Part shown: positions 1-64,000 of the stretch, piece after piece
Layout of the letters: every line of letters begins with the position of its first letter
Position numbering within the stretch: position 1 is the stretch's first letter
NCBI GenBank assembly: GCA_005502875.1
Contig: SCMV01000009.1
Coordinates: forward strand, 1-64,000
Source: Comamonadaceae bacterium 2PF
Lineage (GTDB): Bacteria; Pseudomonadota; Gammaproteobacteria; Burkholderiales; Burkholderiaceae_C
DNA: 64,000 nt
Direction of reading: 5' to 3'
Program-made: the position numbers and the translations under genes
The notes under the pieces: generated by a model
What the model saw: only the letters and a program-made list of their open reading frames with translations
Database searches by the model: none
Told to the model about the DNA's origin: nothing

Positions 1-5
1 TTCAT
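1..5 (-). CDS. Start of an unidentified minus-strand gene running off the left edge
   Basis: Read on the minus strand, an ATG begins at position 5, and 4 bases upstream is a strong Shine-Dalgarno match (AGGAGA, within 10-20). Only the first codon and two bases of the second are inside the window, so the product cannot be named. It would be downstream of, and co-oriented with, the DUF2147 gene, so it may belong to the same transcript. The call rests only on the ribosome-binding site plus start codon. Confidence 0.4.
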
Positions 6-44
6 GGGGTCTCCTCTTTCGTGGGCTCGGGGTTCGGGGTGGGA

Positions 45-503
45 TCAGGGTTGGGCGGGGCAGCCCGCCGGCAGCGCGGTGGCTCGTTTCATCTCTTCGG
101 TTTCACCCAGCAGCTCGGTGCCGATGAAGGCGCGCAGCTTCAGGGTGTCGCCCTGCGTGCGCAGCACGGCCTTGTAGGTTTTCTTGCTGCGCGGGTCGTG
201 GGCCCAGCCGTCGCGCCAGGCGTCGTCTTCGAAGCGCTTGAGGCGGGCGATGACCACGCCACAGGTGTCGGCGGGTGTGCCGACGTCGGCGTCCCAGGCG
301 ATGGTTCCGCACAGGTGGGCCGGGTTGTCGCGGCAAGGCGCGAAGGCGATGACGGCACGTTGGTCGGCGCTGCGCCACAGTCCCTGGGCGTCTTGCGGTG
401 TGGCGGCGTGTGCCTGGGTGCTGGCGCCCACCGTGGCGATGGCGAACGCGCCCCACAGCGCCGCGCAGGTCGCTCGGCGCCTGCGTGGTGTGACCGCAGG
501 CAC
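45..503 (-). CDS. DUF2147 family exported protein
   Basis: The C-terminal 115 residues match the DUF2147 (COG4731) pattern: an opening GLWRS-type strand, a CxG-type segment (AHLCGTIAW), a conserved GW followed by a PRSKKTYKA stretch, and a final strand ending in EEMKR. These are small secreted or periplasmic beta-barrel-like proteins of unknown role. The frame stays open upstream to an ATG at 668, but the extra 55 residues are proline/arginine-rich and look non-coding. A GTG at 503 gives a basic N-terminus, a hydrophobic core and an AxA cleavage site (TQAHA), a normal signal peptide. No clear Shine-Dalgarno supports any of the starts, so the N-terminus is uncertain. Cysteines in the mature part could form disulfides. 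Confidence 0.75.
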   Translation of the reverse strand: MPAVTPRRRRATCAALWGAFAIATVGASTQAHAATPQDAQGLWRSADQRAVIAFAPCRDNPAHLCGTIAWDADVGTPADTCGVVIARLKRFEDDAWRDGWAHDPRSKKTYKAVLRTQGDTLKLRAFIGTELLGETEEMKRATALPAGCPAQP

Positions 504-678
504 GGCTGTGGTGGTTGTTGGGCCAGAAGGTGGCAAAAGCGGGCGAAGCAACACGGGTGAGACTCCGGTCGGTGGGTGGACGGCGGACAAGGGCAAACAC
601 ATGCGAGCAGGCGAGTGCCGGCCCGGCGGGCCTGGCCCACCGGATCGCGTCATCGGCTCGTGAACCAAAGTGGCGGCT

Positions 679-1959
679 TCAGCCGCGCGCAGGGAAGGTG
701 GGCCACATCGCCACGACGCGGTCGCCTTCGACCACGGCGATGTCGCCGAATTGCTGGAGCACCGCCTCGCTTTGCGTCGGGCGGAAAAAGACGAGGTCGT
801 CGGGTTGCAGGCCCTGTCGGCCCGAGCCGAGGAAGAGCTGCTGGTTCGACGAGGGCCCGATCAGGCCACTGGCCTGCAAACCTTCGGGCGACTCCGGCAG
901 GGCCAGCCAGTGGCCGCCGTGGATGAAGTGCGCCGTGCGCTGGTTGGGGTCCCAACCCTGCGCGAGCCGGCCCAGCGCCTGCACGCCATCGGGCGCGCGA
1001 AAGCCTTGCACCTTGAGCACCGGCGTGGCGATCCAGGCGGCGGGTTGCAGGTCGGCCAGCAGCGGGGTGTCGAAGTCAATGGGTTTGACCAGGGCCGAGC
1101 CCACCGCCACCTCGTTGGCGGGCCCGCCTGCGCGGTGCAGGCGATAGGTGGGCGAGCCGCCGGTGTTGAGCGTGAGGGCGCCGTCCACCGGGCTCAGGCC
1201 GCTGCCTTGCAGGGCCGTGAGTCGCTCGCGGTAGGTGCTCAGCACGTGCTCGTGGGCGCGCGCCCGTGAGCCGGCGAGGTCCGGGATCTTTTGTGTGTGG
1301 GCGTCGTAGCCCATCAAGCCCGACCAGCGCAGCAAGGGCTCTTCGCGCAGCAGGGCGATCACCTGTTGCAGCGTGGCTTCGTCGGGCACGCCACCGCGAT
1401 GCAGGCCCACGTCGATCTCGAGGTTGATGCGCAGCGCCACGCGTTGGCCGCGCGCCAGGTCGCGGTACTGGGCCAGCCGAGAGGGCGAGTCCACCAGCCA
1501 TTGCACCTGCCGGGACATGTCAAATCCGCTGCGAGGCGGCTCGGTCAGCAACTGGGCCGCCGCCGCCACGGGGAAGGGCTTGCCCAGCAGCACGTCGCTG
1601 TCGGGCCTTTGTTCGGCCAGCCAACGCAGGTAAGGCAGGTTGAAGACCATCTGCCGGCGCGTGCCGGTCAGGCCCGCGACCTCGTCGAGCAAAGGCAGGC
1701 TGGGCAGGGACTTGTTGACCAGGCGCAGGGCCAGGCCCTGGTCGAGGTTGGCTCGCACCTGCCTGGCGTTGGCGTGCAGCCGCTCGCGGTCGATCACGAG
1801 CGTGGGCTGGTTCAGTCCGGCCTGGCGCAGCGCCTGGCTCAGCCGCGCGAAGAAGGCGCCATGGGGCGCGCCGGTTTCGGCCGGTTTGAGCGCCAAGGCA
1901 GTGGCCCCACCCGCGAGCGCGGTGAGGCCCAGCCATTGGCGTCGGGTCATGGAGGGCAT
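679..1959 (-). CDS. DSD1-like PLP enzyme (D-threonine aldolase / alanine racemase N-terminal fold), exported
   Basis: A 426-residue protein of the alanine-racemase N-terminal superfamily, closest in pattern to D-threonine aldolases and D-serine dehydratase-like (DSD1) enzymes. Visible marks are the PLP-lysine region (LRLVNKSLP), the barrel strand VALRINLEIDVGLHRGG, LMGYDAHTQ, the phosphate-binding stretch LNTGGSPTY and a C-terminal HGGHW metal-type motif. The N-terminus carries a TRRQWLG twin-arginine-like signal, so it is probably exported folded with its cofactor. It is the last gene of an operon, 14 bases after the flavoprotein. A D-amino acid or D-hydroxy-amino acid substrate is inferred; the exact reaction is unknown. 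The start at 1959 gives the Tat-like signal; a second ATG at 1950 is possible. Confidence 0.82.
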   Translation of the reverse strand: MPSMTRRQWLGLTALAGGATALALKPAETGAPHGAFFARLSQALRQAGLNQPTLVIDRERLHANARQVRANLDQGLALRLVNKSLPSLPLLDEVAGLTGTRRQMVFNLPYLRWLAEQRPDSDVLLGKPFPVAAAAQLLTEPPRSGFDMSRQVQWLVDSPSRLAQYRDLARGQRVALRINLEIDVGLHRGGVPDEATLQQVIALLREEPLLRWSGLMGYDAHTQKIPDLAGSRARAHEHVLSTYRERLTALQGSGLSPVDGALTLNTGGSPTYRLHRAGGPANEVAVGSALVKPIDFDTPLLADLQPAAWIATPVLKVQGFRAPDGVQALGRLAQGWDPNQRTAHFIHGGHWLALPESPEGLQASGLIGPSSNQQLFLGSGRQGLQPDDLVFFRPTQSEAVLQQFGDIAVVEGDRVVAMWPTFPARG

Positions 1960-1973
1960 GGGGCGTGCGTCCT

Positions 1974-3401
1974 TCAGGCCTGGCCGAACACCTGGCGCAG
2001 GTGGGCGTTGAGCAGGCGGCCCTGCGGGTCGAAGCGGCGGCGCAGGGCCTGGAAGTCGGCCCAGCGCGGGTAGGCCTTCGAGAGCTCTGCTTCGGTCAGC
2101 CGATGCAGCTTGCCCCAGTGCGGACGCCCCTGGTGGGCGCGGAAGATGGGTGCGAAGTCGTTGATGAGGTACTGCCAGGCCTCGTCGGCCGCAGCGTGCA
2201 CGGCGATCGAGCAGCAGTCGCGGTTGTGAAAGGGGCTGAGCCAGGCCTCGTCGCGGCGGATGAAGCGGAACTCCAGCGGGAAGAACACCTCGTTGCGCGA
2301 CTCCAGCTTGGCCACCACCTCGCGCAGGCAGGTCAGGGCGCGCTCGCGCGGCAGGTGCCACTCGGTTTCGTTGAAGCGCGTGGGGCGCACCGAAGACAGC
2401 AGCCGGAACGAGCGGTGACGCGCCTGCTCGGTCATGTTCGGGTCGATGGCCTGTTGTGCGGCCCAGCGGCGCAGCTTCGGGAAGCGCCCGAGCCAGTCAC
2501 GCAGCACCTTCAGGTCGCCCAGCACGTCCTCGTCGCCGGGCTTGGGCAGCATCAGGTCCTGGCCCGTGTAGACGTCGTGGCGGATGCCGGCGGCGTAGCC
2601 GGTGTGCGGCAGCACGTAGAACTCGAAGTGACGGTGCCGGGACGCGAGCTTGGGCGCCTCGCTGATCAGGCTGTCCAGCGGTTGCAGCCAGACGTGGCGA
2701 GCGAGGTTGAACGCGGGCACCACGCGCAGCGTGACCTGCGTGATGAAACCCAGCGAGCCCAAGGACACGCGGGCCGCCGCCATCAGGTCGGGGTCCCGGT
2801 CGGCATGGACCTCGACCACCTCGCCATCGACCTTGACCAGTCGCAGGGCGATGACGTCGTCGTGCAGCGCGGGCAGCTGCGCGCCGGTGCCGTGCGTGCC
2901 GGTGGAGATGGCGCCCGCCAGGGTCTGCACGTCGACATCGGGCTGGTTGCGCAGGGCCAGGCCTTGGGCGTCGAGGGCGCGCGCGAGGGCGCCGATGCGC
3001 ATGCCGGCCTGGGCGGTCACCGTCATGGCGGCCTGGTCGATGCGGACCACGTTGGCCAGGCGGTCCAGCGAGACCAGCGTGGCGTTCGTGGGCACCAGGG
3101 CCGTGAACGAGTGGCCCGACCCCGCCGGGCGCACCTCACCCTGGGTGCTGCGCAGCAGTTGCTGCAACTCGGCTTCGTTGGCGGGGGTGGCCCAGTTCGC
3201 GGGCGTGGCCTGCTGCAGGCCCGACCAGTTCTGCCAGCGACGCGGGCCCGATGGCACCGAGGCCTGGGCCTGTGCCTGGGGCAGCATCAGCTGGGCCAGC
3301 GTGCCGCCGCGCAGGGCGTCGAACAGGGCGACGGCGGCGGTGCCCGTCAGCAGCTGACGGCGGGTGGTGGACGCACAAGCGGTCTGGGTGTCGCGGCTCA
3401 T
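1974..3401 (-). CDS. FAD-linked oxidoreductase, D-arabinono-1,4-lactone oxidase family
   Basis: A 475-residue protein of the vanillyl-alcohol-oxidase-type FAD family, ALO/gulonolactone oxidase branch. The FAD-binding domain shows RPAGSGHSFT near residues 91-100; the histidine (about 97) is where relatives attach FAD covalently. QTLAGAISTGTHGTG follows, then an ALO-type C-terminal domain ending in FDPQGRLLNAHLRQVFG. A twin-arginine signal (STTRRQLL) with a hydrophobic stretch suggests periplasmic location. Its start codon overlaps the stop of the upstream cytochrome gene (ATGA), so the two are translationally coupled. This suggests it acts as a dehydrogenase passing electrons to the cytochrome rather than to oxygen. 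The sugar-lactone or polyol substrate cannot be deduced. Confidence 0.85.
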   Translation of the reverse strand: MSRDTQTACASTTRRQLLTGTAAVALFDALRGGTLAQLMLPQAQAQASVPSGPRRWQNWSGLQQATPANWATPANEAELQQLLRSTQGEVRPAGSGHSFTALVPTNATLVSLDRLANVVRIDQAAMTVTAQAGMRIGALARALDAQGLALRNQPDVDVQTLAGAISTGTHGTGAQLPALHDDVIALRLVKVDGEVVEVHADRDPDLMAAARVSLGSLGFITQVTLRVVPAFNLARHVWLQPLDSLISEAPKLASRHRHFEFYVLPHTGYAAGIRHDVYTGQDLMLPKPGDEDVLGDLKVLRDWLGRFPKLRRWAAQQAIDPNMTEQARHRSFRLLSSVRPTRFNETEWHLPRERALTCLREVVAKLESRNEVFFPLEFRFIRRDEAWLSPFHNRDCCSIAVHAAADEAWQYLINDFAPIFRAHQGRPHWGKLHRLTEAELSKAYPRWADFQALRRRFDPQGRLLNAHLRQVFGQA

Positions 3402-3688
3402 CTGGGCGTGCTCATGAAGGTGATCAGGTCGCGGAAATCCTGCTCGCCGCAGTCGGGGCACAGGCCCATGGCCGGCATGCCGCGCAGGCCTTCGCGGGTG
3501 TGTTGGAGCAAGGTGTCCATGCCTTGTGCCAGGCGTGGGCGCCACGATTCGGCGTGGCCGGTCAGCGGTGCGGCGCTGCGCATGCCATGGCAGGCCATGC
3601 AGCTGCGCTCGTAGGTGGCGGCCAGCGTCCCCAGGGCGGCCACCAGGCTCACCCGGGCGACCAAGCGTGAAATTCGAGACAAGGGCAT
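3398..3688 (-). CDS. Small c-type cytochrome (cytochrome c5-like)
   Basis: A 96-residue protein with a signal-anchor-like N-terminus and a single heme-attachment motif CMACH (residues 30-34). Methionines at about 71 and 74 are possible axial ligands. A second cysteine pair (GLCPDCG, about 77 and 80) matches the disulfide of cytochrome c5 proteins. It is the first gene of the operon, and its stop overlaps the start of the flavoprotein, so it probably serves as that enzyme's electron acceptor in the periplasm or at the membrane. It is short for the family because the segment before CxxCH is minimal: the motif follows the signal segment almost directly. No strong ribosome-binding site was seen before the ATG at 3688. 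Confidence 0.83.
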   Translation of the reverse strand: MPLSRISRLVARVSLVAALGTLAATYERSCMACHGMRSAAPLTGHAESWRPRLAQGMDTLLQHTREGLRGMPAMGLCPDCGEQDFRDLITFMSTPR

Positions 3689-3710
3689 TTACTGAAACAC
3701 CGACATGAAA

Positions 3711-3725
3711 AATAACAGTGTTATT
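3711..3725. promoter_or_regulatory. Perfect palindrome between the TetR gene and the cytochrome operon
   Basis: The 15 bases form a perfect dyad, AATAACA-G-TGTTATT. It lies 22 bases upstream of the cytochrome start and 62 bases upstream of the divergent TetR start. TetR dimers usually bind such 15-mers and repress both sides. Binding by the neighbouring TetR is inferred from position and symmetry. Confidence 0.65.
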
Positions 3726-3787
3726 ACGATACGCTCATCCCAAGCCCGTGCCGACCCTGGCAAACCCTGTCCCCGGAGACCCGGTCC

Positions 3788-4447
3788 GTGACCCTCACCC
3801 CCACCGAGCAACGCAAGGCCCGAGAGGCCGAGCAGCGTCGCAAGGCCATCATCAAGATCGTTCGCAAGCTCATCCGCAAGGGCGGCATGGGCGAGATCTC
3901 GCTGCGCAAGGTGGCCGAGCTGGCGGGCTACTCCACCACCGTCGTCTACACCCTGTTTGGCGACAAGGCGGCGCTGATCACGCAGGCCATGGACGAAGAC
4001 CTGCTTGAGCTGACCCGCACCATCACCCAAGCGGTGCAACAGGCCGAACCCGGCTGGCCGCGCCTGCGCGCCATGGGCCGCGCCTACGTGAAGTTCGGCA
4101 TCCAGCACCCCGACGAATACGCCTTCGTGTTCATGACGCGCCGGCCGCACGCGCCCAACGACGCGGCGCGCGTGCAGCACGGCAACCCCGCGCAAGACCC
4201 CTACGCCGCCGGGCGGCTGCTGGTCAGCGAAGCCGCTCATATGGGCCTGATCTCCGATCGACCCGAAGACATCGAGCTCATGGTGCAGATCCTGTGGGAG
4301 GGCATCCACGGCCTGACGGCGCGCCTGCTGGTCATGGGCGACGACGACAACTGGGTGCCCAGCATGCCGACCGAGCTGCACCTCGAAGCCATGCTCGATG
4401 TGCTCTGCGCGGGCATCGCGCACCGCTTCCCGCCACGTCGCCGGTGA
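3788..4447 (+). CDS. TetR/AcrR family transcriptional regulator
   Basis: A 219-residue regulator. The N-terminal helix-turn-helix is clear at about residues 18-65 (ISLRKVAELAGYSTTVVYTLFGDKAALI). The C-terminal ligand domain resembles the WHG-type TetR_C family (MVQILWEGIHGL near the end). It is divergent from the cytochrome/flavoprotein/PLP operon with a palindrome between them, so it most likely represses that operon and itself and is released by a small metabolite. The start could be the GTG at 3788 that precedes TLTPTEQRK. The ligand is unknown. Confidence 0.85.
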   Translation: MTLTPTEQRKAREAEQRRKAIIKIVRKLIRKGGMGEISLRKVAELAGYSTTVVYTLFGDKAALITQAMDEDLLELTRTITQAVQQAEPGWPRLRAMGRAYVKFGIQHPDEYAFVFMTRRPHAPNDAARVQHGNPAQDPYAAGRLLVSEAAHMGLISDRPEDIELMVQILWEGIHGLTARLLVMGDDDNWVPSMPTELHLEAMLDVLCAGIAHRFPPRRR

Positions 4448-4526
4448 GGCCTGGCGCGCGCCGCCTTTCGCCACCGCGTTCAAGCTGCCTTTCACGCGGC
4501 GACAAGCCCCCACGCGGCCTGGGGTC

Positions 4527-4555
4527 GTGACCACACCCCCTGGGCGCGGCACAAT
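4527..4555 (+). promoter_or_regulatory. Probable sigma-70 promoter of trhP
   Basis: GTGACC at 4527-4532 and CACAAT at 4550-4555 are separated by 17 bases and end 7 bases before the ATG at 4563. Transcription would start at or near the first codon, giving a nearly leaderless mRNA. The same CACAAT/GACAAT-type box just before a start codon recurs at several genes in this window. Confidence 0.5.
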
Positions 4556-4562
4556 CGCGCCC

Positions 4563-5933
4563 ATGCTCCGCACCCCTGAACTGCTTTTGCCCGCCGGCTC
4601 GCTTGAAAAAATGCGCGCCGCCTACGACTTCGGCGCCGACGCCGTCTACGCCGGCCAGCCGCGCTACTCCCTGCGCGCGCGCAACAACGAATTCAAGATC
4701 GAGCAACTGGCCCAAGGCATCAGCGAGGCCAAGCAACGCGGCAAGAAGCTGTACGTCACCAGCAACCTGATCGCGCACAACGACAAGATCCGCACCTACC
4801 TGCGCGACATCGAGCCCATCATCGAGATGAAGCCCGACGGCATCATCATGGCCGACCCGGGCCTGATCATGATGGTGCGCGAGAAGTGGCCCGAGGTGCC
4901 CATTCACCTCTCGGTGCAGGCCAACACCACCAACTTCGCCACCGTCAAGTTCTGGCAGAAGATGGGCGTGCAGCGCATCATCCTGTCGCGCGAACTCAGC
5001 CTCGACGAGATCGAACGCATCCGCCAGGAATGCCCCGACATGGAACTCGAGGTGTTCGTGCACGGCGCGCTGTGCATCGCCTACTCGGGCCGCTGCCTGC
5101 TGTCGGGCTACTTCAACCGGCGCGACCCCAACCAGGGCACCTGCACCAACGCCTGCCGCTGGAACTACAAGACGCAAGGCGCCACCGAGCAGTCCGACAG
5201 CGGCGAGGCCATCCCCATCAAGCTCGAAGGCGTCTTCAACTTCGAGCAGGAGCAGGCCGATGCGCAGGCCGCTTCGTTCGCCCCTTCGGCCTGTGGCGAC
5301 GGCAAGCGCCACCCGGCGGCCGACAACATCTACCTGATCGAAGAGGCCGAGCGCCCGGGCGAGCTCATGCCCATCATGGAAGACGAGCACGGCACCTACA
5401 TCATGAATTCGAAGGACCTGCGCGCCGTCGAGCACGTCGAGCGCCTGGCCAAGATCGGCGTCGACTCGCTCAAGGTCGAGGGCCGCACCAAGTCGCTGTA
5501 CTACGTGGCGCGCGTGGCCCAGGTCTACCGCCACGCCATCGACGACGCCGTGGCCGGTCGCCCCTTCAACCGCGACCTGCTCATCCAGCTCGAAGGCCTG
5601 GCCAGCCGTGGCTACACCGGCGGCTTCCTGGAGCGCCGCCCCGCGCAGGACTACCAGAACTACATCACCGGCCACTCCGAGTTCAACCGCAGCCAGTTCT
5701 GCGGCGAGGTCAAGGGCGTGGCCGAAGGCTGGGCCGAGGTGGTCGTGAAAAACCGCTTCGACGTGGGCGACACCATCGAGGTCATCCACCCCTTCGGCAA
5801 CCAGCTCATCAAGCTGGAGAACATGCGCAACCTCGATGGCGAGCCCATCACGGCCGCACCGGGCAGCCCGCTGCACGTGCGCATCCCGCTGGAGCCCCGC
5901 TTCGAAGGGGCCCTGCTGGCGCGGGTGTTCTGA
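4563..5933 (+). CDS. trhP: Peptidase-U32-family tRNA 5-hydroxyuridine hydroxylase TrhP (YegQ)
   Basis: A 456-residue U32-family protein, matching the length of E. coli YegQ/TrhP. That enzyme makes 5-hydroxyuridine at position 34 of tRNAs, the precursor of cmo5U and mcmo5U, probably with prephenate as oxygen donor and an iron-sulfur cluster. The U32 signature is intact (EVFVHGALCIAYSGRCLLSG), followed by a cysteine-containing stretch (GTCTNACRW). The opening LLLPAGSLEKMRAAYDFGADAVY is typical of the barrel. The ATG at 4563 is preferred to upstream in-frame ATGs because a promoter-like CACAAT lies just before it and family similarity begins there. It converges on the next gene with 3 bases between stops. 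Confidence 0.9.
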   Translation: MLRTPELLLPAGSLEKMRAAYDFGADAVYAGQPRYSLRARNNEFKIEQLAQGISEAKQRGKKLYVTSNLIAHNDKIRTYLRDIEPIIEMKPDGIIMADPGLIMMVREKWPEVPIHLSVQANTTNFATVKFWQKMGVQRIILSRELSLDEIERIRQECPDMELEVFVHGALCIAYSGRCLLSGYFNRRDPNQGTCTNACRWNYKTQGATEQSDSGEAIPIKLEGVFNFEQEQADAQAASFAPSACGDGKRHPAADNIYLIEEAERPGELMPIMEDEHGTYIMNSKDLRAVEHVERLAKIGVDSLKVEGRTKSLYYVARVAQVYRHAIDDAVAGRPFNRDLLIQLEGLASRGYTGGFLERRPAQDYQNYITGHSEFNRSQFCGEVKGVAEGWAEVVVKNRFDVGDTIEVIHPFGNQLIKLENMRNLDGEPITAAPGSPLHVRIPLEPRFEGALLARVF

Positions 5934-5936
5934 AGC

Positions 5937-6827
5937 TCAGGCCCGGCGCGCCCTGGCGCGTTCGGGGGCCTGCTGCGCGGCCTGCTCTTTGACCCAGTCG
6001 GGGTGTTTCCAGAGCACGCGCAGGTCGCGCAGGCGCCACACGTCGCGCCACATGGCGAACCACTCGTCCAGGTTCAGGCGCAGCGGGTTGAGCGTGGTCG
6101 GCTGGCGGTGGCTGATGCCGTAGACGACCTCGCCGGCGTCGCGCTCGTCGACGAAGGTGCGGAACAGGCGGTCCCAGACGATCAGCACGCCGCCGAAGTT
6201 GGTGTCGATCTGCGCCGGGTTGCGGCCGTGGTGCACGCGATGGTGCGAGGGCGTGTTGAAGATGGCCTCGAACCACTTCGGCAGCCTGCCCACCACCTCG
6301 GTGTGCAGGAAGAACTGGTAGAACAGGTTGAGCTCGACGGCGACGATCACCGAGACCTTGTCGAAGCCGATCAAGGCCAGCGGCACCCACCACAGCAAGG
6401 CCAGGCCGCTGAGGTCGAACAGGAAGTTCTGGCGCAGCGCGGTCGACAGGTTGTAGCGCGTCGAGCTGTGGTGCGTGATGTGCGAGCACCAGCCGTAGCG
6501 CAACTTGTGCATCGCAAAGTGGGCCACGTAGAACATGAAGTCCGTGGCCACGAAGAGCACCAGCCAGCCCACCCAGGGCTGACTCGGGCTGAACTGCAGG
6601 CCCCAGGCGCGCACGTCGTCGAAGAACACGGCGATGACGCCGGCCACGAACAGACCGTCGAACATTTTGTAGAGGAAGCCGGTGCTGACGTTGGCGAGCG
6701 ACTCGCGCAGGTCGTAGGCGTCGGACCGGTTGCGGCGGATCCAGAAGGCGCGTTCGGCGGCGATCAACGCCAGGAACACGGCGCCGGCCACCAGCACGAA
6801 GCCGAGGGCGTGGAGGATGTCTTGCAT
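5937..6827 (-). CDS. Sterol desaturase / fatty acid hydroxylase superfamily membrane protein
   Basis: A 296-residue integral membrane di-iron enzyme. The histidine boxes are present in order: HFAMH (HX3H), HITHH (HX2HH) and HRVHHGRNP (HX2HH). Several transmembrane stretches lie on both sides (LGFVLVAGAVFLALI at the N-terminus, LVLFVATDFMFYV). The family hydroxylates or desaturates lipids, carotenoids or hopanoid-like molecules; the substrate here is not evident. A good Shine-Dalgarno (AAGGA) precedes the ATG at 6827. It is divergent from an AraC regulator, which may control it. Confidence 0.87.
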   Translation of the reverse strand: MQDILHALGFVLVAGAVFLALIAAERAFWIRRNRSDAYDLRESLANVSTGFLYKMFDGLFVAGVIAVFFDDVRAWGLQFSPSQPWVGWLVLFVATDFMFYVAHFAMHKLRYGWCSHITHHSSTRYNLSTALRQNFLFDLSGLALLWWVPLALIGFDKVSVIVAVELNLFYQFFLHTEVVGRLPKWFEAIFNTPSHHRVHHGRNPAQIDTNFGGVLIVWDRLFRTFVDERDAGEVVYGISHRQPTTLNPLRLNLDEWFAMWRDVWRLRDLRVLWKHPDWVKEQAAQQAPERARARRA

Positions 6828-6898
6828 GGTCGGGGTCCTTGAAGGGGCATGCCTGGGTGCGATGAGGGGACTTTAGGCAGCGCAGCCGCCATCGCATC

Positions 6899-6904
6899 GA
6901 CAAT
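6899..6904 (+). promoter_or_regulatory. -10-like box GACAAT before the AraC regulator
   Basis: GACAAT matches the -10-like boxes seen before trhP and other genes here. It is followed 9 bases later by an ATG at 6913 that opens a 15-codon reading frame ending in TGA at 6958-6960, which overlaps an in-frame ATG of the regulator at 6960. No convincing -35 was seen. Confidence 0.35.
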
Positions 6905-6947
6905 CGACGCCCATGTTTGAACAATCCATGCCACTGGGGGCGCAACC

Positions 6948-7940
6948 ATGGGTCCTTTGATGCGCGTCAACGGCGCGTGGCTGCGCCTGCTGTCTGACTG
7001 GTTGGACCGCGAAGGCCTGCCTGCACCGGCCCTGCGCGCCCGGGTGCTCGCCCACGCCCCTGACGACGCCGTGCCCTTGCCAGTCTGGAATGGCCTGCTG
7101 GCCGAGGCGGCCGCCCTGCGCCCGACCGACGTCGCCCTGGGCCTGGTCATCGGCTCGGGTGTGCAGCCTCGGCACGTGGGCGTGCTGGGCTACCTGGCCT
7201 TGGCCAGCGACAACCTGGGCGAGGCCCTGGCCACCTACCAGCGCTGCGAGCGCCTGTTCTATGGCCTGGACCTGGCCGAGGTGGCGGTGCTCGGTGAGGC
7301 GGTGGAGATCCGCTGGCCGCGCGGCACCGACTCGGCGCCCATGGCCGACGAGGTCGCCATCGCGGCGCTGGTGAGCTTCATGCGCCGCCAGATCGACGAC
7401 CCGCCACCACCCAGCCACATCGGCTTCCTGCACGCCGAACCGACTGTGGGGCGGGCGCAGCACGAGGCCTTCTTCGGCTGCCCCGTGGGCTTTGGCGAGA
7501 CCCACACCCGCGTGCGCTTCCTGGCCCGCCACCTGGCCATCCCGATGCCGCACCGCGACCCGGGCCTGCGCGCCTTGCTCGACCAGCAGGCGCGCGCCCT
7601 GCTCGCGGCCCTGCCCCAGCCGGGCGATTTCGACCGCGCGGTGCAGCAGATGCTGGTGCGCCTGCTGCCCGATGGCGAGGTGTCGCTCGACAAGGTGGCG
7701 CGGGGCCTGCACCAGTCCACCCGCACGCTGCAGCGCCGCCTGGCCGAGCGAGGCCTGACCTGGCAGCAATTGCTCGACCGCACCCGCGAGCAACTGGCGC
7801 GGGAGTACCTGCGCGACCCCGCCCTGTCGCTGGCCGAAATCGGCCTGCTGCTGGGCTACAGCGAGCAAAGCGCTTTCACCCGCTCGTTCCGGCGATGGAC
7901 GGGGCAGACGCCGATGGTGTGGCGGCGGGCGGCCCGCTGA
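6948..7940 (+). CDS. AraC family transcriptional regulator with arabinose-binding-like N-terminal domain
   Basis: A 330-residue protein (326 if the second ATG at 6960 is used). The N-terminal 180 residues match the OruR/VirS-type arabinose-binding-like domain (GVLGYLALASDNLGEALATYQRCERLFYG). The C-terminal 100 residues carry the AraC double helix-turn-helix (SLDKVARGLHQSTRTLQRRL, then LSLAEIGLLLGYSEQSAFTRSFRRWTGQTP). Such regulators usually activate an adjacent catabolic or lipid gene, and the divergent sterol-desaturase-family gene is the obvious target. The ATG at 6960 overlaps the stop of a 15-codon leader frame, so the true start is ambiguous. Confidence 0.88.
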   Translation: MGPLMRVNGAWLRLLSDWLDREGLPAPALRARVLAHAPDDAVPLPVWNGLLAEAAALRPTDVALGLVIGSGVQPRHVGVLGYLALASDNLGEALATYQRCERLFYGLDLAEVAVLGEAVEIRWPRGTDSAPMADEVAIAALVSFMRRQIDDPPPPSHIGFLHAEPTVGRAQHEAFFGCPVGFGETHTRVRFLARHLAIPMPHRDPGLRALLDQQARALLAALPQPGDFDRAVQQMLVRLLPDGEVSLDKVARGLHQSTRTLQRRLAERGLTWQQLLDRTREQLAREYLRDPALSLAEIGLLLGYSEQSAFTRSFRRWTGQTPMVWRRAAR

Positions 7941-7983
7941 AGGCGAGCCAACGCTCGGGCCAGCACACGGGTCCGAAGCGCGC

Positions 7984-7989
7984 GACAAT
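7984..7989 (+). promoter_or_regulatory. -10-like box GACAAT of the ProQ-like gene
   Basis: GACAATGGCGG lies 28 bases before the ATG at 8018. An alternative in-frame ATG at 7988 would sit inside this box, which argues for 8018 as the real start. The -35 region is not convincing. Confidence 0.4.
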
Positions 7990-8017
7990 GGCGGTTTCGA
8001 CCTTTTTGCGCGCACCC

Positions 8018-8953
8018 ATGTCTGCCACCCCCGAGAACCAGCCCGACGAACAACTGCCCGCCGCCGGCGACACGCCGCCTGCGGACGGTGAAACCGGGGC
8101 AAGCGGTGCAGCCGTGGCCTCCCAGGCTGACCAGGGCGCCCAGCCCGACCAGCCCACCGTCGCCGACACCAAGGCCCGCCTGGCCGAGCTGTTCCCGGCG
8201 CTGTTCCGAGGCGAGCCCAAGCCGCTGAAGCTGCGCATCCAGGCCGACATCCAGGAGCGAGCCCCCGGGGAGTTCACCAAGCAGGTGTTGTCGGCCTTCC
8301 TGCGCCGCCACACGGGCACCACGTCCTACCTGATCGCCGCGTCCAAGGCCAAGCAGCGCTTCGACCTCGACGGACAGCCCGCAGGCGAGTTCTCCGAAGA
8401 ACACCGCCAGGTTGCGCTGGAAGAGCTGGCCCGCCGCCGTGGCAACCAGCAGGCCAAGCGCGAGCAGGAGGAAGCCGGCCGTCGTGAACGCGCCGCCCTG
8501 CTGCGCGGTTTCGAAACCACCAAGCTGACGGTGGCCAACTTCTGCGCGCTCAAGGGCATTGCGCCCGAGCAGCTCGACGCCGTGCTGGCCCAGGCCCGCG
8601 CCGAGGCGGCCGAAGACGCCGCACGTCCGCGCCCTGCTCGCTCGGATCGCCCGGATCACCGGGGTGGCCCGCGGGGTGATCAGCGCGGTGACCGCCGTGC
8701 CGAGGGTGGCCGTCGTGACGACCGTGGTGGACGTGGTGGACGTGGTCCGGGCAAGGGCCCGCGTGGCCAGGGCGGCCAGGGTGCCCCAGGTGGTCCGCGC
8801 CGCGAGGGCGCGCAGGGCAAGCCGGGCGAGCGCCGAGGTGGTCCCCGTCGCGAGGGCGCTGCCCCGGCTCAGGCTCCTGCTGCCGCCGCCGTTGCTGCCC
8901 CTGCGCCCGCCCCCGCGGCCCAGCCCCAGGACGGCGGCGCCGACCAGGCGTGA
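8018..8953 (+). CDS. proQ: ProQ/FinO family RNA chaperone with long Arg/Gly-rich tail
   Basis: A 311-residue protein. After an acidic, Ala/Gln-rich leader of about 45 residues comes a ProQ/FinO RNA-binding domain (about 50-135) with the marks TKARLAELFPALF, KPLKLRIQADI, LSAFLRRHTGTTSYLIAA and RFDLDGQPAGEFSEEHR. FinO-domain proteins bind structured RNA and help small RNAs act. A charged linker and a strongly Arg/Gly-rich, then Ala/Pro-rich tail (about 215-311) follow. The tail resembles eukaryotic RGG boxes and is far longer than in E. coli ProQ, which has a Tudor-like domain there instead. Codon repetition in 8683-8780 produces the RGG stretch. It is followed 3 bases later by the methyltransferase gene. 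Confidence 0.87.
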   Translation: MSATPENQPDEQLPAAGDTPPADGETGASGAAVASQADQGAQPDQPTVADTKARLAELFPALFRGEPKPLKLRIQADIQERAPGEFTKQVLSAFLRRHTGTTSYLIAASKAKQRFDLDGQPAGEFSEEHRQVALEELARRRGNQQAKREQEEAGRRERAALLRGFETTKLTVANFCALKGIAPEQLDAVLAQARAEAAEDAARPRPARSDRPDHRGGPRGDQRGDRRAEGGRRDDRGGRGGRGPGKGPRGQGGQGAPGGPRREGAQGKPGERRGGPRREGAAPAQAPAAAAVAAPAPAPAAQPQDGGADQA

Positions 8954-8956
8954 TGC

Positions 8957-10252
8957 ATGGCTGAGCCGGCCGACATCGCGAGCGCGAACGCGCCTGCCAT
9001 CGAGCGCTTCACCTCGCTCACGCGCGAGGCCCTGGCGCAAGGCACCTGCCAGCAACTGCTGTGGGTGGCTTACCAGGGCGGCGTGCCCGCCATCGAAGAA
9101 CAAGGCCAGGGCCTGCAGCGCGTCATGGTGCGGCCCATCGAGCTGCGCGGGCAGCCGCACCTGAGCTTTTTGCTGCGCTTTCCCACCAAGGACATCACCA
9201 AGAACCTGCCGACGCGAGAGGGCCTGGCCCTGCTCGCCGATTGGTTGCGAGCAGGCGCCTTTCGCAACGCCCACCTGTTCACGGCCACCGAAGAGGTGCA
9301 GCTGGCGATCAGCAAAAAGGGGAAGGCCAGCGTGCGCGTGGGCAAGCTCGAGGGTGCGTCCGGGAGCAGCCGGCCGGCCGCGCCAGGGGCACCCGGTGGC
9401 GATGGCGCCCCACAGGCGCCCACCCAGTCCCACAACCGCGACAAGCACCGCCTGCTCGAGCTCTCGCGGCCCTTCCTGCGCGAGCTCGGCGTCACCGACG
9501 CACACGGCCAGCTCATCCCGGCCATGTCGCGCAAGTGGAAGCAGATCAACAAATTTCTCGAGGTCTTCTCGTCGGCCGTGGCGAAGTCTTCGCTGGCCGA
9601 GCGCCAGGCCCTGCACGTGGTGGACTTCGGCTCGGGCAAGGGCTACCTGACTTTCGCCGTGCACGACTGGTTGCGCCACACCATGGGCCGCGATGCGAGT
9701 GTCACCGGCGTCGAGCTGCGTGACGACCTGGTGCAGCTGTGCCAGCGCGTCATCGGCAAGCTCAGGCTGCAGGGCATGGACTACGAACAAGGCGATGTGC
9801 GCGACTACCACCCGGCCGACCTGGACGTGGTGATCGCGCTGCACGCCTGCGACACCGCCACCGACCACGCCATCCACCTGGGCATCCGCGCGGGCGCAGA
9901 GATCATCCTGTGCTCGCCCTGCTGCCACAAGGAGGTGCGCCCGCAGCTGCTGAGCCCGCACCCGCTGCGGCCCATCCTGCAGCACGGCATCCACCAGGCG
10001 CAAGAGGCCGAGATGCTGACCGACGGCCTGCGCGCCATGCTGCTGGACGCGGCCGGCTACGACACCCAGGTCTTCGAGTTCATCTCCCTGGAACACACCA
10101 ATAAGAACAAGATGATCCTGGCCGTCAAGCGCAGCCAGCCCAAGGACAACGCCGAGGTGGTGGCCCAGGTGCGCGACATCAAGGCCTTCTACGGCTTGCA
10201 GCGCCAGTGCCTGGAAGAGCTGCTCAAGGCCGACGGGCTGCTGCCGGCCTGA
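8957..10252 (+). CDS. Class I SAM-dependent methyltransferase (Methyltransf_32 type)
   Basis: A 431-residue protein. The SAM-binding motif I is clear (HVVDFGSGKGYLTFAV, about residues 217-232), followed by VTGVELRDDL (acidic loop), VVIALHACDTATD and the ILCSPCCHKE motif typical of Methyltransf_32/METTL25-like enzymes. The N-terminal 150 residues are a separate conserved domain containing LRFPTKDITKNL, then a Gly/Ala/Pro linker. The substrate is unknown; RNA or protein are both possible, and being next to an RNA chaperone gives slight support to RNA. Start at the ATG 3 bases after the ProQ-like stop, so the two genes are co-transcribed. Confidence 0.8.
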   Translation: MAEPADIASANAPAIERFTSLTREALAQGTCQQLLWVAYQGGVPAIEEQGQGLQRVMVRPIELRGQPHLSFLLRFPTKDITKNLPTREGLALLADWLRAGAFRNAHLFTATEEVQLAISKKGKASVRVGKLEGASGSSRPAAPGAPGGDGAPQAPTQSHNRDKHRLLELSRPFLRELGVTDAHGQLIPAMSRKWKQINKFLEVFSSAVAKSSLAERQALHVVDFGSGKGYLTFAVHDWLRHTMGRDASVTGVELRDDLVQLCQRVIGKLRLQGMDYEQGDVRDYHPADLDVVIALHACDTATDHAIHLGIRAGAEIILCSPCCHKEVRPQLLSPHPLRPILQHGIHQAQEAEMLTDGLRAMLLDAAGYDTQVFEFISLEHTNKNKMILAVKRSQPKDNAEVVAQVRDIKAFYGLQRQCLEELLKADGLLPA

Positions 10253-10280
10253 TCGCCGACCTGGCGGAACCTCATCCACC

Positions 10281-11045
<765 letters not shown>

Positions 11046-11052
11046 GCGCGCC

Positions 11053-12510
11053 ATGAAGCTGGGCTTGCGACTGCTGCTGGGCTTCTTCCTGATCACCGGC
11101 ATCGCGGCCTTCTTCGTGATGCGCGTGTTCGTGCAACAGGTGCAGCCCAGCGTGCGCGAGGTGATGGAGGACATGCTGGTCGACACGGCCAACATCCTGG
11201 CCGAGCTGGCGCAGGACGACCTGGCCGCCATGGCGCCACAAGGTGACTTGCGCGAAACCCGCTTCGCCCGCCGCGTGCTCGACTACGCCGCCAGGCCCGT
11301 TGACGCGCAGATCTGGGGCCTGAGCAAGCGCACGCTGGACTACCGCGTCTACGTCACCGACGCGACCGGCCGCGTGGTCTTCGACACCGGCTTGCCCGAT
11401 GGTGGCAACGCGGTCGGTCAGGACTATTCGCGCTGGCGCGATGTCGCGCGCACCCTGTCGGGCCAGTATGGTGCGCGGGCCACCCGGTACGTGGTCGCCG
11501 ACGACGACAGCTCGGTCATGCACGTGGCCGCCCCGGTCAAGCAAGGTGAGCGGACCATCGGCGTGCTCACGGTGGCCAAGCCGATGCGCTCGGTGGCCAA
11601 GTTCGTCGAGCGCGCGCAGCAGGAGATCCTCGTCAAAGGGTTGTGGCTGTTGGGGCTCTCGCTGGTGGTGGGCGCTGCGGTGACGGCCTGGGTGATCTGG
11701 TCGGTGCGACGCTTGCGGCGATACGCCCAGCGCGTGCAGTGGGGCCAGCGTGAGCCCCCGCCCGAGCTGTCGGGCGAGCTGGGCGAGCTGGCCCACGCCA
11801 TGGCCGCCATGCGCGACAGGCTCGATGGCCACGAGCACGTCGAGCAGCTGGTGCGCGCCATGACGCACGAGCTCAAGAGCCCGCTGGCGGCCATCGGGGG
11901 CGCGGCCGAGCTGCTGCAAGACGAGTTGCCAGCGGCCGACCGCGAGCGCTTCGCCCGCCAGATCCGCGAGCAGACCCAGCGCCTGCAAAGCCTGGTCGAC
12001 CGCCTGCTGGAGCTCTCCAAGCTGGAGCAGCGTCACAGCCTGGATCACCAGCAGCGCCTGGACCCGGCCAGCCTCGTCGAGCGACTGCTGCGCAGCCACG
12101 CGCCGCGCCTGCAGCATGCCGGCTTGAGCGTGCGCACCGAGGTGGCCGAGGGCCTGAGCGTGCAGGGTGAAGACGAGCTGCTGGAGATGGCGCTGAGCAA
12201 CCTGCTGGACAACGCCATCGAGTTTTCGCCGGCGGGTGGCGTGATCGAGCTGAGCGTGAAGGCCGACGCCGAAAACGTGTGCATCGCGGTGCGCGACCAC
12301 GGTGTGGGCGTGCCCGACTACGCCTGGCCGCGCCTGGGTGAGCGCTTCTACTCCACAGCCCGTCCCGAAAGGGCTGGGCAGGCGCCGCGCAAGGGGTCGG
12401 GCCTTGGCCTGGCCATCGTGCGCCAGGTCATGGCCCTGCACGGTGGCGAGTTGCGCCTGACGCCCGCTCAGCCGGGCCTGTGCGCGGCCCTGTGCCTGCC
12501 AGCGGCCTGA
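11053..12510 (+). CDS. creC: Sensor histidine kinase CreC
   Basis: A 485-residue membrane kinase. An N-terminal membrane segment (LLLGFFLITGIAAFFVMRVF), a periplasmic sensor region of about 160 residues and a second membrane segment (LWLLGLSLVVGAAVTAWVIW) lead to a HAMP-like linker. The H box is MTHELKSPLAAIGG with the phospho-histidine at about 272. N box LLDNAIEF, DHGVGVPD and GSGLGLAIV complete the ATPase. The length is close to E. coli CreC (474). It lies 7 bases downstream of creB in one operon. The cre box before creD is inside the spacer after this gene, so creD has its own CreB-dependent promoter while creBC is upstream of it. Confidence 0.92.
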   Translation: MKLGLRLLLGFFLITGIAAFFVMRVFVQQVQPSVREVMEDMLVDTANILAELAQDDLAAMAPQGDLRETRFARRVLDYAARPVDAQIWGLSKRTLDYRVYVTDATGRVVFDTGLPDGGNAVGQDYSRWRDVARTLSGQYGARATRYVVADDDSSVMHVAAPVKQGERTIGVLTVAKPMRSVAKFVERAQQEILVKGLWLLGLSLVVGAAVTAWVIWSVRRLRRYAQRVQWGQREPPPELSGELGELAHAMAAMRDRLDGHEHVEQLVRAMTHELKSPLAAIGGAAELLQDELPAADRERFARQIREQTQRLQSLVDRLLELSKLEQRHSLDHQQRLDPASLVERLLRSHAPRLQHAGLSVRTEVAEGLSVQGEDELLEMALSNLLDNAIEFSPAGGVIELSVKADAENVCIAVRDHGVGVPDYAWPRLGERFYSTARPERAGQAPRKGSGLGLAIVRQVMALHGGELRLTPAQPGLCAALCLPAA

Positions 12511-12517
12511 AGCGGAC

Positions 12518-12533
12518 TTCACACCCGCTTCAC
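12518..12533 (+). promoter_or_regulatory. cre tag: CreB-binding direct repeat upstream of creD
   Basis: TTCAC (12518-12522), six bases, TTCAC (12529-12533): an exact match to the TTCAC-N6-TTCAC consensus known for CreB targets in E. coli and Aeromonas. It lies directly after the creC stop and 67 bases before the creD start. It is therefore expected to drive CreB-dependent transcription of creD. Confidence 0.85.
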
Positions 12534-12600
12534 ACAGCTCATCGTCTGCTCACCTTGGGTGCGCACCATCGCGCCTGTCATCACACCGACAGGACACAAG

Positions 12601-14025
12601 ATGAGATTCCCCTTGATCAGCAAGATGGGCGCCGTGGGCGCCGTCACCCTGGGCCTGCTGTGGTCCCTCTGGAGCGTGCAGGGCATCGTGCACGAGCGCC
12701 AGGGCCGCCAGCAGGAAGCCGAACAAAGCGTGGCCAACAGCCTGGCTGGCACGCAGACGCTGCTGGGGCCCGTGCTCACGCGCACCTGCATCGAAACGTG
12801 GGTCAGCATCCAGGAAGACGACAAGGGCCATCGCCGCGCCACCTCCGAGACCGAAACCCACGTGCTGCGCCTGCCGGCCACACAGGTGCAGGTGGACGCC
12901 GAGGTGGGTGTGAGCCCCCGTCACCGGGGCATGTTCAAGGTCAATGGCTACGGCGTGAAAGCCGGCGTGCAGGCCAGCTGGGCCGACCTGGGCAGCCTGA
13001 CCTTGTTGCCCCGGCAGCCTGGCGCCGAGGTCCGCTGCGAGGCGCCGGTGCTGGCGGTCTCGGTCAGCGATGCGCGTGGCATCCGCGTGGCCGAGTTGCG
13101 CGTCAACGACCAGCGCGTGGCGGTTCAGTCGGGCAGCGAGCAGGCGCACCATGCGCGCGGCTTTCACGCGCCCCTGGAGGGCGTCCAGCCGGCAGCGGGC
13201 ACCGGCCTGTCGGTGCGCCTGAACCTGGAGCTGGCGGGCACGCGTGGCTTCTCGATGGCGCCGGTGGCCGACACCACGCTGGTGCGCCTGCGTGGCGACT
13301 GGCCGCACCCTTCGTTTGGCGGGCGCTTCCTGCCCAGCGAGCGGGTGGTGCGCGCCGATGGCTTCGACGCCACCTGGAAGGTCAGCTCGCTGGCCAGCAC
13401 CGCTTCGCAGTCGTGGCGCGGTGGTGAGCGCCTGTGCTCGCCGTTCGGTGGGGCCTGGGGACCCGGTGCGCAGTTCAACCCTTACACGACGGCCGAAGGC
13501 GCCGACGAGGCCGCAGCGGCGGAGAACGGTTGCATCGAGACCTTCGGCGTCTCCTTCATCGACCCGGTCAACCCGCATTCGCTCAGCGATCGCGCCACCA
13601 AATACGGCCTGCTGTTCATCGTGCTGACCTTCGTGGGCGTGGGCCTGATGGAGGTCCTGCGACGCCTGCGCGTGCACCCCATCCAGTACCTGCTGGTGGG
13701 CGCCGCGCTCAGCCTGTTCTTCCTGCTGCTGGTGAGCCTGTCCGAGCACCTGGCGTTCGGTTGGGCCTACCTGGCCGCCAGCGCGGCCTGCACGCTGCTG
13801 CTGACCTTCTACGGCAGCTTCGTGTTGCGCGGCTGGGCGGCGGGCCTGGTCTTCGGGGTGGGCATCGGCGGTTTGTACGGGGTGCTTTACGCCTTGCTGC
13901 AGATGGAGCAGAACGCCCTGGTGCTGGGCTCGCTCCTGCTGTTCGCCGTGCTGAGCGCCGTCATGGTCGCCACCCGCCAGCTGGATTGGTACGAGTTGTT
14001 CGGCCAGGGCGCTTCACGCCCGTGA
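12601..14025 (+). CDS. creD: Inner-membrane protein CreD
   Basis: A 474-residue CreD-family protein. One N-terminal transmembrane helix (GAVTLGLLWSLWSVQGIV) is followed by a large periplasmic domain with the family hallmarks TLLGPVLT, FSMAPVADTTLVRLRGDWPHPSFGGRFLP and GVSFIDPVNPHSLSDRATKYGLLFI. The last 130 residues form several helices with PIQYLLVGAALSLFFLLL and a WYE motif near the end. CreD is the main CreBC regulon member; in E. coli it affects colicin E2 tolerance and envelope integrity. The ATG at 12601 starts the signal-anchor; an upstream in-frame ATG at 12559 lies too close to the cre box. Some cysteines in the periplasmic domain (TCIET, RLCSP, NGCIET) may form disulfides. Confidence 0.92.
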   Translation: MRFPLISKMGAVGAVTLGLLWSLWSVQGIVHERQGRQQEAEQSVANSLAGTQTLLGPVLTRTCIETWVSIQEDDKGHRRATSETETHVLRLPATQVQVDAEVGVSPRHRGMFKVNGYGVKAGVQASWADLGSLTLLPRQPGAEVRCEAPVLAVSVSDARGIRVAELRVNDQRVAVQSGSEQAHHARGFHAPLEGVQPAAGTGLSVRLNLELAGTRGFSMAPVADTTLVRLRGDWPHPSFGGRFLPSERVVRADGFDATWKVSSLASTASQSWRGGERLCSPFGGAWGPGAQFNPYTTAEGADEAAAAENGCIETFGVSFIDPVNPHSLSDRATKYGLLFIVLTFVGVGLMEVLRRLRVHPIQYLLVGAALSLFFLLLVSLSEHLAFGWAYLAASAACTLLLTFYGSFVLRGWAAGLVFGVGIGGLYGVLYALLQMEQNALVLGSLLLFAVLSAVMVATRQLDWYELFGQGASRP

Positions 14026-14048
14026 TTTGAGGCAGGATGCTGCCCGGC

Positions 14049-14083
14049 GCACCCTGTGTGGCTCCAACGAGCCCGCAGGGTGC
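14049..14083 (+). terminator. Strong hairpin between creD and the macroglobulin gene
   Basis: GCACCCTG at 14049-14056 pairs perfectly with CAGGGTGC at 14076-14083. A nested GGCTC/GAGCC stem closes a CAAC tetraloop. It sits 23 bases after the creD stop and 38 bases before the next ATG. There is no T-run after it, so it may be a Rho-type or attenuating structure in the macroglobulin leader rather than a simple terminator. Confidence 0.4.
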
Positions 14084-14121
14084 CTTCATCAAAACAACAT
14101 CAAACCAGTGAGGCTGTGACC

Positions 14122-17100
14122 ATGCTGTCGCGCATCAACCAGGGCATCGGCGCCTTCTTCGGCTCTGTGGGGCAACGTCTGAGCAGCGTGGGGCAACCGC
14201 TGCTGGCCATCTTTGGCGGGCTGCTTGGCCTGTTGCTGGGCAGCTGGCAGGCGCCTGGCTGGTTGCGCGGCTTGGGCCGCCTGGGCGCTTCGGCGCTGAA
14301 CTGGTGCCGCTGGCACATGCTGCACGTCCTCGTGGTGGCGGCGGTGGCGGCGGCGGGCCTCACCAACCTGCCGCTGCTCAAGCGCTGGTGGCAAGGCCTG
14401 ATCCCCGATGCAGGCAGCCAGAGCGAGCTCAGCTACCAGGTCGAGGCGCCCGGGCGCACCGTCATCGAAGACAAGCAGCCGCCCAACCCGCTGGTGGTGC
14501 AGTTCTCGGGCGTGGCCGTGCCCGCCGTGAAGGTGGGCAAGCCCGCCACCGAAATCACCATGGAGCCGACCGCCGCCGGGCAGTGGACCTGGGCCGCAGC
14601 CGACCAACTGGTCTTTCAGCCCAAGGCCGACTGGCCCGTGGGGCAGCGCTACAAGGTGAGCATCGGTCGCAAGGCCCTGGCCCCCAACGTGAGCCTGAAG
14701 TCGCGCGAGTTCGAGTTCCAGGCCCCGGCCTTCACCATCGAGGTCGACAGCGCCGAGTTCTACCAGGACCCGGTGCAGGTCAACCTGCGCCGCGTGGTCT
14801 ATCAATTGCGTTTCAGTCACCCGGTCAACACCAAGTCGCTCGAAGGCGCCATCCGCCTGGACGAGGGCGACCCGGAGGAGTCCCTCTTCGGCCTGAACGC
14901 GGGTTCGAGCCGCAAGTTCACCGTCACCTACGACGTGCACAAGCTGCTGGCCACGGTGATGTCCGAGCCGCTGCCCATCCCCGCGCAGACCCAGTCGATG
15001 CGCCTGAGCGTGGCCGCCGGGGTCACCGCGCAGCAAGGTGGTGAAGGCTCGGCCGACAAGGTGCAGCGCTCGGTGGAGGTGCCGGGCCTCTACAGCCTGG
15101 CCATCAACGACATCAGTGCCTCGGTGGTGAGCAACCAGGCCGGTGACCCCGAGCACGTGCTGCACGTGGGCACCAGCATGCCCGTGCACGAGCGCGAGCT
15201 GGCCAAGGCCGTTCAGGCCTGGGTGCTGCCCGCCTCCGACAAGGAAGGTGGCGAGCCCACGCTGTGGACCGACCCCACCGAGGTGACGCCCGCCGTGCTC
15301 AAGCGCGCCCAGCGCATCAAGCTCGAGCCGATCGGTGGCGAGCGCGAGGTCAACGATGGCTTGTCTTTCCGCATGCCATCGGCCGAGGGCGGCCAGTTCG
15401 TCTACGTGCAGGTGGCCAAGGGCCTGCGCTCGCCCGGCGGCTACCTGCTGGCCGACGTGCGCACCGGCGTCATGCAGCTCAAGGCCTTCGCGCCCGAGCT
15501 GAGCATCGTCAGCCAGGGCTCGCTGCTGGCGCTCTCGGGCGACAAGAAGCTGCCCATCCTGGTGCGCGACCTGCCGGGGGTGAAGATCGAGATCGCGCGC
15601 ATGTTGCCGCAGCAGTTGCACATGCTGATCAGCCAATCGTCGGGTGAGTTCGGCAAGCCTGGCTTTTACCGTGGCGTCACGCCCGATCACCTTTCCGAGC
15701 GCTTCGAGCGCGAAGTGCCGCTCAAGCTCAAGCCTGGTCGCAGCCACTACGAAACGGTCGACTTCGCCGAGTACCTCAAGGGGCCCAATGGCGAGCGACG
15801 CGGCATCTTCCTGCTCAGCGTCAAGGGTTACGACCCCAAGCGATCGGGCAACGGCGCGAACGTGGATGCCACCGAAGCGCCTGAAGAGGGTGGCTACGAA
15901 GGCGAAGAGGGCTACGAAGGCGAGTACGGAGGGGAATACGGCGGCGAGCACGGCGACCAAGGCGGCGAAGTCGACCCCGAGTCGATGGAAGACAAGCGCC
16001 TGGTGCTGGTCACCGACCTGGGCCTGGTCGCCAAGCGCACCATCGACGGCTCGCGCGACGTGTTCGTGCAGTCCATCGCCAACGGCTTGCCCGTGGGCGG
16101 CGCCACCGTCGAGGTCTGGGGCCGCAACGGCCTGGTCCTCGTCAGCCAGGTCACCGACGCCAGCGGCCACACCCGCCTGCCCAACCTCTCGGCCTTCCAG
16201 CGCGAAAAAACGCCGGTGCTGATGGTGGTGCGCAAGGACGGCGACCTCAGCTTCCTGCCCTTCAACCGCTACGACCGCAACCTCGACCTCTCGCGCTTCG
16301 ACGTGGGCGGCCTGCGCAGCGCGGGCGTGCCCAACCAGATGACGGGCTACCTCTTCAGCGACCGCGGCATCTACCGCCCCGGCGACACCTTCAACCTGGG
16401 CGTGATCGTCAAGGCGGGCAACTGGGCCACCTCGCTCAAAGACCTGCCCGTGGAGCTGGAAGTCGTCGACGCGCGGGGCCTGACCGTGCGCCGCGAGGTC
16501 GTGCGCCTGGGCGCGGGCGGCGCGGCCGAGTTCAGCCACACCACGCAAGAGAGCTCACCCACCGGCGTCTACACCGTCAACCTCAGCCTGCCCCGCCAGA
16601 GCAGCCCCGGTGCACCCGAGGTGCCGCCGCTGCAGCTGGGCAGCACCACCGTCAAGGTGCAGGAGTTCCTGCCCGATCGCACCAAGGTCACGGCGCGCCT
16701 GTCCCAAGAGGTGCCCGAGGGTTGGGTGAGCCCGGACGAACTCAAGGCGATGGTGTCGGTGCAGAACCTGTTCGGAACGCCCGCGCCCAACCGCCGGGTG
16801 ACGGGCTCGCTGACCCTGCGCCCCGCTTACCCGGCCTTCCGCGCCTTCCCCGACCACCGATTCCACGACCCGGCGGTGGCCCGCAACGGCCTGACCGACG
16901 ACCTGGGCGAACAACAAACCGACGCCGAAGGCCATGCCACCTTTGACCTGCGCCTGGACCGATTCGAAGCCGCCACCTACCAGGCCCACGTGCTGCTCAA
17001 GGCCTTCGAGCCCGAAGGTGGGCGCAGCGTGGCCGCCGAGGCGCGCGCCCTGGTCAGCGACCGACCCTACCTGGTGGGCGTCAAGGCCTCGGGTGACCTG

Positions 17101-20100
17101 GGTTACGTGAGCCGCAACGCCGCCCGAGAAGTCGACCTCATCGCCGTCGATCCGAAGGTCAAGCCCATCGCCGTCAAGGGCCTCAAACTCGTGCGCGTCG
17201 AGCACCGCGTGCTCTCGGTGCTGGTCAAGCAAAGCAGCGGCCTGTACCGCTACGAGTCGCGCGCCAAGGACGTCACGCTCGAAGAGGTGCCCTACGCCAT
17301 CGCGGCTTCGGGCGCCAAGCTGCGCCTGAACACGGCCGCGCCCGGCAACTTCGCCTACCAACTGCGCGACGAACAAGGCCTGGTGCTGACCCAGGTCGAC
17401 TACAGCGTGGCCGGTGCCGCCAACCTCAGCCGCTCGCTCGACCGCAACGCCGAGCTGCAGATCAAGCTGAGCAAGAAGGACTACCAGCCCGGTGAAGACA
17501 TCGAGCTGAGCATCCAGGCGCCTTACATCGGCGCGGGCCTCATCACCATCGAGCGCGACAAGGTCTACACCCACACCTGGTTCAAGACCGACAAGACCGC
17601 GACGGTGCAAAAGATCACCCTGCCCAAGGACTTCGAGGGCAACGGCTACGTCAGCGTGCACTTCATCCGCGACCCGGCGTCCGACGAGGTCTACACCAGC
17701 CCGCTCAGCCACGGCGTGGTGCCCTTTGCCACCAGCCTGGCGCGGCGCACCGCCCGCATCAGCCTGAGCAGCAACGCGCTGGTCAAGCCGGGTGAAACCG
17801 TGAAGATGACGCTCAAGTCGGACGCGCCGATCAAGGCCTATGTGTTCGCGGTGGACGAGGGCATCTTGCAGGTGGCCCGATATGTGAACCCCGACCCGCT
17901 CAAGCATTTCTTCAGCAAGCGCGCGCTCGAGGTCAGCACGCTGCAGACGCTCGATTTGATCCTGCCCGAGTTCCGCAAGCTGATGATGGGCGCGGCACCG
18001 GGTGGCGACGGCGAAGGCGAGCTGGGCAAGCACCTCAACCCCTTCAAGCGCAAGCGCGACAAGCCCGTGGCCTATTGGTCGGGCCTGGTCGAGGTGAACG
18101 GCAGCCGCGATTTCAGCTACACCGTGCCCGAGTCCTTCAACGGCTCGCTGCGCGTGATCGCCGTGGCCGTCAACGACGAGACCGTGGCCGCAGCCACCAC
18201 GCAGACCACCGTGCGTGGCGACATCGTGCTGCTGCCCAACGTGCCGCTGGCAATGAGCCCCGGTGACGTGGTGGAAGTGGGCGTGGGCCTGGCCAACAAC
18301 ATCGTCGGCTCGGGCAAGGACGCGCCCATCCAGCTCAACCTGGCCGTGGGGCCGGGCCTGGAGGTGGTGGGCGAGGCCGCGCGCACGCTCAAGGTGAGCG
18401 AACGCAGCGAGGCCAGCACCGTCTTCAAGGTGCGCGCCCGCAGCGATGCACAAGCGCAGCTGGGCTCCAGCGCCGTGACCTTCACCGCGCAACGCGGCGC
18501 CAGCCGCGCGCGCCTGGGCACCGAGCTCAGCGTGCGCCCGGCCTCGGCGCGTGTGACGCTGGTGCAAAGCGGCACGCTGGTGGGCTCGGGCGAGCTCAAG
18601 TCGCAGGCGCAGGTCTACCCGCAGCTGGCGCGCAGCGAGCTGGCCATCTCGGCCACGCCGTGGGCGTTCGCTTCGGGCCTGATGCAGTACCTCGACCAGT
18701 ACCCCTACGGCTGCACCGAGCAGATCACCAGCCGCACCCTGCCGGCCGTGATCCTGGCCAGCCGGCCCGAGCTGGCGCGCGAGGTGGCCCGTGGCCGCAG
18801 CGCCGCCGAGCAGTCGGCCTTCGACGCCAACAAGGTGTGGTCCACCTACCTGACGCAGCTGCGCTCGCGCCAGAACGGCGACGGCGGCCTGGCCTACTGG
18901 CCGGGCGGCCCGTCTGACCTGTACTCGACCACGCAGGCGATGCAGCTGCTGCTCGAAGCCCGCGAGCGCCAACTCAAGGCCCCGGCCGACCTGATGGCCA
19001 AGTCGTCCGACTTCCTGCAGGCGCAGCTCGGTGCGGGCGGCAATGGCCTGGGCGGCTGGCGCCAGCGCGCGCAAGGCGCCTACCTGCTGACGCGCCAGGG
19101 CGTGCTCGTGCCCGCCGCACTGGCCAACCTGCGCGAGACCCTGCGCAGCAAGGCCGGCCAAGACGCGCGCTTGCCTCGCCACCTGGGCGCGGCGTACCTT
19201 GCCGCCAGCTACCAGCTGCTCAAGCAAGACAGCGTGGCCAACGAGCTGATCGAGCCCGTGTGGCAAGACCTGCTCACGCGCATGAAGGCGCAGCCCGCCC
19301 AGTCGCGCGGATGGGACGGTTACGACGACCCGATGACGCACGACACCGCGCTCATCTACCTGGTGGCGCGTCACTTCCCCAAGCGCCTGGCCTCGCTGCC
19401 CGTGGCCACCTGGGAGAGCCTCGCCAAGCAGATCCGCGACGGCTGGTACAGCACGGCCTCGTCGGCCAGCACCATCCTGGCGGTCGATGCTTACGCGACG
19501 GCGGCGGCCCAGTCCGCCAAAGCCAGCGGCCCGCTCAAGGCCCAGGCCATCAGCGCGCAAGGCCAGGCACAAGCCCTTGCCCTGGGTGAGCTGCTGCCCA
19601 TGGCCCGCGCCATGGTGCCCCAAGGCACCGCGCGCGTGAAGATCGGCCAGGGCGGCGAGCTGCCGCTGTTCTACAGCTGGTCCGAGTCCGGCTTCGAGCG
19701 CGGCCTGCCTGACAAGCCGCTGCAGCACGGCATGGAGATCGTGCGCGAGGTGCTCAACGCCTCGGGCCAGGTCATCACCGAAGCCAAGCTGGGCGACGAG
19801 GTCACGGTGCGGGTGCGCGTGCGCAGCCTGGAGCGCGCGCAGATCCCGCAGGTGGCGCTGGTCGACATCCTGCCGGGTGGCCTGGAGCCGGTGCAGCTGG
19901 CGGTCGACGCCTCCGAAGAAACCAACGAGCCGCTGTGGCGCCGCCGCGTGGGCGCTGGTGGCAACTGGGTGCTGGACTTCGCCGACGTGCGCGAAGACCG
20001 CGTGCTCTTCTTCGGCAACGTCGATCGCAACCTGATGGAGGTGACCTACAAGGCCCGCGCCACCAACGTCGGCGAGTTCAGCATGCCCGCCGCCTATGGC

Positions 20101-20175
20101 GAGGCCATGTACGAGCGCCGCATCTTCGCGCGCTCGGCCGCCGGTCGCTTCACCGTCAAGCCGCTGGGGAAGTGA
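14122..20175 (+). CDS. Bacterial alpha-2-macroglobulin (YfhM-like) with intact thioester motif
   Basis: A 2,017-residue alpha-2-macroglobulin-family protein, longer than E. coli YfhM (about 1,650). Hydrophobic stretches at about 22-42 and 65-85 anchor it; there is no lipobox, unlike YfhM. MG-type beta domains follow (GYLFSDRGIYRPGDTFNLGV is the conserved MG motif). The thioester CTEQ is at about 1531-1534 (YGCTEQ), then the alpha/alpha thioester domain and C-terminal receptor-like domain. The family is thought to trap attacking proteases in the periplasm by covalent thioester attachment. A Glu/Gly/Tyr-rich insert lies at about 585-620. The pbpC gene follows with no gap, the standard pairing in which the trap guards and PBP1C repairs peptidoglycan. 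Confidence 0.92.
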   Translation: MLSRINQGIGAFFGSVGQRLSSVGQPLLAIFGGLLGLLLGSWQAPGWLRGLGRLGASALNWCRWHMLHVLVVAAVAAAGLTNLPLLKRWWQGLIPDAGSQSELSYQVEAPGRTVIEDKQPPNPLVVQFSGVAVPAVKVGKPATEITMEPTAAGQWTWAAADQLVFQPKADWPVGQRYKVSIGRKALAPNVSLKSREFEFQAPAFTIEVDSAEFYQDPVQVNLRRVVYQLRFSHPVNTKSLEGAIRLDEGDPEESLFGLNAGSSRKFTVTYDVHKLLATVMSEPLPIPAQTQSMRLSVAAGVTAQQGGEGSADKVQRSVEVPGLYSLAINDISASVVSNQAGDPEHVLHVGTSMPVHERELAKAVQAWVLPASDKEGGEPTLWTDPTEVTPAVLKRAQRIKLEPIGGEREVNDGLSFRMPSAEGGQFVYVQVAKGLRSPGGYLLADVRTGVMQLKAFAPELSIVSQGSLLALSGDKKLPILVRDLPGVKIEIARMLPQQLHMLISQSSGEFGKPGFYRGVTPDHLSERFEREVPLKLKPGRSHYETVDFAEYLKGPNGERRGIFLLSVKGYDPKRSGNGANVDATEAPEEGGYEGEEGYEGEYGGEYGGEHGDQGGEVDPESMEDKRLVLVTDLGLVAKRTIDGSRDVFVQSIANGLPVGGATVEVWGRNGLVLVSQVTDASGHTRLPNLSAFQREKTPVLMVVRKDGDLSFLPFNRYDRNLDLSRFDVGGLRSAGVPNQMTGYLFSDRGIYRPGDTFNLGVIVKAGNWATSLKDLPVELEVVDARGLTVRREVVRLGAGGAAEFSHTTQESSPTGVYTVNLSLPRQSSPGAPEVPPLQLGSTTVKVQEFLPDRTKVTARLSQEVPEGWVSPDELKAMVSVQNLFGTPAPNRRVTGSLTLRPAYPAFRAFPDHRFHDPAVARNGLTDDLGEQQTDAEGHATFDLRLDRFEAATYQAHVLLKAFEPEGGRSVAAEARALVSDRPYLVGVKASGDLGYVSRNAAREVDLIAVDPKVKPIAVKGLKLVRVEHRVLSVLVKQSSGLYRYESRAKDVTLEEVPYAIAASGAKLRLNTAAPGNFAYQLRDEQGLVLTQVDYSVAGAANLSRSLDRNAELQIKLSKKDYQPGEDIELSIQAPYIGAGLITIERDKVYTHTWFKTDKTATVQKITLPKDFEGNGYVSVHFIRDPASDEVYTSPLSHGVVPFATSLARRTARISLSSNALVKPGETVKMTLKSDAPIKAYVFAVDEGILQVARYVNPDPLKHFFSKRALEVSTLQTLDLILPEFRKLMMGAAPGGDGEGELGKHLNPFKRKRDKPVAYWSGLVEVNGSRDFSYTVPESFNGSLRVIAVAVNDETVAAATTQTTVRGDIVLLPNVPLAMSPGDVVEVGVGLANNIVGSGKDAPIQLNLAVGPGLEVVGEAARTLKVSERSEASTVFKVRARSDAQAQLGSSAVTFTAQRGASRARLGTELSVRPASARVTLVQSGTLVGSGELKSQAQVYPQLARSELAISATPWAFASGLMQYLDQYPYGCTEQITSRTLPAVILASRPELAREVARGRSAAEQSAFDANKVWSTYLTQLRSRQNGDGGLAYWPGGPSDLYSTTQAMQLLLEARERQLKAPADLMAKSSDFLQAQLGAGGNGLGGWRQRAQGAYLLTRQGVLVPAALANLRETLRSKAGQDARLPRHLGAAYLAASYQLLKQDSVANELIEPVWQDLLTRMKAQPAQSRGWDGYDDPMTHDTALIYLVARHFPKRLASLPVATWESLAKQIRDGWYSTASSASTILAVDAYATAAAQSAKASGPLKAQAISAQGQAQALALGELLPMARAMVPQGTARVKIGQGGELPLFYSWSESGFERGLPDKPLQHGMEIVREVLNASGQVITEAKLGDEVTVRVRVRSLERAQIPQVALVDILPGGLEPVQLAVDASEETNEPLWRRRVGAGGNWVLDFADVREDRVLFFGNVDRNLMEVTYKARATNVGEFSMPAAYGEAMYERRIFARSAAGRFTVKPLGK

Positions 20176-22512
20176 GTGAAGCCCGCATGGCGCAAGGGCT
20201 GCAAGGCGGTCGCCGTCACAGCGGCCTGCCTGCTCGCCTTGCGCTGGGCCCCGCATGAGCCGCTGAGCGAGCGCTTCGGCGGCTCGGTGGCCGTGCGCGC
20301 GCAAGGCGGCGAACTGCTGCGCCTGACGCTCGCGCCCGACCAGCAGTACCGCCTGTGGGTGCCGCTGTCGCGCATCTCGCCCATGCTGGTCGACAGCGTG
20401 CGGCTTTACGAAGACCGCTGGTTCGGCTGGCACCCAGGCGTCAACCCGGCGGCGCTGGTGCGCAGCGCCTGGTCCACCTTCACCGGCGGACGCCGGCAGG
20501 GTGGCTCGACCCTGACCATGCAGCTGGTCCGCCGCCTGCACGGCCTGGACACCCGCCACGTGCCCGGCAAGCTCGCGCAAATGGGCTTGGCGACCTGGCT
20601 GGAGCTGCGTCACAGCAAAGCAGAGATCCTGGAGGCCTACCTCAACACCGCGCCCTACGGCGCCAACATCGAAGGCGTCGAGGCCGCCAGCCTCATCTAC
20701 TTCGGCAAGCCGGCGCATGCCCTGACCATGCCCGAGGCGCTGACCCTGGCCGTCATCCCGCAGAACCCGGTCAAGCGCATCGCCAGCCGTGGCCAGAACA
20801 CCGAGCTGCAGGCCGCGCGCGACCGCCTGTGGGCCATCTGGCAGCAACGCCATCCGCAAGACGCCCGCCCGCACGCGCCCGAGGCCCTGCTGACCCCGCC
20901 CGCGCGGGGGCGCGCCAAGCTGCCCTTCCTGGCGCCTCACCTGACCGACGCCCTGCTGGCCCGACCCCGCGAGACGAACGCCAGCACCAGCATCGACACC
21001 ACGCTGGACGTGCGCATGCAGCGCACGCTCGAGCGCGTGCTGCAAGGGTACGTGCGCACCCATGCCGAGCGCGGCATCCGCAACGCCAGCGCCCTGTTGC
21101 TGGACACGCAAACCATGGAGGTGCGCGCCGTCGTCGGCTCGGCCGACTACCGCGACGCCGAGATCGAAGGCCAGGTCAACGGCACGCTGGCCAAGCGCTC
21201 ACCGGGCTCCACGCTCAAGCCCTTCATCTACGCCTTGGCGCTTGACCAGGGCCTGCTGCACCCGCGCAGCATGCTCAAGGACGCGCCCACCTCGTTCGGC
21301 GCCTTCTCCCCTGAAAACCACGACGGGCAGTTCGTCGGCCCCGTGAGCGCACAGGACGCGCTCATCCGCAGCCGCAACATCCCGGCGGTGTCGGTGGCCG
21401 CGCGCCTGAGCCGGCCCAACCTGCACGGCTTCCTGCAGCTCAACCAGGTCAGCCGCCTGCAAAGCGAAGCGCACTACGGCCTGGCGCTGGTGCTGGGCGG
21501 TGGCGAGGTCACCATGGAAGAGCTCGCGCGCCTGTACGCGGTGCTGGCCAATGGGGGCCGAGTGCGGCAGCTCGCCTACACCCGCGAAGACGCCCGCGCC
21601 CAGGCTGCTGAAGAAGCCGACCACCCGCCCCTGCAGGTGCTCAGCGAAGAGGCCGCCTTCATCACCCTCGACATGCTGCGCCAGACCCCCCGGCCCGACA
21701 CCGCCGAGCCCGCTCGCCCGCCGATTGCCTGGAAGACCGGCACCTCCTGGGGCTTTCGCGACGCGTGGACGGCCGGTGTGTTCGGTCGCCACGTGCTCGT
21801 CGTGTGGATCGGCCAGTTCGACGGCGCGGGCAACCCCGCCTTCGTCGGCATCCACGCGGCGGCGCCGCTGTTCGTGCGCATCGTCGATGCCTTGCGCGCC
21901 GAAGGGCTCGATCCCGGCGAGCCCGTGCGACCGCGCCTGCCGCAGCTCAGGCAGGTCGAGGTCTGCGCCGACACCGGCGGCATGCCCGACGCCCTGTGCC
22001 CCGTCAAAGCCAAGACCTGGTTCATCGCTGGCAAATCGCCGATCCGCGCCAGCACCCTGCACCGCACGATCTGGGTGGACGAGCGCACCGGACAGCCCGT
22101 GTGCGCCAAGGCAGGCGAGCGCCCGGCCCACGCCCGCGAGGTCGTGGTCGAACAATGGGGCAGCGACATGCGGCGCCTGTTCCGGCAGGCGGGCCTGCCC
22201 CGACGCCAGCTCGCACCGGCTTGTGATGCGGACGAGCCCGCCGAGGGGCAGGCCCCGCAGATCCAGGAGCCCATGCGCGGTGTGCACTACGTGCTGCGCA
22301 GCGGCCATTCCCGAGCGCTGGCCTTGCGGGCCGACGGCGGGCCCGACGCACGCGCCCTGCACTGGTTCGCCGACGACGCGCTGATCGGGCGCGTCAGCCC
22401 CGGCACGGCCTTGAGCTGGACCCCACCGCGACCGGGCCGCTACGTCTTGCGCGTGGTGGACGACCTGGGCCGCGCCGACGCGCGCGAGCTGAAGGTCGAG
22501 GAGGCGCCCTGA
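20176..22512 (+). CDS. pbpC: Penicillin-binding protein 1C (bifunctional glycosyltransferase/transpeptidase)
   Basis: A 778-residue class A PBP. A short N-terminal membrane segment precedes a GT51 domain with EDRWFGWHPG (catalytic Glu about 79) and GGSTLTMQLVRRL. The transpeptidase domain has SxxK (STLK, about 345-348), SRN (IRSRNIPAV) and KTGT (about 520-523). A C-terminal BiPBP_C-like domain of about 90 residues (YVLRSGHSRALALRADGG to LRVVDDLGRADARELKVE) ends the protein, as in PBP1C. The GTG start directly abuts the TGA of the macroglobulin gene (TGAGTG), so translation is probably by reinitiation. It acts in the periplasm on peptidoglycan synthesis or repair. Confidence 0.93.
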   Translation: MKPAWRKGCKAVAVTAACLLALRWAPHEPLSERFGGSVAVRAQGGELLRLTLAPDQQYRLWVPLSRISPMLVDSVRLYEDRWFGWHPGVNPAALVRSAWSTFTGGRRQGGSTLTMQLVRRLHGLDTRHVPGKLAQMGLATWLELRHSKAEILEAYLNTAPYGANIEGVEAASLIYFGKPAHALTMPEALTLAVIPQNPVKRIASRGQNTELQAARDRLWAIWQQRHPQDARPHAPEALLTPPARGRAKLPFLAPHLTDALLARPRETNASTSIDTTLDVRMQRTLERVLQGYVRTHAERGIRNASALLLDTQTMEVRAVVGSADYRDAEIEGQVNGTLAKRSPGSTLKPFIYALALDQGLLHPRSMLKDAPTSFGAFSPENHDGQFVGPVSAQDALIRSRNIPAVSVAARLSRPNLHGFLQLNQVSRLQSEAHYGLALVLGGGEVTMEELARLYAVLANGGRVRQLAYTREDARAQAAEEADHPPLQVLSEEAAFITLDMLRQTPRPDTAEPARPPIAWKTGTSWGFRDAWTAGVFGRHVLVVWIGQFDGAGNPAFVGIHAAAPLFVRIVDALRAEGLDPGEPVRPRLPQLRQVEVCADTGGMPDALCPVKAKTWFIAGKSPIRASTLHRTIWVDERTGQPVCAKAGERPAHAREVVVEQWGSDMRRLFRQAGLPRRQLAPACDADEPAEGQAPQIQEPMRGVHYVLRSGHSRALALRADGGPDARALHWFADDALIGRVSPGTALSWTPPRPGRYVLRVVDDLGRADARELKVEEAP

Positions 22513-22641
22513 GGCCCCCGTGGCAGGCGAATGGCGTGGTGTAAACCCTTGGTGCGTGCCAGCTTCTTGCGCGATGTGGCGCGGATGTGTCGTGTTGATC
22601 GCTGCCCAGTGTGTAAAGTGCACGGAACGTTCCTGCACCCC

Positions 22642-23469
22642 ATGCATCAACCGTTCGCCATGCCGCCCTCGGTCCGCGTGCCGACCGATTACCGCGGCGT
22701 CTGGATGCGAACCTGGCAGCAGCCGACCGCCGAACAGGCGGACGCCGCGCAGCCGCTCGCATCCCCGACTTGGGCACGCTGGCTCCAGACCAGCCTCTGG
22801 CATGCCGATCTCCGTGTCCCCGATGAGGCCATGGCGGGACGCGTGTCGGCGCCGCTGTCTGCGCTCGATCCGCAACAGCTTGCCGCGCTGACCCACCAAC
22901 GCGCCTTCGCCGGTTGCACACGCATCGACATCCATCCGCAAGGCGAGTTGTGCTCCTGGCTGCGCCGCGTCGACTACCAACCCCCGGCGCTGAGGCCCGA
23001 CGCCGCCTGGGTCGTTTTCGACGCGCCCGACCGCATGGTGCGCATCGATCAGCACAACGAAGCCACCGAAACCTGGGAGCGACTGCCCGACTCGGTGGGC
23101 GTGTTCCGCGTGCTGTCGGGGGTCGATGAGCAAGGTCAGCCCGATGGGCGCCTGTTGTTGCAGGCGGGCGTTCACCTGTGCCTGGTGCGAGACCGCCGGC
23201 GCCCCTGGCCACGTGGGCTCAACCCCGGGCTCGGCCTGGTCGACGTGCTGCTGGCCCAGCCCGAACACGCGCTGGCCTGGCTCGACCTGGAGGTCAGCTT
23301 CGGGCGTTGGGACGGCCAGACCTGGCGCATCGAGCGCTCGACCCTGCCGGCGCGCGAGGGGCAGGGCCTGCCCTGCACGGTGCAGCGCTGGCGCACCAGC
23401 AACGAGGCCGATGTAACGATCGCTGGCGTCACCAGCCGCTGGCAGGTCCTCGAATGGACGCATGATTGA
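22642..23469 (+). CDS. Hypothetical protein, lipocalin-like size, unknown function
   Basis: A 275-residue soluble protein with no signal peptide or membrane segment and no family I recognise. It opens VPTDYRGVWMRTWQQ and later has RIDIHPQGELCSWLRRVDYQPP and a strand-rich C-terminus (FDAPDRMVRIDQHNEATETWERLP, GVFRVLSG, WLDLEVSFGRWDG). The alternating Trp/Arg strands suggest a beta-barrel such as a lipocalin or fatty-acid-binding fold, but this is inference from pattern only. The ATG at 22642 is preferred over the upstream ATG at 22531 because a TGTGTAAAGT extended -10-like element sits at 22610-22619. It is followed 5 bases later by the SET-domain gene, suggesting an operon. Confidence 0.7.
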   Translation: MHQPFAMPPSVRVPTDYRGVWMRTWQQPTAEQADAAQPLASPTWARWLQTSLWHADLRVPDEAMAGRVSAPLSALDPQQLAALTHQRAFAGCTRIDIHPQGELCSWLRRVDYQPPALRPDAAWVVFDAPDRMVRIDQHNEATETWERLPDSVGVFRVLSGVDEQGQPDGRLLLQAGVHLCLVRDRRRPWPRGLNPGLGLVDVLLAQPEHALAWLDLEVSFGRWDGQTWRIERSTLPAREGQGLPCTVQRWRTSNEADVTIAGVTSRWQVLEWTHD

Positions 23470-23474
23470 GGGCC

Positions 23475-24026
23475 ATGCCCTCTTTGCACGCCCGCCCCGG
23501 CCGCCCGGCCGCCCCCGTTTCGACCCCGGCCACGCCAGCCACCCCGGCCGATGTCGCCGCTGCCCCGCACTCGCCGCAGGCACCCGCGCCCACGCCCCGC
23601 CAGCCTGCCAACCCGCAAAAGCACCGCGTCAACGTCGGCCCCAGCCGCATCGATGGCCTGGGGGCCTTCGCGGCCGAGGCCATCCCCGCGCGAGCCAAGA
23701 TCGGCGAGATCCGGGGCGAGTTCATCGAGCTGGCCGAAGCCCGCCGGCGCGCCAGGCAGGCCGAGCGCACCACCGGGCGCATCTTCATGGTCGCCATCTC
23801 CGACAAGCGGGCCGTGGACGCCTCTGCTTCCAGCGACCCGCTGCGCCACGCCAACCACGCCTGCGAGCCCAACATGGTCCTGAAGGTGCAGCAGGGCCGG
23901 GTGGCTTTCTACGCCATCCGCGACATCGCCGAGGGCGAAGAGCTCACCGCGCGCTATGGCCCGACCCACCACGCCGGGCGCTTGCGCTGTGCCTGCGGCT
24001 CGCCGCGCTGCGTGGGCTGGATCTGA
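23475..24026 (+). CDS. SET-domain protein (putative protein-lysine methyltransferase)
   Basis: A 183-residue protein with a compact SET fold after a Pro/Ala-rich 48-residue leader. The order is as in eukaryotic SET enzymes: SRIDGLGAFAAEAIP (about 58-71), NHACEPN (127-133, SAM and pseudoknot motif), IAEGEELTARYG (151-162, catalytic Tyr about 161) and a post-SET cysteine cluster CACGSPRC (172-179) for zinc binding. Such enzymes methylate lysines using SAM; chromatin proteins or ribosomal proteins are possible bacterial substrates, unknown here. The start is the ATG 5 bases after the previous stop. No nucleoid-protein gene lies beside it to suggest a target. Confidence 0.87.
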   Translation: MPSLHARPGRPAAPVSTPATPATPADVAAAPHSPQAPAPTPRQPANPQKHRVNVGPSRIDGLGAFAAEAIPARAKIGEIRGEFIELAEARRRARQAERTTGRIFMVAISDKRAVDASASSDPLRHANHACEPNMVLKVQQGRVAFYAIRDIAEGEELTARYGPTHHAGRLRCACGSPRCVGWI

Positions 24027-24121
24027 CGGAATTTGTTACGTCTGGCCTGCAGATGCGGGTTGGGGTTTCCACCCAAGGGCGCTCCCTGGAGGCACTCACC
24101 CCGCCTATGCTTGCCGCTTTC

Positions 24122-24145
24122 GCGGGTGACCCTGGGCTCACCCGC
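24122..24145 (+). promoter_or_regulatory. Leader hairpin before the solute-binding-like gene
   Basis: GCGGGTGA (24122-24129) and TCACCCGC (24138-24145) form a perfect 8-bp stem with an 8-base loop, ending 24 bases before the TTG start. It could be an operator, an attenuator or an mRNA-stabilising leader structure. It does not look like a terminator because no T-run follows. Confidence 0.35.
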
Positions 24146-24169
24146 TGCGCAACCCGAGCGGAGACCACC

Positions 24170-25237
24170 TTGCATTCAACCGTTTTTCACCCGAGCCGTG
24201 CACTGAGCGTTTGCTCCCTGGCCGTGCTGACCGCCGCCCTGGGCTTTGCTCCCGCAGCCCAGGCAGCCAAGCAAAAAGTCTGTGTGTTCGACATCCTCGG
24301 CACCGCTGGCGACGGCTACAACAGCGCCAAGGACTACGCCCTGGAGATGCAGAAGTTCGGTGCCGACATCGAGCTCAAGGCCTACATCGACGAGCGCGTG
24401 GCCGTGGAAGACTTCCGCACCGGCCAGTGCGACGCCGTCATGGCCACCGCCCTGCGCACCCGCCAGTTCAACGCCCTGACCGCTGCGCTCGACTCGGTTG
24501 GCGCCTCCACCATCGTGCGCAACGGCAAGCTCGACATGACCGGCAGCATCGACGTCGTGCGCAAGACCGTGCAGACCTTCAGCAGCCCCAAGGCGGCTTC
24601 GCTGATGGTCAACGGCAACTACGAAGTGGGCGGCATCGTGCCCCTGGGCGCCGCCTACGCCTTCGTCAACGACCGCGCCATCTCCAACCTCGAGGCCTCC
24701 AGCGGCAAGCGCGTGGCCGCCTTCGACCACGACAAGGCCCAGGCCCAGCTGATCTCGCGCGTCGGTGCCCGCCCGGTGGCCGCCGACGTGACCAACTTCG
24801 GCACCATGTTCAACAACGGCAACGTGGACGTGGTCATGGCGCCCTCCATCGCCTTCAAGCCGCTGGAGCTGCACAAGGGCATGGGCAACAAGGGCGCGGT
24901 TCACCGCTTCCCCATGACCATCCTGACCTACCAGATGATCTTCAAGCGCGACAAGTTCCCTGAAGGGTATGGCCAGAAGTCGCGCGAGATCTGGTTCAAC
25001 CGCTTCGACGACGTCGTCGAGATCATCAAGCGTGCCGACGCCACCATCCCGGCCAAGTTCTGGATGGACCCCTCGCCGGTGGACGCCGAGCGCTACATCA
25101 ACCTGATGCGCGACGGCCGCATCGAGATGGCCGAGAAGGGCTTCTACGACAAGAAGGGCCTGAAGATCATCAAGCGCATCCGCTGTGACGTGGCCCCGGC
25201 CAGCGCCGACTGCGGCCAGCCGACCGAAACCTGGTGA
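24170..25237 (+). CDS. Periplasmic solute-binding-like protein (DUF6091 type)
   Basis: A 355-residue exported protein. A signal peptide (VCSLAVLTAALGFAPAAQAA) is followed by KVCVFDILGTAGDGYNSAKDYALEMQKFGADIELKAYIDERVAVEDFRTGQCDAVMATALRTRQFN, a pattern of two-lobed substrate-binding proteins, which I associate with the putative solute-binding DUF6091 group. Cysteines near the N- and C-termini may pair. No transporter genes adjoin it, so partner and ligand are unknown. The TTG at 24170 is chosen because GGAGA lies 6 bases upstream and the signal peptide begins just after; the frame is open further upstream to 23462 but that part is a shadow of the SET gene. A strong terminator follows. Confidence 0.75.
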   Translation: MHSTVFHPSRALSVCSLAVLTAALGFAPAAQAAKQKVCVFDILGTAGDGYNSAKDYALEMQKFGADIELKAYIDERVAVEDFRTGQCDAVMATALRTRQFNALTAALDSVGASTIVRNGKLDMTGSIDVVRKTVQTFSSPKAASLMVNGNYEVGGIVPLGAAYAFVNDRAISNLEASSGKRVAAFDHDKAQAQLISRVGARPVAADVTNFGTMFNNGNVDVVMAPSIAFKPLELHKGMGNKGAVHRFPMTILTYQMIFKRDKFPEGYGQKSREIWFNRFDDVVEIIKRADATIPAKFWMDPSPVDAERYINLMRDGRIEMAEKGFYDKKGLKIIKRIRCDVAPASADCGQPTETW

Positions 25238-25284
25238 GCGCAGCCCGGGCGCCTGGTGCCCGGGACGCACAGCCGAGCGCCCAA

Positions 25285-25327
25285 AGAAAAAGCCTCCCGA
25301 GTCCTGAGACTCGCGGAGGCTTTTTTT
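25285..25327. terminator. Rho-independent bidirectional terminator
   Basis: An A-run, then AAGCCTCC-CGAGTC, loop CTGA, GACTCG-CGGAGGCTT and seven T. The stem is about 14 bp with one bulged base and works in both directions. It closes the solute-binding-like gene from the left and the small minus-strand gene from the right. Confidence 0.9.
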
Positions 25328-25370
25328 GTGGCCGAAGGGAGCGCGGCAGGCGCTCACCCAGGCAAGGCGA

Positions 25371-25583
25371 TCAGCCCAGGGTCTTGAGCTCGGCGTCAAC
25401 CTTTTGCAGCAGGTCTTCGGTGATCAGGCCACCGGAGAACTTGGCGACCATCGACAGGGCGAAACCCTTGCCCATGCCGATTTGCGGGTGGGTGGAGATG
25501 CCGGGCAGGTGCTTTTCCAGGATGGCCTTGGTGGTTTCGTTGTCCAGCAGGTCGCCGAGTTTGGATTCGATCGAGAAGCTCAT
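25371..25583 (-). CDS. 70-residue conserved-looking small protein
   Basis: A small soluble protein with a helical, amphipathic sequence: SIESKLGDLLDNETTKAILEK followed by HLPGISTHPQIGMGKGFALSMVAKFSGGLITEDLLQKVDAELKTL. The regular pattern with conserved-looking Pro-Gly and Gly turns and a terminal acidic helix resembles a short domain I recall at the ends of some hydrolases, but I cannot name it. The gene stands alone, with its stop close to a bidirectional terminator and its start 1 kb from priA. The ATG at 25583 is preferred to a GTG at 25595. Possibly abundant, given its own transcription unit and strong terminator. Confidence 0.72.
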   Translation of the reverse strand: MSFSIESKLGDLLDNETTKAILEKHLPGISTHPQIGMGKGFALSMVAKFSGGLITEDLLQKVDAELKTLG

Positions 25584-26020
25584 CTTTTGTCTCACTAGGG
25601 TGTTGGGTTGTGGATGGTGCTCCCGGGCACGTCAGCAGGCGACCCGCGCGGTGACACCCACAAAGCATAACCCGAGAGTCAGCCCGTTGACGCGCATGAC
25701 CCAGCGCCGAGTCACCCCTTGCTCGCAGGGGCTGAGGTGCCCGCAGCAGACCGCGGAGCAGGTCGGTGCGTGGTGGGCCCGTGAATTCACCATTTCGAAT
25801 CACCAGCGAGCGAAAACCGTGCTTGGGCCCCGGCACTTATCCCCAAAACGCAGCATGCCGCTTTGCTGAATTTCCCCATCGCGCCAAATGCCCCACATGC
25901 CCTGTGTCAATGTGGCAAGTGGTTGATTTGATTGATGAAAATCTCTTTGACGCAAGTCAGCGACAACCTGGGGAAAGCCTGGGGTGTGCGAAGCGGCCGC
26001 CGGTTCTCCCTGTTTTTGCT

Positions 26021-26037
26021 CACAAAGTTATCCACAG
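26021..26037 (+). repeat. 17-bp repeat with exact DnaA box, copy 1
   Basis: CACAAAGTTATCCACAG, containing TTATCCACA at 26028-26036. It is identical to the copy at 26474-26490. Immediately after it, GTGGATT gives a partial inverted box. Confidence 0.85.
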
Positions 26038-26473
26038 CTTGTGGATTCGGCTGCAAGGCCCATGAATCAAGCACTTACAGCCCACTCTTGGCGAGTCGCA
26101 TCGGCTTTGCCCCCTAAGTGCGGCGGGCCCAGGTCGCGAGCCTGAGCGTCGCAACTTGTTCCATGACCGGTGATGGCCATCGGGATTTCGGATGGCGCGC
26201 CTGCTGTGACAAAGTTCACAGAGGGAGACAGAGCGTGTCAGATTCTGAGCAACTAGGGCAAACCCTTGATTTTGATCGCTCGCGACTCACTTATCCCCAT
26301 CGGGCGCTCAGCGGGTGCACCGCACTGGGGCGGGCCCTCAAAGCCGGACAAAGCGCCGCTGAGCCGCGCTAAGTTGTTGATTCATTTAGGCTGCTCGGCG
26401 ATGCCTCATTCTGAGGCAAACTGACCCAAACGCCGGTGTGACAAGCACTTAGCGCGCGTCTGCAAAGCTTTCC

Positions 26474-26490
26474 CACAAAGTTATCCACAG
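26474..26490 (+). repeat. 17-bp repeat with exact DnaA box, copy 2
   Basis: CACAAAGTTATCCACAG again, with TTATCCACA at 26481-26489. A facing box with one mismatch on the minus strand at 26495-26503 gives a closely spaced inverted pair, a common arrangement for cooperative DnaA binding. Confidence 0.85.
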
Positions 26491-26583
26491 TCCCCGTGGA
26501 TAAGGGTGTCCCCAAGGTAAATCAAGCACTTGGCGAGGCGTCTTCACGCCTCTGTCAGAATCTGCCTGACACACCTTCCCGCC

Positions 26584-28791
26584 ATGCACGCACCTGTTCC
26601 GACCGCGCCCGAGGCGCCCTGCCGCGTCGGGGTCGTGGTCGAGGCGCCCCAGCACAGCGGCCTGTGGGGTGCGCTCGACTACCTGCACCCCCAAGCCCTG
26701 CCCGCCGGCGCCCTCGTGAGGGTGCCCCTGGGTCGGCGCGTGGTCACCGGGGTGGTCTGGGACCGGGCAGAAAGCGCGGACGAAGGCGCCGCGCAGCTGA
26801 CCCCCGAGTCGCTCAAGGCCGTGATCGAGACCTTCGACGCCTTGCCGCCCCTGCCCCCGTCGTGGCGCAAGCTGGTGGCCTTTGCCGCCAGCTACTACCA
26901 ACGCAGCCTGGGCGAGATGGCGCTGATGGTGCTGCCGCCCGAGTTGCGCCAGCTCGACCAGGTGCAACTGCAGCGCAGGCTCAAGCGCCTGGACAAGGCT
27001 GTCGCAGCCGAGTTGGCCGAGGCGATCAAGTCAGCGCGACACGCCGGCGTTGAGGGCGTGGCCTCGGTGGTGAGCCCAAGCGCCGAGCCCTGTGAAGGGG
27101 CAGGGCAAACCGCCGCCGCCGACCCCAGCGCCCTGCCCGAACTCAGCGCCCAGCAGGCCGAGGCCCTGGCCCGCCTGGCCGCATCGCCCCCCCAGCCCAG
27201 CCTGCTGTGGGGCAGCACCGGCAGCGGCAAGACCGAGGTCTACCTGCGCGAGGCGCAACGCGTGCTCGACGCCGGCCGCCAGGTGCTGATGATGGTGCCC
27301 GAGATCAACCTCACGCCCCAGCTCGAGGCCCGCGTGGCGGCGCGCTTCGCGGGCCGGCGCATCGTCTCGCTGCACAGCGGCCTGACGCCGGCCCAGCGCC
27401 TGCGCAACTGGCTGATGGCGCTGCGCGGCCAGGCCGACGTGGTGCTGGGCACGCGCCTGTCGGTGTTCACGCCGCTGCCCCGCCCCGGTCTCATCGTGGT
27501 CGACGAAGAGCACGACCCCAGCTACAAGCAGCAGGACGGCGCCCGCTACTCCGCGCGCGACCTGGCCGTCTACCGAGGGCGGCTCGAAGGCGTGCCGGTG
27601 CTGCTGGGCTCGGCCACGCCCAGCCTTGAAACGTGGTTCAACGCCCTGCCCACCAGCGAAGGCGGCACGGGCCGCTACCTGCGCCTGGCCATGCCCGAGC
27701 GCATCGGGGGCGGGGCCATGCCCAAGGTGCGATTGCTGGACATGTCGCGCGCGCCCAAACCCGGTCGCGGCGAATCCGCACCGCCGCTGTCGGCACCCCT
27801 GCTGGCGGCCATCACCGAACGTGTCGAGCGCGGCGAGCAAAGCCTGGTGCTGCTCAACCGGCGCGGCTACGCCCCGGTGCTGCAATGCGGTGACTGCGGC
27901 TGGCAAAGCGGCTGCCCGCACTGCAGCGCCTGGCGCGTGTTCCACAAGGTCGACCGCACGCTGCGCTGCCACCACTGCGGCTTCACCGAACGCGTGCCGC
28001 GCGCCTGCCCCGACTGCGGCAACCAGGACATCCAGCCCGTGGGCCGGGGCACCGAGCGCCTGGAAGAGCAACTCGCCGAGGCCCTGCCCGGCGCGCGCGT
28101 GGGCCGCATCGACGCCGACGTGACCAAGCACAAGGGCGCGCTCGAAGAGCAACTCGCCAGCGTGCACGCGGGCGACGTGGACGTGCTGGTGGGCACGCAG
28201 ATGGTGGCCAAGGGGCACGACTTCCGGCGCATCACGCTGGTGGCGGCGGTCAACCCCGATGCGGCGCTGTTCGCCAGCGACTTCCGCGCCGCCGAGCGCC
28301 AGTTCGCGCTGCTGCTGCAGGCCGCAGGCCGGGCCGGGCGCGACGCCGACGTGGCCGGCCACAGCGAGATGTGGGTGCAGACCTGGCACCCGCTGCACCC
28401 GCTCTACCAGGCGCTGCGCGACTACGACTACGAGGCCTTTGCCACGCGGCAGCTGCAAGAGCGCCAGTCGGCGTGCCTGCCGCCCTACGCCAGCCTGGCC
28501 CTGCTGCGCGCCGAAGCCAAGACGCAGGACGCGGCCGGCGACTTCCTGCGCGCTGCGGCCGAGGCGGTGGCGCACCTGGCGAGTGGGGTGACCCTCTACC
28601 CGCCCGTGCCCACGCCCGTGCAGCGCGTGGCCGACATCGAACGCGCGCAGATGATGATGGAGTCGCCGCAGCGGCCGGCGCTGCAGCGTTTGCTCACCGA
28701 GGCGCAACCCATCTGGCTGGCCCTGGCGCAACAACACCGCCGCAGCGGACTGGTCCGCTGGGCGGTGGACGTGGACCCGCTGTCGATCTGA
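26584..28791 (+). CDS. priA: Primosomal protein N' (replication restart helicase PriA)
   Basis: A 735-residue PriA. The N-terminal fork-binding domain (RVGVVVEAPQHSGLWGALDYL, VRVPLGRRVVTGVVW) is followed by a superfamily 2 helicase core with Walker A GSTGSGKTE (about 210), DEEH motif VVDEEHDPSYKQQ and GSATPS. Eight cysteines (CGDCGWQSGCPHC, CHHCGF, CPDCG) form the paired zinc sites. QMVAKGHDF and the QAAGRAGR motif VI end the helicase. PriA reloads the replisome at stalled forks. The start at 26584 is the first ATG after a CAGAAT -10-like box at 26556-26561; an earlier in-frame start adds residues with no family similarity. Its position beside the DnaA-box region is notable. Confidence 0.95.
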   Translation: MHAPVPTAPEAPCRVGVVVEAPQHSGLWGALDYLHPQALPAGALVRVPLGRRVVTGVVWDRAESADEGAAQLTPESLKAVIETFDALPPLPPSWRKLVAFAASYYQRSLGEMALMVLPPELRQLDQVQLQRRLKRLDKAVAAELAEAIKSARHAGVEGVASVVSPSAEPCEGAGQTAAADPSALPELSAQQAEALARLAASPPQPSLLWGSTGSGKTEVYLREAQRVLDAGRQVLMMVPEINLTPQLEARVAARFAGRRIVSLHSGLTPAQRLRNWLMALRGQADVVLGTRLSVFTPLPRPGLIVVDEEHDPSYKQQDGARYSARDLAVYRGRLEGVPVLLGSATPSLETWFNALPTSEGGTGRYLRLAMPERIGGGAMPKVRLLDMSRAPKPGRGESAPPLSAPLLAAITERVERGEQSLVLLNRRGYAPVLQCGDCGWQSGCPHCSAWRVFHKVDRTLRCHHCGFTERVPRACPDCGNQDIQPVGRGTERLEEQLAEALPGARVGRIDADVTKHKGALEEQLASVHAGDVDVLVGTQMVAKGHDFRRITLVAAVNPDAALFASDFRAAERQFALLLQAAGRAGRDADVAGHSEMWVQTWHPLHPLYQALRDYDYEAFATRQLQERQSACLPPYASLALLRAEAKTQDAAGDFLRAAAEAVAHLASGVTLYPPVPTPVQRVADIERAQMMMESPQRPALQRLLTEAQPIWLALAQQHRRSGLVRWAVDVDPLSI

Positions 28792-28818
28792 GGACCGACG
28801 GCGGCGCCTGGGCAGCGA

Positions 28819-29646
28819 TCAGCTCAGCAGCGCTTCCAGGCCTTCAGACAGCTCCGACAGCGGCGGCATGTCGGCCAGCAGGGTGTCGGCGTTCAGGCCC
28901 AGCTTCTTGACCACGTCCTTGGGCAGGGTGGCTTCCATCTCGTCGGGCTTGAGGCCGTTGTGCTCGGCGCGGGCGCGCCAGGCGGCCAGGTGGATCACAC
29001 CGGCAACGGGGTTGAAGGCGGGCGCGGCCAGCGGGTCGGGGAACTGCGAGATGGCTTCGCCAAAGCTCAGCGGGAAGCGCCATTGGCGCGACAGCTCGGC
29101 GCCCACGGCGGCGAAGTTGTAGCCGAAAGACTGTTGCTCCATGTCCAGGCGGCGGCAGTCCAGCGGCGAGGCCTGCTTGTCAAGCGCCAGCATCTGCTCG
29201 GGCATGCCGGCGTGCATCACCAGCTGGCCGATGCCGTGCATCAGGGCCACGGTGAAGGCCTGGTCGCCGTTGACGCCGGTCTTCTTGGCCAGCCAGCCGG
29301 CCACCGCAGCCGTGTGCAGGCTGTAGCGCCAGAACTTGGTCAGGTCCATGCCGGGCATGGCCTTGTAGCCACCCGTCAGGCCGGAGCTGATGACCAGCGT
29401 GCGCACGGTCACGAAGCCCAGCATCGACAGGGCTTCGCCCACGGTGCCGATGGTGCGCGAGACGTGGTAGTAGGCCGAGTTCGCCAGGCGCAGCAAGCGG
29501 GCCGAGAGCACCGGGTCCGCCGCCAGTTTTTTGGCGATGTCGTCGATGGACACGTCCTGGTTGTTGAAGCTGTCGATCAGCTCATGCACGATCTTGGGGA
29601 TCGCGGGCAGGGCCTGGGGTTGTTTGAAAAGGGCTTCGAGTTGCAT
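28819..29646 (-). CDS. HDOD domain signalling protein
   Basis: A 275-residue protein made almost entirely of an HDOD domain (ALPAIPKIVHELIDSF, LAADPVLSARLLRLANSAYY, GEALSMLGFVTVRTLVISSGL, FWRYSLHTAAVAGWLA, VALMHGIGQLVM). HDOD domains are catalytically dead relatives of HD hydrolases that act in signalling, for example with c-di-GMP or chemotaxis networks. The MHGIGQL where active HD enzymes have HDIGK shows the lost metal site. A GGAGG Shine-Dalgarno precedes the ATG at 29646. It stands alone, convergent with priA. The partner is unknown. Confidence 0.87.
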   Translation of the reverse strand: MQLEALFKQPQALPAIPKIVHELIDSFNNQDVSIDDIAKKLAADPVLSARLLRLANSAYYHVSRTIGTVGEALSMLGFVTVRTLVISSGLTGGYKAMPGMDLTKFWRYSLHTAAVAGWLAKKTGVNGDQAFTVALMHGIGQLVMHAGMPEQMLALDKQASPLDCRRLDMEQQSFGYNFAAVGAELSRQWRFPLSFGEAISQFPDPLAAPAFNPVAGVIHLAAWRARAEHNGLKPDEMEATLPKDVVKKLGLNADTLLADMPPLSELSEGLEALLS

Positions 29647-29880
29647 GTGACCCGCCTCCATCGCTCGGGGAACCATTGAATCACCACCCCAACCCATGCA
29701 GACAGCGGCTGACGTGGCAGATTGAACACTTTTCGGCACTTGAGACCGTGACCTGAGGATCTCGCATCCGAGAATTTGTTGACATGTGGAAATGAGCACG
29801 CTCGCCGGCCTTGTTGCGCGTTTCACATCTTGCGATCGCGTTCCTGGTCGTGCTGTCATGACCCCACTGGAGACCTGACC

Positions 29881-30744
29881 ATGCGCCTGCTTGCCCCCTT
29901 GCCCGCCCCCTTGCCTGTGCCTGTGAACGGCACGCGCCGACGCCGCCGCCTGTTGGCCGCGACGGGTTGGCTGCTGTGCGCCGGCCTGGGGCCCGCCTTC
30001 GCCGGCCCCAGCGACCTGCCCGCGCGCAACCTGCTGGTGGAGTGGCGCATGGCGGGCCAGGGCAGCAGCCAGCTGCGCCAGGGAGGCATCCAGACGGGTC
30101 GGGTCATCATCGACAGCCGCCGGGGCGTGATCGGCCAGGCCGGCGTCACCTACGGCACCACGCAGACCGAATCGAGTGGCAACTCGGTGCAGCAGGTCAC
30201 GGTGCTCAACGGTGGCCGCGCGAGGCTGTTTTTTGGCAGCAGCCAGCCGGTGACGACCTGGCAATGGGCCTGGGGGCCGGGCCAGGGGGGCGGCGGTGGT
30301 GGTGGTTGGACGTCGTACGGGCCGCAGGAAGGCTCGGGCCAGGGTGCCGATGAGATGGCCCAACGCCACGGCGGGCGCGACCGCGGCTGGGATGGCCGCC
30401 AAAGCCCCGTCCAGGTCGTGCCGCAGACCACCTGGATCGACCTGGGCCAGGGCCTGATCGTGACCCCGCGCTGGCCGGGTGGCCGCGCGCCCGTGACGGT
30501 CGAACTCGAAGCGCGCTCCAGCGAACCGGCGCAGCCGGGCGGCGCCTACTCGGGCCGCGTGGACCCCGACGGCCAGGTGCGCCGCACCGAGGTCGGCAGC
30601 ACCGTCAGCGTGCCCCTGGGCGAGTGGACGGTGGTGGCGCGCAACGGCGGGCAAAACGCTCGCACGCAATCCGGTACGCTGTCCACCCGGAGCCTGGACG
30701 AAAGCCGCTCGGAGCAGCTGGAGATCCGGGTCACGGCCCCCTGA
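29881..30744 (+). CDS. Unknown exported glycine-rich protein
   Basis: A 287-residue protein. After a basic start (TRRRRRLLAATGWLLCAGLGPAFAGP) comes a signal peptide ending at AFA, then about 110 residues of strand-rich sequence (LLVEWRM, GRVIIDSRRGVIGQAGVTYGTTQT, QQVTVLNGGRARLFF). A Gly/Trp-rich linker (a run of glycines at about 135-145) leads to a second strand-rich part (WIDLGQGLIVTPRWPGG, PVTVELEARS, TVSVPLGEWTVVARNGG). The second half resembles beta-sandwich domains of secretin or assembly proteins; I do not recognise the family. GGAG lies 10 bases before the ATG. No clear operon partner. Confidence 0.72.
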   Translation: MRLLAPLPAPLPVPVNGTRRRRRLLAATGWLLCAGLGPAFAGPSDLPARNLLVEWRMAGQGSSQLRQGGIQTGRVIIDSRRGVIGQAGVTYGTTQTESSGNSVQQVTVLNGGRARLFFGSSQPVTTWQWAWGPGQGGGGGGGWTSYGPQEGSGQGADEMAQRHGGRDRGWDGRQSPVQVVPQTTWIDLGQGLIVTPRWPGGRAPVTVELEARSSEPAQPGGAYSGRVDPDGQVRRTEVGSTVSVPLGEWTVVARNGGQNARTQSGTLSTRSLDESRSEQLEIRVTAP

Positions 30745-30795
30745 TCTGTTCCGAAGCGCCCTGAACGGGCCCCGCAGTCACGAAAGACCAGAACC

Positions 30796-31743
30796 ATGAG
30801 CGAGACCCCCCGCAGCCCCTTCACCCCGGCCGTGCAGGCCCTGATGGACAACGTCAAACGGGCCGGCTTTCCGCCCATCCACACGCAGCCCATCGAGCAG
30901 GCCCGCCAGTCCTACAAGATCGGGGTGGGTGCCACCACCGCGCCGCCGCTGCCCATGGCCCGGGTCGAAGACTTCACCATCCCGGGGCCGGCCGGCGAGC
31001 TGCGCGCCCGCTTGTGGGCCCCCAGCACCGAGCCCGAGCTGCCGGTGCTGCTGTACCTGCACGGCGGCGGCTTCGTCATCGGTGGCATCGAAACCTGCGA
31101 GTCCATGTGCACCGTGCTGGCGCAGCACTCCGGCGGTGCCGTGTTGGCCATCGACTACCGCCTGGCGCCCGAGCACCGCTTCCCCGCCGGCCTGGACGAC
31201 AGCTTCGCGGCGCTGCAATGGCTGGCCGAGCACGGCCGCAGCAAGGGCCTGGACCCCCGCCGCATCGCCGTGGGCGGTGACAGCGCGGGCGGCACCCTGG
31301 CCGCGTCCACCGCCTTGCTGGCGCGCGACGCCGGCATCCCCCTGGTGCTGCAGGCCCTGTTCTACCCCTCGGTGCAGCTGGGCATGAAGACCAACTCGCT
31401 GCTGACCTACTCGGCCAACACCCTGCTGTCGTGGGACCTGATGCACTGGTTCGAGCTCAACGCCCGCGGCGGTGCGCTGCGCGAACGCTGGCACCGAGAG
31501 CCCCTGCACGCCCCCGACCACCAGGGCCTGGCCCCGGCCTGGATCGGCCTGGCCGAGTGCGACCCGCTGACCGACGAGGGCAAGCTCTACGCGCAAAAGC
31601 TGCAGGACGCGGGCGTGCCGGCCGAGCTCACGGTTTGGCCCGGCGTCATCCACGACTTCATCAACCTGGGCCGCTTCATCCCCGAAGCGGCCGACGCGCA
31701 CCGCCAGCTCGCGGCGGCGCTGCAGCGCGCCTACCAAGGCTGA
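30796..31743 (+). CDS. Alpha/beta hydrolase, hormone-sensitive-lipase (GDXG) family esterase
   Basis: A 315-residue cytoplasmic esterase or lipase. The oxyanion motif HGGGFVIGG (about residues 92-100) and the nucleophile elbow GDSAGG (about 160) identify the HSL/type IV family. The acid is in LAECDPLTDEG and the histidine in GVIHDFINLG. Family members hydrolyse short to medium acyl esters; the natural substrate is unknown. It is a single gene; a hairpin-rich spacer follows it. Confidence 0.9.
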   Translation: MSETPRSPFTPAVQALMDNVKRAGFPPIHTQPIEQARQSYKIGVGATTAPPLPMARVEDFTIPGPAGELRARLWAPSTEPELPVLLYLHGGGFVIGGIETCESMCTVLAQHSGGAVLAIDYRLAPEHRFPAGLDDSFAALQWLAEHGRSKGLDPRRIAVGGDSAGGTLAASTALLARDAGIPLVLQALFYPSVQLGMKTNSLLTYSANTLLSWDLMHWFELNARGGALRERWHREPLHAPDHQGLAPAWIGLAECDPLTDEGKLYAQKLQDAGVPAELTVWPGVIHDFINLGRFIPEAADAHRQLAAALQRAYQG

Positions 31744-31778
31744 GCCCGTGTTGACCCGGGCCTGACCAGGCCACGGGC
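31744..31778 (+). terminator. Hairpin after the esterase gene
   Basis: GCCCGTG (31744-31750) pairs with CACGGGC (31772-31778) around a nested GGCCT/AGGCC stem. It starts right after the stop codon and lacks a T-run, so at most it is a weak or Rho-assisted terminator. Confidence 0.3.
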
Positions 31779-31836
31779 AAACCCGGGTGGCTGGCGCGCT
31801 GCCCGTGGCACGCCCCTTGCAAACTGGGCGAGGACC

Positions 31837-33054
31837 ATGTCCCACCCTGCTTCGCTGCCCGCCAACGCCCTGCTTGCCGAGCCCGCCCCCCAGGCGGCCC
31901 GTGCCGCCGCCGTCTGGCGCGACCGCCTGAGCCTGCTGCTCGACGCCACCGGCGAAGGCATCTACGGGGTCGACACCGAAGGGCGCTGCAGCTTCATCAA
32001 CCCGGCGGCGGCGCGCATGCTGGGCTACACCGCTGATGAAGTGCTGGGCCGCAACATGCACGAGCTCACGCACCACCACCATGCGGATGGCGCGCATTAC
32101 CCGGTGGACGATTGCCCGATCTTTCGGGCCTTCCGCGCCGGCGTGCCCTGCCGCATCGACAGCGAGGTGCTGTGGCGCCGCGACGGCACGCCCATGGCGG
32201 TGGAGTACACCTCCTACCCCATCCTGGACGCCGGCCAGGTGCTGGGCGCCGTGGTCACCTTCGTCGACATCAGCGAGCGCAAGCAGCACGAGCAGCAGCT
32301 GGTGCAGGCCCGCGAACAACTCGAGCGCCGCGTGACCGAGCGCACCCAGGCCCTGAGCCAGGCCCTGGCCCAGCTGCGCGACCTGCAGGCCCACCTCGAA
32401 CACGTGCGCGAAGACGAGCGCACCCGCATCGCCCGCGAGATCCACGACGAACTCGGCAGCCTGCTGGTGGGCCTGAAGATGGACGTCAGCTGGCTGGAAA
32501 AGCGCGTGGCCGACGAGCCCACGCTGCGCTGCAAGTGCCACGGCATGCGCGGCCTGATCGACAACGCGGTCGAAAACGTCGGCCGCATCATCACCGACCT
32601 GCGCCCCTCCATCCTCGACCACCAGGGCCTTTGGGCCACGCTGGCCTGGCAGGTGCAGGACTTCATCGAGGGCGGCGAGTGGCGCTGCCAATGGTCCATT
32701 GACATCAGCCCCAACCTGCCGGCGCCCGAGGGCGACCAGGCCACGGCCATCTTCCGCATCTTCCAGGAGATGCTCAGCAACGTGGCGCGCCACGCCCAGG
32801 CCAGCGAGGTGACCATCCGCGTGCGGGCCACGCCGGGTGACCTGACCCTGCTGGTCAAAGACAACGGCCGGGGCGCGCCGCCCAGCGCCTTCGAGCGCGC
32901 CGACGCCTTCGGCGTGATGGGCATGCGCGAGCGGGCCGGGCACCACGGCGGCTGGTTGCAGATCACCAGCGAGCCGGGCCTGGGCACGCAGGTGATCTTG
33001 AGCATGCCGCTGGAGCGGCGCCAGCAACAGCTGTTGCAGGGGCGTGCGGCATGA
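31837..33054 (+). CDS. PAS-domain sensor histidine kinase (NarX/DegS-type HisKA_3)
   Basis: A 405-residue cytoplasmic kinase without membrane segments. A PAS domain (about 28-150; LLLDATGEGIYGVDTEGRCSFINPAA) carries a histidine-rich loop (ELTHHHHADGAHYPVDDCPIF) and a cysteine that could bind a metal or heme, which is inference. A coiled coil leads to HisKA_3 with DERTRIAREIHDELG (phospho-histidine about 203). The ATPase ends in DNGRGAPP and GMRERAGHHGG. The stop overlaps the start of the partner regulator (ATGA). Confidence 0.9.
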   Translation: MSHPASLPANALLAEPAPQAARAAAVWRDRLSLLLDATGEGIYGVDTEGRCSFINPAAARMLGYTADEVLGRNMHELTHHHHADGAHYPVDDCPIFRAFRAGVPCRIDSEVLWRRDGTPMAVEYTSYPILDAGQVLGAVVTFVDISERKQHEQQLVQAREQLERRVTERTQALSQALAQLRDLQAHLEHVREDERTRIAREIHDELGSLLVGLKMDVSWLEKRVADEPTLRCKCHGMRGLIDNAVENVGRIITDLRPSILDHQGLWATLAWQVQDFIEGGEWRCQWSIDISPNLPAPEGDQATAIFRIFQEMLSNVARHAQASEVTIRVRATPGDLTLLVKDNGRGAPPSAFERADAFGVMGMRERAGHHGGWLQITSEPGLGTQVILSMPLERRQQQLLQGRAA

Positions 33055-33713
33055 GCGGGCTGCGCGCGCCCACCGTGCGCGTGATGATCGTGGACGACCA
33101 CCGCATCGTGCGCGAAGGGCTGCGCCAGGTGCTTGCCGACTACGAGGGCATCGAGGTGGTGGCCGAGGCCGCGCACGGCGGAGAGGCCATGCAGTGGTTG
33201 CGGGCCTCGCCGGGCGGGGTGGACGCGGTGCTGCTGGACATCGCCTTGCCGGGGCGCGATGGGCTGGAGGTGCTCAAGCAGATCCAGTCGGAGTGCCCGG
33301 GGTTGCCGGTGCTGATGCTGAGCACCTACCCGGACAACCAGTTCGCGGTGCGGTGCATCCGGGCGGGGGCGGCGGGTTACCTCAACAAGAGCGCCGACCC
33401 GGACGACATCGTGGCGGGGCTGCGCAAGGCGGCTTCGGGCGGGCGTTACCTGACGCCTTCGGTGGCGGACTTGCTGGCCAATGCGGTGAGCGAGGTGTCG
33501 CCGCAGGCGCCGCATGAGCTGCTGTCGCAGCGCGAGAACCAGGTGTTCAGGTTGCTGGCGCAGGGGCAGTCGGTGGGGCAGATCGCTGCTTTGCTGAACC
33601 TGTCGTCGAACACGGTGTCGACTTATCGGGCGCGGATCCTGGAGAAGACGGGGACGCGCAACGATGTGGAGTTGGCGCTGTATGCGGTGAGGCAGCAGGT
33701 GGTTTCGGCCTGA
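33051..33713 (+). CDS. NarL/FixJ family response regulator
   Basis: A 220-residue regulator. The receiver has MIVDDHRIVREGL, the phospho-aspartate at about 63 (AVLLDIALPGRDG) and the GYLNKSADP lysine. A LuxR-type helix-turn-helix follows (LSQRENQVFRLLAQGQSVGQIAALLNLSSNTVSTYRARILEKTGTRND). Translational coupling to the PAS kinase by ATGA overlap makes them a pair. The targets are not evident; no nearby gene is obviously regulated. Confidence 0.92.
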   Translation: MSGLRAPTVRVMIVDDHRIVREGLRQVLADYEGIEVVAEAAHGGEAMQWLRASPGGVDAVLLDIALPGRDGLEVLKQIQSECPGLPVLMLSTYPDNQFAVRCIRAGAAGYLNKSADPDDIVAGLRKAASGGRYLTPSVADLLANAVSEVSPQAPHELLSQRENQVFRLLAQGQSVGQIAALLNLSSNTVSTYRARILEKTGTRNDVELALYAVRQQVVSA

Positions 33714-34090
33714 GTTGAGCGCTTTGTCGGGGCAGCGCGGGGCGGGGCTGCGCCAGCATCGATTCAGGCCTCGCGCGGGTGGTCACGCGTGAGGCGTGAC
33801 TGCACTGCTGTGTTTGTCGGCACCCACTAGATAACCGGGCCGATCACGGTTTCGCCATTTATGCCCCGCCGGGACTGATGAAGCGAGGTTTGGTGCGGTG
33901 GCCCCCCACATTTGTAAGGAGTTGGACTAGGCTATCTGAAACGACGATCTGACGACCCTTATGGAGGCCAGATTTCATTCAGCTAATGCTTGCAGACCAA
34001 AATCGGTTGCCGGAGTGGAGCGTTGGGCTGAGACATCTACTGAGGGACGGTCGGGTTATTTGTAGTCAGACGGTTAAGGACTTGCGTGCA
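33714..34090. other. Intergenic stretch at the edge of the AT-rich island
   Basis: No gene is visible. GTCACGC (33782-33788) and GCGTGAC (33794-33800) form a perfect 7-bp hairpin with a five-base loop, with no T-run after it. From about 33,830 onward the base composition becomes clearly more AT-rich and stays so through the next gene, which suggests a transfer boundary. The frame of the next gene is open upstream to 33986 but without similarity or a good start. Confidence 0.5.
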
Positions 34091-34885
34091 ATGGCAAAGA
34101 AAGAAAAGCTCCCAGGTCTGTGCATGTTCTGTGGCCGAACAGGGGTAACGAAACAGCATATGTGGCCTGACTGGCTAGGCTCTGTTCTTCCGCGAGAAGG
34201 GGCTGAACACACGCAGTTCATCACGCGGACTCATTTTCCAACACCAGACAAATTCGTGATTTCCCCTGACATTCAATTTAAAAGAGGGCCGGTTGGCTCA
34301 CGAAAAATAAGAAAAGTATGCGGCAAGTGCAACTCTGGATGGATGAGCGTTCTGGAGAATCAGGCAAAACCAGCGCTTACTGCGATGGTTCGAGACGAAG
34401 AATTTAATATTCCACCAGAATTGCAGCGAATATTATCTGCATGGGCTGCGATGACAACCATTGTAGCTGAATGCACCGATCCGCTATCTCAAGCCATTCC
34501 ACCTCAGGATCGAATTGTGTTGATGGACTCGTTAAATCCGCCAGAGCACTGGAGAATTTGGTTTGGGAGATATCGAGGTCAGGATTGGAAGCAACGGTAT
34601 CATCATGGTGGAATGCTCGTCGCCAGATCACTGGCAGAGGCGCCCAAGTATGGCGGCGTACCAAATACTCAAGCATCGACGTTTGTTGTTGGTCACATGT
34701 TGATGTACGCATGCAGCTCGACCGTAATGAGCCCAGACACCCATCTCGTGCCGGCACTAGCGAGCAAACTGGCTCGCGTTTGGCCGATATCAGACAGAGT
34801 TTTCGCATGGCCGCCTGTTGATGTTTTGGGTGATGAAGAGGTGAAATGGCTGTCTGACGATATTTACAGCCGCTGCATTGCTTAG
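34091..34885 (+). CDS. HNH-like zinc-finger protein of an AT-rich island
   Basis: A 264-residue protein with two cysteine pairs: CMFCG (11-14) with a following KQHMWPDWL, and VCGKCNSGWMSVLEN (77-80). The CxxC, H, CxxCN layout is that of HNH endonuclease-like zinc folds of the McrA kind, though a full catalytic HNH is not evident. The remainder is helical with TrpIle-rich stretches (HWRIWFGRYRGQDWKQRYHHGG). Codon use is AT-rich and unlike all neighbours, so recent horizontal acquisition is likely. It stands alone on the plus strand. A DNA-targeting or defence role is possible; not shown. Confidence 0.68.
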   Translation: MAKKEKLPGLCMFCGRTGVTKQHMWPDWLGSVLPREGAEHTQFITRTHFPTPDKFVISPDIQFKRGPVGSRKIRKVCGKCNSGWMSVLENQAKPALTAMVRDEEFNIPPELQRILSAWAAMTTIVAECTDPLSQAIPPQDRIVLMDSLNPPEHWRIWFGRYRGQDWKQRYHHGGMLVARSLAEAPKYGGVPNTQASTFVVGHMLMYACSSTVMSPDTHLVPALASKLARVWPISDRVFAWPPVDVLGDEEVKWLSDDIYSRCIA

Positions 34886-35134
34886 ATAAAAACCTGTTGA
34901 AGAGGCCTAAATATTCCCTCTTGTCGATACCCTTAGATGACATTTGAAGTCATGCGTTACCTCGCTGACTTAATCAGCTGACGCTCTACTCGCCTATATT
35001 TGGCCGCGACATCCACACATCGGCCCTTGCTGCCCGGCTGTCACCCCACTGTCGCCCCACTGTCGTGCCCCTGTCGTGGCGCTTTCCGCCCCGTTGCCCC
35101 AACCTCACCCCCGTGATGACAAGGACTCATTTCC
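34886..35134. other. Spacer between the AT-rich gene and the XRE regulator, with an 11-bp tandem array
   Basis: The first half is AT-rich like the preceding gene; composition returns to GC-rich around 35,000. CTGTC occurs at 35038, 35049, 35060 and 35071, exactly 11 bases apart, inside repeats of CCCCACTGTCG. It ends 58 bases before the XRE gene. Confidence 0.6.
35033..35076 (+). repeat. Four tandem 11-bp repeats (consensus CCCCACTGTCG)
   Basis: The units are CCCGGCTGTCA (35033-35043), CCCCACTGTCG (35044-35054), CCCCACTGTCG (35055-35065) and TGCCCCTGTCG (35066-35076). All keep CTGTC in the same helical phase. The position just upstream of a helix-turn-helix gene suggests an operator array for autoregulation. 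Confidence 0.75.
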
Positions 35135-35626
35135 ATGAACATTCAGAAATTGCGCCTGCAACGGGGTTGGTCTCAACAGCAACTCGCTGAACTGAGCGGG
35201 CTCAGCTCGCGCACGATCCAGCGCATTGAAAACGGGCAACCCGCCAGCGCCGAGTCCCTCAAATCACTGGCGTCGGTCTTCGAGATCGACTTCACCACCC
35301 TCACCAGTGAGCCCGACATGAGCGCAACAGCCACCGCCACCGCAACAGCCGCCACCCAGGCCCAGCAAGACGAACAACTCGCCCTCGCGAGGGTTCGCAA
35401 AATCCGCGGCTTCTACATCCACCTGACGCAGTACGTCGTGGTCATCACCGTGCTGGCCGTCATCAACCTGGTGACGCACCCGTCCAAGCTGTGGTTCTTC
35501 TGGCCGGCCTTGGGCTGGGGCATTGGCGTGCTGGCGCACGCCGCCGCCACGTTCGAGTTCATCCCCTTCTTCGGGGCGGAGTGGGAGCGCAAGCAGGTTG
35601 AAAAGCAGCTCGGGCGCCCGCTCTGA
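35135..35626 (+). CDS. XRE-type helix-turn-helix protein with C-terminal 2TM domain
   Basis: A 163-residue membrane-bound regulator. The helix-turn-helix occupies residues 1-57 (LRLQRGWSQQQLAELSGLSSRTIQRIENG). An Ala/Thr-rich linker leads to a 2TM domain (FYIHLTQYVVVITVLAVINLV and WFFWPALGWGIGVLAHAAATF). Such proteins are DNA-binding domains tethered to the membrane; the 2TM part may sense lipids or partner proteins. AAGGA precedes the ATG. The next two genes encode envelope proteins and may form an operon with it. A repeat array upstream may be its operator. Confidence 0.88.
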   Translation: MNIQKLRLQRGWSQQQLAELSGLSSRTIQRIENGQPASAESLKSLASVFEIDFTTLTSEPDMSATATATATAATQAQQDEQLALARVRKIRGFYIHLTQYVVVITVLAVINLVTHPSKLWFFWPALGWGIGVLAHAAATFEFIPFFGAEWERKQVEKQLGRPL

Positions 35627-35671
35627 GCGATCATCGCCATTCGGCATTCTTTCAAAAACAGGGACGAAGCA

Positions 35672-36295
35672 ATGAAAAAACGATTCGCCGCATTGGCGTT
35701 GGCCATTTCTGCCAGCGCCATGGCCTGCAACGATCATGAACTGCAGCGCCCTGACGAGGCACTTCTGGTCGTGGAGTCCTCAGTCAGCACCGCGCAAGCG
35801 CAAGGCCCGATGTTGGTGACGGTCATCGGGCAACTCAAGAACACGACGGACGAGAAAATCGACAACCTGGTGCTGGAGGCCAGGCTGACCGATGCGGCCG
35901 GCAAGGTGATTGATGTCCTGAGCGAACCCGTCTATGGCTTGGTTGTTCCCCCGGGTGAGCAGGTTTCTTTTCGTCTGCAAGGTGCGGCGGCAACAACGCA
36001 TGCGACCTATGCCAACGCACAGGTTCGAGTGGTCAGTGCCGAGTCTCACGCCAAGGAGTCGGGCAGCTCATCCCCTGCTCGGAAGAACCAGTGGGTGGAC
36101 CTCGCCGTGTCGTGGGGCCCGATGCTGCTGCTCGTTCTGGTTTGGATCTATTTGACGCGCAAGCACAGCGGGAAGGGCTCGTACCAGGACAAATTGCTCA
36201 ATGCGATGAATGAGCAGACCGCATTGCTGACGCGGCAAAGTGCTGCAGTCGAAGCCATGGCGGCGGCATTGAGCGCAAACAGAAAGCCTGAGTGA
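35672..36295 (+). CDS. Exported FxLYD-like protein with C-terminal membrane helix
   Basis: A 207-residue protein. A signal peptide (KKRFAALALAISASAMAC) ends at a cysteine but lacks a proper lipobox leucine, so lipoprotein status is doubtful. A beta-sandwich follows (VTVIGQLKNTTDEKIDNLVLEARLTDAAGKVID, VVPPGEQVSFRLQG), typical of FxLYD-type domains. A transmembrane helix (WGPMLLLVLVWIYLT, about 148-162) and a basic/helical tail end it. Function unknown. It lies 45 bases after the XRE-2TM gene with a GGGA-type ribosome site. Confidence 0.72.
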   Translation: MKKRFAALALAISASAMACNDHELQRPDEALLVVESSVSTAQAQGPMLVTVIGQLKNTTDEKIDNLVLEARLTDAAGKVIDVLSEPVYGLVVPPGEQVSFRLQGAAATTHATYANAQVRVVSAESHAKESGSSSPARKNQWVDLAVSWGPMLLLVLVWIYLTRKHSGKGSYQDKLLNAMNEQTALLTRQSAAVEAMAAALSANRKPE

Positions 36296-36383
36296 GCGGG
36301 CGCCTAGCAGGCGGCTGCTCGCGCCATTCCAAGCAAAGAGAGAAGCATCCAACAAGCTGCGCTGAAAGAAGGATCAGGCATCC

Positions 36384-37202
36384 ATGAATGCAAACAGGCG
36401 TCGTTCGCCGCAAGTGACACGCGCTCAGGCCCTGGCGCGGGTGGAGTCCCGCCTTCGACGCCATGGCTTCCCCCGGCTTCAGATGCTGTTCCTGGTCTCG
36501 TTGACCGGGGTGTTTGGCCTGCTGTCCTCTTACTGCATGCTGAGCCTGGGCCTGGACGCCATGGCCCTTCGCTACCCGCTGGCGCTGGCCTGCGCGTACC
36601 TGTTCTTCCTCTTTCTGATCTGGCTGTGGCTGCGCACGAACGCGCAGGACTACCAGGACATCCCGGATCTGACGGACCTCGGGCCATCGGATGCGGGCTG
36701 CGCACCGCCGGCTGACTGCACGAGCGGCGGCGGAGGTGATTTCGCGGGAGGTGGCGCGACGGGGTCGTTCGACTCCGCATCGGTCACATCCAACGCCGCG
36801 CACGAAGGCGCTGGCAAGGCCCTCGCTGAAGCCGCCGGCAGCATCGGCGAGGCCGAGGAATTTGCCATCCCCTTGGCGGTCATCGCCATCGCCGTGGCCC
36901 TCGCCGCCGGGCTGGTTTTTGCCTCGCTGTACGTCGTCTACATCGCGCCGGTGCTGTTTGCCGAGGTGCTGCTGGACGGCGTGCTGGCCTACGCGCTCTT
37001 CAGGCGCCTGAGGTCCGAAGACCGGCGCCACTGGCTCACCAGCGCTGTGCGGTCCACCTTTGCCCCTTTTGCCTTGACCGCCGTCTTCGTTGCCTTGTCG
37101 GGGTGGGCCATGACCTGGTATGCCCCGGAGGCCTCCTCCATCGGGCAAGTCGTCGAGCACGCGAGCGGGCAGGCGGGGACCCCGCACGATCCAGCGCGTT
37201 GA
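36384..37202 (+). CDS. Unknown membrane protein with Gly/Ser-rich loop
   Basis: A 272-residue protein with two N-terminal membrane helices (QMLFLVSLTGVFGLLSSYCML, LALACAYLFFLFLIWLWL), a Cys-containing Gly-rich loop (DAGCAPPADCTSGGGGDFAGGG), and two or three more helices (FAIPLAVIAIAVALAAGLVFAS, FAPFALTAVFVALSGWAM). No family is recognised. The last codons overlap the sequence that resembles the XRE gene (37183-37211), so its C-terminus may have been made by a duplication or insertion. AAGGATC precedes the ATG at 36384. Likely co-transcribed with the two genes before it. Confidence 0.65.
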   Translation: MNANRRRSPQVTRAQALARVESRLRRHGFPRLQMLFLVSLTGVFGLLSSYCMLSLGLDAMALRYPLALACAYLFFLFLIWLWLRTNAQDYQDIPDLTDLGPSDAGCAPPADCTSGGGGDFAGGGATGSFDSASVTSNAAHEGAGKALAEAAGSIGEAEEFAIPLAVIAIAVALAAGLVFASLYVVYIAPVLFAEVLLDGVLAYALFRRLRSEDRRHWLTSAVRSTFAPFALTAVFVALSGWAMTWYAPEASSIGQVVEHASGQAGTPHDPAR

Positions 37203-37211
37203 CAACGGGCA
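37183..37211 (+). pseudogene. Decayed fragment of an XRE helix-turn-helix gene
   Basis: The 29 bases match 35210-35238 of the XRE-2TM gene at 27 positions. In the frame read from 37120 they encode PRTIQRVDNGHA, against SRTIQRIENGQP in the intact gene. No other clear HTH sequence or start surrounds it, and the membrane-protein stop lies inside it. It is most simply a relic of a second XRE copy or a small local duplication; chance convergence on a common HTH motif is possible but less likely at the DNA level. Confidence 0.45.
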
Positions 37212-37406
37212 CGCTGCAGCACGTGCGGCTCACCCCTTTCTTCGGCGCGCGGCTCGGCGCGTCGCGCGAGCTCCCCTTCGGGCAATCCCACCCCCGACTT
37301 CGGCGCCCCGCTGTCATCCGGCCGCCACCGCTGCGGGTGAGAATTTGGCGTGCCATGCCAAAGTTCGTGGCGCAACAACCATTCACAAACCCAGAGGGAT
37401 CCCACC

Positions 37407-38003
37407 ATGGCCATCAAGCCTGCATTCGCCGTTGCCGCAGCGGCACTCGCATCGCTCGCCTTTGCTTCAGCTGCCCAAGCCGAGCTTCAGACCTGGCGCC
37501 TCACGGCCACGTCTTACCAGGTGGAGAGCGGCTTCACCCCGCCATCCTTCATTGAACTCGGCAAGAGCTTCACCGTCGATTACGTGATCGACACGCAGGC
37601 GTCGTCATGGGGCGGCGGGGCCGACCTGTTCACTGGCGCAGTGAAGTCCTTCACCATCAACGGCGTCACTTCCGAGTCTGGCGGCTACGTCCTGGCCTTT
37701 GACGGCTTGAACGCCATCAACACCGGGCCCAACGGCGTGCGCCTCGACGGCATCGACTTCATCTCCTTCAACAACTTCGCCGGGGGCAACAAGGCCGACG
37801 TTGCTTTGGCGCTGAAGGGCTTCGCGACCGCGGTTCCCCTCAACGACACCGACCTGCGGGTGGACTTTGCTGACATGAGCGTCTATGCCAGCCCGACGTC
37901 GTTCGTCATGACGTCGTCCGTGCCCGAGCCCTCGGCCGCCTGGCTGCTGCTCGTGGGCCTGCCTTGGCTCGCCGTGAACCGCAAGCGCCTGAGCGCACGC
38001 TGA
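37407..38003 (+). CDS. PEP-CTERM secreted protein, copy 1 of 3
   Basis: A 198-residue protein. A signal peptide (AVAAAALASLAFASAAQAE) is followed by a strand-rich domain beginning ELQTWRLTATSYQV, with the shared FTVDYVIDTQ and VKSFTINGV segments. It ends with a PEP-CTERM sorting signal: VPEPSAAWLLLVGLPWLA, then NRKRLSAR. The signal directs sorting by an exosortase and often goes with exopolysaccharide production; no exosortase is in the window. It is the first of three tandem paralogues, starting MAIKP like the others. Function unknown. Confidence 0.85.
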   Translation: MAIKPAFAVAAAALASLAFASAAQAELQTWRLTATSYQVESGFTPPSFIELGKSFTVDYVIDTQASSWGGGADLFTGAVKSFTINGVTSESGGYVLAFDGLNAINTGPNGVRLDGIDFISFNNFAGGNKADVALALKGFATAVPLNDTDLRVDFADMSVYASPTSFVMTSSVPEPSAAWLLLVGLPWLAVNRKRLSAR

Positions 38004-38018
38004 ATCACGCAGCAAATC

Positions 38019-38042
38019 GAGAGCCCGCCACTCAGGGCTCTC
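38019..38042 (+). repeat. Spacer hairpin between PEP-CTERM copies 1 and 2
   Basis: GAGAGCCC (38019-38026), 8-base loop GCCACTCA, GGGCTCTC (38035-38042): a perfect 8-bp stem 16 bases after the stop codon. A near-identical structure follows copy 2. No T-run; an mRNA-stabilising or weak terminator role is possible. Confidence 0.6.
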
Positions 38043-38072
38043 CAACACACCAAACCATTCAGGGAGCCCACC

Positions 38073-38672
38073 ATGGCCATCAAGCCCGCATCCGTTTTTG
38101 CCGCCGCCATTGCTTCGCTTGCCTTCGCTGCACCCGCCCAAGCCGAGCTCCAGACCTGGAGCCTCACGGGCACGGCCTACGAGGTCAGCGAGGGTTTCAC
38201 CGCCCCGGCGTTCGCGGAGGTCGGCAAGACCTTCCGGATCGACTACGTGATCGACATCCAGACGCCGTCTCTCGAAGGCTGGTCAGGTCACTTTGACGGT
38301 GCGGTCAAGTCGTTCACCATCAATGGCCTCACGTCTCTGTCCGAGGGCTACGTCGTCAGCGTGAACGACGGTGGCTTGAACGGCATCAACACCTGGCCCA
38401 TCGACGCGCGCAGCGATGGCATCGACTTCATTTCGTTCTTCAACCTCGAAGCGACGTCCCACTCGGACGTTGCTTCGACCCTGAAGGACCTTGCGACGTT
38501 TGCCCCCACCAGCTCGACCTTCTTGCGAGTGGACTTTGGCGACAACAGCGTCTGGGCGCAGCCGACGTCGTTCGTGATGACGTCGTCCGTGCCCGAGCCG
38601 TCGGCTGCATGGCTGCTGTTGGTGGGCTTGCCGGCGCTCGCCTTGGGTCGCAAGCGCCTCAGCGCAAGCTGA
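38073..38672 (+). CDS. PEP-CTERM secreted protein, copy 2 of 3
   Basis: A 199-residue paralogue of the preceding gene. It shares the MAIKP start, the AELQTWSLTGTAYEV opening, FRIDYVIDIQ, VKSFTINGL, DGIDFISFFNL and the same PEP-CTERM end (VPEPSAAWLLLVGLPALA, RKRLSAS). The upstream bases CAGGGAGCCCACC before the ATG are almost the same as before copy 3, so the duplicated unit includes the ribosome-binding site and the spacer. Located 69 bases after copy 1. Confidence 0.85.
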   Translation: MAIKPASVFAAAIASLAFAAPAQAELQTWSLTGTAYEVSEGFTAPAFAEVGKTFRIDYVIDIQTPSLEGWSGHFDGAVKSFTINGLTSLSEGYVVSVNDGGLNGINTWPIDARSDGIDFISFFNLEATSHSDVASTLKDLATFAPTSSTFLRVDFGDNSVWAQPTSFVMTSSVPEPSAAWLLLVGLPALALGRKRLSAS

Positions 38673-38688
38673 AATCACGCGGCAAATC

Positions 38689-38712
38689 GAGGGCCCGCCA
38701 ATCAGGGCTCTC
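38689..38712 (+). repeat. Spacer hairpin between PEP-CTERM copies 2 and 3
   Basis: GAGGGCCC (38689-38696), loop GCCAATCA, GGGCTCTC (38705-38712). It is the same stem as at 38019-38042 with one A-to-G change that leaves a G-U pair in RNA, so pairing is kept. Confidence 0.6.
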
Positions 38713-38742
38713 CACCACCCCAAATCATTCAGGGAACCCACC

Positions 38743-39348
38743 ATGGCCATCAAGCCTGCATTCGCCGTTGCCGCGGCAGCCGGAACACTCGCCCTGCTCG
38801 CATTCGCCGCACCCGCTCAAGCCGAGCTCCAGACCTGGCGAATGACGGCCACGTCCATCAAGGTTGGCAATGACTTGCCTGGCCCCGCCTTCGTTGAAGT
38901 CGGCAAGAGCTTCGCCATCGATTTCGTGTTCGACACCCAGGTGCCAGCTTTAAATGGTTGGCCGGGCATGTTTGAAGGGGCGATCAAATCGTTCACCACC
39001 AACGGCATCAAGTCTCAAGCCGTGGGCGACATCCTGGCCGCCGGTGAAGGCATCAACGCCTTTGGCACCTGGCCCAGCGCCCCCCGCAGCGATGGGCTCA
39101 CCGACGTCTCCTTCCACAACTTCGACGCGGCTTTCCACCCCGACGTTGCCTCGGCCCTGAAGGAGTTTGCGACCTTCGCCCCCACCAGCTCGACCGGCCT
39201 GCAATTGATCTTCGTTGATGTGACCGTTTATGCCCAGCCGACGTCGTTCGTCATGATGTCCTCCGTGCCCGAACCCTCGGCCGCCTGGCTGCTGCTCGTG
39301 GGCCTGCCTTGGCTCGCCCTGAAAAGAAGCCGCGTGAGCGCCGCCTGA
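38743..39348 (+). CDS. PEP-CTERM secreted protein, copy 3 of 3
   Basis: A 201-residue paralogue of the two preceding genes: signal peptide, AELQTWRMTATSIKV, FAIDFVFDTQ, IKSFTTNGI, and VPEPSAAWLLLVGLPWLA with a basic tail (KRSRVSAA). It is more diverged in the middle (AGEGINAFGTWPSAPRSDGLTDVSFHNF). A GC stem (GCGCCGC, CTGA, GCGGCGC at 39338-39355) spans the stop codon. Together the three genes form a tandem family with unknown role, perhaps matrix or surface proteins. Confidence 0.85.
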   Translation: MAIKPAFAVAAAAGTLALLAFAAPAQAELQTWRMTATSIKVGNDLPGPAFVEVGKSFAIDFVFDTQVPALNGWPGMFEGAIKSFTTNGIKSQAVGDILAAGEGINAFGTWPSAPRSDGLTDVSFHNFDAAFHPDVASALKEFATFAPTSSTGLQLIFVDVTVYAQPTSFVMMSSVPEPSAAWLLLVGLPWLALKRSRVSAA

Positions 39349-39377
39349 GCGGCGCCCCCGGCGGGCCTCTTCAACGC

Positions 39378-39977
39378 TCAGGAGCGCCGGGCTTGACGTC
39401 GGCTGATCGCCCACGTCATGACCAGGCCGCCTGCGGCCAGCAGCAAGGCATTGGCTTCCGGAACGGAGGGCAAGGGCTGGTTGAAGACGAATTGAATCGC
39501 CTCCGAGCCTGTTGACTCGAACGAAATCACTTCGGTGTGCCACACGCCAGGGCCGGATTTGCTTGCTTTGCGGTCGTACAAGGAGCTGTAGTCTTCTTGC
39601 ATGTCCCAGAAGTACTGATCCGTGTTTGCGGAGGCCCAGCACCCCATTCCGATGCAGTGGAAGTAGTTCCAGGACGAGACCTGTGTGTCAGCGCCTGCCG
39701 TCACCTCCAGCTTGGTGGTGCCAGCGGCCTCATAGAAATACGTCTGCCCCGGGGCAAGGTAGTCCTGCGCCACGAAGGAGAACGTCACGCCAGGGAGGTC
39801 GATGGGGAGGTAGTACTGATCTTCAGGTTCATAGGCCCCATGAAAGAACTCCGTGAGTCGGTTGCCGACGTAGGTGTATTTGACCGCCTGGCCGGCTTCA
39901 AGGGCCGCTTGCGCATGGGGCGCAGCCAAGGTTGCGCAGGCCAAGGTGATCGCGCTGAGGAGGTGGCGTGTGAACAT
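39378..39977 (-). CDS. PEP-CTERM-like exported protein, unrelated to the triplet
   Basis: A 199-residue protein with a signal peptide (LLSAITLACATLAAPHAQAA), a strand-rich domain (VKYTYVGNRLTEFF, GVTFSFVAQDYLAPGQTYFY, a CIGMGC pair) and a C-terminal PEP-CTERM-type end: SVPEANALLLAAGGLVMTWAI then SRRQARRS. The core motif is VPEA rather than VPEP. It points toward the triplet and ends 29 bases from copy 3, so the two units converge. A GGGAAA-type ribosome site precedes the ATG at 39977. Function unknown. Confidence 0.8.
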   Translation of the reverse strand: MFTRHLLSAITLACATLAAPHAQAALEAGQAVKYTYVGNRLTEFFHGAYEPEDQYYLPIDLPGVTFSFVAQDYLAPGQTYFYEAAGTTKLEVTAGADTQVSSWNYFHCIGMGCWASANTDQYFWDMQEDYSSLYDRKASKSGPGVWHTEVISFESTGSEAIQFVFNQPLPSVPEANALLLAAGGLVMTWAISRRQARRS

Positions 39978-40090
39978 GATTTCCCTTTGATTGGTTGTGA
40001 TGCGGAGCGCCATGAACGATGTCATGGGCGCGTGGCCACTTTATGACCAACCCGCCCAAGTAGCCACCTCGCGCACTCGCCAAAGCACCC

Positions 40091-40112
40091 CTTGTAGTGC
40101 CAGCCCTACAAG
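40091..40112. promoter_or_regulatory. Inverted repeat upstream of the cyanate operon
   Basis: CTTGTAG (40091-40097), eight bases, CTACAAG (40106-40112): a perfect 7-bp dyad 105 bases before the first gene. No regulator gene lies beside it. It may be the operator for a nitrogen or cyanate-responsive factor encoded elsewhere. Confidence 0.5.
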
Positions 40113-40216
40113 CAAATCACACCCCCCCCGATCCCCAAAAACAAAGTCAATTCCTAAAGTGAGCTCCACCCGCCAAACGCCGGCACACAAGCCGGCCGCC
40201 CGCCCAGGAGCCCACG

Positions 40217-41611
40217 ATGAGTCACTTCGACCCCTACGACGCCGATCGCCCCCTTCGCCTGAGCTGCGCCTGTGGCGGTGACCACGCCCCGCAAGATCAC
40301 GACAGCGCTTCGCGCCAGCAGGCCATCGACACCCTCAAGGCCCGCAGCGAAACCGAGGCCTTCGAGGCCTATTCGCGCGACTTCATCGAAGCCAGCCTGG
40401 TCAAGGCCCTCTTTCCGCAGGAAGCCACCCGCCGCCGCTTCCTGCGCGCCGTGGGCAAAGGCACCGCCATGTCGGCCATCGCCAGCGTGCTGCCCGTGGC
40501 CAGCCTGCAAGCCATGGCGCAAGAGGCCGCCCCGCTTGAGAAGAAGCAACTCAAGATCGGCTTCATCCCCATCACCTGCGCCACCCCGCTGATCATGGCC
40601 CACCCCCTGGGCTTTTACAAAAAGCAGGGCCTGGACGTCAGCGTCGTCAAGACGGCCGGCTGGGCGCTCATCCGCGACAAGATGCTCAACAAGGAGTACG
40701 ACGCCACGCACTTCCTGTCGCCCATGCCGCTGTCGATGACCATGGGCCTGGGCTCGAATGCGAAGCCCATGCACGTGGCGACCATCCAGAACACCAACGG
40801 GCAGGCCATCACGCTGGCCAACAAGCACAAGGACAAGCGCGACCCGAAGATGTGGAAGGGCTTCAAGTTCGCCGTGCCCTTCGAGTACTCGATGCACAAC
40901 TTCCTGCTGCGCTACTACGTGGCCGAAGCCGGGCTGGACCCCGACAAGGACATCCAGATCCGCGTGGTGCCGCCGCCCGAGATGGTGGCCAACCTGCGCG
41001 CCGGCAACATCGACGGCTACCTGGGCCCCGACCCCTTCAACCAGCGCGCGGTGTTCGAAGAAATCGGCTTCATCCACATCCTCACCAAAGAGATCTGGGA
41101 CGGCCACCCCTGCTGCGCCTTCGGCACCAGCGCCGAGTTCATCCAGCAGAACCCCAACACCTTCGCGGCCCTGTACCGCGCGGTGCTGACGTCGGCCGCC
41201 ATGGCCCGCCAGGCCAAGAACCGCGAGCTCATCGCCAAGGTCATCTCGCCGCGCGAGTACCTCAACCAGCCCGAGGCCGTGCTGATGCAGGTGCTCACCG
41301 GCAAGTACGCCGACGGCCTGGGCAACGTCAAGAACGTGCCCGACCGCGCCGACTTCAACCCCATCCCCTGGCAGTCGATGGCGGTGTGGATGCTCACGCA
41401 GATGAAGCGCTGGGGCTACGTCAAGGGCGAGGTCAACTACAAGCAGCTGGCCGAGCAGGTCTTCCTGTTGACCGACGCCAAGAAGCAGATGAAGGCCCTG
41501 GGCGAGACCCCGCCCGAAGGCGCCTACCCCGGCTTCAAGGTCATGGGCAAGGCGTTCGACCCGGCCAAGCCCGAGGCCTACATCAGCAGCTTCGCCATCA
41601 AGCGCACCTGA
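40217..41611 (+). CDS. NrtA/CmpA-family ABC substrate-binding protein (probable cyanate)
   Basis: A 464-residue periplasmic-binding protein. An N-terminal leader of about 70 residues with CACGGDH precedes a twin-arginine signal (TRRRFLRAVGKGTAMSAIASVL). The mature domain starts KKQLKIGFIPITCATPLIMAHPLGFYKKQGLDV and has the NrtA marks (WDGHPCCAFG). The family binds nitrate, bicarbonate or cyanate. Cyanase at the end of the operon makes cyanate the best guess for the ligand. AGGAG lies 9 bases before the ATG. The cyanobacterial counterpart is CynA. Confidence 0.88.
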   Translation: MSHFDPYDADRPLRLSCACGGDHAPQDHDSASRQQAIDTLKARSETEAFEAYSRDFIEASLVKALFPQEATRRRFLRAVGKGTAMSAIASVLPVASLQAMAQEAAPLEKKQLKIGFIPITCATPLIMAHPLGFYKKQGLDVSVVKTAGWALIRDKMLNKEYDATHFLSPMPLSMTMGLGSNAKPMHVATIQNTNGQAITLANKHKDKRDPKMWKGFKFAVPFEYSMHNFLLRYYVAEAGLDPDKDIQIRVVPPPEMVANLRAGNIDGYLGPDPFNQRAVFEEIGFIHILTKEIWDGHPCCAFGTSAEFIQQNPNTFAALYRAVLTSAAMARQAKNRELIAKVISPREYLNQPEAVLMQVLTGKYADGLGNVKNVPDRADFNPIPWQSMAVWMLTQMKRWGYVKGEVNYKQLAEQVFLLTDAKKQMKALGETPPEGAYPGFKVMGKAFDPAKPEAYISSFAIKRT

Positions 41612-41624
41612 AGGCAGAGCAACC

Positions 41625-42506
41625 ATGGCCGTGTCCAAACCCTGGTGGCAAGGCGAAGGCTTTCGGGCCGCGCTGCTGTCGCTGATCCTGCTGGGCGTGA
41701 TCCTGGGCGTGTGGCACCTGGCCACGCTGCCCAAGGTCGCGGCCGGCCCCGCGCTCACGCCCGAGCAGATCGAGTACATGAAGCTCATGGGCAAGGACCC
41801 GGCTGCTCAAGGCGACTCGGCAGGCAGCAACTTCCCCACCCTGGCGCAGATGGGCCGCGTGATGTGGGAGCACGTCACCGACCCCTTCTACGACAACGGC
41901 CCCAACGACAAGGGCATCGGCATCCAGCTCGCCTACTCGCTGGGCCGCGTCGGGCTGGGCTACCTCATCGCCATGCTGATCGCCATCCCGCTGGGCTTTG
42001 CCATCGGCATGTCGCCCCTGGTGCACCGCGCGCTCGACCCGTTCATCCAGGTGCTCAAGCCCATCTCGCCGCTGGCCTGGATGCCGCTGGCGCTCTACAC
42101 GATCAAGGACTCGGCGGCTTCGGGCATCTTCGTGATCTTCATCTGCTCGATCTGGCCGATGCTGATCAACACGGCCTTCGGCGTGGCCAGCGTGCGACGC
42201 GACTGGCTCAACGTGGCGCGCACGCTCGAGGTCTCGGAGTGGCGCACGGCGGTCGAGGTGATCCTGCCGGCAGCGGCACCGACCATCCTGACTGGCATGC
42301 GCATCAGCATGGGCATCGCGTGGCTGGTCATCGTGGCCGCCGAGATGCTGGTGGGTGGCACGGGCGTGGGCTACTTCGTCTGGAACGAGTGGAACAACCT
42401 CTCGCTGCCCAACGTGATCTTCGCCATCCTGGTCATCGGCCTGGTGGGCATGGTGCTGGACGCGGCGTTCGCCCGGCTGCAAAAGGCGGTGACCTATGTC
42501 GACTGA
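41625..42506 (+). CDS. NrtB-family ABC transporter permease (probable cyanate)
   Basis: A 293-residue inner-membrane permease. A first helix (ALLSLILLGVILGVWHLATL), a periplasmic loop of about 70 residues, then a block of helices with the EAA-type loop (EVSEWRTAVEVILPAAAPTILTGMRISMGIAWLVIVAAEMLVGG). It follows the binding protein by 13 bases and overlaps the ATPase gene by 11 bases, so the three components are translated together. The NrtB/CynB subfamily call rests on the pattern and the neighbouring binding protein. Confidence 0.9.
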   Translation: MAVSKPWWQGEGFRAALLSLILLGVILGVWHLATLPKVAAGPALTPEQIEYMKLMGKDPAAQGDSAGSNFPTLAQMGRVMWEHVTDPFYDNGPNDKGIGIQLAYSLGRVGLGYLIAMLIAIPLGFAIGMSPLVHRALDPFIQVLKPISPLAWMPLALYTIKDSAASGIFVIFICSIWPMLINTAFGVASVRRDWLNVARTLEVSEWRTAVEVILPAAAPTILTGMRISMGIAWLVIVAAEMLVGGTGVGYFVWNEWNNLSLPNVIFAILVIGLVGMVLDAAFARLQKAVTYVD

Positions 42507-43332
42507 CTTCCTGAAAATCGAGGGCCTGGGCAAGGCCTACCCCGGCGCGAGCGAGCCCGTCTTCGACGGCGTGAACTTCACCATGCGCCGTGGCGAGTTC
42601 GTCTGCATCATCGGCCACTCGGGCTGCGGCAAGACCACCATCCTCAACACCCTGGCGGGGCTGGAGCACAGCAGCACGGGCCACGTCTTCATGGACGGCC
42701 GCGAGGTGACGGCCCCGGGCCTGGAGCGCGGCGTGGTCTTCCAGGGCCACGCGCTGATGCCCTGGCTGACGGTGCGCCAGAACATCGCTTTCGCGGTGCG
42801 CTCGAAGTGGCCCGACAAGCGCCGTGCCGAGATCAACGCCCACGTTGAAAAGTACGTGCAGTTGGTGGGCCTGGGCCACGCCATCGACAAGCTGCCATCG
42901 CAGCTCTCAGGTGGCATGAAGCAGCGCGTGGGCATCGCGCGGGCCTTTGCCATCGAGCCCAAGATGCTGCTGCTCGACGAGCCGTTTGGCGCACTCGACG
43001 CGCTCACGCGCGGCACCATCCAGGACGAGCTGCTGCGCATCTGCTCTGAGACGCAGCAGACGGTGTTCATGATCACGCACGATGTGGACGAAGCCATCTT
43101 GCTGGCCGACCGCATCCTCTTGATGAGCAACGGCCCGCGCGCCCGCGTCGCCGAGATCGTGGTCAACACCCTGCCGCGCGACCGCACCCGCGCCGGCCTG
43201 CACCACGAACCGCAGTTCTACCCCTTGCGCAACCACCTGGTCGACTTCCTGGTGGCGCGCTCCAAAGACCTGAGCCATGGCCGTGCGCCCGAGCACCCAC
43301 CCGAGGTGCGGCCTGGCCTGGTGGCCGCTTGA
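42496..43332 (+). CDS. ABC transporter ATP-binding protein, NrtD/CynD type
   Basis: A 278-residue ATPase. Walker [11 protein letters not shown]-loop region [12 protein letters not shown], signature [12 protein letters not shown], Walker [13 protein letters not shown] and the switch histidine MITHDVDEA are all present. It lacks the C-terminal substrate-binding extension seen in NrtC. Its start lies inside the permease gene. With the previous two genes it makes one complete importer. The C-terminus (FLVARSKDL to RPGLVAA) is a short unconserved tail. Confidence 0.92.
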
Positions 43333-43414
43333 TCTGCGGCACGAACCGTTTCACGAGCCGCTGCTTGAGCCGACACGGGCATCCGTCGAACACAAAGCAC
43401 CTGAGGAACCCAAC

Positions 43415-43873
43415 ATGAGCGCCCAACTTCAACCCAGCGCCGATGCCAAGCCGGACGCCCCCGTGCTGCGCCCGCCGCTGCCGCCTTTCACCGAAGAGAC
43501 GGCGCGCCTGAAGGTGCAAATGGCCGAAGACGCCTGGAACTCCAAGGACCCGGTGCGCTGCGCCGCCGCCTACACCGAGGACTCGTGGTGGCGCAACCGC
43601 AGCGAGTTCTTCACTGGCCGCGAGGCCATCAAGGCCTTCCTGACCCGCAAGTGGGCCAAGGAGCACCAATACCACTTGAAAAAGCGCCTGTTCGCCTTCG
43701 AAGGCAACCGCATCTCGGTGTGCTTCGAGTACGAATACCACGACGACGCCGGCCAGTGGTGGCGCGCCTACGGCAACGAAAACTGGACCTTCGACGAACG
43801 CGGCCTGATGGCCCGCCGCGAAGCCTCGATCAACGACGTGGCGATCAACGAAGCCGATCGCCAATTCAAGTGA
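43415..43873 (+). CDS. NTF2-fold protein, SnoaL/DUF1348-like
   Basis: A 152-residue protein with a cystatin-like NTF2 fold: [78 protein letters not shown], ending [13 protein letters not shown]. This is the DUF1348 pattern. It lies between the ABC ATPase (82 bases) and cyanase (31 bases), in the same orientation. A role in cyanate handling, binding or detoxification is inferred from position only; the biochemical function of DUF1348 is not known to me. Confidence 0.85.
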
Positions 43874-43904
43874 CCCGCTGAAACCTCACAGAAAGGACTC
43901 CACC

Positions 43905-44348
43905 ATGAACCGCGAAGACGTCACCGACCTCATCATCCAAGCCAAGGTCAGCAAGGGCATCAAATGGGCCGACGTTGCCACCAAGGTGGGCCTGAGCAAG
44001 GAGTGGGTCACCGCCGCCTGCCTGGGCCAGATGACGCTCACGGCCGAGCAGGCCGCCACCATCGGCGACATCTTCGACCTGCCGGAAGAAGCCCGCCTGT
44101 GGCTGCAGGAAGTGCCCTACAAGGGCTCGCTGCCCACCAGCGTGCCCACCGACCCGCTGATCTACCGCTTCTACGAGCTCATCAGCGTCTACGGCACCAC
44201 CTTCAAGGCCCTGATCCACGAAGAGTTCGGCGACGGCATCATGAGCGCCATCGACTTCAAGATGGACCTGCAGCGCGAGGCCAACCCGATGGGCGACCGC
44301 GTCAACATCGTCATGTCGGGCAAGTTCCTGCCGTACAAGACCTATTGA
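43905..44348 (+). CDS. cynS: Cyanase (cyanate hydratase)
   Basis: A 147-residue cyanase that converts cyanate and bicarbonate into ammonia and carbon dioxide. The N-terminal helical domain (TDLIIQAKVSKGIKWADVATKVGLSKEWVTAACLGQ) precedes the catalytic domain. Arg88, Glu91 and Ser114 keep the spacing of the E. coli triad Arg96, Glu99 and Ser122; IYRFYELISVYGTTFKALIHEEFGDGIMSAIDF surrounds them. AAAGGA precedes the ATG. No carbonic anhydrase (cynT) is in the cluster, so bicarbonate must come from elsewhere. The operon gives uptake plus use of cyanate as a nitrogen source. Confidence 0.96.
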   Translation: MNREDVTDLIIQAKVSKGIKWADVATKVGLSKEWVTAACLGQMTLTAEQAATIGDIFDLPEEARLWLQEVPYKGSLPTSVPTDPLIYRFYELISVYGTTFKALIHEEFGDGIMSAIDFKMDLQREANPMGDRVNIVMSGKFLPYKTY

Positions 44349-44375
44349 TCCTGTTGATCGACCCGCCCGGCGACG

Positions 44376-44648
44376 TCACTCGGAGGGCACAGGAACAGCG
44401 CTGCTGATGTCGACAGGCTTGCCGTCGCGCAGGTCGTCCTGGACGGTTTGCGGCAAGACCGACATCGGCAAGCCCTGCTCCAGCGCCTCGGGCGCGGATT
44501 CGGGCAGGGTGCTGACCTGGAACAGGGGTCGATCCGCCTTCTGCCACTTTGGCATCGTGAGCGTGCTGGAGAGGATTTTCACGTGGGGCACTCCTGCTGG
44601 GACGACGGCGTCTGTTGGCAAGATGAAGCGTTGTGCTGCATTTTGCAA
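44376..44648 (-). CDS. Small unknown protein downstream of the metallophosphoesterase
   Basis: A 90-residue protein starting 6 bases after the stop of the large metallophosphoesterase gene, same strand, with an AGGA ribosome site 11 bases before the ATG. The sequence (ILPTDAVVPAGVPHVKILSSTLTMPKWQKADRPLFQVSTLPESAPEALEQ, LPMSVLPQTVQDDLRDGKPVDI) has no signal peptide or membrane helix and no family I recognise. Its tight spacing suggests it is a partner or substrate of the phosphoesterase. It converges on cynS. Could be spurious, but the composition is normal for a gene. Confidence 0.55.
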   Translation of the reverse strand: MQNAAQRFILPTDAVVPAGVPHVKILSSTLTMPKWQKADRPLFQVSTLPESAPEALEQGLPMSVLPQTVQDDLRDGKPVDISSAVPVPSE

Positions 44649-44654
44649 TGGTCC

Positions 44655-46793
44655 TCACCCGACATGGGCGACGAGCAGCGCAATTCTTGCCGTGAAGAAT
44701 TTTGCCTCTTCCAGCCAGTCCCGAAGACTGTCCTGGCCGAAGGGATTTGAAACAAATGACAAGCGCAGCAAGGCCGGCGCGAAGCCGAAGTCGCTGTCGC
44801 GACGCAGCAGCGGCAGGTAGCTGACGACCCGCTCTGCCGCCAGGAACTCGTGGCGCCCGTTGGCGAGGTCTTTTTCGACCACGATGGCATCGCCCCAGGC
44901 GGCGGCGCGGATCAGCCCCCTGGCATCTCGGACGGGGTAGACATCGGCGCCGGCGCCATCGCCCATGCCCAGGCGGACGAAGGCATGCTGTTCTTCGTGG
45001 AAGCGGTAGATGTCCCAGCGGGGTTGCGCGTCGGGTGACCAGTCCTGCAGCGAGGCCCGCATGAACGCCTGGATGGCCTGCGTCTTGTCGATCAGTGCTT
45101 TGAGGCGGCGGTTCAGCCCTGCGGTATCGAGCTTGTCGTCGGTGACCCGCCAGGACACGCCGTAGCGGTAACCCGGCATGGGGTAGCGGATGCGCAACTC
45201 CAGGTTGCCGGCACCGAACACGTCGAGCAGCGGCTTGAACTCGGCGCCGTGCTGGCGCACGCCTGGGTGCTCGGGGTGCTCGTAGTAGACCTCGACGTCT
45301 TCGGGTTTGGGGCTGAAGTACGAGGGCAGCTTGACCGTCAGGATCAGCTCCTTGAGTTCATCGTGGCACAGGACAGAAGCGAACTCTCTGCCTTCGCCTC
45401 GGGGGCCCTGGCGTGCGGTGTCCGGCAGCATGTCCAGCTCGGCCTGGGTGTAGACGGCGGCGGCGGTCCACTTCCAGCGGACGTTGACGCATTTGGCCTG
45501 CCGGATCTGGTTGCGGTTGGGGGCCTTGAAGTCCAGGCGGTGTTCGTCGTGGGAGCCGTTGACCTTGCTGATCAGGGCCGCGCGGCTGTCCAGCCCGCCG
45601 TCAGCCCATTCGAAGTGGGCGACGGCTTCTTCGGGCGCAAAGCCGCTGCCGCTGCTCGTGAGCTGTTGCCACTGCGGTTTGACCAGCCAGTCGGTCCGGC
45701 TTTCGGTGACCTCGACATCCCGGTTGGCCTTGAACTCGATGGTCTTGCGCAGGCGACTGCGAGGCACGTCACGCACCTCACCGTGGCCCGATTGTTCACC
45801 CAGGGGGCGGTTGCGCCGGATGAAGCGGCTCAGTCGCAGGTCGGTGGAAGTCATCAGCGCCTTCCTGCCCGGTCGGAATTGCAGCTGTGCACCTTTGCCT
45901 TCTACTTGTCGCAGCCACACCGACCTGTCCGGATCCAGCTCGATGACGTTGAAGTGAACCCGGTTCAGGCTCCAGCCCTGGAGCGTTTCGTCGCCAGTTG
46001 CCGAACCCGCAGAAACCAGGGCCACGTCGGTGGCCAGCTCATCCGCCCCGGCGAACCGAGCCTGATGGGGGGCGTGTTCGTGACCGTGCAACACCAAGTC
46101 GATCTGGTTGCGCGAGAGTGCCGCCATCAGGGTGCCGGAGTTCAGCAAACCGGTGGCGTCAATGAGCTTTTCGAGCTGCCCTTTGCGCTCTTCGACCGAT
46201 GGGATGGGCAGCACATGGTGGTGCACGAGGGCAATGACGAGGTCGAAGTCCTTTGCCTTGGCGGCGCTTTGACACACCTCATGGATGTGGCTGGGGTTGA
46301 CGTGGCCCTGGGCGAACCACTTTTGATCGGCCGATGAGTCGAGTCCCAGCAGGCGGATCTTCCAGGTGACCTGATGGGGCGAGCCAGGACCTGCGAAGAG
46401 GTGCAGGTCGCACGGGGCGTTGTGGGGCACCTGCTGGGCGGGGAAGAAGCCGTCGAAGCGCCGATGCTTGTCCTTGGGCCACCGCGACGGCAGCACCCGG
46501 GCGATGCCGAACGGGGGGTGGTTGCCGCGGTAAAGGAAGCGATCGTGGTTGCCGGCGACGATGCGGAATTTTTGCGCGTCGCCGCCAGTGGCCTGCGTTT
46601 GCAGGCTGTTGAGGCATTGCGAGGCGAGGGTGAATTCTTTCTCTTCGGCCGAATCCGTGACGTCGCCAGTGATCAGCACCGCATGGGGCCTGATGGTCTG
46701 GTTGATGAAGTCCCGCACGGCGTTCCAGACCTGCATGTCCTTGCCCGGCACGAAGTGCAAATCGCTGAGGTGAACGATGCGAACGGGGTCCAT
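44655..46793 (-). CDS. Large calcineurin-like metallophosphoesterase with unknown C-terminal domains
   Basis: A 712-residue protein. The N-terminal 270 residues are a complete calcineurin-like phosphoesterase: DLH (Asp11, His13), GDVTD (Asp44), GNHDR (83-87), VHHHVLP and HGHEH. Then about 280 residues of strand-rich sequence (KTIEFKANRDVEVTESRTDWLVKPQ, ADGGLDSRAALISKVNG, VKLPSYFSPKPEDVEVYYEHPEHPG, LELRIRYPMPGYRYGVSWRV), and a final 150 residues looking like a GAF-type sensor fold (VYPVRDARGLIRAAAWGDAIVVEKDL). The combination is not one I know; enzyme plus sensing or recognition modules suggests regulated cleavage of a nucleotide or nucleic acid. No signal peptide, so cytoplasmic. Confidence 0.75.
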   Translation of the reverse strand: MDPVRIVHLSDLHFVPGKDMQVWNAVRDFINQTIRPHAVLITGDVTDSAEEKEFTLASQCLNSLQTQATGGDAQKFRIVAGNHDRFLYRGNHPPFGIARVLPSRWPKDKHRRFDGFFPAQQVPHNAPCDLHLFAGPGSPHQVTWKIRLLGLDSSADQKWFAQGHVNPSHIHEVCQSAAKAKDFDLVIALVHHHVLPIPSVEERKGQLEKLIDATGLLNSGTLMAALSRNQIDLVLHGHEHAPHQARFAGADELATDVALVSAGSATGDETLQGWSLNRVHFNVIELDPDRSVWLRQVEGKGAQLQFRPGRKALMTSTDLRLSRFIRRNRPLGEQSGHGEVRDVPRSRLRKTIEFKANRDVEVTESRTDWLVKPQWQQLTSSGSGFAPEEAVAHFEWADGGLDSRAALISKVNGSHDEHRLDFKAPNRNQIRQAKCVNVRWKWTAAAVYTQAELDMLPDTARQGPRGEGREFASVLCHDELKELILTVKLPSYFSPKPEDVEVYYEHPEHPGVRQHGAEFKPLLDVFGAGNLELRIRYPMPGYRYGVSWRVTDDKLDTAGLNRRLKALIDKTQAIQAFMRASLQDWSPDAQPRWDIYRFHEEQHAFVRLGMGDGAGADVYPVRDARGLIRAAAWGDAIVVEKDLANGRHEFLAAERVVSYLPLLRRDSDFGFAPALLRLSFVSNPFGQDSLRDWLEEAKFFTARIALLVAHVG

Positions 46794-46856
46794 GTGTCGA
46801 AGTGCCGTCCCTGGGCGTTTGGTGTTGGTTGGTCGAGCGGATTGTTCCCCAACGAT

Positions 46857-46885
46857 CTGGCGCCGACAAGGGCTCAGGGCGCCAG
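46857..46885. promoter_or_regulatory. Inverted repeat between the phosphoesterase operon and the DUF481 gene
   Basis: CTGGCGCC (46857-46864) and GGCGCCAG (46878-46885), a perfect 8-bp dyad with 13 bases between the arms. It sits in the divergent spacer, 29 bases upstream of the GACAAT box (46914-46919) of the DUF481 gene and 64 bases before the phosphoesterase start. An operator for one or both genes, or a terminator-like hairpin, is possible. Confidence 0.45.
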
Positions 46886-46913
46886 GACCGAGGGCCTAGG
46901 GGGGCCATTGGCC

Positions 46914-46919
46914 GACAAT
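46914..46919 (+). promoter_or_regulatory. -10-like box GACAAT of the DUF481 gene
   Basis: GACAATGGCG lies 29 bases before the ATG at 46948, the same arrangement as at the ProQ-like gene. No convincing -35 hexamer. Confidence 0.4.
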
Positions 46920-46947
46920 GGCGAGCTTCACCAGGAGTTTTGTTCGC

Positions 46948-47778
46948 ATGCATCGATTTGTCATCGCGTCTGTGGTGCTGGGTTGCGCGGCCTTGTCAGC
47001 GCAGGCGCAAGAGCCTGCACCGGCCGCAGCATCGCCAGTCGCGCCCAATCCCACACCGGCTCAAGCCAGCGCCGAGCAGGGCCAGGACCTGGCCTGGGTG
47101 GGCCGCATGACGGCCTCGCTGTCGGCCACCTCGGGCAACAGCCGCTCGCGCGCCGCGCAGGCGGACGTCGACGTCTCGCGCAAGAAGGACGGCGGAAAAA
47201 CCACCTTGACCGCCCTGGTCAGCGAAAGCCAGAGTGGCAAGAAGCAAGACCGCGAGACCACCGCCGGCAAATGGGCCGGCACCGCCCAGCACGACCGCGA
47301 CATCGACGCCGAGCACTTCGCGTTCGCGCGCATGGGCGTCGAGCACGACCGCGTCATCGAGCTGAAGTTGCGCACCCAGGCCGCCCTCGGTTTGGGCCGC
47401 CACGTGATCAACGAGGCCGATCGCACGCTGGACGTGTTCGCCGGCCTGGGGCGCACCGTCAGCCGCTACCGCGAAGAAAAAACCATCGGTGGCGAGACGG
47501 ACTCGCGCTTTGCCAGCAACAGCCTGCTCATCGGCAACGAGTACACCGCGCAGTTCACGCCCACGGTCTCGTTCAAGCAAAGGCTGGAGGGCTACCTGTC
47601 GGTCGATGGTGACCGCAACCACCTCTTCAAGCTCAGCGCGGCGCTCAACGTCGACATGACGCGCACGCTGGCCCTGACGATTGCCTTGACCGACACCTAC
47701 AGCAGCCGCGTGGCCTCCGACCAGCGCCGCAACGACATGGCCTTGACGACGGGTTTGTCGGTCAAGATCGGCCCTTGA
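46948..47778 (+). CDS. DUF481 family outer-membrane beta-barrel protein
   Basis: A 276-residue protein with signal peptide (RFVIASVVLGCAALSAQAQ), an Ala/Pro linker and a barrel domain of alternating strands (WVGRMTASLSATSGNSRSRAAQADVDVSRKKDGGKTTLTALV). It ends in a strand-rich region typical of DUF481/YdiY-like salt-stress porin-like proteins (LTIALTDTYSSRVASDQRRNDMALTTGLSVKIGP). A CAGGAGT ribosome site precedes the ATG at 46948, which is preferred to the in-frame ATG at 46918 lying in the promoter box. Its role is unknown; relatives are outer-membrane proteins. Convergent with the HD-GYP gene, with stops abutting. Confidence 0.85.
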   Translation: MHRFVIASVVLGCAALSAQAQEPAPAAASPVAPNPTPAQASAEQGQDLAWVGRMTASLSATSGNSRSRAAQADVDVSRKKDGGKTTLTALVSESQSGKKQDRETTAGKWAGTAQHDRDIDAEHFAFARMGVEHDRVIELKLRTQAALGLGRHVINEADRTLDVFAGLGRTVSRYREEKTIGGETDSRFASNSLLIGNEYTAQFTPTVSFKQRLEGYLSVDGDRNHLFKLSAALNVDMTRTLALTIALTDTYSSRVASDQRRNDMALTTGLSVKIGP

Positions 47779-48801
<1,023 letters not shown>

Positions 48802-48805
48802 GGTG

Positions 48806-51800
48806 TCAGGCCTCCTGCGGGGTCAGGGCGTCGAGCCAGGCGCCCAGCTCGCGGGCGGCGGCCTCGAAGTCGAAGTCGTCGGCGGCCTGGCGGGCGGCTT
48901 GCAGCCGCGCGGGGTTCGGTGCGGCGCTGGCGCGCTCGCACAACGCCGCGAGCAACTCGTCGAGGCACTCGCCGCGCGAGAAGGCTTGCTGCAGGGCGCG
49001 CGCGTCGGCCTGCAAGGCCTGCAGGCCGGCCTCGTCCAGCGCCTTGTCGGTGCCCGCCTCGCCTGGGTGTGCGGCGTGCTCGGACGGAGCCTGTGCCCGC
49101 AAAGCCGCCACGTGGTTCACGGTGGACAGCAGCGCCTGGTTCAGCGCCGACCAGGCCTCGACCTGGTCGGCATGCGAGGCGTCTGCGTGCAGGGCTTCCA
49201 CCCTGGCTGCGGCATCGCTCAGGTGCGGCAGCCCCAGGTTGCCGGCCACGCCCTTGATGCGGTGGGCTTCGGCCCGCTGCAGGGTGGGGTCGTCGCCACC
49301 CGACAGCGTGCCGGCTTGCTGCGCAAAGCGGAACAGCGCGGTCTGCCAGCTCTCGAGGTCGCCCCAGCGGCGCACGCCAGCATCGGGGTCGATCAGGCCG
49401 CCAGCTGTGTCGATGACCAGGCCTGGTTGCGTGGCACCCAGCTCGGCCCCCGAATCGGCCATCAGCGCGGTACCCGGCGGGTGGGTGGCCTGGCCGGTCG
49501 AGCCGCAGCCGGTGACCCGGGCGATCTCGTGGCTCAGGGCGTCGATCTCCAGCGGCTTGGTGGCGAAGCCGTCCATGCCCGAGGCCTGCGCGGCGTGGCG
49601 GTCCTCGTTCAGCACGCTGGCGGACAAGGCGATGATGGGCGTGCGCCGCCCGCCACGACGCCCTTCAAGCTCGCGCATCGCGCGGCTGGCGCTCAGGCCA
49701 TCCATCACCGGCATCTGCACGTCCATGAGCACGATGTCGAAGTCCTGCTCCGCGAACAGCGCCAGCGCCTGCTGGCCATCGTGCGCGGTCGTGACCTGGT
49801 GGCCGTCGCGGCCCATCACCAGGCACAGCAGTTCGGTGTTCTGAGGCACGTCGTCGACCACGAGCATGCGCAGGGGCGGCAGCCGCAAGGCGCCACGTGA
49901 GCCCGACTGGGTTGATGTGCCTGGGTGGTCTTGCGCCTGGCCTTTGGGCAATGGCACCTCGACGTGGAAGGTGCTGCCCACCCCGGGTGTGCTGTCCACC
50001 CAGATGCGCCCGCCCATCAGCTCGGTCAACTGCTTGGCGATGGTGGTGCCCAGCCCGGTGCCGCCAAAGCGGCGGCTCATCGAGGCATCGGCCTGGGTGA
50101 AGGCCTCGAAGATCGACGCCAGCCTGTCGGGGGCGATGCCGATGCCGGTGTCGCGCACCTGGAAGTGCACGCGATCGCCTTCTCGGGCGCAGCTCAGCTC
50201 CACCTCGCCGGCTTCGGTGAACTTGATGGCGTTGCCCAGCAGGTTGAGCAGGATCTGGCGCAGGCGGTGCGGGTCGCCCACCACCGTGTCGCCCACCTCG
50301 GGTGGCACCTGCCCGTGCAGGCGCAGCGACTTGCGCGCGGCCTGGATGGACTGTTCTGCGCAGAGCTGCCCCACCAGATCGGGCAGCGAAAAGGGCAGGG
50401 ACTCCAGCTCCAGCGCACCGCGATCGAGCTTGGAGCTGTCCAGGATGTCGTTGAGCAGGTGAAGCAGGCTGCGCGCCGACTTGCGCACCGTCTCCAGGTG
50501 CTTGCGCTGGGTGGCCTGCAGCTCGCCATCGAGCACGAAGTCGGTGAAGCCCAGGATGGCGTTCATCGGTGTGCGGATCTCGTGGCTCATGTTGGCCAGG
50601 AAGTTGGTGCGTGCCTGTGCCGCCGCTTCGGCCTTTTCCTTGGCGCGCACCAGCTCTTCTTCCATCATGCGGCGCTCGGTGATGTCCAGCAGCACGCCGT
50701 CGATCCACTTCATGCTGTTGTCGGCCGCGCGGGCGATGCTGCCGTTGCCCCAGATCCAGCGCAGCTCACCGCGCTTGGTGCGCAGCTGGAACTCCAGCAC
50801 GAACGGGATTTCCGCGTCGGCCGCCTGCTTGACGATGACGCCGATGCGCTTGACGTCTTCGGGCGAGACCAGGCTGGCAAAGCTCACCTCGGGGGGCGAG
50901 CCCATGAAGGCCGCCGTGGGCCAGCCCGTGATGCGCTCGGCCGCATCGCTGATGTAGACCATGGGCCAGCCCGGCTCCATGCGGCAGCGGTACGAGATGC
51001 CGGGGATGTTGGAGATCAGCGAGCGGAACTGGGCCTCGCGGTCGCGCAGCTCCATCTCCATGTGCTTGCGCTCGCTGATGTCGCTGACGAAGGCCACGTA
51101 CAGGCGCTCTTGCAGCGAGGCCATGCGGCCCATCATCAGGCGGATCGGCACGCGCCGGCCATCGGCGTGCATGGTGTAGCTTTCCAGCTCGATGCCCATG
51201 GCCCGCGAGACCTCGTCGAGGAAGCGGTCGAAGGAGGCGGTGGCCATCGACTTGTAGGGCTCGACCATGATGCGGGTGACGCTTTGCCCCATGATCTGGC
51301 CCACCGGCACGCCGAAGATGCGCTCGGCCGCCGGGTTGTACTTGTGCACGGTGCCCTGTTCGTCGAAGACGATGATCGCGTCCATGCTGGTGTCGGTGAT
51401 GGCGCGCAGGCGCTCTTCCTTGGACTCCATGCGCGCGAGCAGTTGTCGGTAGCGTGCCAGGCCCACGGCCGCGCCCACCAGCACGCTGGCCACCACGGTG
51501 ACCAGGGTGATGCCCAGCGACAGCGGGATGCTGTTGGGCGTGCTGGTGTTGAGGCCCAGCGTGGCCGTGCCCACGAAGCGGGCGGCGGCCATGCCGGTGT
51601 AGTGCATGCCCGAGATGGCCATGCCCATGACCACCCCGGCGGCCCAGGTCAGGCGCCAGCCGTCGTACTGGGGCAGGCGAACGGCCAGGCCGTGTCGCAC
51701 CCACAGCGCCAGCACCGCCAGCGCCACGGCCACCACGATCGACAACGCGAACATCCACGGGTCGTAGCGCAAAGCGGCCGACATCTGCATGGCGGCCATG

Positions 51801-52222
51801 CCGGTGTAGTGCATGGCGCCGATGCCCGCGCCCACCAGCACCCCGGCGATGACGCGCTCGCGGTTGCTGACGTTCTCGTTGGACAGCAGTTTGAGCGCCA
51901 CCCACGACGCGGCCACGCTGGGCAGCACCGAGGCGGTGGTCAGGTCCGAGTCGTAGGTGACGGTGGTGCACAGCTGGTAGGCCAGCATGCCGATGAAGTG
52001 CATGCCCCAGACCCCGCAGCCCAGCGCCAGGCTGCCGGCCAGCAGGGTCACCGACCTCAGGCGCGACTGCGTGAGCACGCGGGCCTGCTCGGTCGCGTGC
52101 AAGGCCATGGTCGAGGCGAAGATGGCCAGGCACACCGACAGCACGACCAGCAGCGGGTCGTAGGTGCCATAGGGCAGCAGGCTGGGCGCGTCGAGGCCCG
52201 GGAGCAGGAAAAATCGGTCCAT
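48806..52222 (-). CDS. MHYT-domain hybrid sensor histidine kinase with PAS, receiver and Hpt domains
   Basis: A 1,138-residue membrane kinase. The N-terminal seven-helix MHYT sensor (about 1-250) contains GMHFIGM, AMHYTGMAAMQM and GMHYTGMAAARF, histidines that may bind copper and sense oxygen, CO or NO. Two PAS/PAC domains follow, then HisKA (MSHEIRTPMNAILGF), HATPase (LLNLLGNAIKF, FGGTGLGTTI), receiver (IVLMDVQMPVMDG) and Hpt (AHRIKGVAGNLGL). Phosphate can thus pass His-Asp-His to the downstream HD-GYP regulator. The ATG at 52222 is preferred; the frame is open 16 codons further up without similarity. A signalling pair linking a gas/redox cue to c-di-GMP is inferred. Confidence 0.93.
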   Translation of the reverse strand: MDRFFLLPGLDAPSLLPYGTYDPLLVVLSVCLAIFASTMALHATEQARVLTQSRLRSVTLLAGSLALGCGVWGMHFIGMLAYQLCTTVTYDSDLTTASVLPSVAASWVALKLLSNENVSNRERVIAGVLVGAGIGAMHYTGMAAMQMSAALRYDPWMFALSIVVAVALAVLALWVRHGLAVRLPQYDGWRLTWAAGVVMGMAISGMHYTGMAAARFVGTATLGLNTSTPNSIPLSLGITLVTVVASVLVGAAVGLARYRQLLARMESKEERLRAITDTSMDAIIVFDEQGTVHKYNPAAERIFGVPVGQIMGQSVTRIMVEPYKSMATASFDRFLDEVSRAMGIELESYTMHADGRRVPIRLMMGRMASLQERLYVAFVSDISERKHMEMELRDREAQFRSLISNIPGISYRCRMEPGWPMVYISDAAERITGWPTAAFMGSPPEVSFASLVSPEDVKRIGVIVKQAADAEIPFVLEFQLRTKRGELRWIWGNGSIARAADNSMKWIDGVLLDITERRMMEEELVRAKEKAEAAAQARTNFLANMSHEIRTPMNAILGFTDFVLDGELQATQRKHLETVRKSARSLLHLLNDILDSSKLDRGALELESLPFSLPDLVGQLCAEQSIQAARKSLRLHGQVPPEVGDTVVGDPHRLRQILLNLLGNAIKFTEAGEVELSCAREGDRVHFQVRDTGIGIAPDRLASIFEAFTQADASMSRRFGGTGLGTTIAKQLTELMGGRIWVDSTPGVGSTFHVEVPLPKGQAQDHPGTSTQSGSRGALRLPPLRMLVVDDVPQNTELLCLVMGRDGHQVTTAHDGQQALALFAEQDFDIVLMDVQMPVMDGLSASRAMRELEGRRGGRRTPIIALSASVLNEDRHAAQASGMDGFATKPLEIDALSHEIARVTGCGSTGQATHPPGTALMADSGAELGATQPGLVIDTAGGLIDPDAGVRRWGDLESWQTALFRFAQQAGTLSGGDDPTLQRAEAHRIKGVAGNLGLPHLSDAAARVEALHADASHADQVEAWSALNQALLSTVNHVAALRAQAPSEHAAHPGEAGTDKALDEAGLQALQADARALQQAFSRGECLDELLAALCERASAAPNPARLQAARQAADDFDFEAAARELGAWLDALTPQEA

Positions 52223-52391
52223 GAGGCCACCATGGGTTGGGTGGCCCACTGTGCCGCCTGGCGCCTTCACCCGTTTGACCGAACAACGCGCCCGCCGTGC
52301 GGCATTTCACGCTTTGTTTTGCAAGTCGGGCCGCTGCGCCACCTCGGTGCTTGGCCGAGTGGGTGCCGTGCCTGCCGGCACGGCTGGGTGC

Positions 52392-53642
52392 TCAGGGCGC
52401 CCCGGGCGCGCCGTCGGGCTGGCCGCTGCGCGGCCACAGCACCCACATGGCCAGGGGCTGCTTGGTGCGCCCGGCCTGGGCCAGCGCCTCGTCGCCCCAG
52501 CCCCAGAAGAAGTCGGCCCGCACCGCACCCAGGATGGCCCCGCCCGTGTCCTGCGCCATGGCCAGTCGGCGCAAGGGCGAAGCGGGCGGCATGCCACCGG
52601 CCACCCAGGTTTGCGGCATCGTGCTGTCGAGCCAGACCGGGGTGCCCAAGGGCACGCTGTCGCGGTCGACAGCGATGGAGCGGCCCGGCGTCAGGGGCAC
52701 GCCTTGGGCCCCGTTGGGCCCGGATGAAGGGTCGATCAGGGCCTCTTCGCGGAAGAAGACGACGCGGGGGTTGGCCGCCATCATCTCGCTGACCCGACCT
52801 GGGTTGGCCTGTGCCCAGCTGCGGATGGCCGGCCAGGAGGCCTGCTCCAGCGTGAAGGCGCCCTGGTCCACCAGCCAGCGCGCCACCGACTGATAGGGCT
52901 GGTCGTTGTGGCCGGCAAAGGCCAGGCGCACGACCTTGGGTGTGCCTTGCGGGGTCGGCTCATCGAGCAGGCGCACGCGGCCCGAGCCCTGCACCTGGAT
53001 GAGCAGCACGTCCAGTGGGTCGGCCAGCCAGACCACCTCGCGCCCGGCGATGGCGGCGCGCCCCTCGGGGCTCGATTCGAGCTCGGCGCGGCTGAAAAAG
53101 GGCTTGCGCTGACCCAGGCCAGCCGGCGGGCGGTGCAGCGGCCAGGCAAAGCGCGCATCGGGCGTGCGGCGGCCCTCCAGCAGGGGTTCGAAGTAACCGG
53201 TCAACAGCCCGCTGGCCTGGCCCTCCAGCGAGGTCACCCGCCAGGGTTGCAGCTGGGTCTCGACCCACTGGCGCACGAAGTCGTCGCCCACGCGCTGGCC
53301 CCAGTCCGGGCCCAGGCGGCGGGCCTCGTCACACAACTTTTGCCAGCCCGCAGCGGGCTTGACGCAGCCCCTGACCAGGGCGGGCCACCACTCGCCCAGG
53401 CGGTCTGCCTGCCAGCCGGGCATGTCGCTCCAGGCGGCCTGCACCCAGCGGGCCTTGGCGCGCAGCAGGCTGGGGCCTTCGGGCACGGGCGCACTGGGCG
53501 GGTAACCGGGCGCCTGCGTGATGGGTGCCGCACCACCGCTGCGGGTGGGCACGAGGCTGCCGCAGGCGCTGAGGCTTCCTACAATGGCCAGGGACAGGGT
53601 CAGACGGACCCACAACTTTCTCGACGGGAACACGCAAGGCAT
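52392..53642 (-). CDS. mltA: Membrane-bound lytic murein transglycosylase A (MltA) lipoprotein
   Basis: A 416-residue lipoprotein. The lipobox is LSAC (Cys about 27). The MltA domain (LTGYFEPLLEGRRTPDARFAWPLHRPP) and the C-terminal 3D domain (AVDRDSVPLGTPVWLDS, MAQDTGGAILGAVRADFFWGWGDEA) are complete; the 3D aspartates are present. It cleaves peptidoglycan glycan strands with 1,6-anhydro product at the inner leaflet of the outer membrane. Its ATG (53642-53640) overlaps the ATG of the divergent small gene on the other strand. The transcript start and ribosome site must therefore lie inside that gene. Confidence 0.93.
   Translation of the reverse strand: MPCVFPSRKLWVRLTLSLAIVGSLSACGSLVPTRSGGAAPITQAPGYPPSAPVPEGPSLLRAKARWVQAAWSDMPGWQADRLGEWWPALVRGCVKPAAGWQKLCDEARRLGPDWGQRVGDDFVRQWVETQLQPWRVTSLEGQASGLLTGYFEPLLEGRRTPDARFAWPLHRPPAGLGQRKPFFSRAELESSPEGRAAIAGREVVWLADPLDVLLIQVQGSGRVRLLDEPTPQGTPKVVRLAFAGHNDQPYQSVARWLVDQGAFTLEQASWPAIRSWAQANPGRVSEMMAANPRVVFFREEALIDPSSGPNGAQGVPLTPGRSIAVDRDSVPLGTPVWLDSTMPQTWVAGGMPPASPLRRLAMAQDTGGAILGAVRADFFWGWGDEALAQAGRTKQPLAMWVLWPRSGQPDGAPGAP
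53580..53585 (+). promoter_or_regulatory. -10-like box TACAAT of the small membrane-protein gene
   Basis: TACAATGG, 55 bases before the ATG at 53641, is placed inside the mltA coding region on the opposite strand. Its match to TATAAT is one of the best in this group of boxes here. Confidence 0.4.
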
Positions 53643-53862
53643 GGGACTGATTGTGCTGGAAGCCGCGCTCGCGCTGGCGGTGCTGGTCTTCCTGATCTGG
53701 TGGACGATGTTTTCGGGGCGCCGAGGCGGTGAGTGGCACGACGAGGCGCCAGGTTCGACGCCGGGCGAGGCGCCGCCGCCGCCCGCACCCGACGACGGTG
53801 CGAAGGACGGCGAGCCGCTTCAGCCGCCGGAGCGCGGTGGCACCAGGAAGGACATCGGTTGA
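53641..53862 (+). CDS. Small single-pass membrane protein (73 residues)
   Basis: A short protein with one transmembrane helix near the N-terminus (IVLEAALALAVLVFLIWWTMF) followed by a basic segment (SGRRGGE) and a Pro/Asp/Glu-rich cytoplasmic tail (APPPPAPDDGAKDGEPLQPPERGG). Its start codon overlaps the mltA start codon on the other strand, and its 3' end overlaps 43 bases of the PF10136 gene that runs in on the minus strand. A TACAAT box lies upstream. Function unknown. The clean anchor helix plus hydrophilic tail supports a real gene, but it may be mis-called. Confidence 0.6.
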   Translation: MGLIVLEAALALAVLVFLIWWTMFSGRRGGEWHDEAPGSTPGEAPPPPAPDDGAKDGEPLQPPERGGTRKDIG

Positions 53863-55931
53863 CGCAACACACGCCGGCCGATGGCGCGCCACAGTCGGGC
53901 CCGGTCGGTCACGCGCACGCCGCGAGAGCGCGCCGCCACGCGCAGCGCCAGCAAGAAGCTCACGCCCACGTTGAACAAACCGGTCAGCGGCAGGGCGGCG
54001 ACGCACCACCAGAAGGCCGGCTGGTTCAGCATGTCCCAGCCCAGGGTGCCCAGCGCGCCCGCCACCTGGCCTGTTGACAGCGTGACGTGTCGCACATCGA
54101 GCGGCAGGCCCAGGAACTTGGCGATCACCGGCACCAGGCCCAGCATGAAGCCCAGCGAGATGTTGGCCGCCAGGCCCGAGATGTTCTCGCGCCACCAGGC
54201 GGACCAGCGTGCGGCTCGCGCCTCGCCCAGCCAGGCCCGGATGCGCGGGTTCCAGCGCAGCGCGCTGTCCAGGCGGTGCAGCACGAAGGCGTTCTCGGCC
54301 CAGCCCGCCAAAATGCTCGACGCAAACAGCAGCACACCGGTGAAGGCGGCGTACCAAAGCGTCGGGCCCAGCAGCGTCAGGCTGTGCAGGGTGTAGCGAG
54401 CTTCTTCTTCGTTGATGAGGGGGTGGTTCAGGCCGTGGATGAGCGCCAGCTGCACGCCCAGCACCAAGGGCGCGACCACCAGCAGGTTGCCCAGGATGCC
54501 GGCCACCTGCGAACGCAGCAGGTGGGCCACCTCGTCGACAAAAGACTCGACCGCTTCGTCGCTGCGCACATCGGCCAGCTTGGCGGCCATGGCCGGCGCC
54601 GTCATGGCGGGCTGCTTGGTGGCCACCGTGAAGTGCAGCCACTGAACGATGACGAAGCTGATCGCGTAGTTCAGGCCCGCACCAAAGCCGGCCATGAAGG
54701 GCGACAGGCCGAGCGCCAGCACCGCGAACTTCATGAAGGTGGTGCCCGCCAGCACCGCGCCACCACCGCAGGCACGTTTGAACATGTCGGCGTATTCGGC
54801 GCGGTTGCGGGTGATGTAGTGCTCGCCCGTTTCGGCGCTGCGCTCGGCCACGCGGCGCGCCAGCTGCGAGGTGTGCTGCGAGAACAGCGCGCGCACGCTG
54901 CGGCGGCGCTCGCCGACCTGCACCAGGGTCAGCAGCAGGTGGTGCAGGGCCGGTGTGGGGCGGGGGGCCAGCACCGCTTCAAGCAGCAGCTCGATGCGCT
55001 CGCAGCGCCCCACCAGCTGGTCGATCTGGAAGACCAGGTTGACCGAGATGCCCTGCGTGTCGAGGTGGCCGTGCAGACCGCGCGCCGCCTGGGCGCAGGT
55101 GTCCAGCAAGGCGCGAAGGTACTGGGCGTCTTGCAGCAGGGTGGGGGACCAGGCCTGACCGGGTTGATCGCGCAGGTGCGCACCGATGTCGTCGCGCAGG
55201 CGCTCGACCACGTGGCCGAGTTGGCGAAAGGCGTTGCGCGCGCTGGCGTCGGCGTTGCTGGCCACGGGCGCGTCGAAGTCCTGGCCCAGGCTGATGCCCA
55301 TGCGCGAGCGAAACGCCGGCGAAAAACCGATGGCGCGCACCTGCGCCGCCAGGTACAGCATCGCGTCGCAGAACGGGTCGCGCCAGCCCAGGGTGCGCGC
55401 GGTCAGGGCGGCTGGTTCGCCGGCGGCAGGTGCGCGCAGGCCATCGTTGAGCAGCCCGCCGATCTGCTCCAGCGTGGCCTCGTCCAGGTGAGCCAGCCAG
55501 CGCCCGTCGCTCGGGTCGCTGAACAGCAGGTTGAACAGCACCGACAGGTCGGCGGTCTCCGGGCTGGCGGGCAGCAGGCGCCGGCGCACGCGCTCGCCCA
55601 GCTCGTTGAGGAAGGCCGAGCGCGGTGAAAAGCCGTAGTCGGCCAACAGCGCGGCCACGTCGGTGTCGCGCCAGAAGGCGGCCAGCAAGGCCACCACGCG
55701 CGCGCGCCGCTCGGGCTTGGCGTCGATCAGGCGCACCACGTTTTGCAGCCCGCTGACGGGCTCGCCACGGCGCACCCAGTCCAGCATGCGGATCAGCCAG
55801 ATGTGGCGCTCGACCAGCGGCGCCTCGGCATCGGCCTGGTCGAGCCAAGCCTCGATCTCGAAGCCGTTGCCGGGGCGGGGCCACCAGGCCTGGCGGTTGA
55901 AGGGGGAAAGGAGCTTGGAGATGACCGCCAT
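53820..55931 (-). CDS. PF10136 membrane protein (so-called site-specific recombinase Gcr family)
   Basis: A 703-residue protein. The first 390 residues are helical and soluble-looking (EAWLDQADAEAPLVERHIWLIRMLDWVRRGE, LLADYGFSPRSAFLNELGERV). The rest holds several membrane helices (FAVLALGLSPFMAGFGAGLNYAISFVIVQWLHF, QVAGILGNLLVVAPLVLGVQ). The family is annotated as a site-specific recombinase from an early Neisseria report, but nothing here looks like a recombinase active site; a membrane function is more likely. The last 43 bases overlap the small plus-strand gene. It lies 13 bases downstream of apaG, in the same direction. Confidence 0.8.
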   Translation of the reverse strand: MAVISKLLSPFNRQAWWPRPGNGFEIEAWLDQADAEAPLVERHIWLIRMLDWVRRGEPVSGLQNVVRLIDAKPERRARVVALLAAFWRDTDVAALLADYGFSPRSAFLNELGERVRRRLLPASPETADLSVLFNLLFSDPSDGRWLAHLDEATLEQIGGLLNDGLRAPAAGEPAALTARTLGWRDPFCDAMLYLAAQVRAIGFSPAFRSRMGISLGQDFDAPVASNADASARNAFRQLGHVVERLRDDIGAHLRDQPGQAWSPTLLQDAQYLRALLDTCAQAARGLHGHLDTQGISVNLVFQIDQLVGRCERIELLLEAVLAPRPTPALHHLLLTLVQVGERRRSVRALFSQHTSQLARRVAERSAETGEHYITRNRAEYADMFKRACGGGAVLAGTTFMKFAVLALGLSPFMAGFGAGLNYAISFVIVQWLHFTVATKQPAMTAPAMAAKLADVRSDEAVESFVDEVAHLLRSQVAGILGNLLVVAPLVLGVQLALIHGLNHPLINEEEARYTLHSLTLLGPTLWYAAFTGVLLFASSILAGWAENAFVLHRLDSALRWNPRIRAWLGEARAARWSAWWRENISGLAANISLGFMLGLVPVIAKFLGLPLDVRHVTLSTGQVAGALGTLGWDMLNQPAFWWCVAALPLTGLFNVGVSFLLALRVAARSRGVRVTDRARLWRAIGRRVLRQPMSFLVPPRSGG

Positions 55932-55944
55932 CGTGTGCCGGGCC

Positions 55945-56319
55945 TCAGTGCAGCGACTGCGAGCGCGCGAGCATGAACTCGGGCACGGGTGCCTCGAACA
56001 GGCGTGCGTCTTCGGTCATGCAAAAGAAGGTGCCGTGCATCGTGCCATGCGGCGTGTTCAACCTGGTCCAGCTCGTGTACTCGAAGCGCTCGCCCGGCTT
56101 GAGCAGGGGCTGGTTGCCCACCACGCCCAGGCCGCGCACCTCTTCGGTTTGACCCATGGCGTCGGTGATGACCCAGTGCCGGGCGATCAGTTGCGCCGAC
56201 ACCGTGCCGCTGTTGACGATGGTGACGGTGTAGGAGAAGGCGTACTCGTGGGTGGACGGGTCGCTCTGCTCCTCGAGGTAGCTGGGGTGCACGCTGCAGG
56301 TGAATTCGGCCTGGTTCAT
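55945..56319 (-). CDS. apaG: ApaG (CorD) domain protein
   Basis: A 124-residue ApaG protein, a small fibronectin-III-like fold (FTCSVHPSYLEEQSDPSTHEYAFSYTVTIVNSG, then LIARHWVITDAMGQTEEVRGLGVVGNQPLLKPGERFEYTSWT). ApaG is linked to Co2+/Mg2+ homeostasis and Ap4A-related phenotypes in Salmonella and E. coli, where apaG sits near ksgA and apaH. Here it is beside the PF10136 gene and rpe, a Burkholderiales-type order. The ATG at 56319 starts at the family N-terminus (NQAEFTCSV). Confidence 0.94.
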   Translation of the reverse strand: MNQAEFTCSVHPSYLEEQSDPSTHEYAFSYTVTIVNSGTVSAQLIARHWVITDAMGQTEEVRGLGVVGNQPLLKPGERFEYTSWTRLNTPHGTMHGTFFCMTEDARLFEAPVPEFMLARSQSLH

Positions 56320-56454
56320 GTGGCCCATTCTAGGCAATGCCTTCGGGCAGGTCCGGGCGGAAGTCCCGACGCTTCATGGGGATGTCACGCTGGACAGAGA
56401 ACATCGCGTGCCGCGCAATTGCAGTTCTTTACCAAGCACCCAAGAGGAGTACCC

Positions 56455-58215
56455 ATGGATCGTCGTCGTTTCCTGTCCGCGCTGGGCGTGGCCAGTGGTG
56501 GCCTGATGGTCACCTGGCAGGCCCGTGCCGTGTCGTGGATGAACCTGGGCCTGGTGCCGCTGGACACCCGCAACCTGCGCACCGATTCGGCCCGCGTGTT
56601 CGACCTCTCGGTGGCCTCGGCCGACCCGTCCGAGACCGGCGTGATCCTGTGGACGCACATCGACCCCGCAGCGGTGCGCGGTGGCGAGCCCCTGTACCTG
56701 CAGGTGGCGCTCGACGCCCAGTTCAACACCCTGCTGGTGCAGGCCCGCGTGAACGCCGACGACATCGGCCCCGAGCGCGACCACACCGTCAAGATCGACC
56801 TCGACGGCCAGCTGCCGGCCATGGCCTCGGGTGGCCCCTTCTTCTACCGCTTCATCTACGACGGCACCGTCAGCCGAGTCGGCCGCTGCCGCACCCTGCC
56901 GGCCGCGAGCGCGCAACGCAAGCGCTACAAGCTCGCTTTGCTCACATGCCAGGACTACACCAACGGCTACTACGGCGCGCTGGCCCACGTGGCCCGCGAC
57001 GACACCATCGACCACGTGCTGCACCTGGGCGACTTCATCTACGAAACGGCGGGCGACCCGCGCTTCCAAAGCCTGCCCTTTGCCGACCGCACCATGGTGC
57101 TGCCCTCGGGCGGCACGGTGGCGCTGGACGTCAACGACTACCGCTTCATCTACCGCACCATCCGCCGCGACCCGAACATCCAGGCCCTGATGGAGCGCCA
57201 CACGCTGATCTGCGTGCCCGACGACCACGAGACGGCCAACGACACCTACTGGGACTACGCCCGCGACACCCTGGGCGCGCCCGACCACCCCTACACGACC
57301 GATGCCTCGTATGGCGCCGACGCCGGCCTGCTGCGCCGCTTGAAGCTCGACTCGCAACGCGCCTGGAGCGAGTACGTGCCGGCCCGCGTGAGCTTCGATG
57401 CCAACGCCACCCACCCTTTTGAAGCGCTCAAGGTCTTCCGCAAGTTCAACTTCGGCGGCTTCCTCGAGCTCTTCATGATCGAGAACCGCACCTACCGCAG
57501 CGCCCACGCCTGCGGCGAGAAGGACTTCGGCCAGCGCTACTTCCCGCTGGGCTGCACGAAGTACAACAGCGCCGAGCAAACGCTGCTGGGCAAGGCGCAG
57601 CTCGACTGGCTGGTCGATGGGCTGACCAAGTCTCGCGCCACCTGGAAGCTGATGGGCAACCAGACCTTCTTCGGGCGCCTGGCCGTGACCTTCCTGGGCA
57701 CGCAACTCGCGCCGCTGAACGTCGACGCCTGGGACGGCTTCCAGGCCGAGCGCCGCGCCCTCACCGGCGCCCTGCGCGACGCCAAGGTCAGCAACTTCCT
57801 GGTGGCCACCGGTGACCTGCACACCTACATGGCCAGCAACATCAAGCACGACTACGGCAACCTCAACCCGCTGGCGCTGGACAACTACGTGGGCGCCGAG
57901 TTCATGACGCCTTCGGTGACCTCGTCGACGCTGGCCGAGATGCTGGCGTCCAAGGCCGATGCGCAAACGAAGGTCCTGATCGGCCGCGCGCTGGCCGCGC
58001 CCGCCGTGCGCCTGAACAACCCGCACATCCAGTTCTTCGACAGCAGCCGCCAGGGCTACTCCACGCTGGAGATGACCGACGCGCACGCAGAGTGGGTGGC
58101 CTACGCGGTCGACAAGTCCGTCAGCGGCGAGCTGCCGGCGCGCCGCTGCATCGCCCGCCAGCGCAAGAACATGTGGCTGCCGTGGCTGATGGCACAGGGC
58201 ACGGCTGGGTACTGA
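56455..58215 (+). CDS. PhoD-like alkaline phosphatase / phosphodiesterase
   Basis: A 586-residue secreted enzyme with a twin-arginine signal ([15 protein letters not shown]). The PhoD domain has [19 protein letters not shown], the metal ligands in [38 protein letters not shown] and a C-terminal ATGDLHTYM. PhoD enzymes use iron and calcium and cleave phosphate mono- and diesters outside the cell. AAGAGGAGT precedes the ATG, an excellent ribosome site. It is a single gene; no Pho box was recognised upstream. The branch differs from Bacillus PhoD in its longer C-terminus. Confidence 0.9.
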
Positions 58216-58247
58216 TGGCTTTCTGCCCGGGGCGCGGGCGGGTTTCC

Positions 58248-58253
58248 TAGAAT
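58248..58253 (+). promoter_or_regulatory. -10-like box TAGAAT of rpe
   Basis: TAGAATGGCGG, 53 bases before the rpe ATG. No clear -35 at 17 bp. Confidence 0.4.
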
Positions 58254-58306
58254 GGCGGTTTGGGCGCGCTCCTGCGCCCTGCCGCCCACCAGGAACCGCC
58301 CTCGCC

Positions 58307-58990
58307 ATGTCACGCACCTTCCGCATCGCCCCCAGCATCCTCTCGGCCGACTTCGCCCGCTTGGGGCAGGAGGTGCGCGACGTCATCGACGCCGGCGCCG
58401 ACTGGATCCACTTCGACGTGATGGACAACCATTACGTGCCCAACCTGACTTTCGGGCCGATGGTGTGCCAGGCCCTGCGCAAGCACTCGGTCAAGGCCGA
58501 CGGCACGAAGGTGCCCATCGACGTGCACCTGATGGTGCAGCCCGTTGACGCCCTGGCCACGGCCTTTGCCAAGTCGGGCGCCGACATCGTCACCTTCCAC
58601 CCCGACGCCTCCACCCACGTCGACCGCACGCTGCAGCTCATCAAGGCCGAAGGCATCCAGGCCGGCCTGGTGTTCAACCCCGCCTCGCCCATCGACGTGC
58701 TGGAGTGGGTCATCGACAAGGTCGACGTGGTGCTGCTGATGAGCGTGAACCCGGGCTTCGGTGGCCAGAGCTTCATCGACAGCACGCTGCGCAAGGCCGA
58801 GAAGGTGCGCAAGGTCATCGATGCCTCCGGACGCGACATCCGCCTGGAGATCGACGGTGGCGTGAAGGTCGACAACATCCGCCGCATCGCCGACGCCGGT
58901 GCCGACACCTTCGTGGCGGGTTCGGCCATCTTCGGTCAGCCCAGCTACCAGGGCGTGATCGACGCGATGCGGGCCGAACTGGCACGTTGA
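58307..58990 (+). CDS. rpe: Ribulose-phosphate 3-epimerase
   Basis: A 227-residue TIM-barrel enzyme of the pentose phosphate pathway that interconverts ribulose-5-phosphate and xylulose-5-phosphate. Motifs: [32 protein letters not shown] (metal ligands), [31 protein letters not shown] and FVAGSAIF. All expected metal and phosphate ligands are present and the length is standard. AGGA lies before the ATG at 58307. Confidence 0.96.
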
Positions 58991-58998
58991 GTCCAGCG

Positions 58999-59018
58999 CG
59001 GGCGCTGGCGGGCGCCCG
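58999..59018 (+). terminator. Hairpin downstream of rpe
   Basis: CGGGCGC (58999-59005), loop TGGCGG, GCGCCCG (59012-59018), 8 bases after the stop. There is no T-run directly after it, so terminator activity is uncertain. Confidence 0.3.
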
Positions 59019-59115
59019 TGGGCAGGATTGCTGCCACTTTTGCCGGTTTTTCCTTCAAGTCCAAGGTGCGCCCTGCCGATAGGCTGGAGTTGTGTCGTTG
59101 TATCGAAGGAAAACC

Positions 59116-60657
59116 ATGCGCTTGTCTGCCAGCATCGCCCATCGCCTGGGCGCCGTCCTGGGCGGCTTATTGCTGCTCATCGTGGCCATGGTGGCCCTGG
59201 CCTGGAGCCAGATGGGCGCCATGCGGAGTTCGGAGGAGGAGATCATCGGCAACTGGCTGCCCAGCGTCGAGCTCGTCAACCAGCTCAACACCAACATCTC
59301 CGACCAGCGCATCCTGGAGTTCCGCCACGTGCTCAACACCGAGGAGGCGGCGATGCGGGGCATCGAGGCCGAGCTGAAAAAATTCGCAGGCGAGTTCAAT
59401 CGCCTGCACGAGGCCTACAAGGCGCTCATTTCATCGGACGAGGAGCGCAAGCTGCACGCGGCCTTCGAGCGCAGCTGGGGCGAGTACCTGCGCCTGCATG
59501 AGCAGGTGCTGAACTTCTCTCGCCAGAACCAGAACGACCAGGCCCGTGCGTTGCTCGAAGGCGATGCACAAAAGAGCTTCGACGAGGCAACCGCCGACCT
59601 GGTGGCGCTGATCAAGCTCAACAGCGACGGCGCCAAAGCCGCAGGCCATGGTGCCGACGACGTTTATGTTTTTGCGCGCAACGCGCTGCTGGCCTCGGCC
59701 CTGTTGGGCCTGCTGGTGGGCACGGTGGCCGCCGTGTGGCTGACGCGCTCCATCACCCGACCCATCGAGTCGGCGCTGGCCGTTGCCGAGGGCGTGGCCG
59801 AGGGCAACCTGGCGCAACACATCGAGGTGAACTCGTCCGACGAGCTGGGCCGCTTGCTCGGCTCGCTGCGCACCATGCAAGGCCGCTTGTCCGACGTGGT
59901 TTCGGGCGTGCGCGGCTCGGCCGAAGGCGTGGCCACGGCCAGCGCGCAGATCGCCCAGGGCAACCTGGACCTGTCGCAGCGCACCGAGGAGCAGGCCTCT
60001 GCCGTGCAGCAGACCGCCGCCACCATGGAAGAGGTGGGCAGCACCGTGCGCAACAACGCCGACGCCGCATCCCAGGCCAACCAGATGGCGCAGGGCGCCT
60101 CCGAGGTGGCCATGCGGGGCGGTGACGTGGTCGGCCAGGTGGTGCAGACCATGCAGGGCATCAACGACAGCTCGCGCAAGATCAACGACATCATCGGCAC
60201 CATCGATGGCATTGCCTTTCAGACCAACATCCTGGCGCTGAACGCGGCCGTGGAAGCAGCGCGTGCTGGTGAACAAGGCCGTGGCTTCGCCGTGGTGGCA
60301 TCTGAAGTGCGCAGCCTGGCCCAGCGCAGCGCCGAAGCCGCCAAGGAAATCAAGAGCCTGATCGGCCAGAGCGTCGAGCAGGTGGACCGTGGCGCGCAAC
60401 TGGTCGAGCAGGCCGGCAGCACCATGGACGAGATCGTCACGGCCATCCGCCGAGTCACCGACATCGTTGGCGAGATCTCGTCGGCCAGTCGCGAACAGAG
60501 CAACGGCGTCGATCAGGTGGCCCAGGCCATCCAGCAGATGGACCAGACCACGCAGCAAAACGCCGCGCTGGTGGAAGAAAGCGCGGCGGCTGCCGAAAGC
60601 CTCAAGACCCAGTCGCAGAGCCTGGTCGATTCGGTGGCCTTCTTCAAGGTGCGCTGA
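59116..60657 (+). CDS. Methyl-accepting chemotaxis protein
   Basis: A 513-residue chemoreceptor. TM1 ([20 protein letters not shown]) and TM2 ([21 protein letters not shown]) bracket a four-helix-bundle sensor. A HAMP domain ([21 protein letters not shown]) and the signalling helix pair follow, with the conserved tip [49 protein letters not shown]. No CheR/CheB tether pentapeptide is at the C-terminus. The start at 59116 follows a GAAGGAAAA ribosome site; an upstream TTG start adds residues without similarity. The ligand is unknown. Confidence 0.94.
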
Positions 60658-60682
60658 GGGGCGGCCTGGTGGGCCGCGGTGC

Positions 60683-61555
60683 TCAGGCCTGCAGGCGTGC
60701 CAGTTGCTCGCGCAGTGCCTGGTTCTCGGCCGTGAGTTCGGCCACGCGTTGACGCAGCGCCTGCACCTCGTCGTGCGGGCCTGAGCCGGGCTCGAAGGGC
60801 GGCTCTTCGTGGCTGCTCGGGTCTGCCGCGTCGTCGCGCTGAGCGTTGGGCTTGCGCTTGACCTCGCGCACGCGCTTGGCGGCCTGCTTGAGTTCGTCCT
60901 TGCCAGCCAGGGCCGCGGCCTTTTGTTCTTCGGCTGGCAGGCTGGCCACCGCTGCAGCGGCGTTCAGGCTGATGGTGCCCTGTTTGACGGCGGCCACCAG
61001 CTCGGGCACGGCCTGGTTCTGGATCTTCTCGATCATCACCACCTGGTTGCTGCTCAGGCGGGCGGCGCGCGCGATGTCGGTGCGGTTCTTCAGCGGTGCG
61101 GGCTCGGGGGCCGTGGCGGGCGTTGAGGCGGCGCCGTGTGCGGTCGTCCCATCGGTTTCAAGGCTGGCCCGATCGGTCTGATCCGCCTGTGCCGATGCCG
61201 ATGCCGGCGAAGCCGCCGCGCCACGCTCGCGCCGCTGCGCCAGGATCTCGCGTTTGCGCAGGGCCAGCACCCCGCGCTGGAAGTCCGACACGCTGCGGCG
61301 GCCCAGGTGCTGGTCGATCATCCACAGGTGCACGTCGTCCATCGATTTGAAGTGAGGGTGCTGCACCGTCTGGAAGGGGATGCCGTGCTGCTGGCAGATG
61401 CCGTAGCGGTTGTGTCCGTCGATCAGCAGGTCGCCCCACAGAACCAGCGCGTCGCGGCAGCCCTCGGCCAGCAGGCTGCGCTCGAGCGCCTCGTGCTCGT
61501 CAGGCGTGAGGGGGTCGATGTAGGCCTTGAGTTCTTCGCTGACGGTGATGTTCAT
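60683..61555 (-). CDS. ParB/Srx-fold domain protein with coiled-coil C-terminus
   Basis: A 290-residue protein. The N-terminal domain (YIDPLTPDEHEALERSLLAEGCRDALVLWGDLLIDGHNRYGICQQHGIPF) is the ParB/sulfiredoxin-like nuclease fold, with a DGHNR motif. KorB-like helices follow (FQRGVLALRKREI, NRTDIARAARLSSNQVVMIEKIQ), then a helical, charged region and a coiled coil (LRQRVAELTAENQALREQLARL). There is no parA beside it and no parS repeats were seen, so it is probably not the chromosomal ParB; a DNA-binding regulator or plasmid/phage-derived partition relative is more likely. A Ser/Ala/Thr-rich linker at about 105-145 looks disordered. Confidence 0.8.
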   Translation of the reverse strand: MNITVSEELKAYIDPLTPDEHEALERSLLAEGCRDALVLWGDLLIDGHNRYGICQQHGIPFQTVQHPHFKSMDDVHLWMIDQHLGRRSVSDFQRGVLALRKREILAQRRERGAAASPASASAQADQTDRASLETDGTTAHGAASTPATAPEPAPLKNRTDIARAARLSSNQVVMIEKIQNQAVPELVAAVKQGTISLNAAAAVASLPAEEQKAAALAGKDELKQAAKRVREVKRKPNAQRDDAADPSSHEEPPFEPGSGPHDEVQALRQRVAELTAENQALREQLARLQA

Positions 61556-61618
61556 GGCGCCCAGTGGCTCGCCCTTGGCGGGCGCGTGCAAACGTGTCAA
61601 AGGGGCCGGATTTTAGGC

Positions 61619-62974
61619 TCAGGGCTGCTGCAGCTTGGCCAGCAGGTCGGCCGTGGGGAAGCCATCGGCGGGCAAGCCCACGCTGCGTTGCCAGTCGCGC
61701 AGCGCGCCCCGCGTGGCCGGGCCCAGCAGGCCATCGGGCTGGCCGGTGGCAAAGCCCCGCTGGTTGAGCGCCGATTGCAGCGACTTGACCTCGCTGCGGC
61801 TGAGCGCACGTTGGTCACGCGGCCAGGCGGCCTGCACAGGGGCACCGCCATCGATGCGCTGGGCCAGCAAGGTCACGCCCAGGGCGTAGCTGGTGGCGTT
61901 GTTGTAGCGCAGCACGGCGCGGAAGTTGCGTCCCACCAGGAAGGCCGGGCCGCGTGCACCTGCGGGTTGCAGGATGCTGGCTTCGGCCATGGCGGGCAGG
62001 GGCGAGCCATCGGCCAGGCGAACGCCTTCGGATGCCCACTGGCTGGCTTCCTGACGCACGCCCGGGTCGGCGCGTGCCACGTCGAATCCTTCCGGCAGCC
62101 TCACTTCGGGCGCCCAGGCTTCGCCCGGCACCCAGCCTGCTTGATGCAGGTAGTTGGCGGTCGAGGCCAGCACGTCGGGCATGCTGCGCCAGATGTCGCG
62201 GCGGCCATCGCCATCGGCGTCCACCGCGCGGGCCAGGAAGGCCGAGGGCATGAACTGGGTCTGGCCCATGGCGCCAGCCCACGAGCCGATCATGTGTTCG
62301 CGGTCGATGTCGCCCTGGTCGATGATCTTCAGCGCCGCCAGCAGCTCACCACGTGCCCAGGCCTCGCGGCGGCCCTCGAAGGCCAGGGTGGCCAGCGCGT
62401 CGATCACGGGCACGTCCCCGTAGTTCTGGCCGTAGTTGCTCTCCATGCCCCACACGGCCACCAGCACGGGGGCGGGCACGCCGTAGCGGCTGGCTGCCGC
62501 ATCGGCCTGGGTGCGCACCTGGGCCAGCTTGGCCTGGCCGTTGGCCACGCGCGTGGGCGAGACGGCGCTGTCGAGGTAGTCCCAGGTGCTGCGCGTGAAC
62601 TCGGGTTGGGCTCGGTCGAGCTCGATGGTGCGGGGGCGGAACTCGGCCACGTCCAGCGCTGCCTTGAGCGTGGCCTCGCTGATGCCGGCGGCGCGCGCAG
62701 TGGCGCGGAACTCGGTGCGCCATGTGGCGAAGCGCTGCGCTTCGGTGGGCGCAGCGGCATCGGGGGCGGCGGCCACGACGGCCGGTGAGGGCGCGGCCTG
62801 GCCCGCAAGGGCGTTCAGTGGTTCGGAGCTGCAGCCCGTCAGGCCCAGCGCGGCCCAGGTGAACAGGCAGGTCAACGAGGCACGTGAAACAGCCGAAAGG
62901 CGCGGGGTGCGCGCGAGATGCAGGTCGCGCAGGCCAGCCTGGCGGCTGCAGAAAGACTCGTGGAACAGGTGCAT
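61619..62974 (-). CDS. Lytic murein transglycosylase B-family lipoprotein with peptidoglycan-binding domain
   Basis: A 451-residue protein of the MltB family (GH103). The lipobox is LTGC (Cys about 48). The catalytic domain starts RFATWRTEFRATARAAGISEATLKAALD and has the catalytic Glu in WGMESNYGQNYGD, with WAGAMGQTQFMPSAFLARAVDADGDGRRDIW (SLT_2). A C-terminal PG_binding_1 domain (LSRSEVKSLQSALNQRGFATGQPDGLLGPATRGALRDWQ) anchors it to the wall. It cuts glycan strands to 1,6-anhydro ends. The ATG at 62974 is the best of three in-frame choices (also 62998 and 63046) because it gives a reasonable lipoprotein signal; the start is uncertain. Confidence 0.9.
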   Translation of the reverse strand: MHLFHESFCSRQAGLRDLHLARTPRLSAVSRASLTCLFTWAALGLTGCSSEPLNALAGQAAPSPAVVAAAPDAAAPTEAQRFATWRTEFRATARAAGISEATLKAALDVAEFRPRTIELDRAQPEFTRSTWDYLDSAVSPTRVANGQAKLAQVRTQADAAASRYGVPAPVLVAVWGMESNYGQNYGDVPVIDALATLAFEGRREAWARGELLAALKIIDQGDIDREHMIGSWAGAMGQTQFMPSAFLARAVDADGDGRRDIWRSMPDVLASTANYLHQAGWVPGEAWAPEVRLPEGFDVARADPGVRQEASQWASEGVRLADGSPLPAMAEASILQPAGARGPAFLVGRNFRAVLRYNNATSYALGVTLLAQRIDGGAPVQAAWPRDQRALSRSEVKSLQSALNQRGFATGQPDGLLGPATRGALRDWQRSVGLPADGFPTADLLAKLQQP

Positions 62975-63047
62975 GGTGCGGGCGGAAAGCAGTGCCATCG
63001 AGAGCGAAGCATGCCACGGAGATTTCCCCGACCGCACCCTGGTCACC

Positions 63048-63443
63048 TCATGGCCCCCTGAGGTGCTGAAGGCCCATGCGCGCGGCTGAGCCCATGACCA
63101 GGCATGCCAGCGCGACCCAGTCAGCCGTGACGACCCGGCCGATCTGCGCGTTGTGATGCCCCACCGACCACGCCAGCCACAGGAAGGACAGCACGCTCAC
63201 GAAGCCGGCCACGAACGCGATGCCCTGCAACGCGGGGCGGAACGCCGCGAACACGAGGAAGGCTCCGAGCAGCCCGAACAGCACGGCCCGGTGCCGCATC
63301 AGGATGACGAGGTTGGGTTCGTCGAACGGCCGGCCGGGCAAGCCGTACAGCGCCGCCAGCCGATCGGCCCCGAGCGCCCCGGGCAGGGGCAGCAGGTGGA
63401 TGAGACCCGCGATCAGCAGGCAGGCGGTGACGAGGTGGCGCAT
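63048..63443 (-). CDS. Small multi-pass membrane protein (phosphopantetheine adenylyltransferase-like label is doubtful)
   Basis: A 131-residue protein with four predicted membrane helices (LVTACLLIAGLIHLLPL, AVLFGLLGAFLVFAAF, GIAFVAGFVSVLSFLWLA, WVALACLVMGSAA). Relatives in databases are often labelled phosphopantetheine adenylyltransferase, but no nucleotidyltransferase motif is present and a membrane role is far more likely. AAGGAGG is an excellent ribosome site. It lies 16 bases after the next small gene in the same direction, so they form an operon. Confidence 0.8.
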   Translation of the reverse strand: MRHLVTACLLIAGLIHLLPLPGALGADRLAALYGLPGRPFDEPNLVILMRHRAVLFGLLGAFLVFAAFRPALQGIAFVAGFVSVLSFLWLAWSVGHHNAQIGRVVTADWVALACLVMGSAARMGLQHLRGP

Positions 63444-63459
63444 GGCGGCCTCCTTGCGT

Positions 63460-63768
63460 TCAATGCGCGGGCTGGGGCACTGCGCTGCGTTCGCGCACGA
63501 ACAGGTAGGCCAGCAAGCCGATCGAGCCCAGGGTCAGCACAGCCAGCAGCCAGGGCCAGGCGGTCACGCCACGCTGCCTGGCATCGCCGATGAGCCACAG
63601 CCCGCCCAGCCCGCACGCGATGCACACGTCCAGCAGGATCTGCAGCGAGGCGTTGGAGGCGAAGCCGGCCTGCCACAGGCCGAAGTAACCCACCTCGCCG
63701 ATGACGAGCAGCGAGAAGGCGGTGAAGGCCAGCAGCAAGGCCCCGATGAGGAGTTGACGCGGGTTCAT
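63460..63768 (-). CDS. Small membrane protein, DUF2834-like
   Basis: A 102-residue protein with three membrane helices (LLIGALLLAFTAFSLLVIGEVGYFGLW, SLQILLDVCIACGLGGLWLIG, WPWLLAVLTLGSIGLLAYLFV). The pattern DARQRGVTAWPWLLAVLTLGSIGLLAYLFVRER is that of DUF2834 proteins, unknown in function. AAAGGATC precedes the ATG. It is first in the two-gene unit with the next membrane protein. The 130-base spacer to the right faces a divergent helix-turn-helix gene. Confidence 0.78.
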   Translation of the reverse strand: MNPRQLLIGALLLAFTAFSLLVIGEVGYFGLWQAGFASNASLQILLDVCIACGLGGLWLIGDARQRGVTAWPWLLAVLTLGSIGLLAYLFVRERSAVPQPAH

Positions 63769-63898
63769 GGTGATCCTTTCGTCGGGCCGGGTGCGGCCCA
63801 GGGGTTGAACACGGGCCCCAATCTAGTGAGCGGTGCGATGGCGATCAATTACCTGCCAGGTCATCGCCGGCGTGATGCGGCTGCGCCAGAATCGGCCC

Positions 63899-64000
63899 AT
63901 GCTGCCGCTCCCTCAGCCCTCACTGACGCCCGACCTGCATCAGGCCGATGCCTCCCTGCCTGCGTTGCTCAAGGCCTGGCGGCAACTGCGGCGCCTGTCG
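63899..64000 (+). CDS. Start of a likely XRE-family helix-turn-helix regulator, cut by the right edge
   Basis: The first 34 codons are inside the window. The sequence DASLPALLKAWRQLRRLS at the end matches the beginning of the helix-turn-helix of XRE regulators of the MmyB-like group, which continue SQLDLAL. A CAGAATCGG -10-like box sits just before the ATG, the short-leader arrangement common in this genome. Divergent from the small membrane-protein pair, which it may control. Confidence 0.6.
   Translation, partial: MLPLPQPSLTPDLHQADASLPALLKAWRQLRRLS

Follow-up and report, generated by a model that had tools for sequence, protein, structure and literature searches.

The 994-bp gap that precedes priA in the genome studied here (positions 25590-26583 of the window, by which we mean the whole analysed stretch of 64,000 nucleotides) probably contains a tandem pair of elements of the DARS (DnaA-reactivating sequence) type, as judged from its sequence and by analogy with Escherichia coli. 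Most of what is known about how DNA sites control the ATP/ADP state of DnaA comes from E. coli. Following that analogy, the element is best read as a priA-linked, IHF-flanked DARS, duplicated in this genome, that would promote the release of ADP from DnaA. The reading draws on the sequence of the element, its geometry and conservation, its linkage to priA, its similarity to DARS2 and its separation from the replication origin in relatives; from these we infer that DnaA and IHF would bind to it, that ADP would be released, that the element would have a role in the cell cycle and that both copies might work.

The gap is bounded by priA, which encodes the primosomal helicase PriA (735 aa), and by a divergent 70-codon open reading frame (ORF) for which Pfam returned no match. 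Its GC content is 0.59, compared with 0.679 for the whole window, and falls to 0.34 in an AT-rich run at 25921-25955. Two exact DnaA boxes (TTATCCACA) lie in the gap within 462 bp, against 0.004 expected from base composition per 994-bp gap and 0.085 per 64 kb; nine such boxes are present genome-wide, including these two. When one mismatch is allowed, the window contains seven box matches, compared with a shuffle mean of 2.5, and seven were reached in 2 of 100 shuffles. All boxes are genuine and at the coordinates given for them, and their number far exceeds chance. An earlier, sequence-only reading of this stretch had pointed out both exact boxes, the identical 17-mer CACAAAGTTATCCACAG that encloses each of them (26021-26037 and 26474-26490), a one-mismatch box on the minus strand facing the second, two TTATCCCCA near-boxes, the AT-richness of the gap, the divergence of the flanking genes and the rarity of strict boxes by chance, and our analysis bears out all of these observations.

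Beyond that reading, the gap displays a repeat of a whole unit; each unit has perfect IHF-consensus sites, and its strong box is preceded, at a distance of exactly 12 bp, by a weaker one. In a repeat analysis of the gap, the boxes, along with CACTTATCCCCA and AATCAAGCACTT, recur at an offset of 453-456 bp, and the two units can be aligned with 169 identities over 217 aligned positions, with many gaps, at a score of 179.5 (shuffle mean 102.7, sd 8.9), indicating that the gap is a diverged tandem pair of one module. The order of elements in the module is a distal DnaA box, an IHF site, boxes III (-12), II (0) and I (+14, inverted) and a second IHF site. The features, with offsets counted from box II, are as follows:

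25371-25583, minus strand: 70-codon ORF, divergent from priA, bounding the gap on one side
25837-25845, plus strand: copy 1, distal box A (TTATCCCCA), one of the two near-boxes
25913-26077, plus strand: predicted copy 1 as a whole, match to model R1 (see below) of 47.3 bits
25916-25928, minus strand: copy 1, predicted IHF site before the core, at -112, no consensus mismatches
26016-26024, plus strand: copy 1, box III (TTGCTCACA), at -12, from the box scan
26028-26036, plus strand: copy 1, box II (TTATCCACA), exact box
26040-26048, minus strand: copy 1, inverted box I-like sequence (GAATCCACA), displaced to +12, no box at +14
26065-26077, plus strand: copy 1, predicted IHF site after the core, at +37, no consensus mismatches
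26259-26271, minus strand: additional IHF consensus match between the copies, no mismatches
26291-26299, plus strand: copy 2, distal box A (TTATCCCCA), the second near-box
26367-26533, plus strand: predicted copy 2 as a whole, match to model R1 of 83.8 bits, the window being one of the 42 training rows of R1
26370-26382, minus strand: copy 2, predicted IHF site before the core, at -111, no consensus mismatches
26469-26477, plus strand: copy 2, box III (TTTCCCACA), at -12, from the box scan
26481-26489, plus strand: copy 2, box II (TTATCCACA), exact box
26495-26503, minus strand: copy 2, inverted box I (TTATCCACG), at +14, one mismatch
26520-26532, plus strand: copy 2, predicted IHF site after the core, at +39, no consensus mismatches
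26584-28791, plus strand: priA (primosomal helicase PriA, 735 aa), bounding the gap on the other side

Copy 1, with box I displaced, is the weaker of the two. A non-coding RNA in the gap was considered and rejected after an Rfam scan of positions 25200-27000, in which nothing rose above the gathering score of any family.

The arrangement of the boxes was compared with the stretches of E. coli MG1655 that contain DARS1, DARS2, datA and oriC. The E. coli DARS cores scan as box I (plus) at 0, box II (minus) at +14 and box III (minus) at +26; when read from the other strand, they become III (-12), II (0) and I (+14, inverted), which is the arrangement of copy 2 in the window, where III and II share one orientation and I opposes them. 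Copy 1 has boxes III and II in place and the inverted box at +12 rather than +14. The opposition of boxes I and II is presented as the hallmark of DARS in passages of three papers (PMC5742627; PMC10380432; PMC8682772). The summed mismatches in boxes III and I amount to two in DARS1, in DARS2 and in copy 2, compared with at best six in datA and nine in oriC. Of the 1881 near-boxes counted across 1.89 Mb of DNA sampled from relatives, a single one scores four or less, and it belongs to the priA-linked module of one of these relatives (genome G004).

The core of DARS2, located in the rppH-mutH gap, is the same as that of copy 2 in box order, orientation and spacing, and DARS2, like the window, carries extra DnaA boxes beyond the core. 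Relative to its box II, the IHF-consensus sites of DARS2 occupy positions -99 and -83, on the side of box III; this pair presumably corresponds to IBS1-2, described in a passage of PMC4245941 as two IHF sites 3 bp apart, given the matching separation. An IHF consensus of the DARS2 type is found on the same side in both window copies (-111 and -112), and the outer E. coli site at -99 shares the side and orientation of the -111 site, which is about one turn further out. The window differs from DARS2 in the second IHF site after the core, in the direct distal box A at -190 and in its place before priA. DARS2 needs Fis, as stated in part of the same source (PMC4245941). A small ORF (a 119-aa open frame) with a Fis-type helix-turn-helix is present in the window's genome. 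DARS1, between bioD and uvrB, has the same three-box geometry and a gene address that differs from that of the window module, and no IHF consensus was found from -130 to +70 of its box II. The IHF site at about +40 lacks an equivalent next to either DARS of E. coli. The DARS-like sequences of Vibrio cholerae, likened here by description, are at uvrB and mutH rather than priA in the part of the source that covers them (PMC6090056, which cites Fujimitsu 2009).

The E. coli sites were also scored with R1, a sequence-only model derived from 42 betaproteobacterial rows, without E. coli. R1 matched DARS2 twice (23.7 and 21.2 bits) in alignments that take in the IHF site as well as the core; DARS2 itself thus looks like a tandem pair and may, on the strength of this match, be an old one; the 23.7-bit copy, in the outer half of DARS2 (MG1655, L223 2941-3084), has an IHF-like site at -109. 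The scores of DARS1 (17.3 bits), datA (16.1 bits) and oriC (13.8 bits), of which the latter two extend over shorter stretches, barely part DARS1 from datA, and it is the +14 geometry that separates them. This geometry bears on an alternative in which the module resembles datA or is a simple titration site, binding DnaA and reducing the level of free ATP-DnaA. Like the window, datA combines DnaA boxes with an IHF site in a non-coding gap, has an IHF site between DnaA boxes and contains one -12/0 box pair. However, datA is without the inverted box I at +14 (four mismatches there, compared with one in copy 2), and its IHF site and second strong box are on the opposite flank of the -12/0 pair. The datA-type layout, in which boxes 2 and 3 flank an IHF site with no facing box I, is not that of the window, where the box geometry matches DARS, and we regard titration as quite improbable.

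Conservation of the module was assessed at 80 PriA loci obtained by a scan of genome contigs, the nearest being those of a Burkholderiales bacterium and of Aquabacterium. Up to 1.5 kb of upstream sequence was scanned at 75 of these loci (L044, L046, L060, L062 and L083 were left out), and an exact TTATCCACA was present upstream of priA in 70, usually accompanied by a TTATGCACA or TTATCCCCA box approximately 187-190 bp further up. The sequence-only reading had proposed a comparison of the region in relatives and would have been weakened had the boxes turned out to be unconserved; instead, they are strongly conserved upstream of priA, which supports, at the level of sequence, a conserved DnaA-box locus.

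By box pair, one unit was collected from each of 67 of the 80 loci and, together with window copy 2, these make up 68 units. In one case (L032, a Burkholderiales MAG), the collected unit is downstream of priA and another unit is upstream. A module copy of 85.7 bits is located there just downstream of priA (L032 7342-7507), so that the gene has a copy on either side. Of the 68 units, 60 have a direct box at -12 that deviates from TTATNCACA by no more than two mismatches, compared with 15 of 1880 background sites; likewise, 60 have a minus-strand IHF consensus, one mismatch being allowed, between -118 and -95. Within 71 bp after box II, 48 units carry an IHF consensus with at most one mismatch and 30 an exact one, compared with 1.4% and 0.5%, respectively, of random windows drawn from the same loci. 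The least conserved part is the inverted box, found at +14 with at most three mismatches in 36 of the 68 units and, if positions from +11 to +16 are allowed, in 43 (background, 371 of 1880). The spacing between box A and box II is 175-179 in eight units, 185-191 in 58 and 199 in two; these steps of approximately one helical turn are descriptive only, because the loci are related.

R1 was then applied to whole genomes at a threshold of E ≤0.01 per genome, yielding matches in 249 of 250 Burkholderiales genomes, two or more in most of them, and in 169 of a class-wide sample of 185 genomes. A copy is located upstream of priA, on the same strand, at 77 of the 80 PriA loci; since 41 of these loci were used in training, the figure independent of training is 36 of 39. 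One of the three misses (L083) is without upstream sequence. Fifteen loci, as counted from the table, have at least two good copies before priA, so the doubling occurs in several genera, and two partial copies are present at L085. Considering the class genomes with both R1 and PriA among the matches listed, the module precedes PriA on the same strand in 51 of 90, the nearest copy being 531-884 bp before the PriA profile match; the remaining 39 have module copies elsewhere, again among the matches listed. Among the module loci that were fetched, PriA is present in 24 of the 30 at order level and in 8 of the 18 at class level, and no R1 match up to E = 1 was detected in 10 kb around priA of E. 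coli. In a null run with an HMM of the same alignment over the 1.89 Mb, the only match with E <0.01 was the G004 module, and the reversed 1.89 Mb gave no match up to E = 1.

In the window's own genome, R1 has four matches: the two copies at priA, a copy at xseA and, at C1:57964, a weak match (E 0.007). The xseA copy (62 bits; C22:59089-59224, L006 1484-1619, minus strand) is between an ExbB-like gene and xseA, and XseA also adjoins the module in 2 of the 30 order-level loci (L242 and L249). By analogy, the two strong addresses, priA and xseA, recall the two DARS of E. coli. Two further kinds of sites were observed in this genome. A perfect palindrome, TTATCCACAGAAACTGTGGATAA (L002 1501-1523, G000:C1:58035-58057), combines boxes II and I, spaced as in DARS, with a poor box III, and a similar pair with one change is found at G000:C55:95222-95244. 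Exact DnaA boxes at L004 1501-1509 and L007 1501-1509 (G000:C18 and C33) are immediately upstream of ORFs that, by eye, are dnaB-like and mreB-like. The 48 other module loci (L227-L274) were searched with E. coli sequences or fragments of MutH, RppH, PtsP, UvrB and BioD, with no match at E 1e-6; a UvrB-like ORF, seen by eye in L270, was beyond the reach of the N-terminal UvrB fragment used as the query. We also considered the IHF site at about +40 as a mark of priA-linked copies only and rejected this, since several non-priA copies in the class list, judged by eye, reach model position 168.

The prevalence of the module upstream of priA, on the same strand, is what would be expected if it were a control region of this gene, with DnaA and IHF tying priA transcription to the replication cycle and no part in nucleotide exchange. 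However, the module also occurs at other addresses, namely xseA in this genome and those of the copies listed for the 39 class genomes mentioned above, and a sigma-70-type consensus scan of positions 25250-26700 detected no promoter-like site, which is weak evidence. A scan for terminators gave one match, inside the small ORF. Furthermore, the distance from box II to PriA varies widely (sd 72 bp over 65 loci), whereas that from box A to box II is nearly constant (sd 4.5 bp over 68 units), albeit partly by construction, because only box pairs spaced 165-205 bp apart were accepted as units. This combination of a variable distance to PriA with a fixed internal spacing fits a self-contained element better than part of a promoter, and we consider a pure priA control region unlikely. 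A dual role, as a DARS and in priA control, is possible.

The sequence-only reading had put forward the stretch before priA as a candidate replication origin, and the cluster of boxes, the IHF sites and the AT-rich run in a non-coding gap would suit an origin, or a second one, as would the proximity of priA to dnaA in several relatives (within about 25-120 kb). In the window's genome, dnaA is on another contig than the window, and as the assembly comprises 95 contigs, its own skew is unreadable and relatives were sampled instead. In G004, the skew changes sign at approximately 1.695-1.700 Mb, 1.55 Mb away from the priA-linked module at 0.143 Mb. At the switch, four exact boxes occur in 131 bp, alongside a gene for a YlqF-like GTPase (named by eye). 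The segment G004:C1:1695210-1695399 (L182 5210-5399) is likely the true origin of G004; with dnaA at 1.28 Mb, 0.41 Mb from the skew switch, the origin appears to have parted from dnaA in this lineage. In G178, nine of nine samples between 4.50 and 5.35 Mb have a negative strand bias at fourfold sites. The bias nearly vanishes at 5.43 Mb and at 5 kb, and the samples at 0.1 Mb and 0.3 Mb are positive. The switch is near dnaA, approximately 0.5 Mb from the module, which is inside the negative part (4.98 Mb), where the raw skew is noisy. G043 agrees weakly, with a change between 2.5 Mb and 5 kb and non-negative values at both neighbours of the module (116 kb), and in G007, G038 and G049 the skew is too flat to place a switch.

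In these relatives, the GC-skew minimum is away from the module, clearly so in G004, also in G178 and weakly in G043, and the occurrence of the module two or more times in most Burkholderiales genomes is also at odds with an origin. An origin in the priA gap was rejected on the basis of the skew sampling in relatives; the stretch is probably not a replication origin, and we regard the notion of a chromosomal origin, main or second, as extremely improbable. The sequence-only reading would have been refuted by a distant skew minimum at dnaA combined with unconserved boxes: in relatives the minimum is indeed distant but, in G004, not at dnaA, and the boxes are conserved.

With regard to the literature, passages of one review mention sequences like DARS1 and DARS2 in many proteobacteria (PMC10380432), and passages of another describe the DARS2 arrangement as common to beta- or gammaproteobacteria proximal to E. 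coli (PMC5742627), whereas the primary paper, in the part concerned, has the DARS2 core conserved specifically in E. coli-related gammaproteobacteria (PMC4245941). Our literature search, which covered few subscription papers (the homolog paper, Fujimitsu 2009, being outside it), mentioned neither DnaA boxes nor a DARS before priA. DARS in E. coli and DARS-like sites in V. cholerae are already known, and a priA-linked DARS, if the analogy holds, would add a new form of them, as far as the papers searched show.

If the priA-linked module functions as a DARS, its mechanism might be the following. In copy 2, with boxes III and II head-to-tail 12 bp apart and box I facing box II, ADP-DnaA bound to boxes I and II would meet through the AAA+ domains and release ADP, and the freed DnaA could then bind ATP and support the next initiation at the true oriC, located elsewhere. 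The IHF site at about -110 would serve to bend a regulatory arm, as in DARS2, and thereby to set the timing; the second IHF site, 37-40 bp after box II, may also bend the DNA and help the timing, whereas the distal box A, with its spacing stepped near one helical turn, might join the folded complex. Together with the phasing of box A, the second IHF site would suggest a folded complex spanning approximately 240 bp. Because the module stands ahead of priA, it may also have a part in the expression of that gene.

Should the module work as a DARS, non-coding sites for the recharging of DnaA would span the whole class, betaproteobacteria included, and their address would often be at priA. R1 would then provide a sequence model for finding such sites, the module would explain conserved DnaA boxes that can be mistaken for an origin, as happened in the sequence-only reading, and a coupling between the recharging of DnaA and the supply of PriA could be tested directly. 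More tentatively, and with considerable doubt, a priA-linked, IHF-flanked DARS might be ancestral and widespread in Gammaproteobacteria (including betaproteobacteria), absent from priA of E. coli, and might couple the recharging of DnaA to the supply of the restart helicase PriA. If true, the initiation potential and the capacity for fork restart would rise together, and tandem doubling, as in the Aquabacterium-like genome of the window, would tune the dose.
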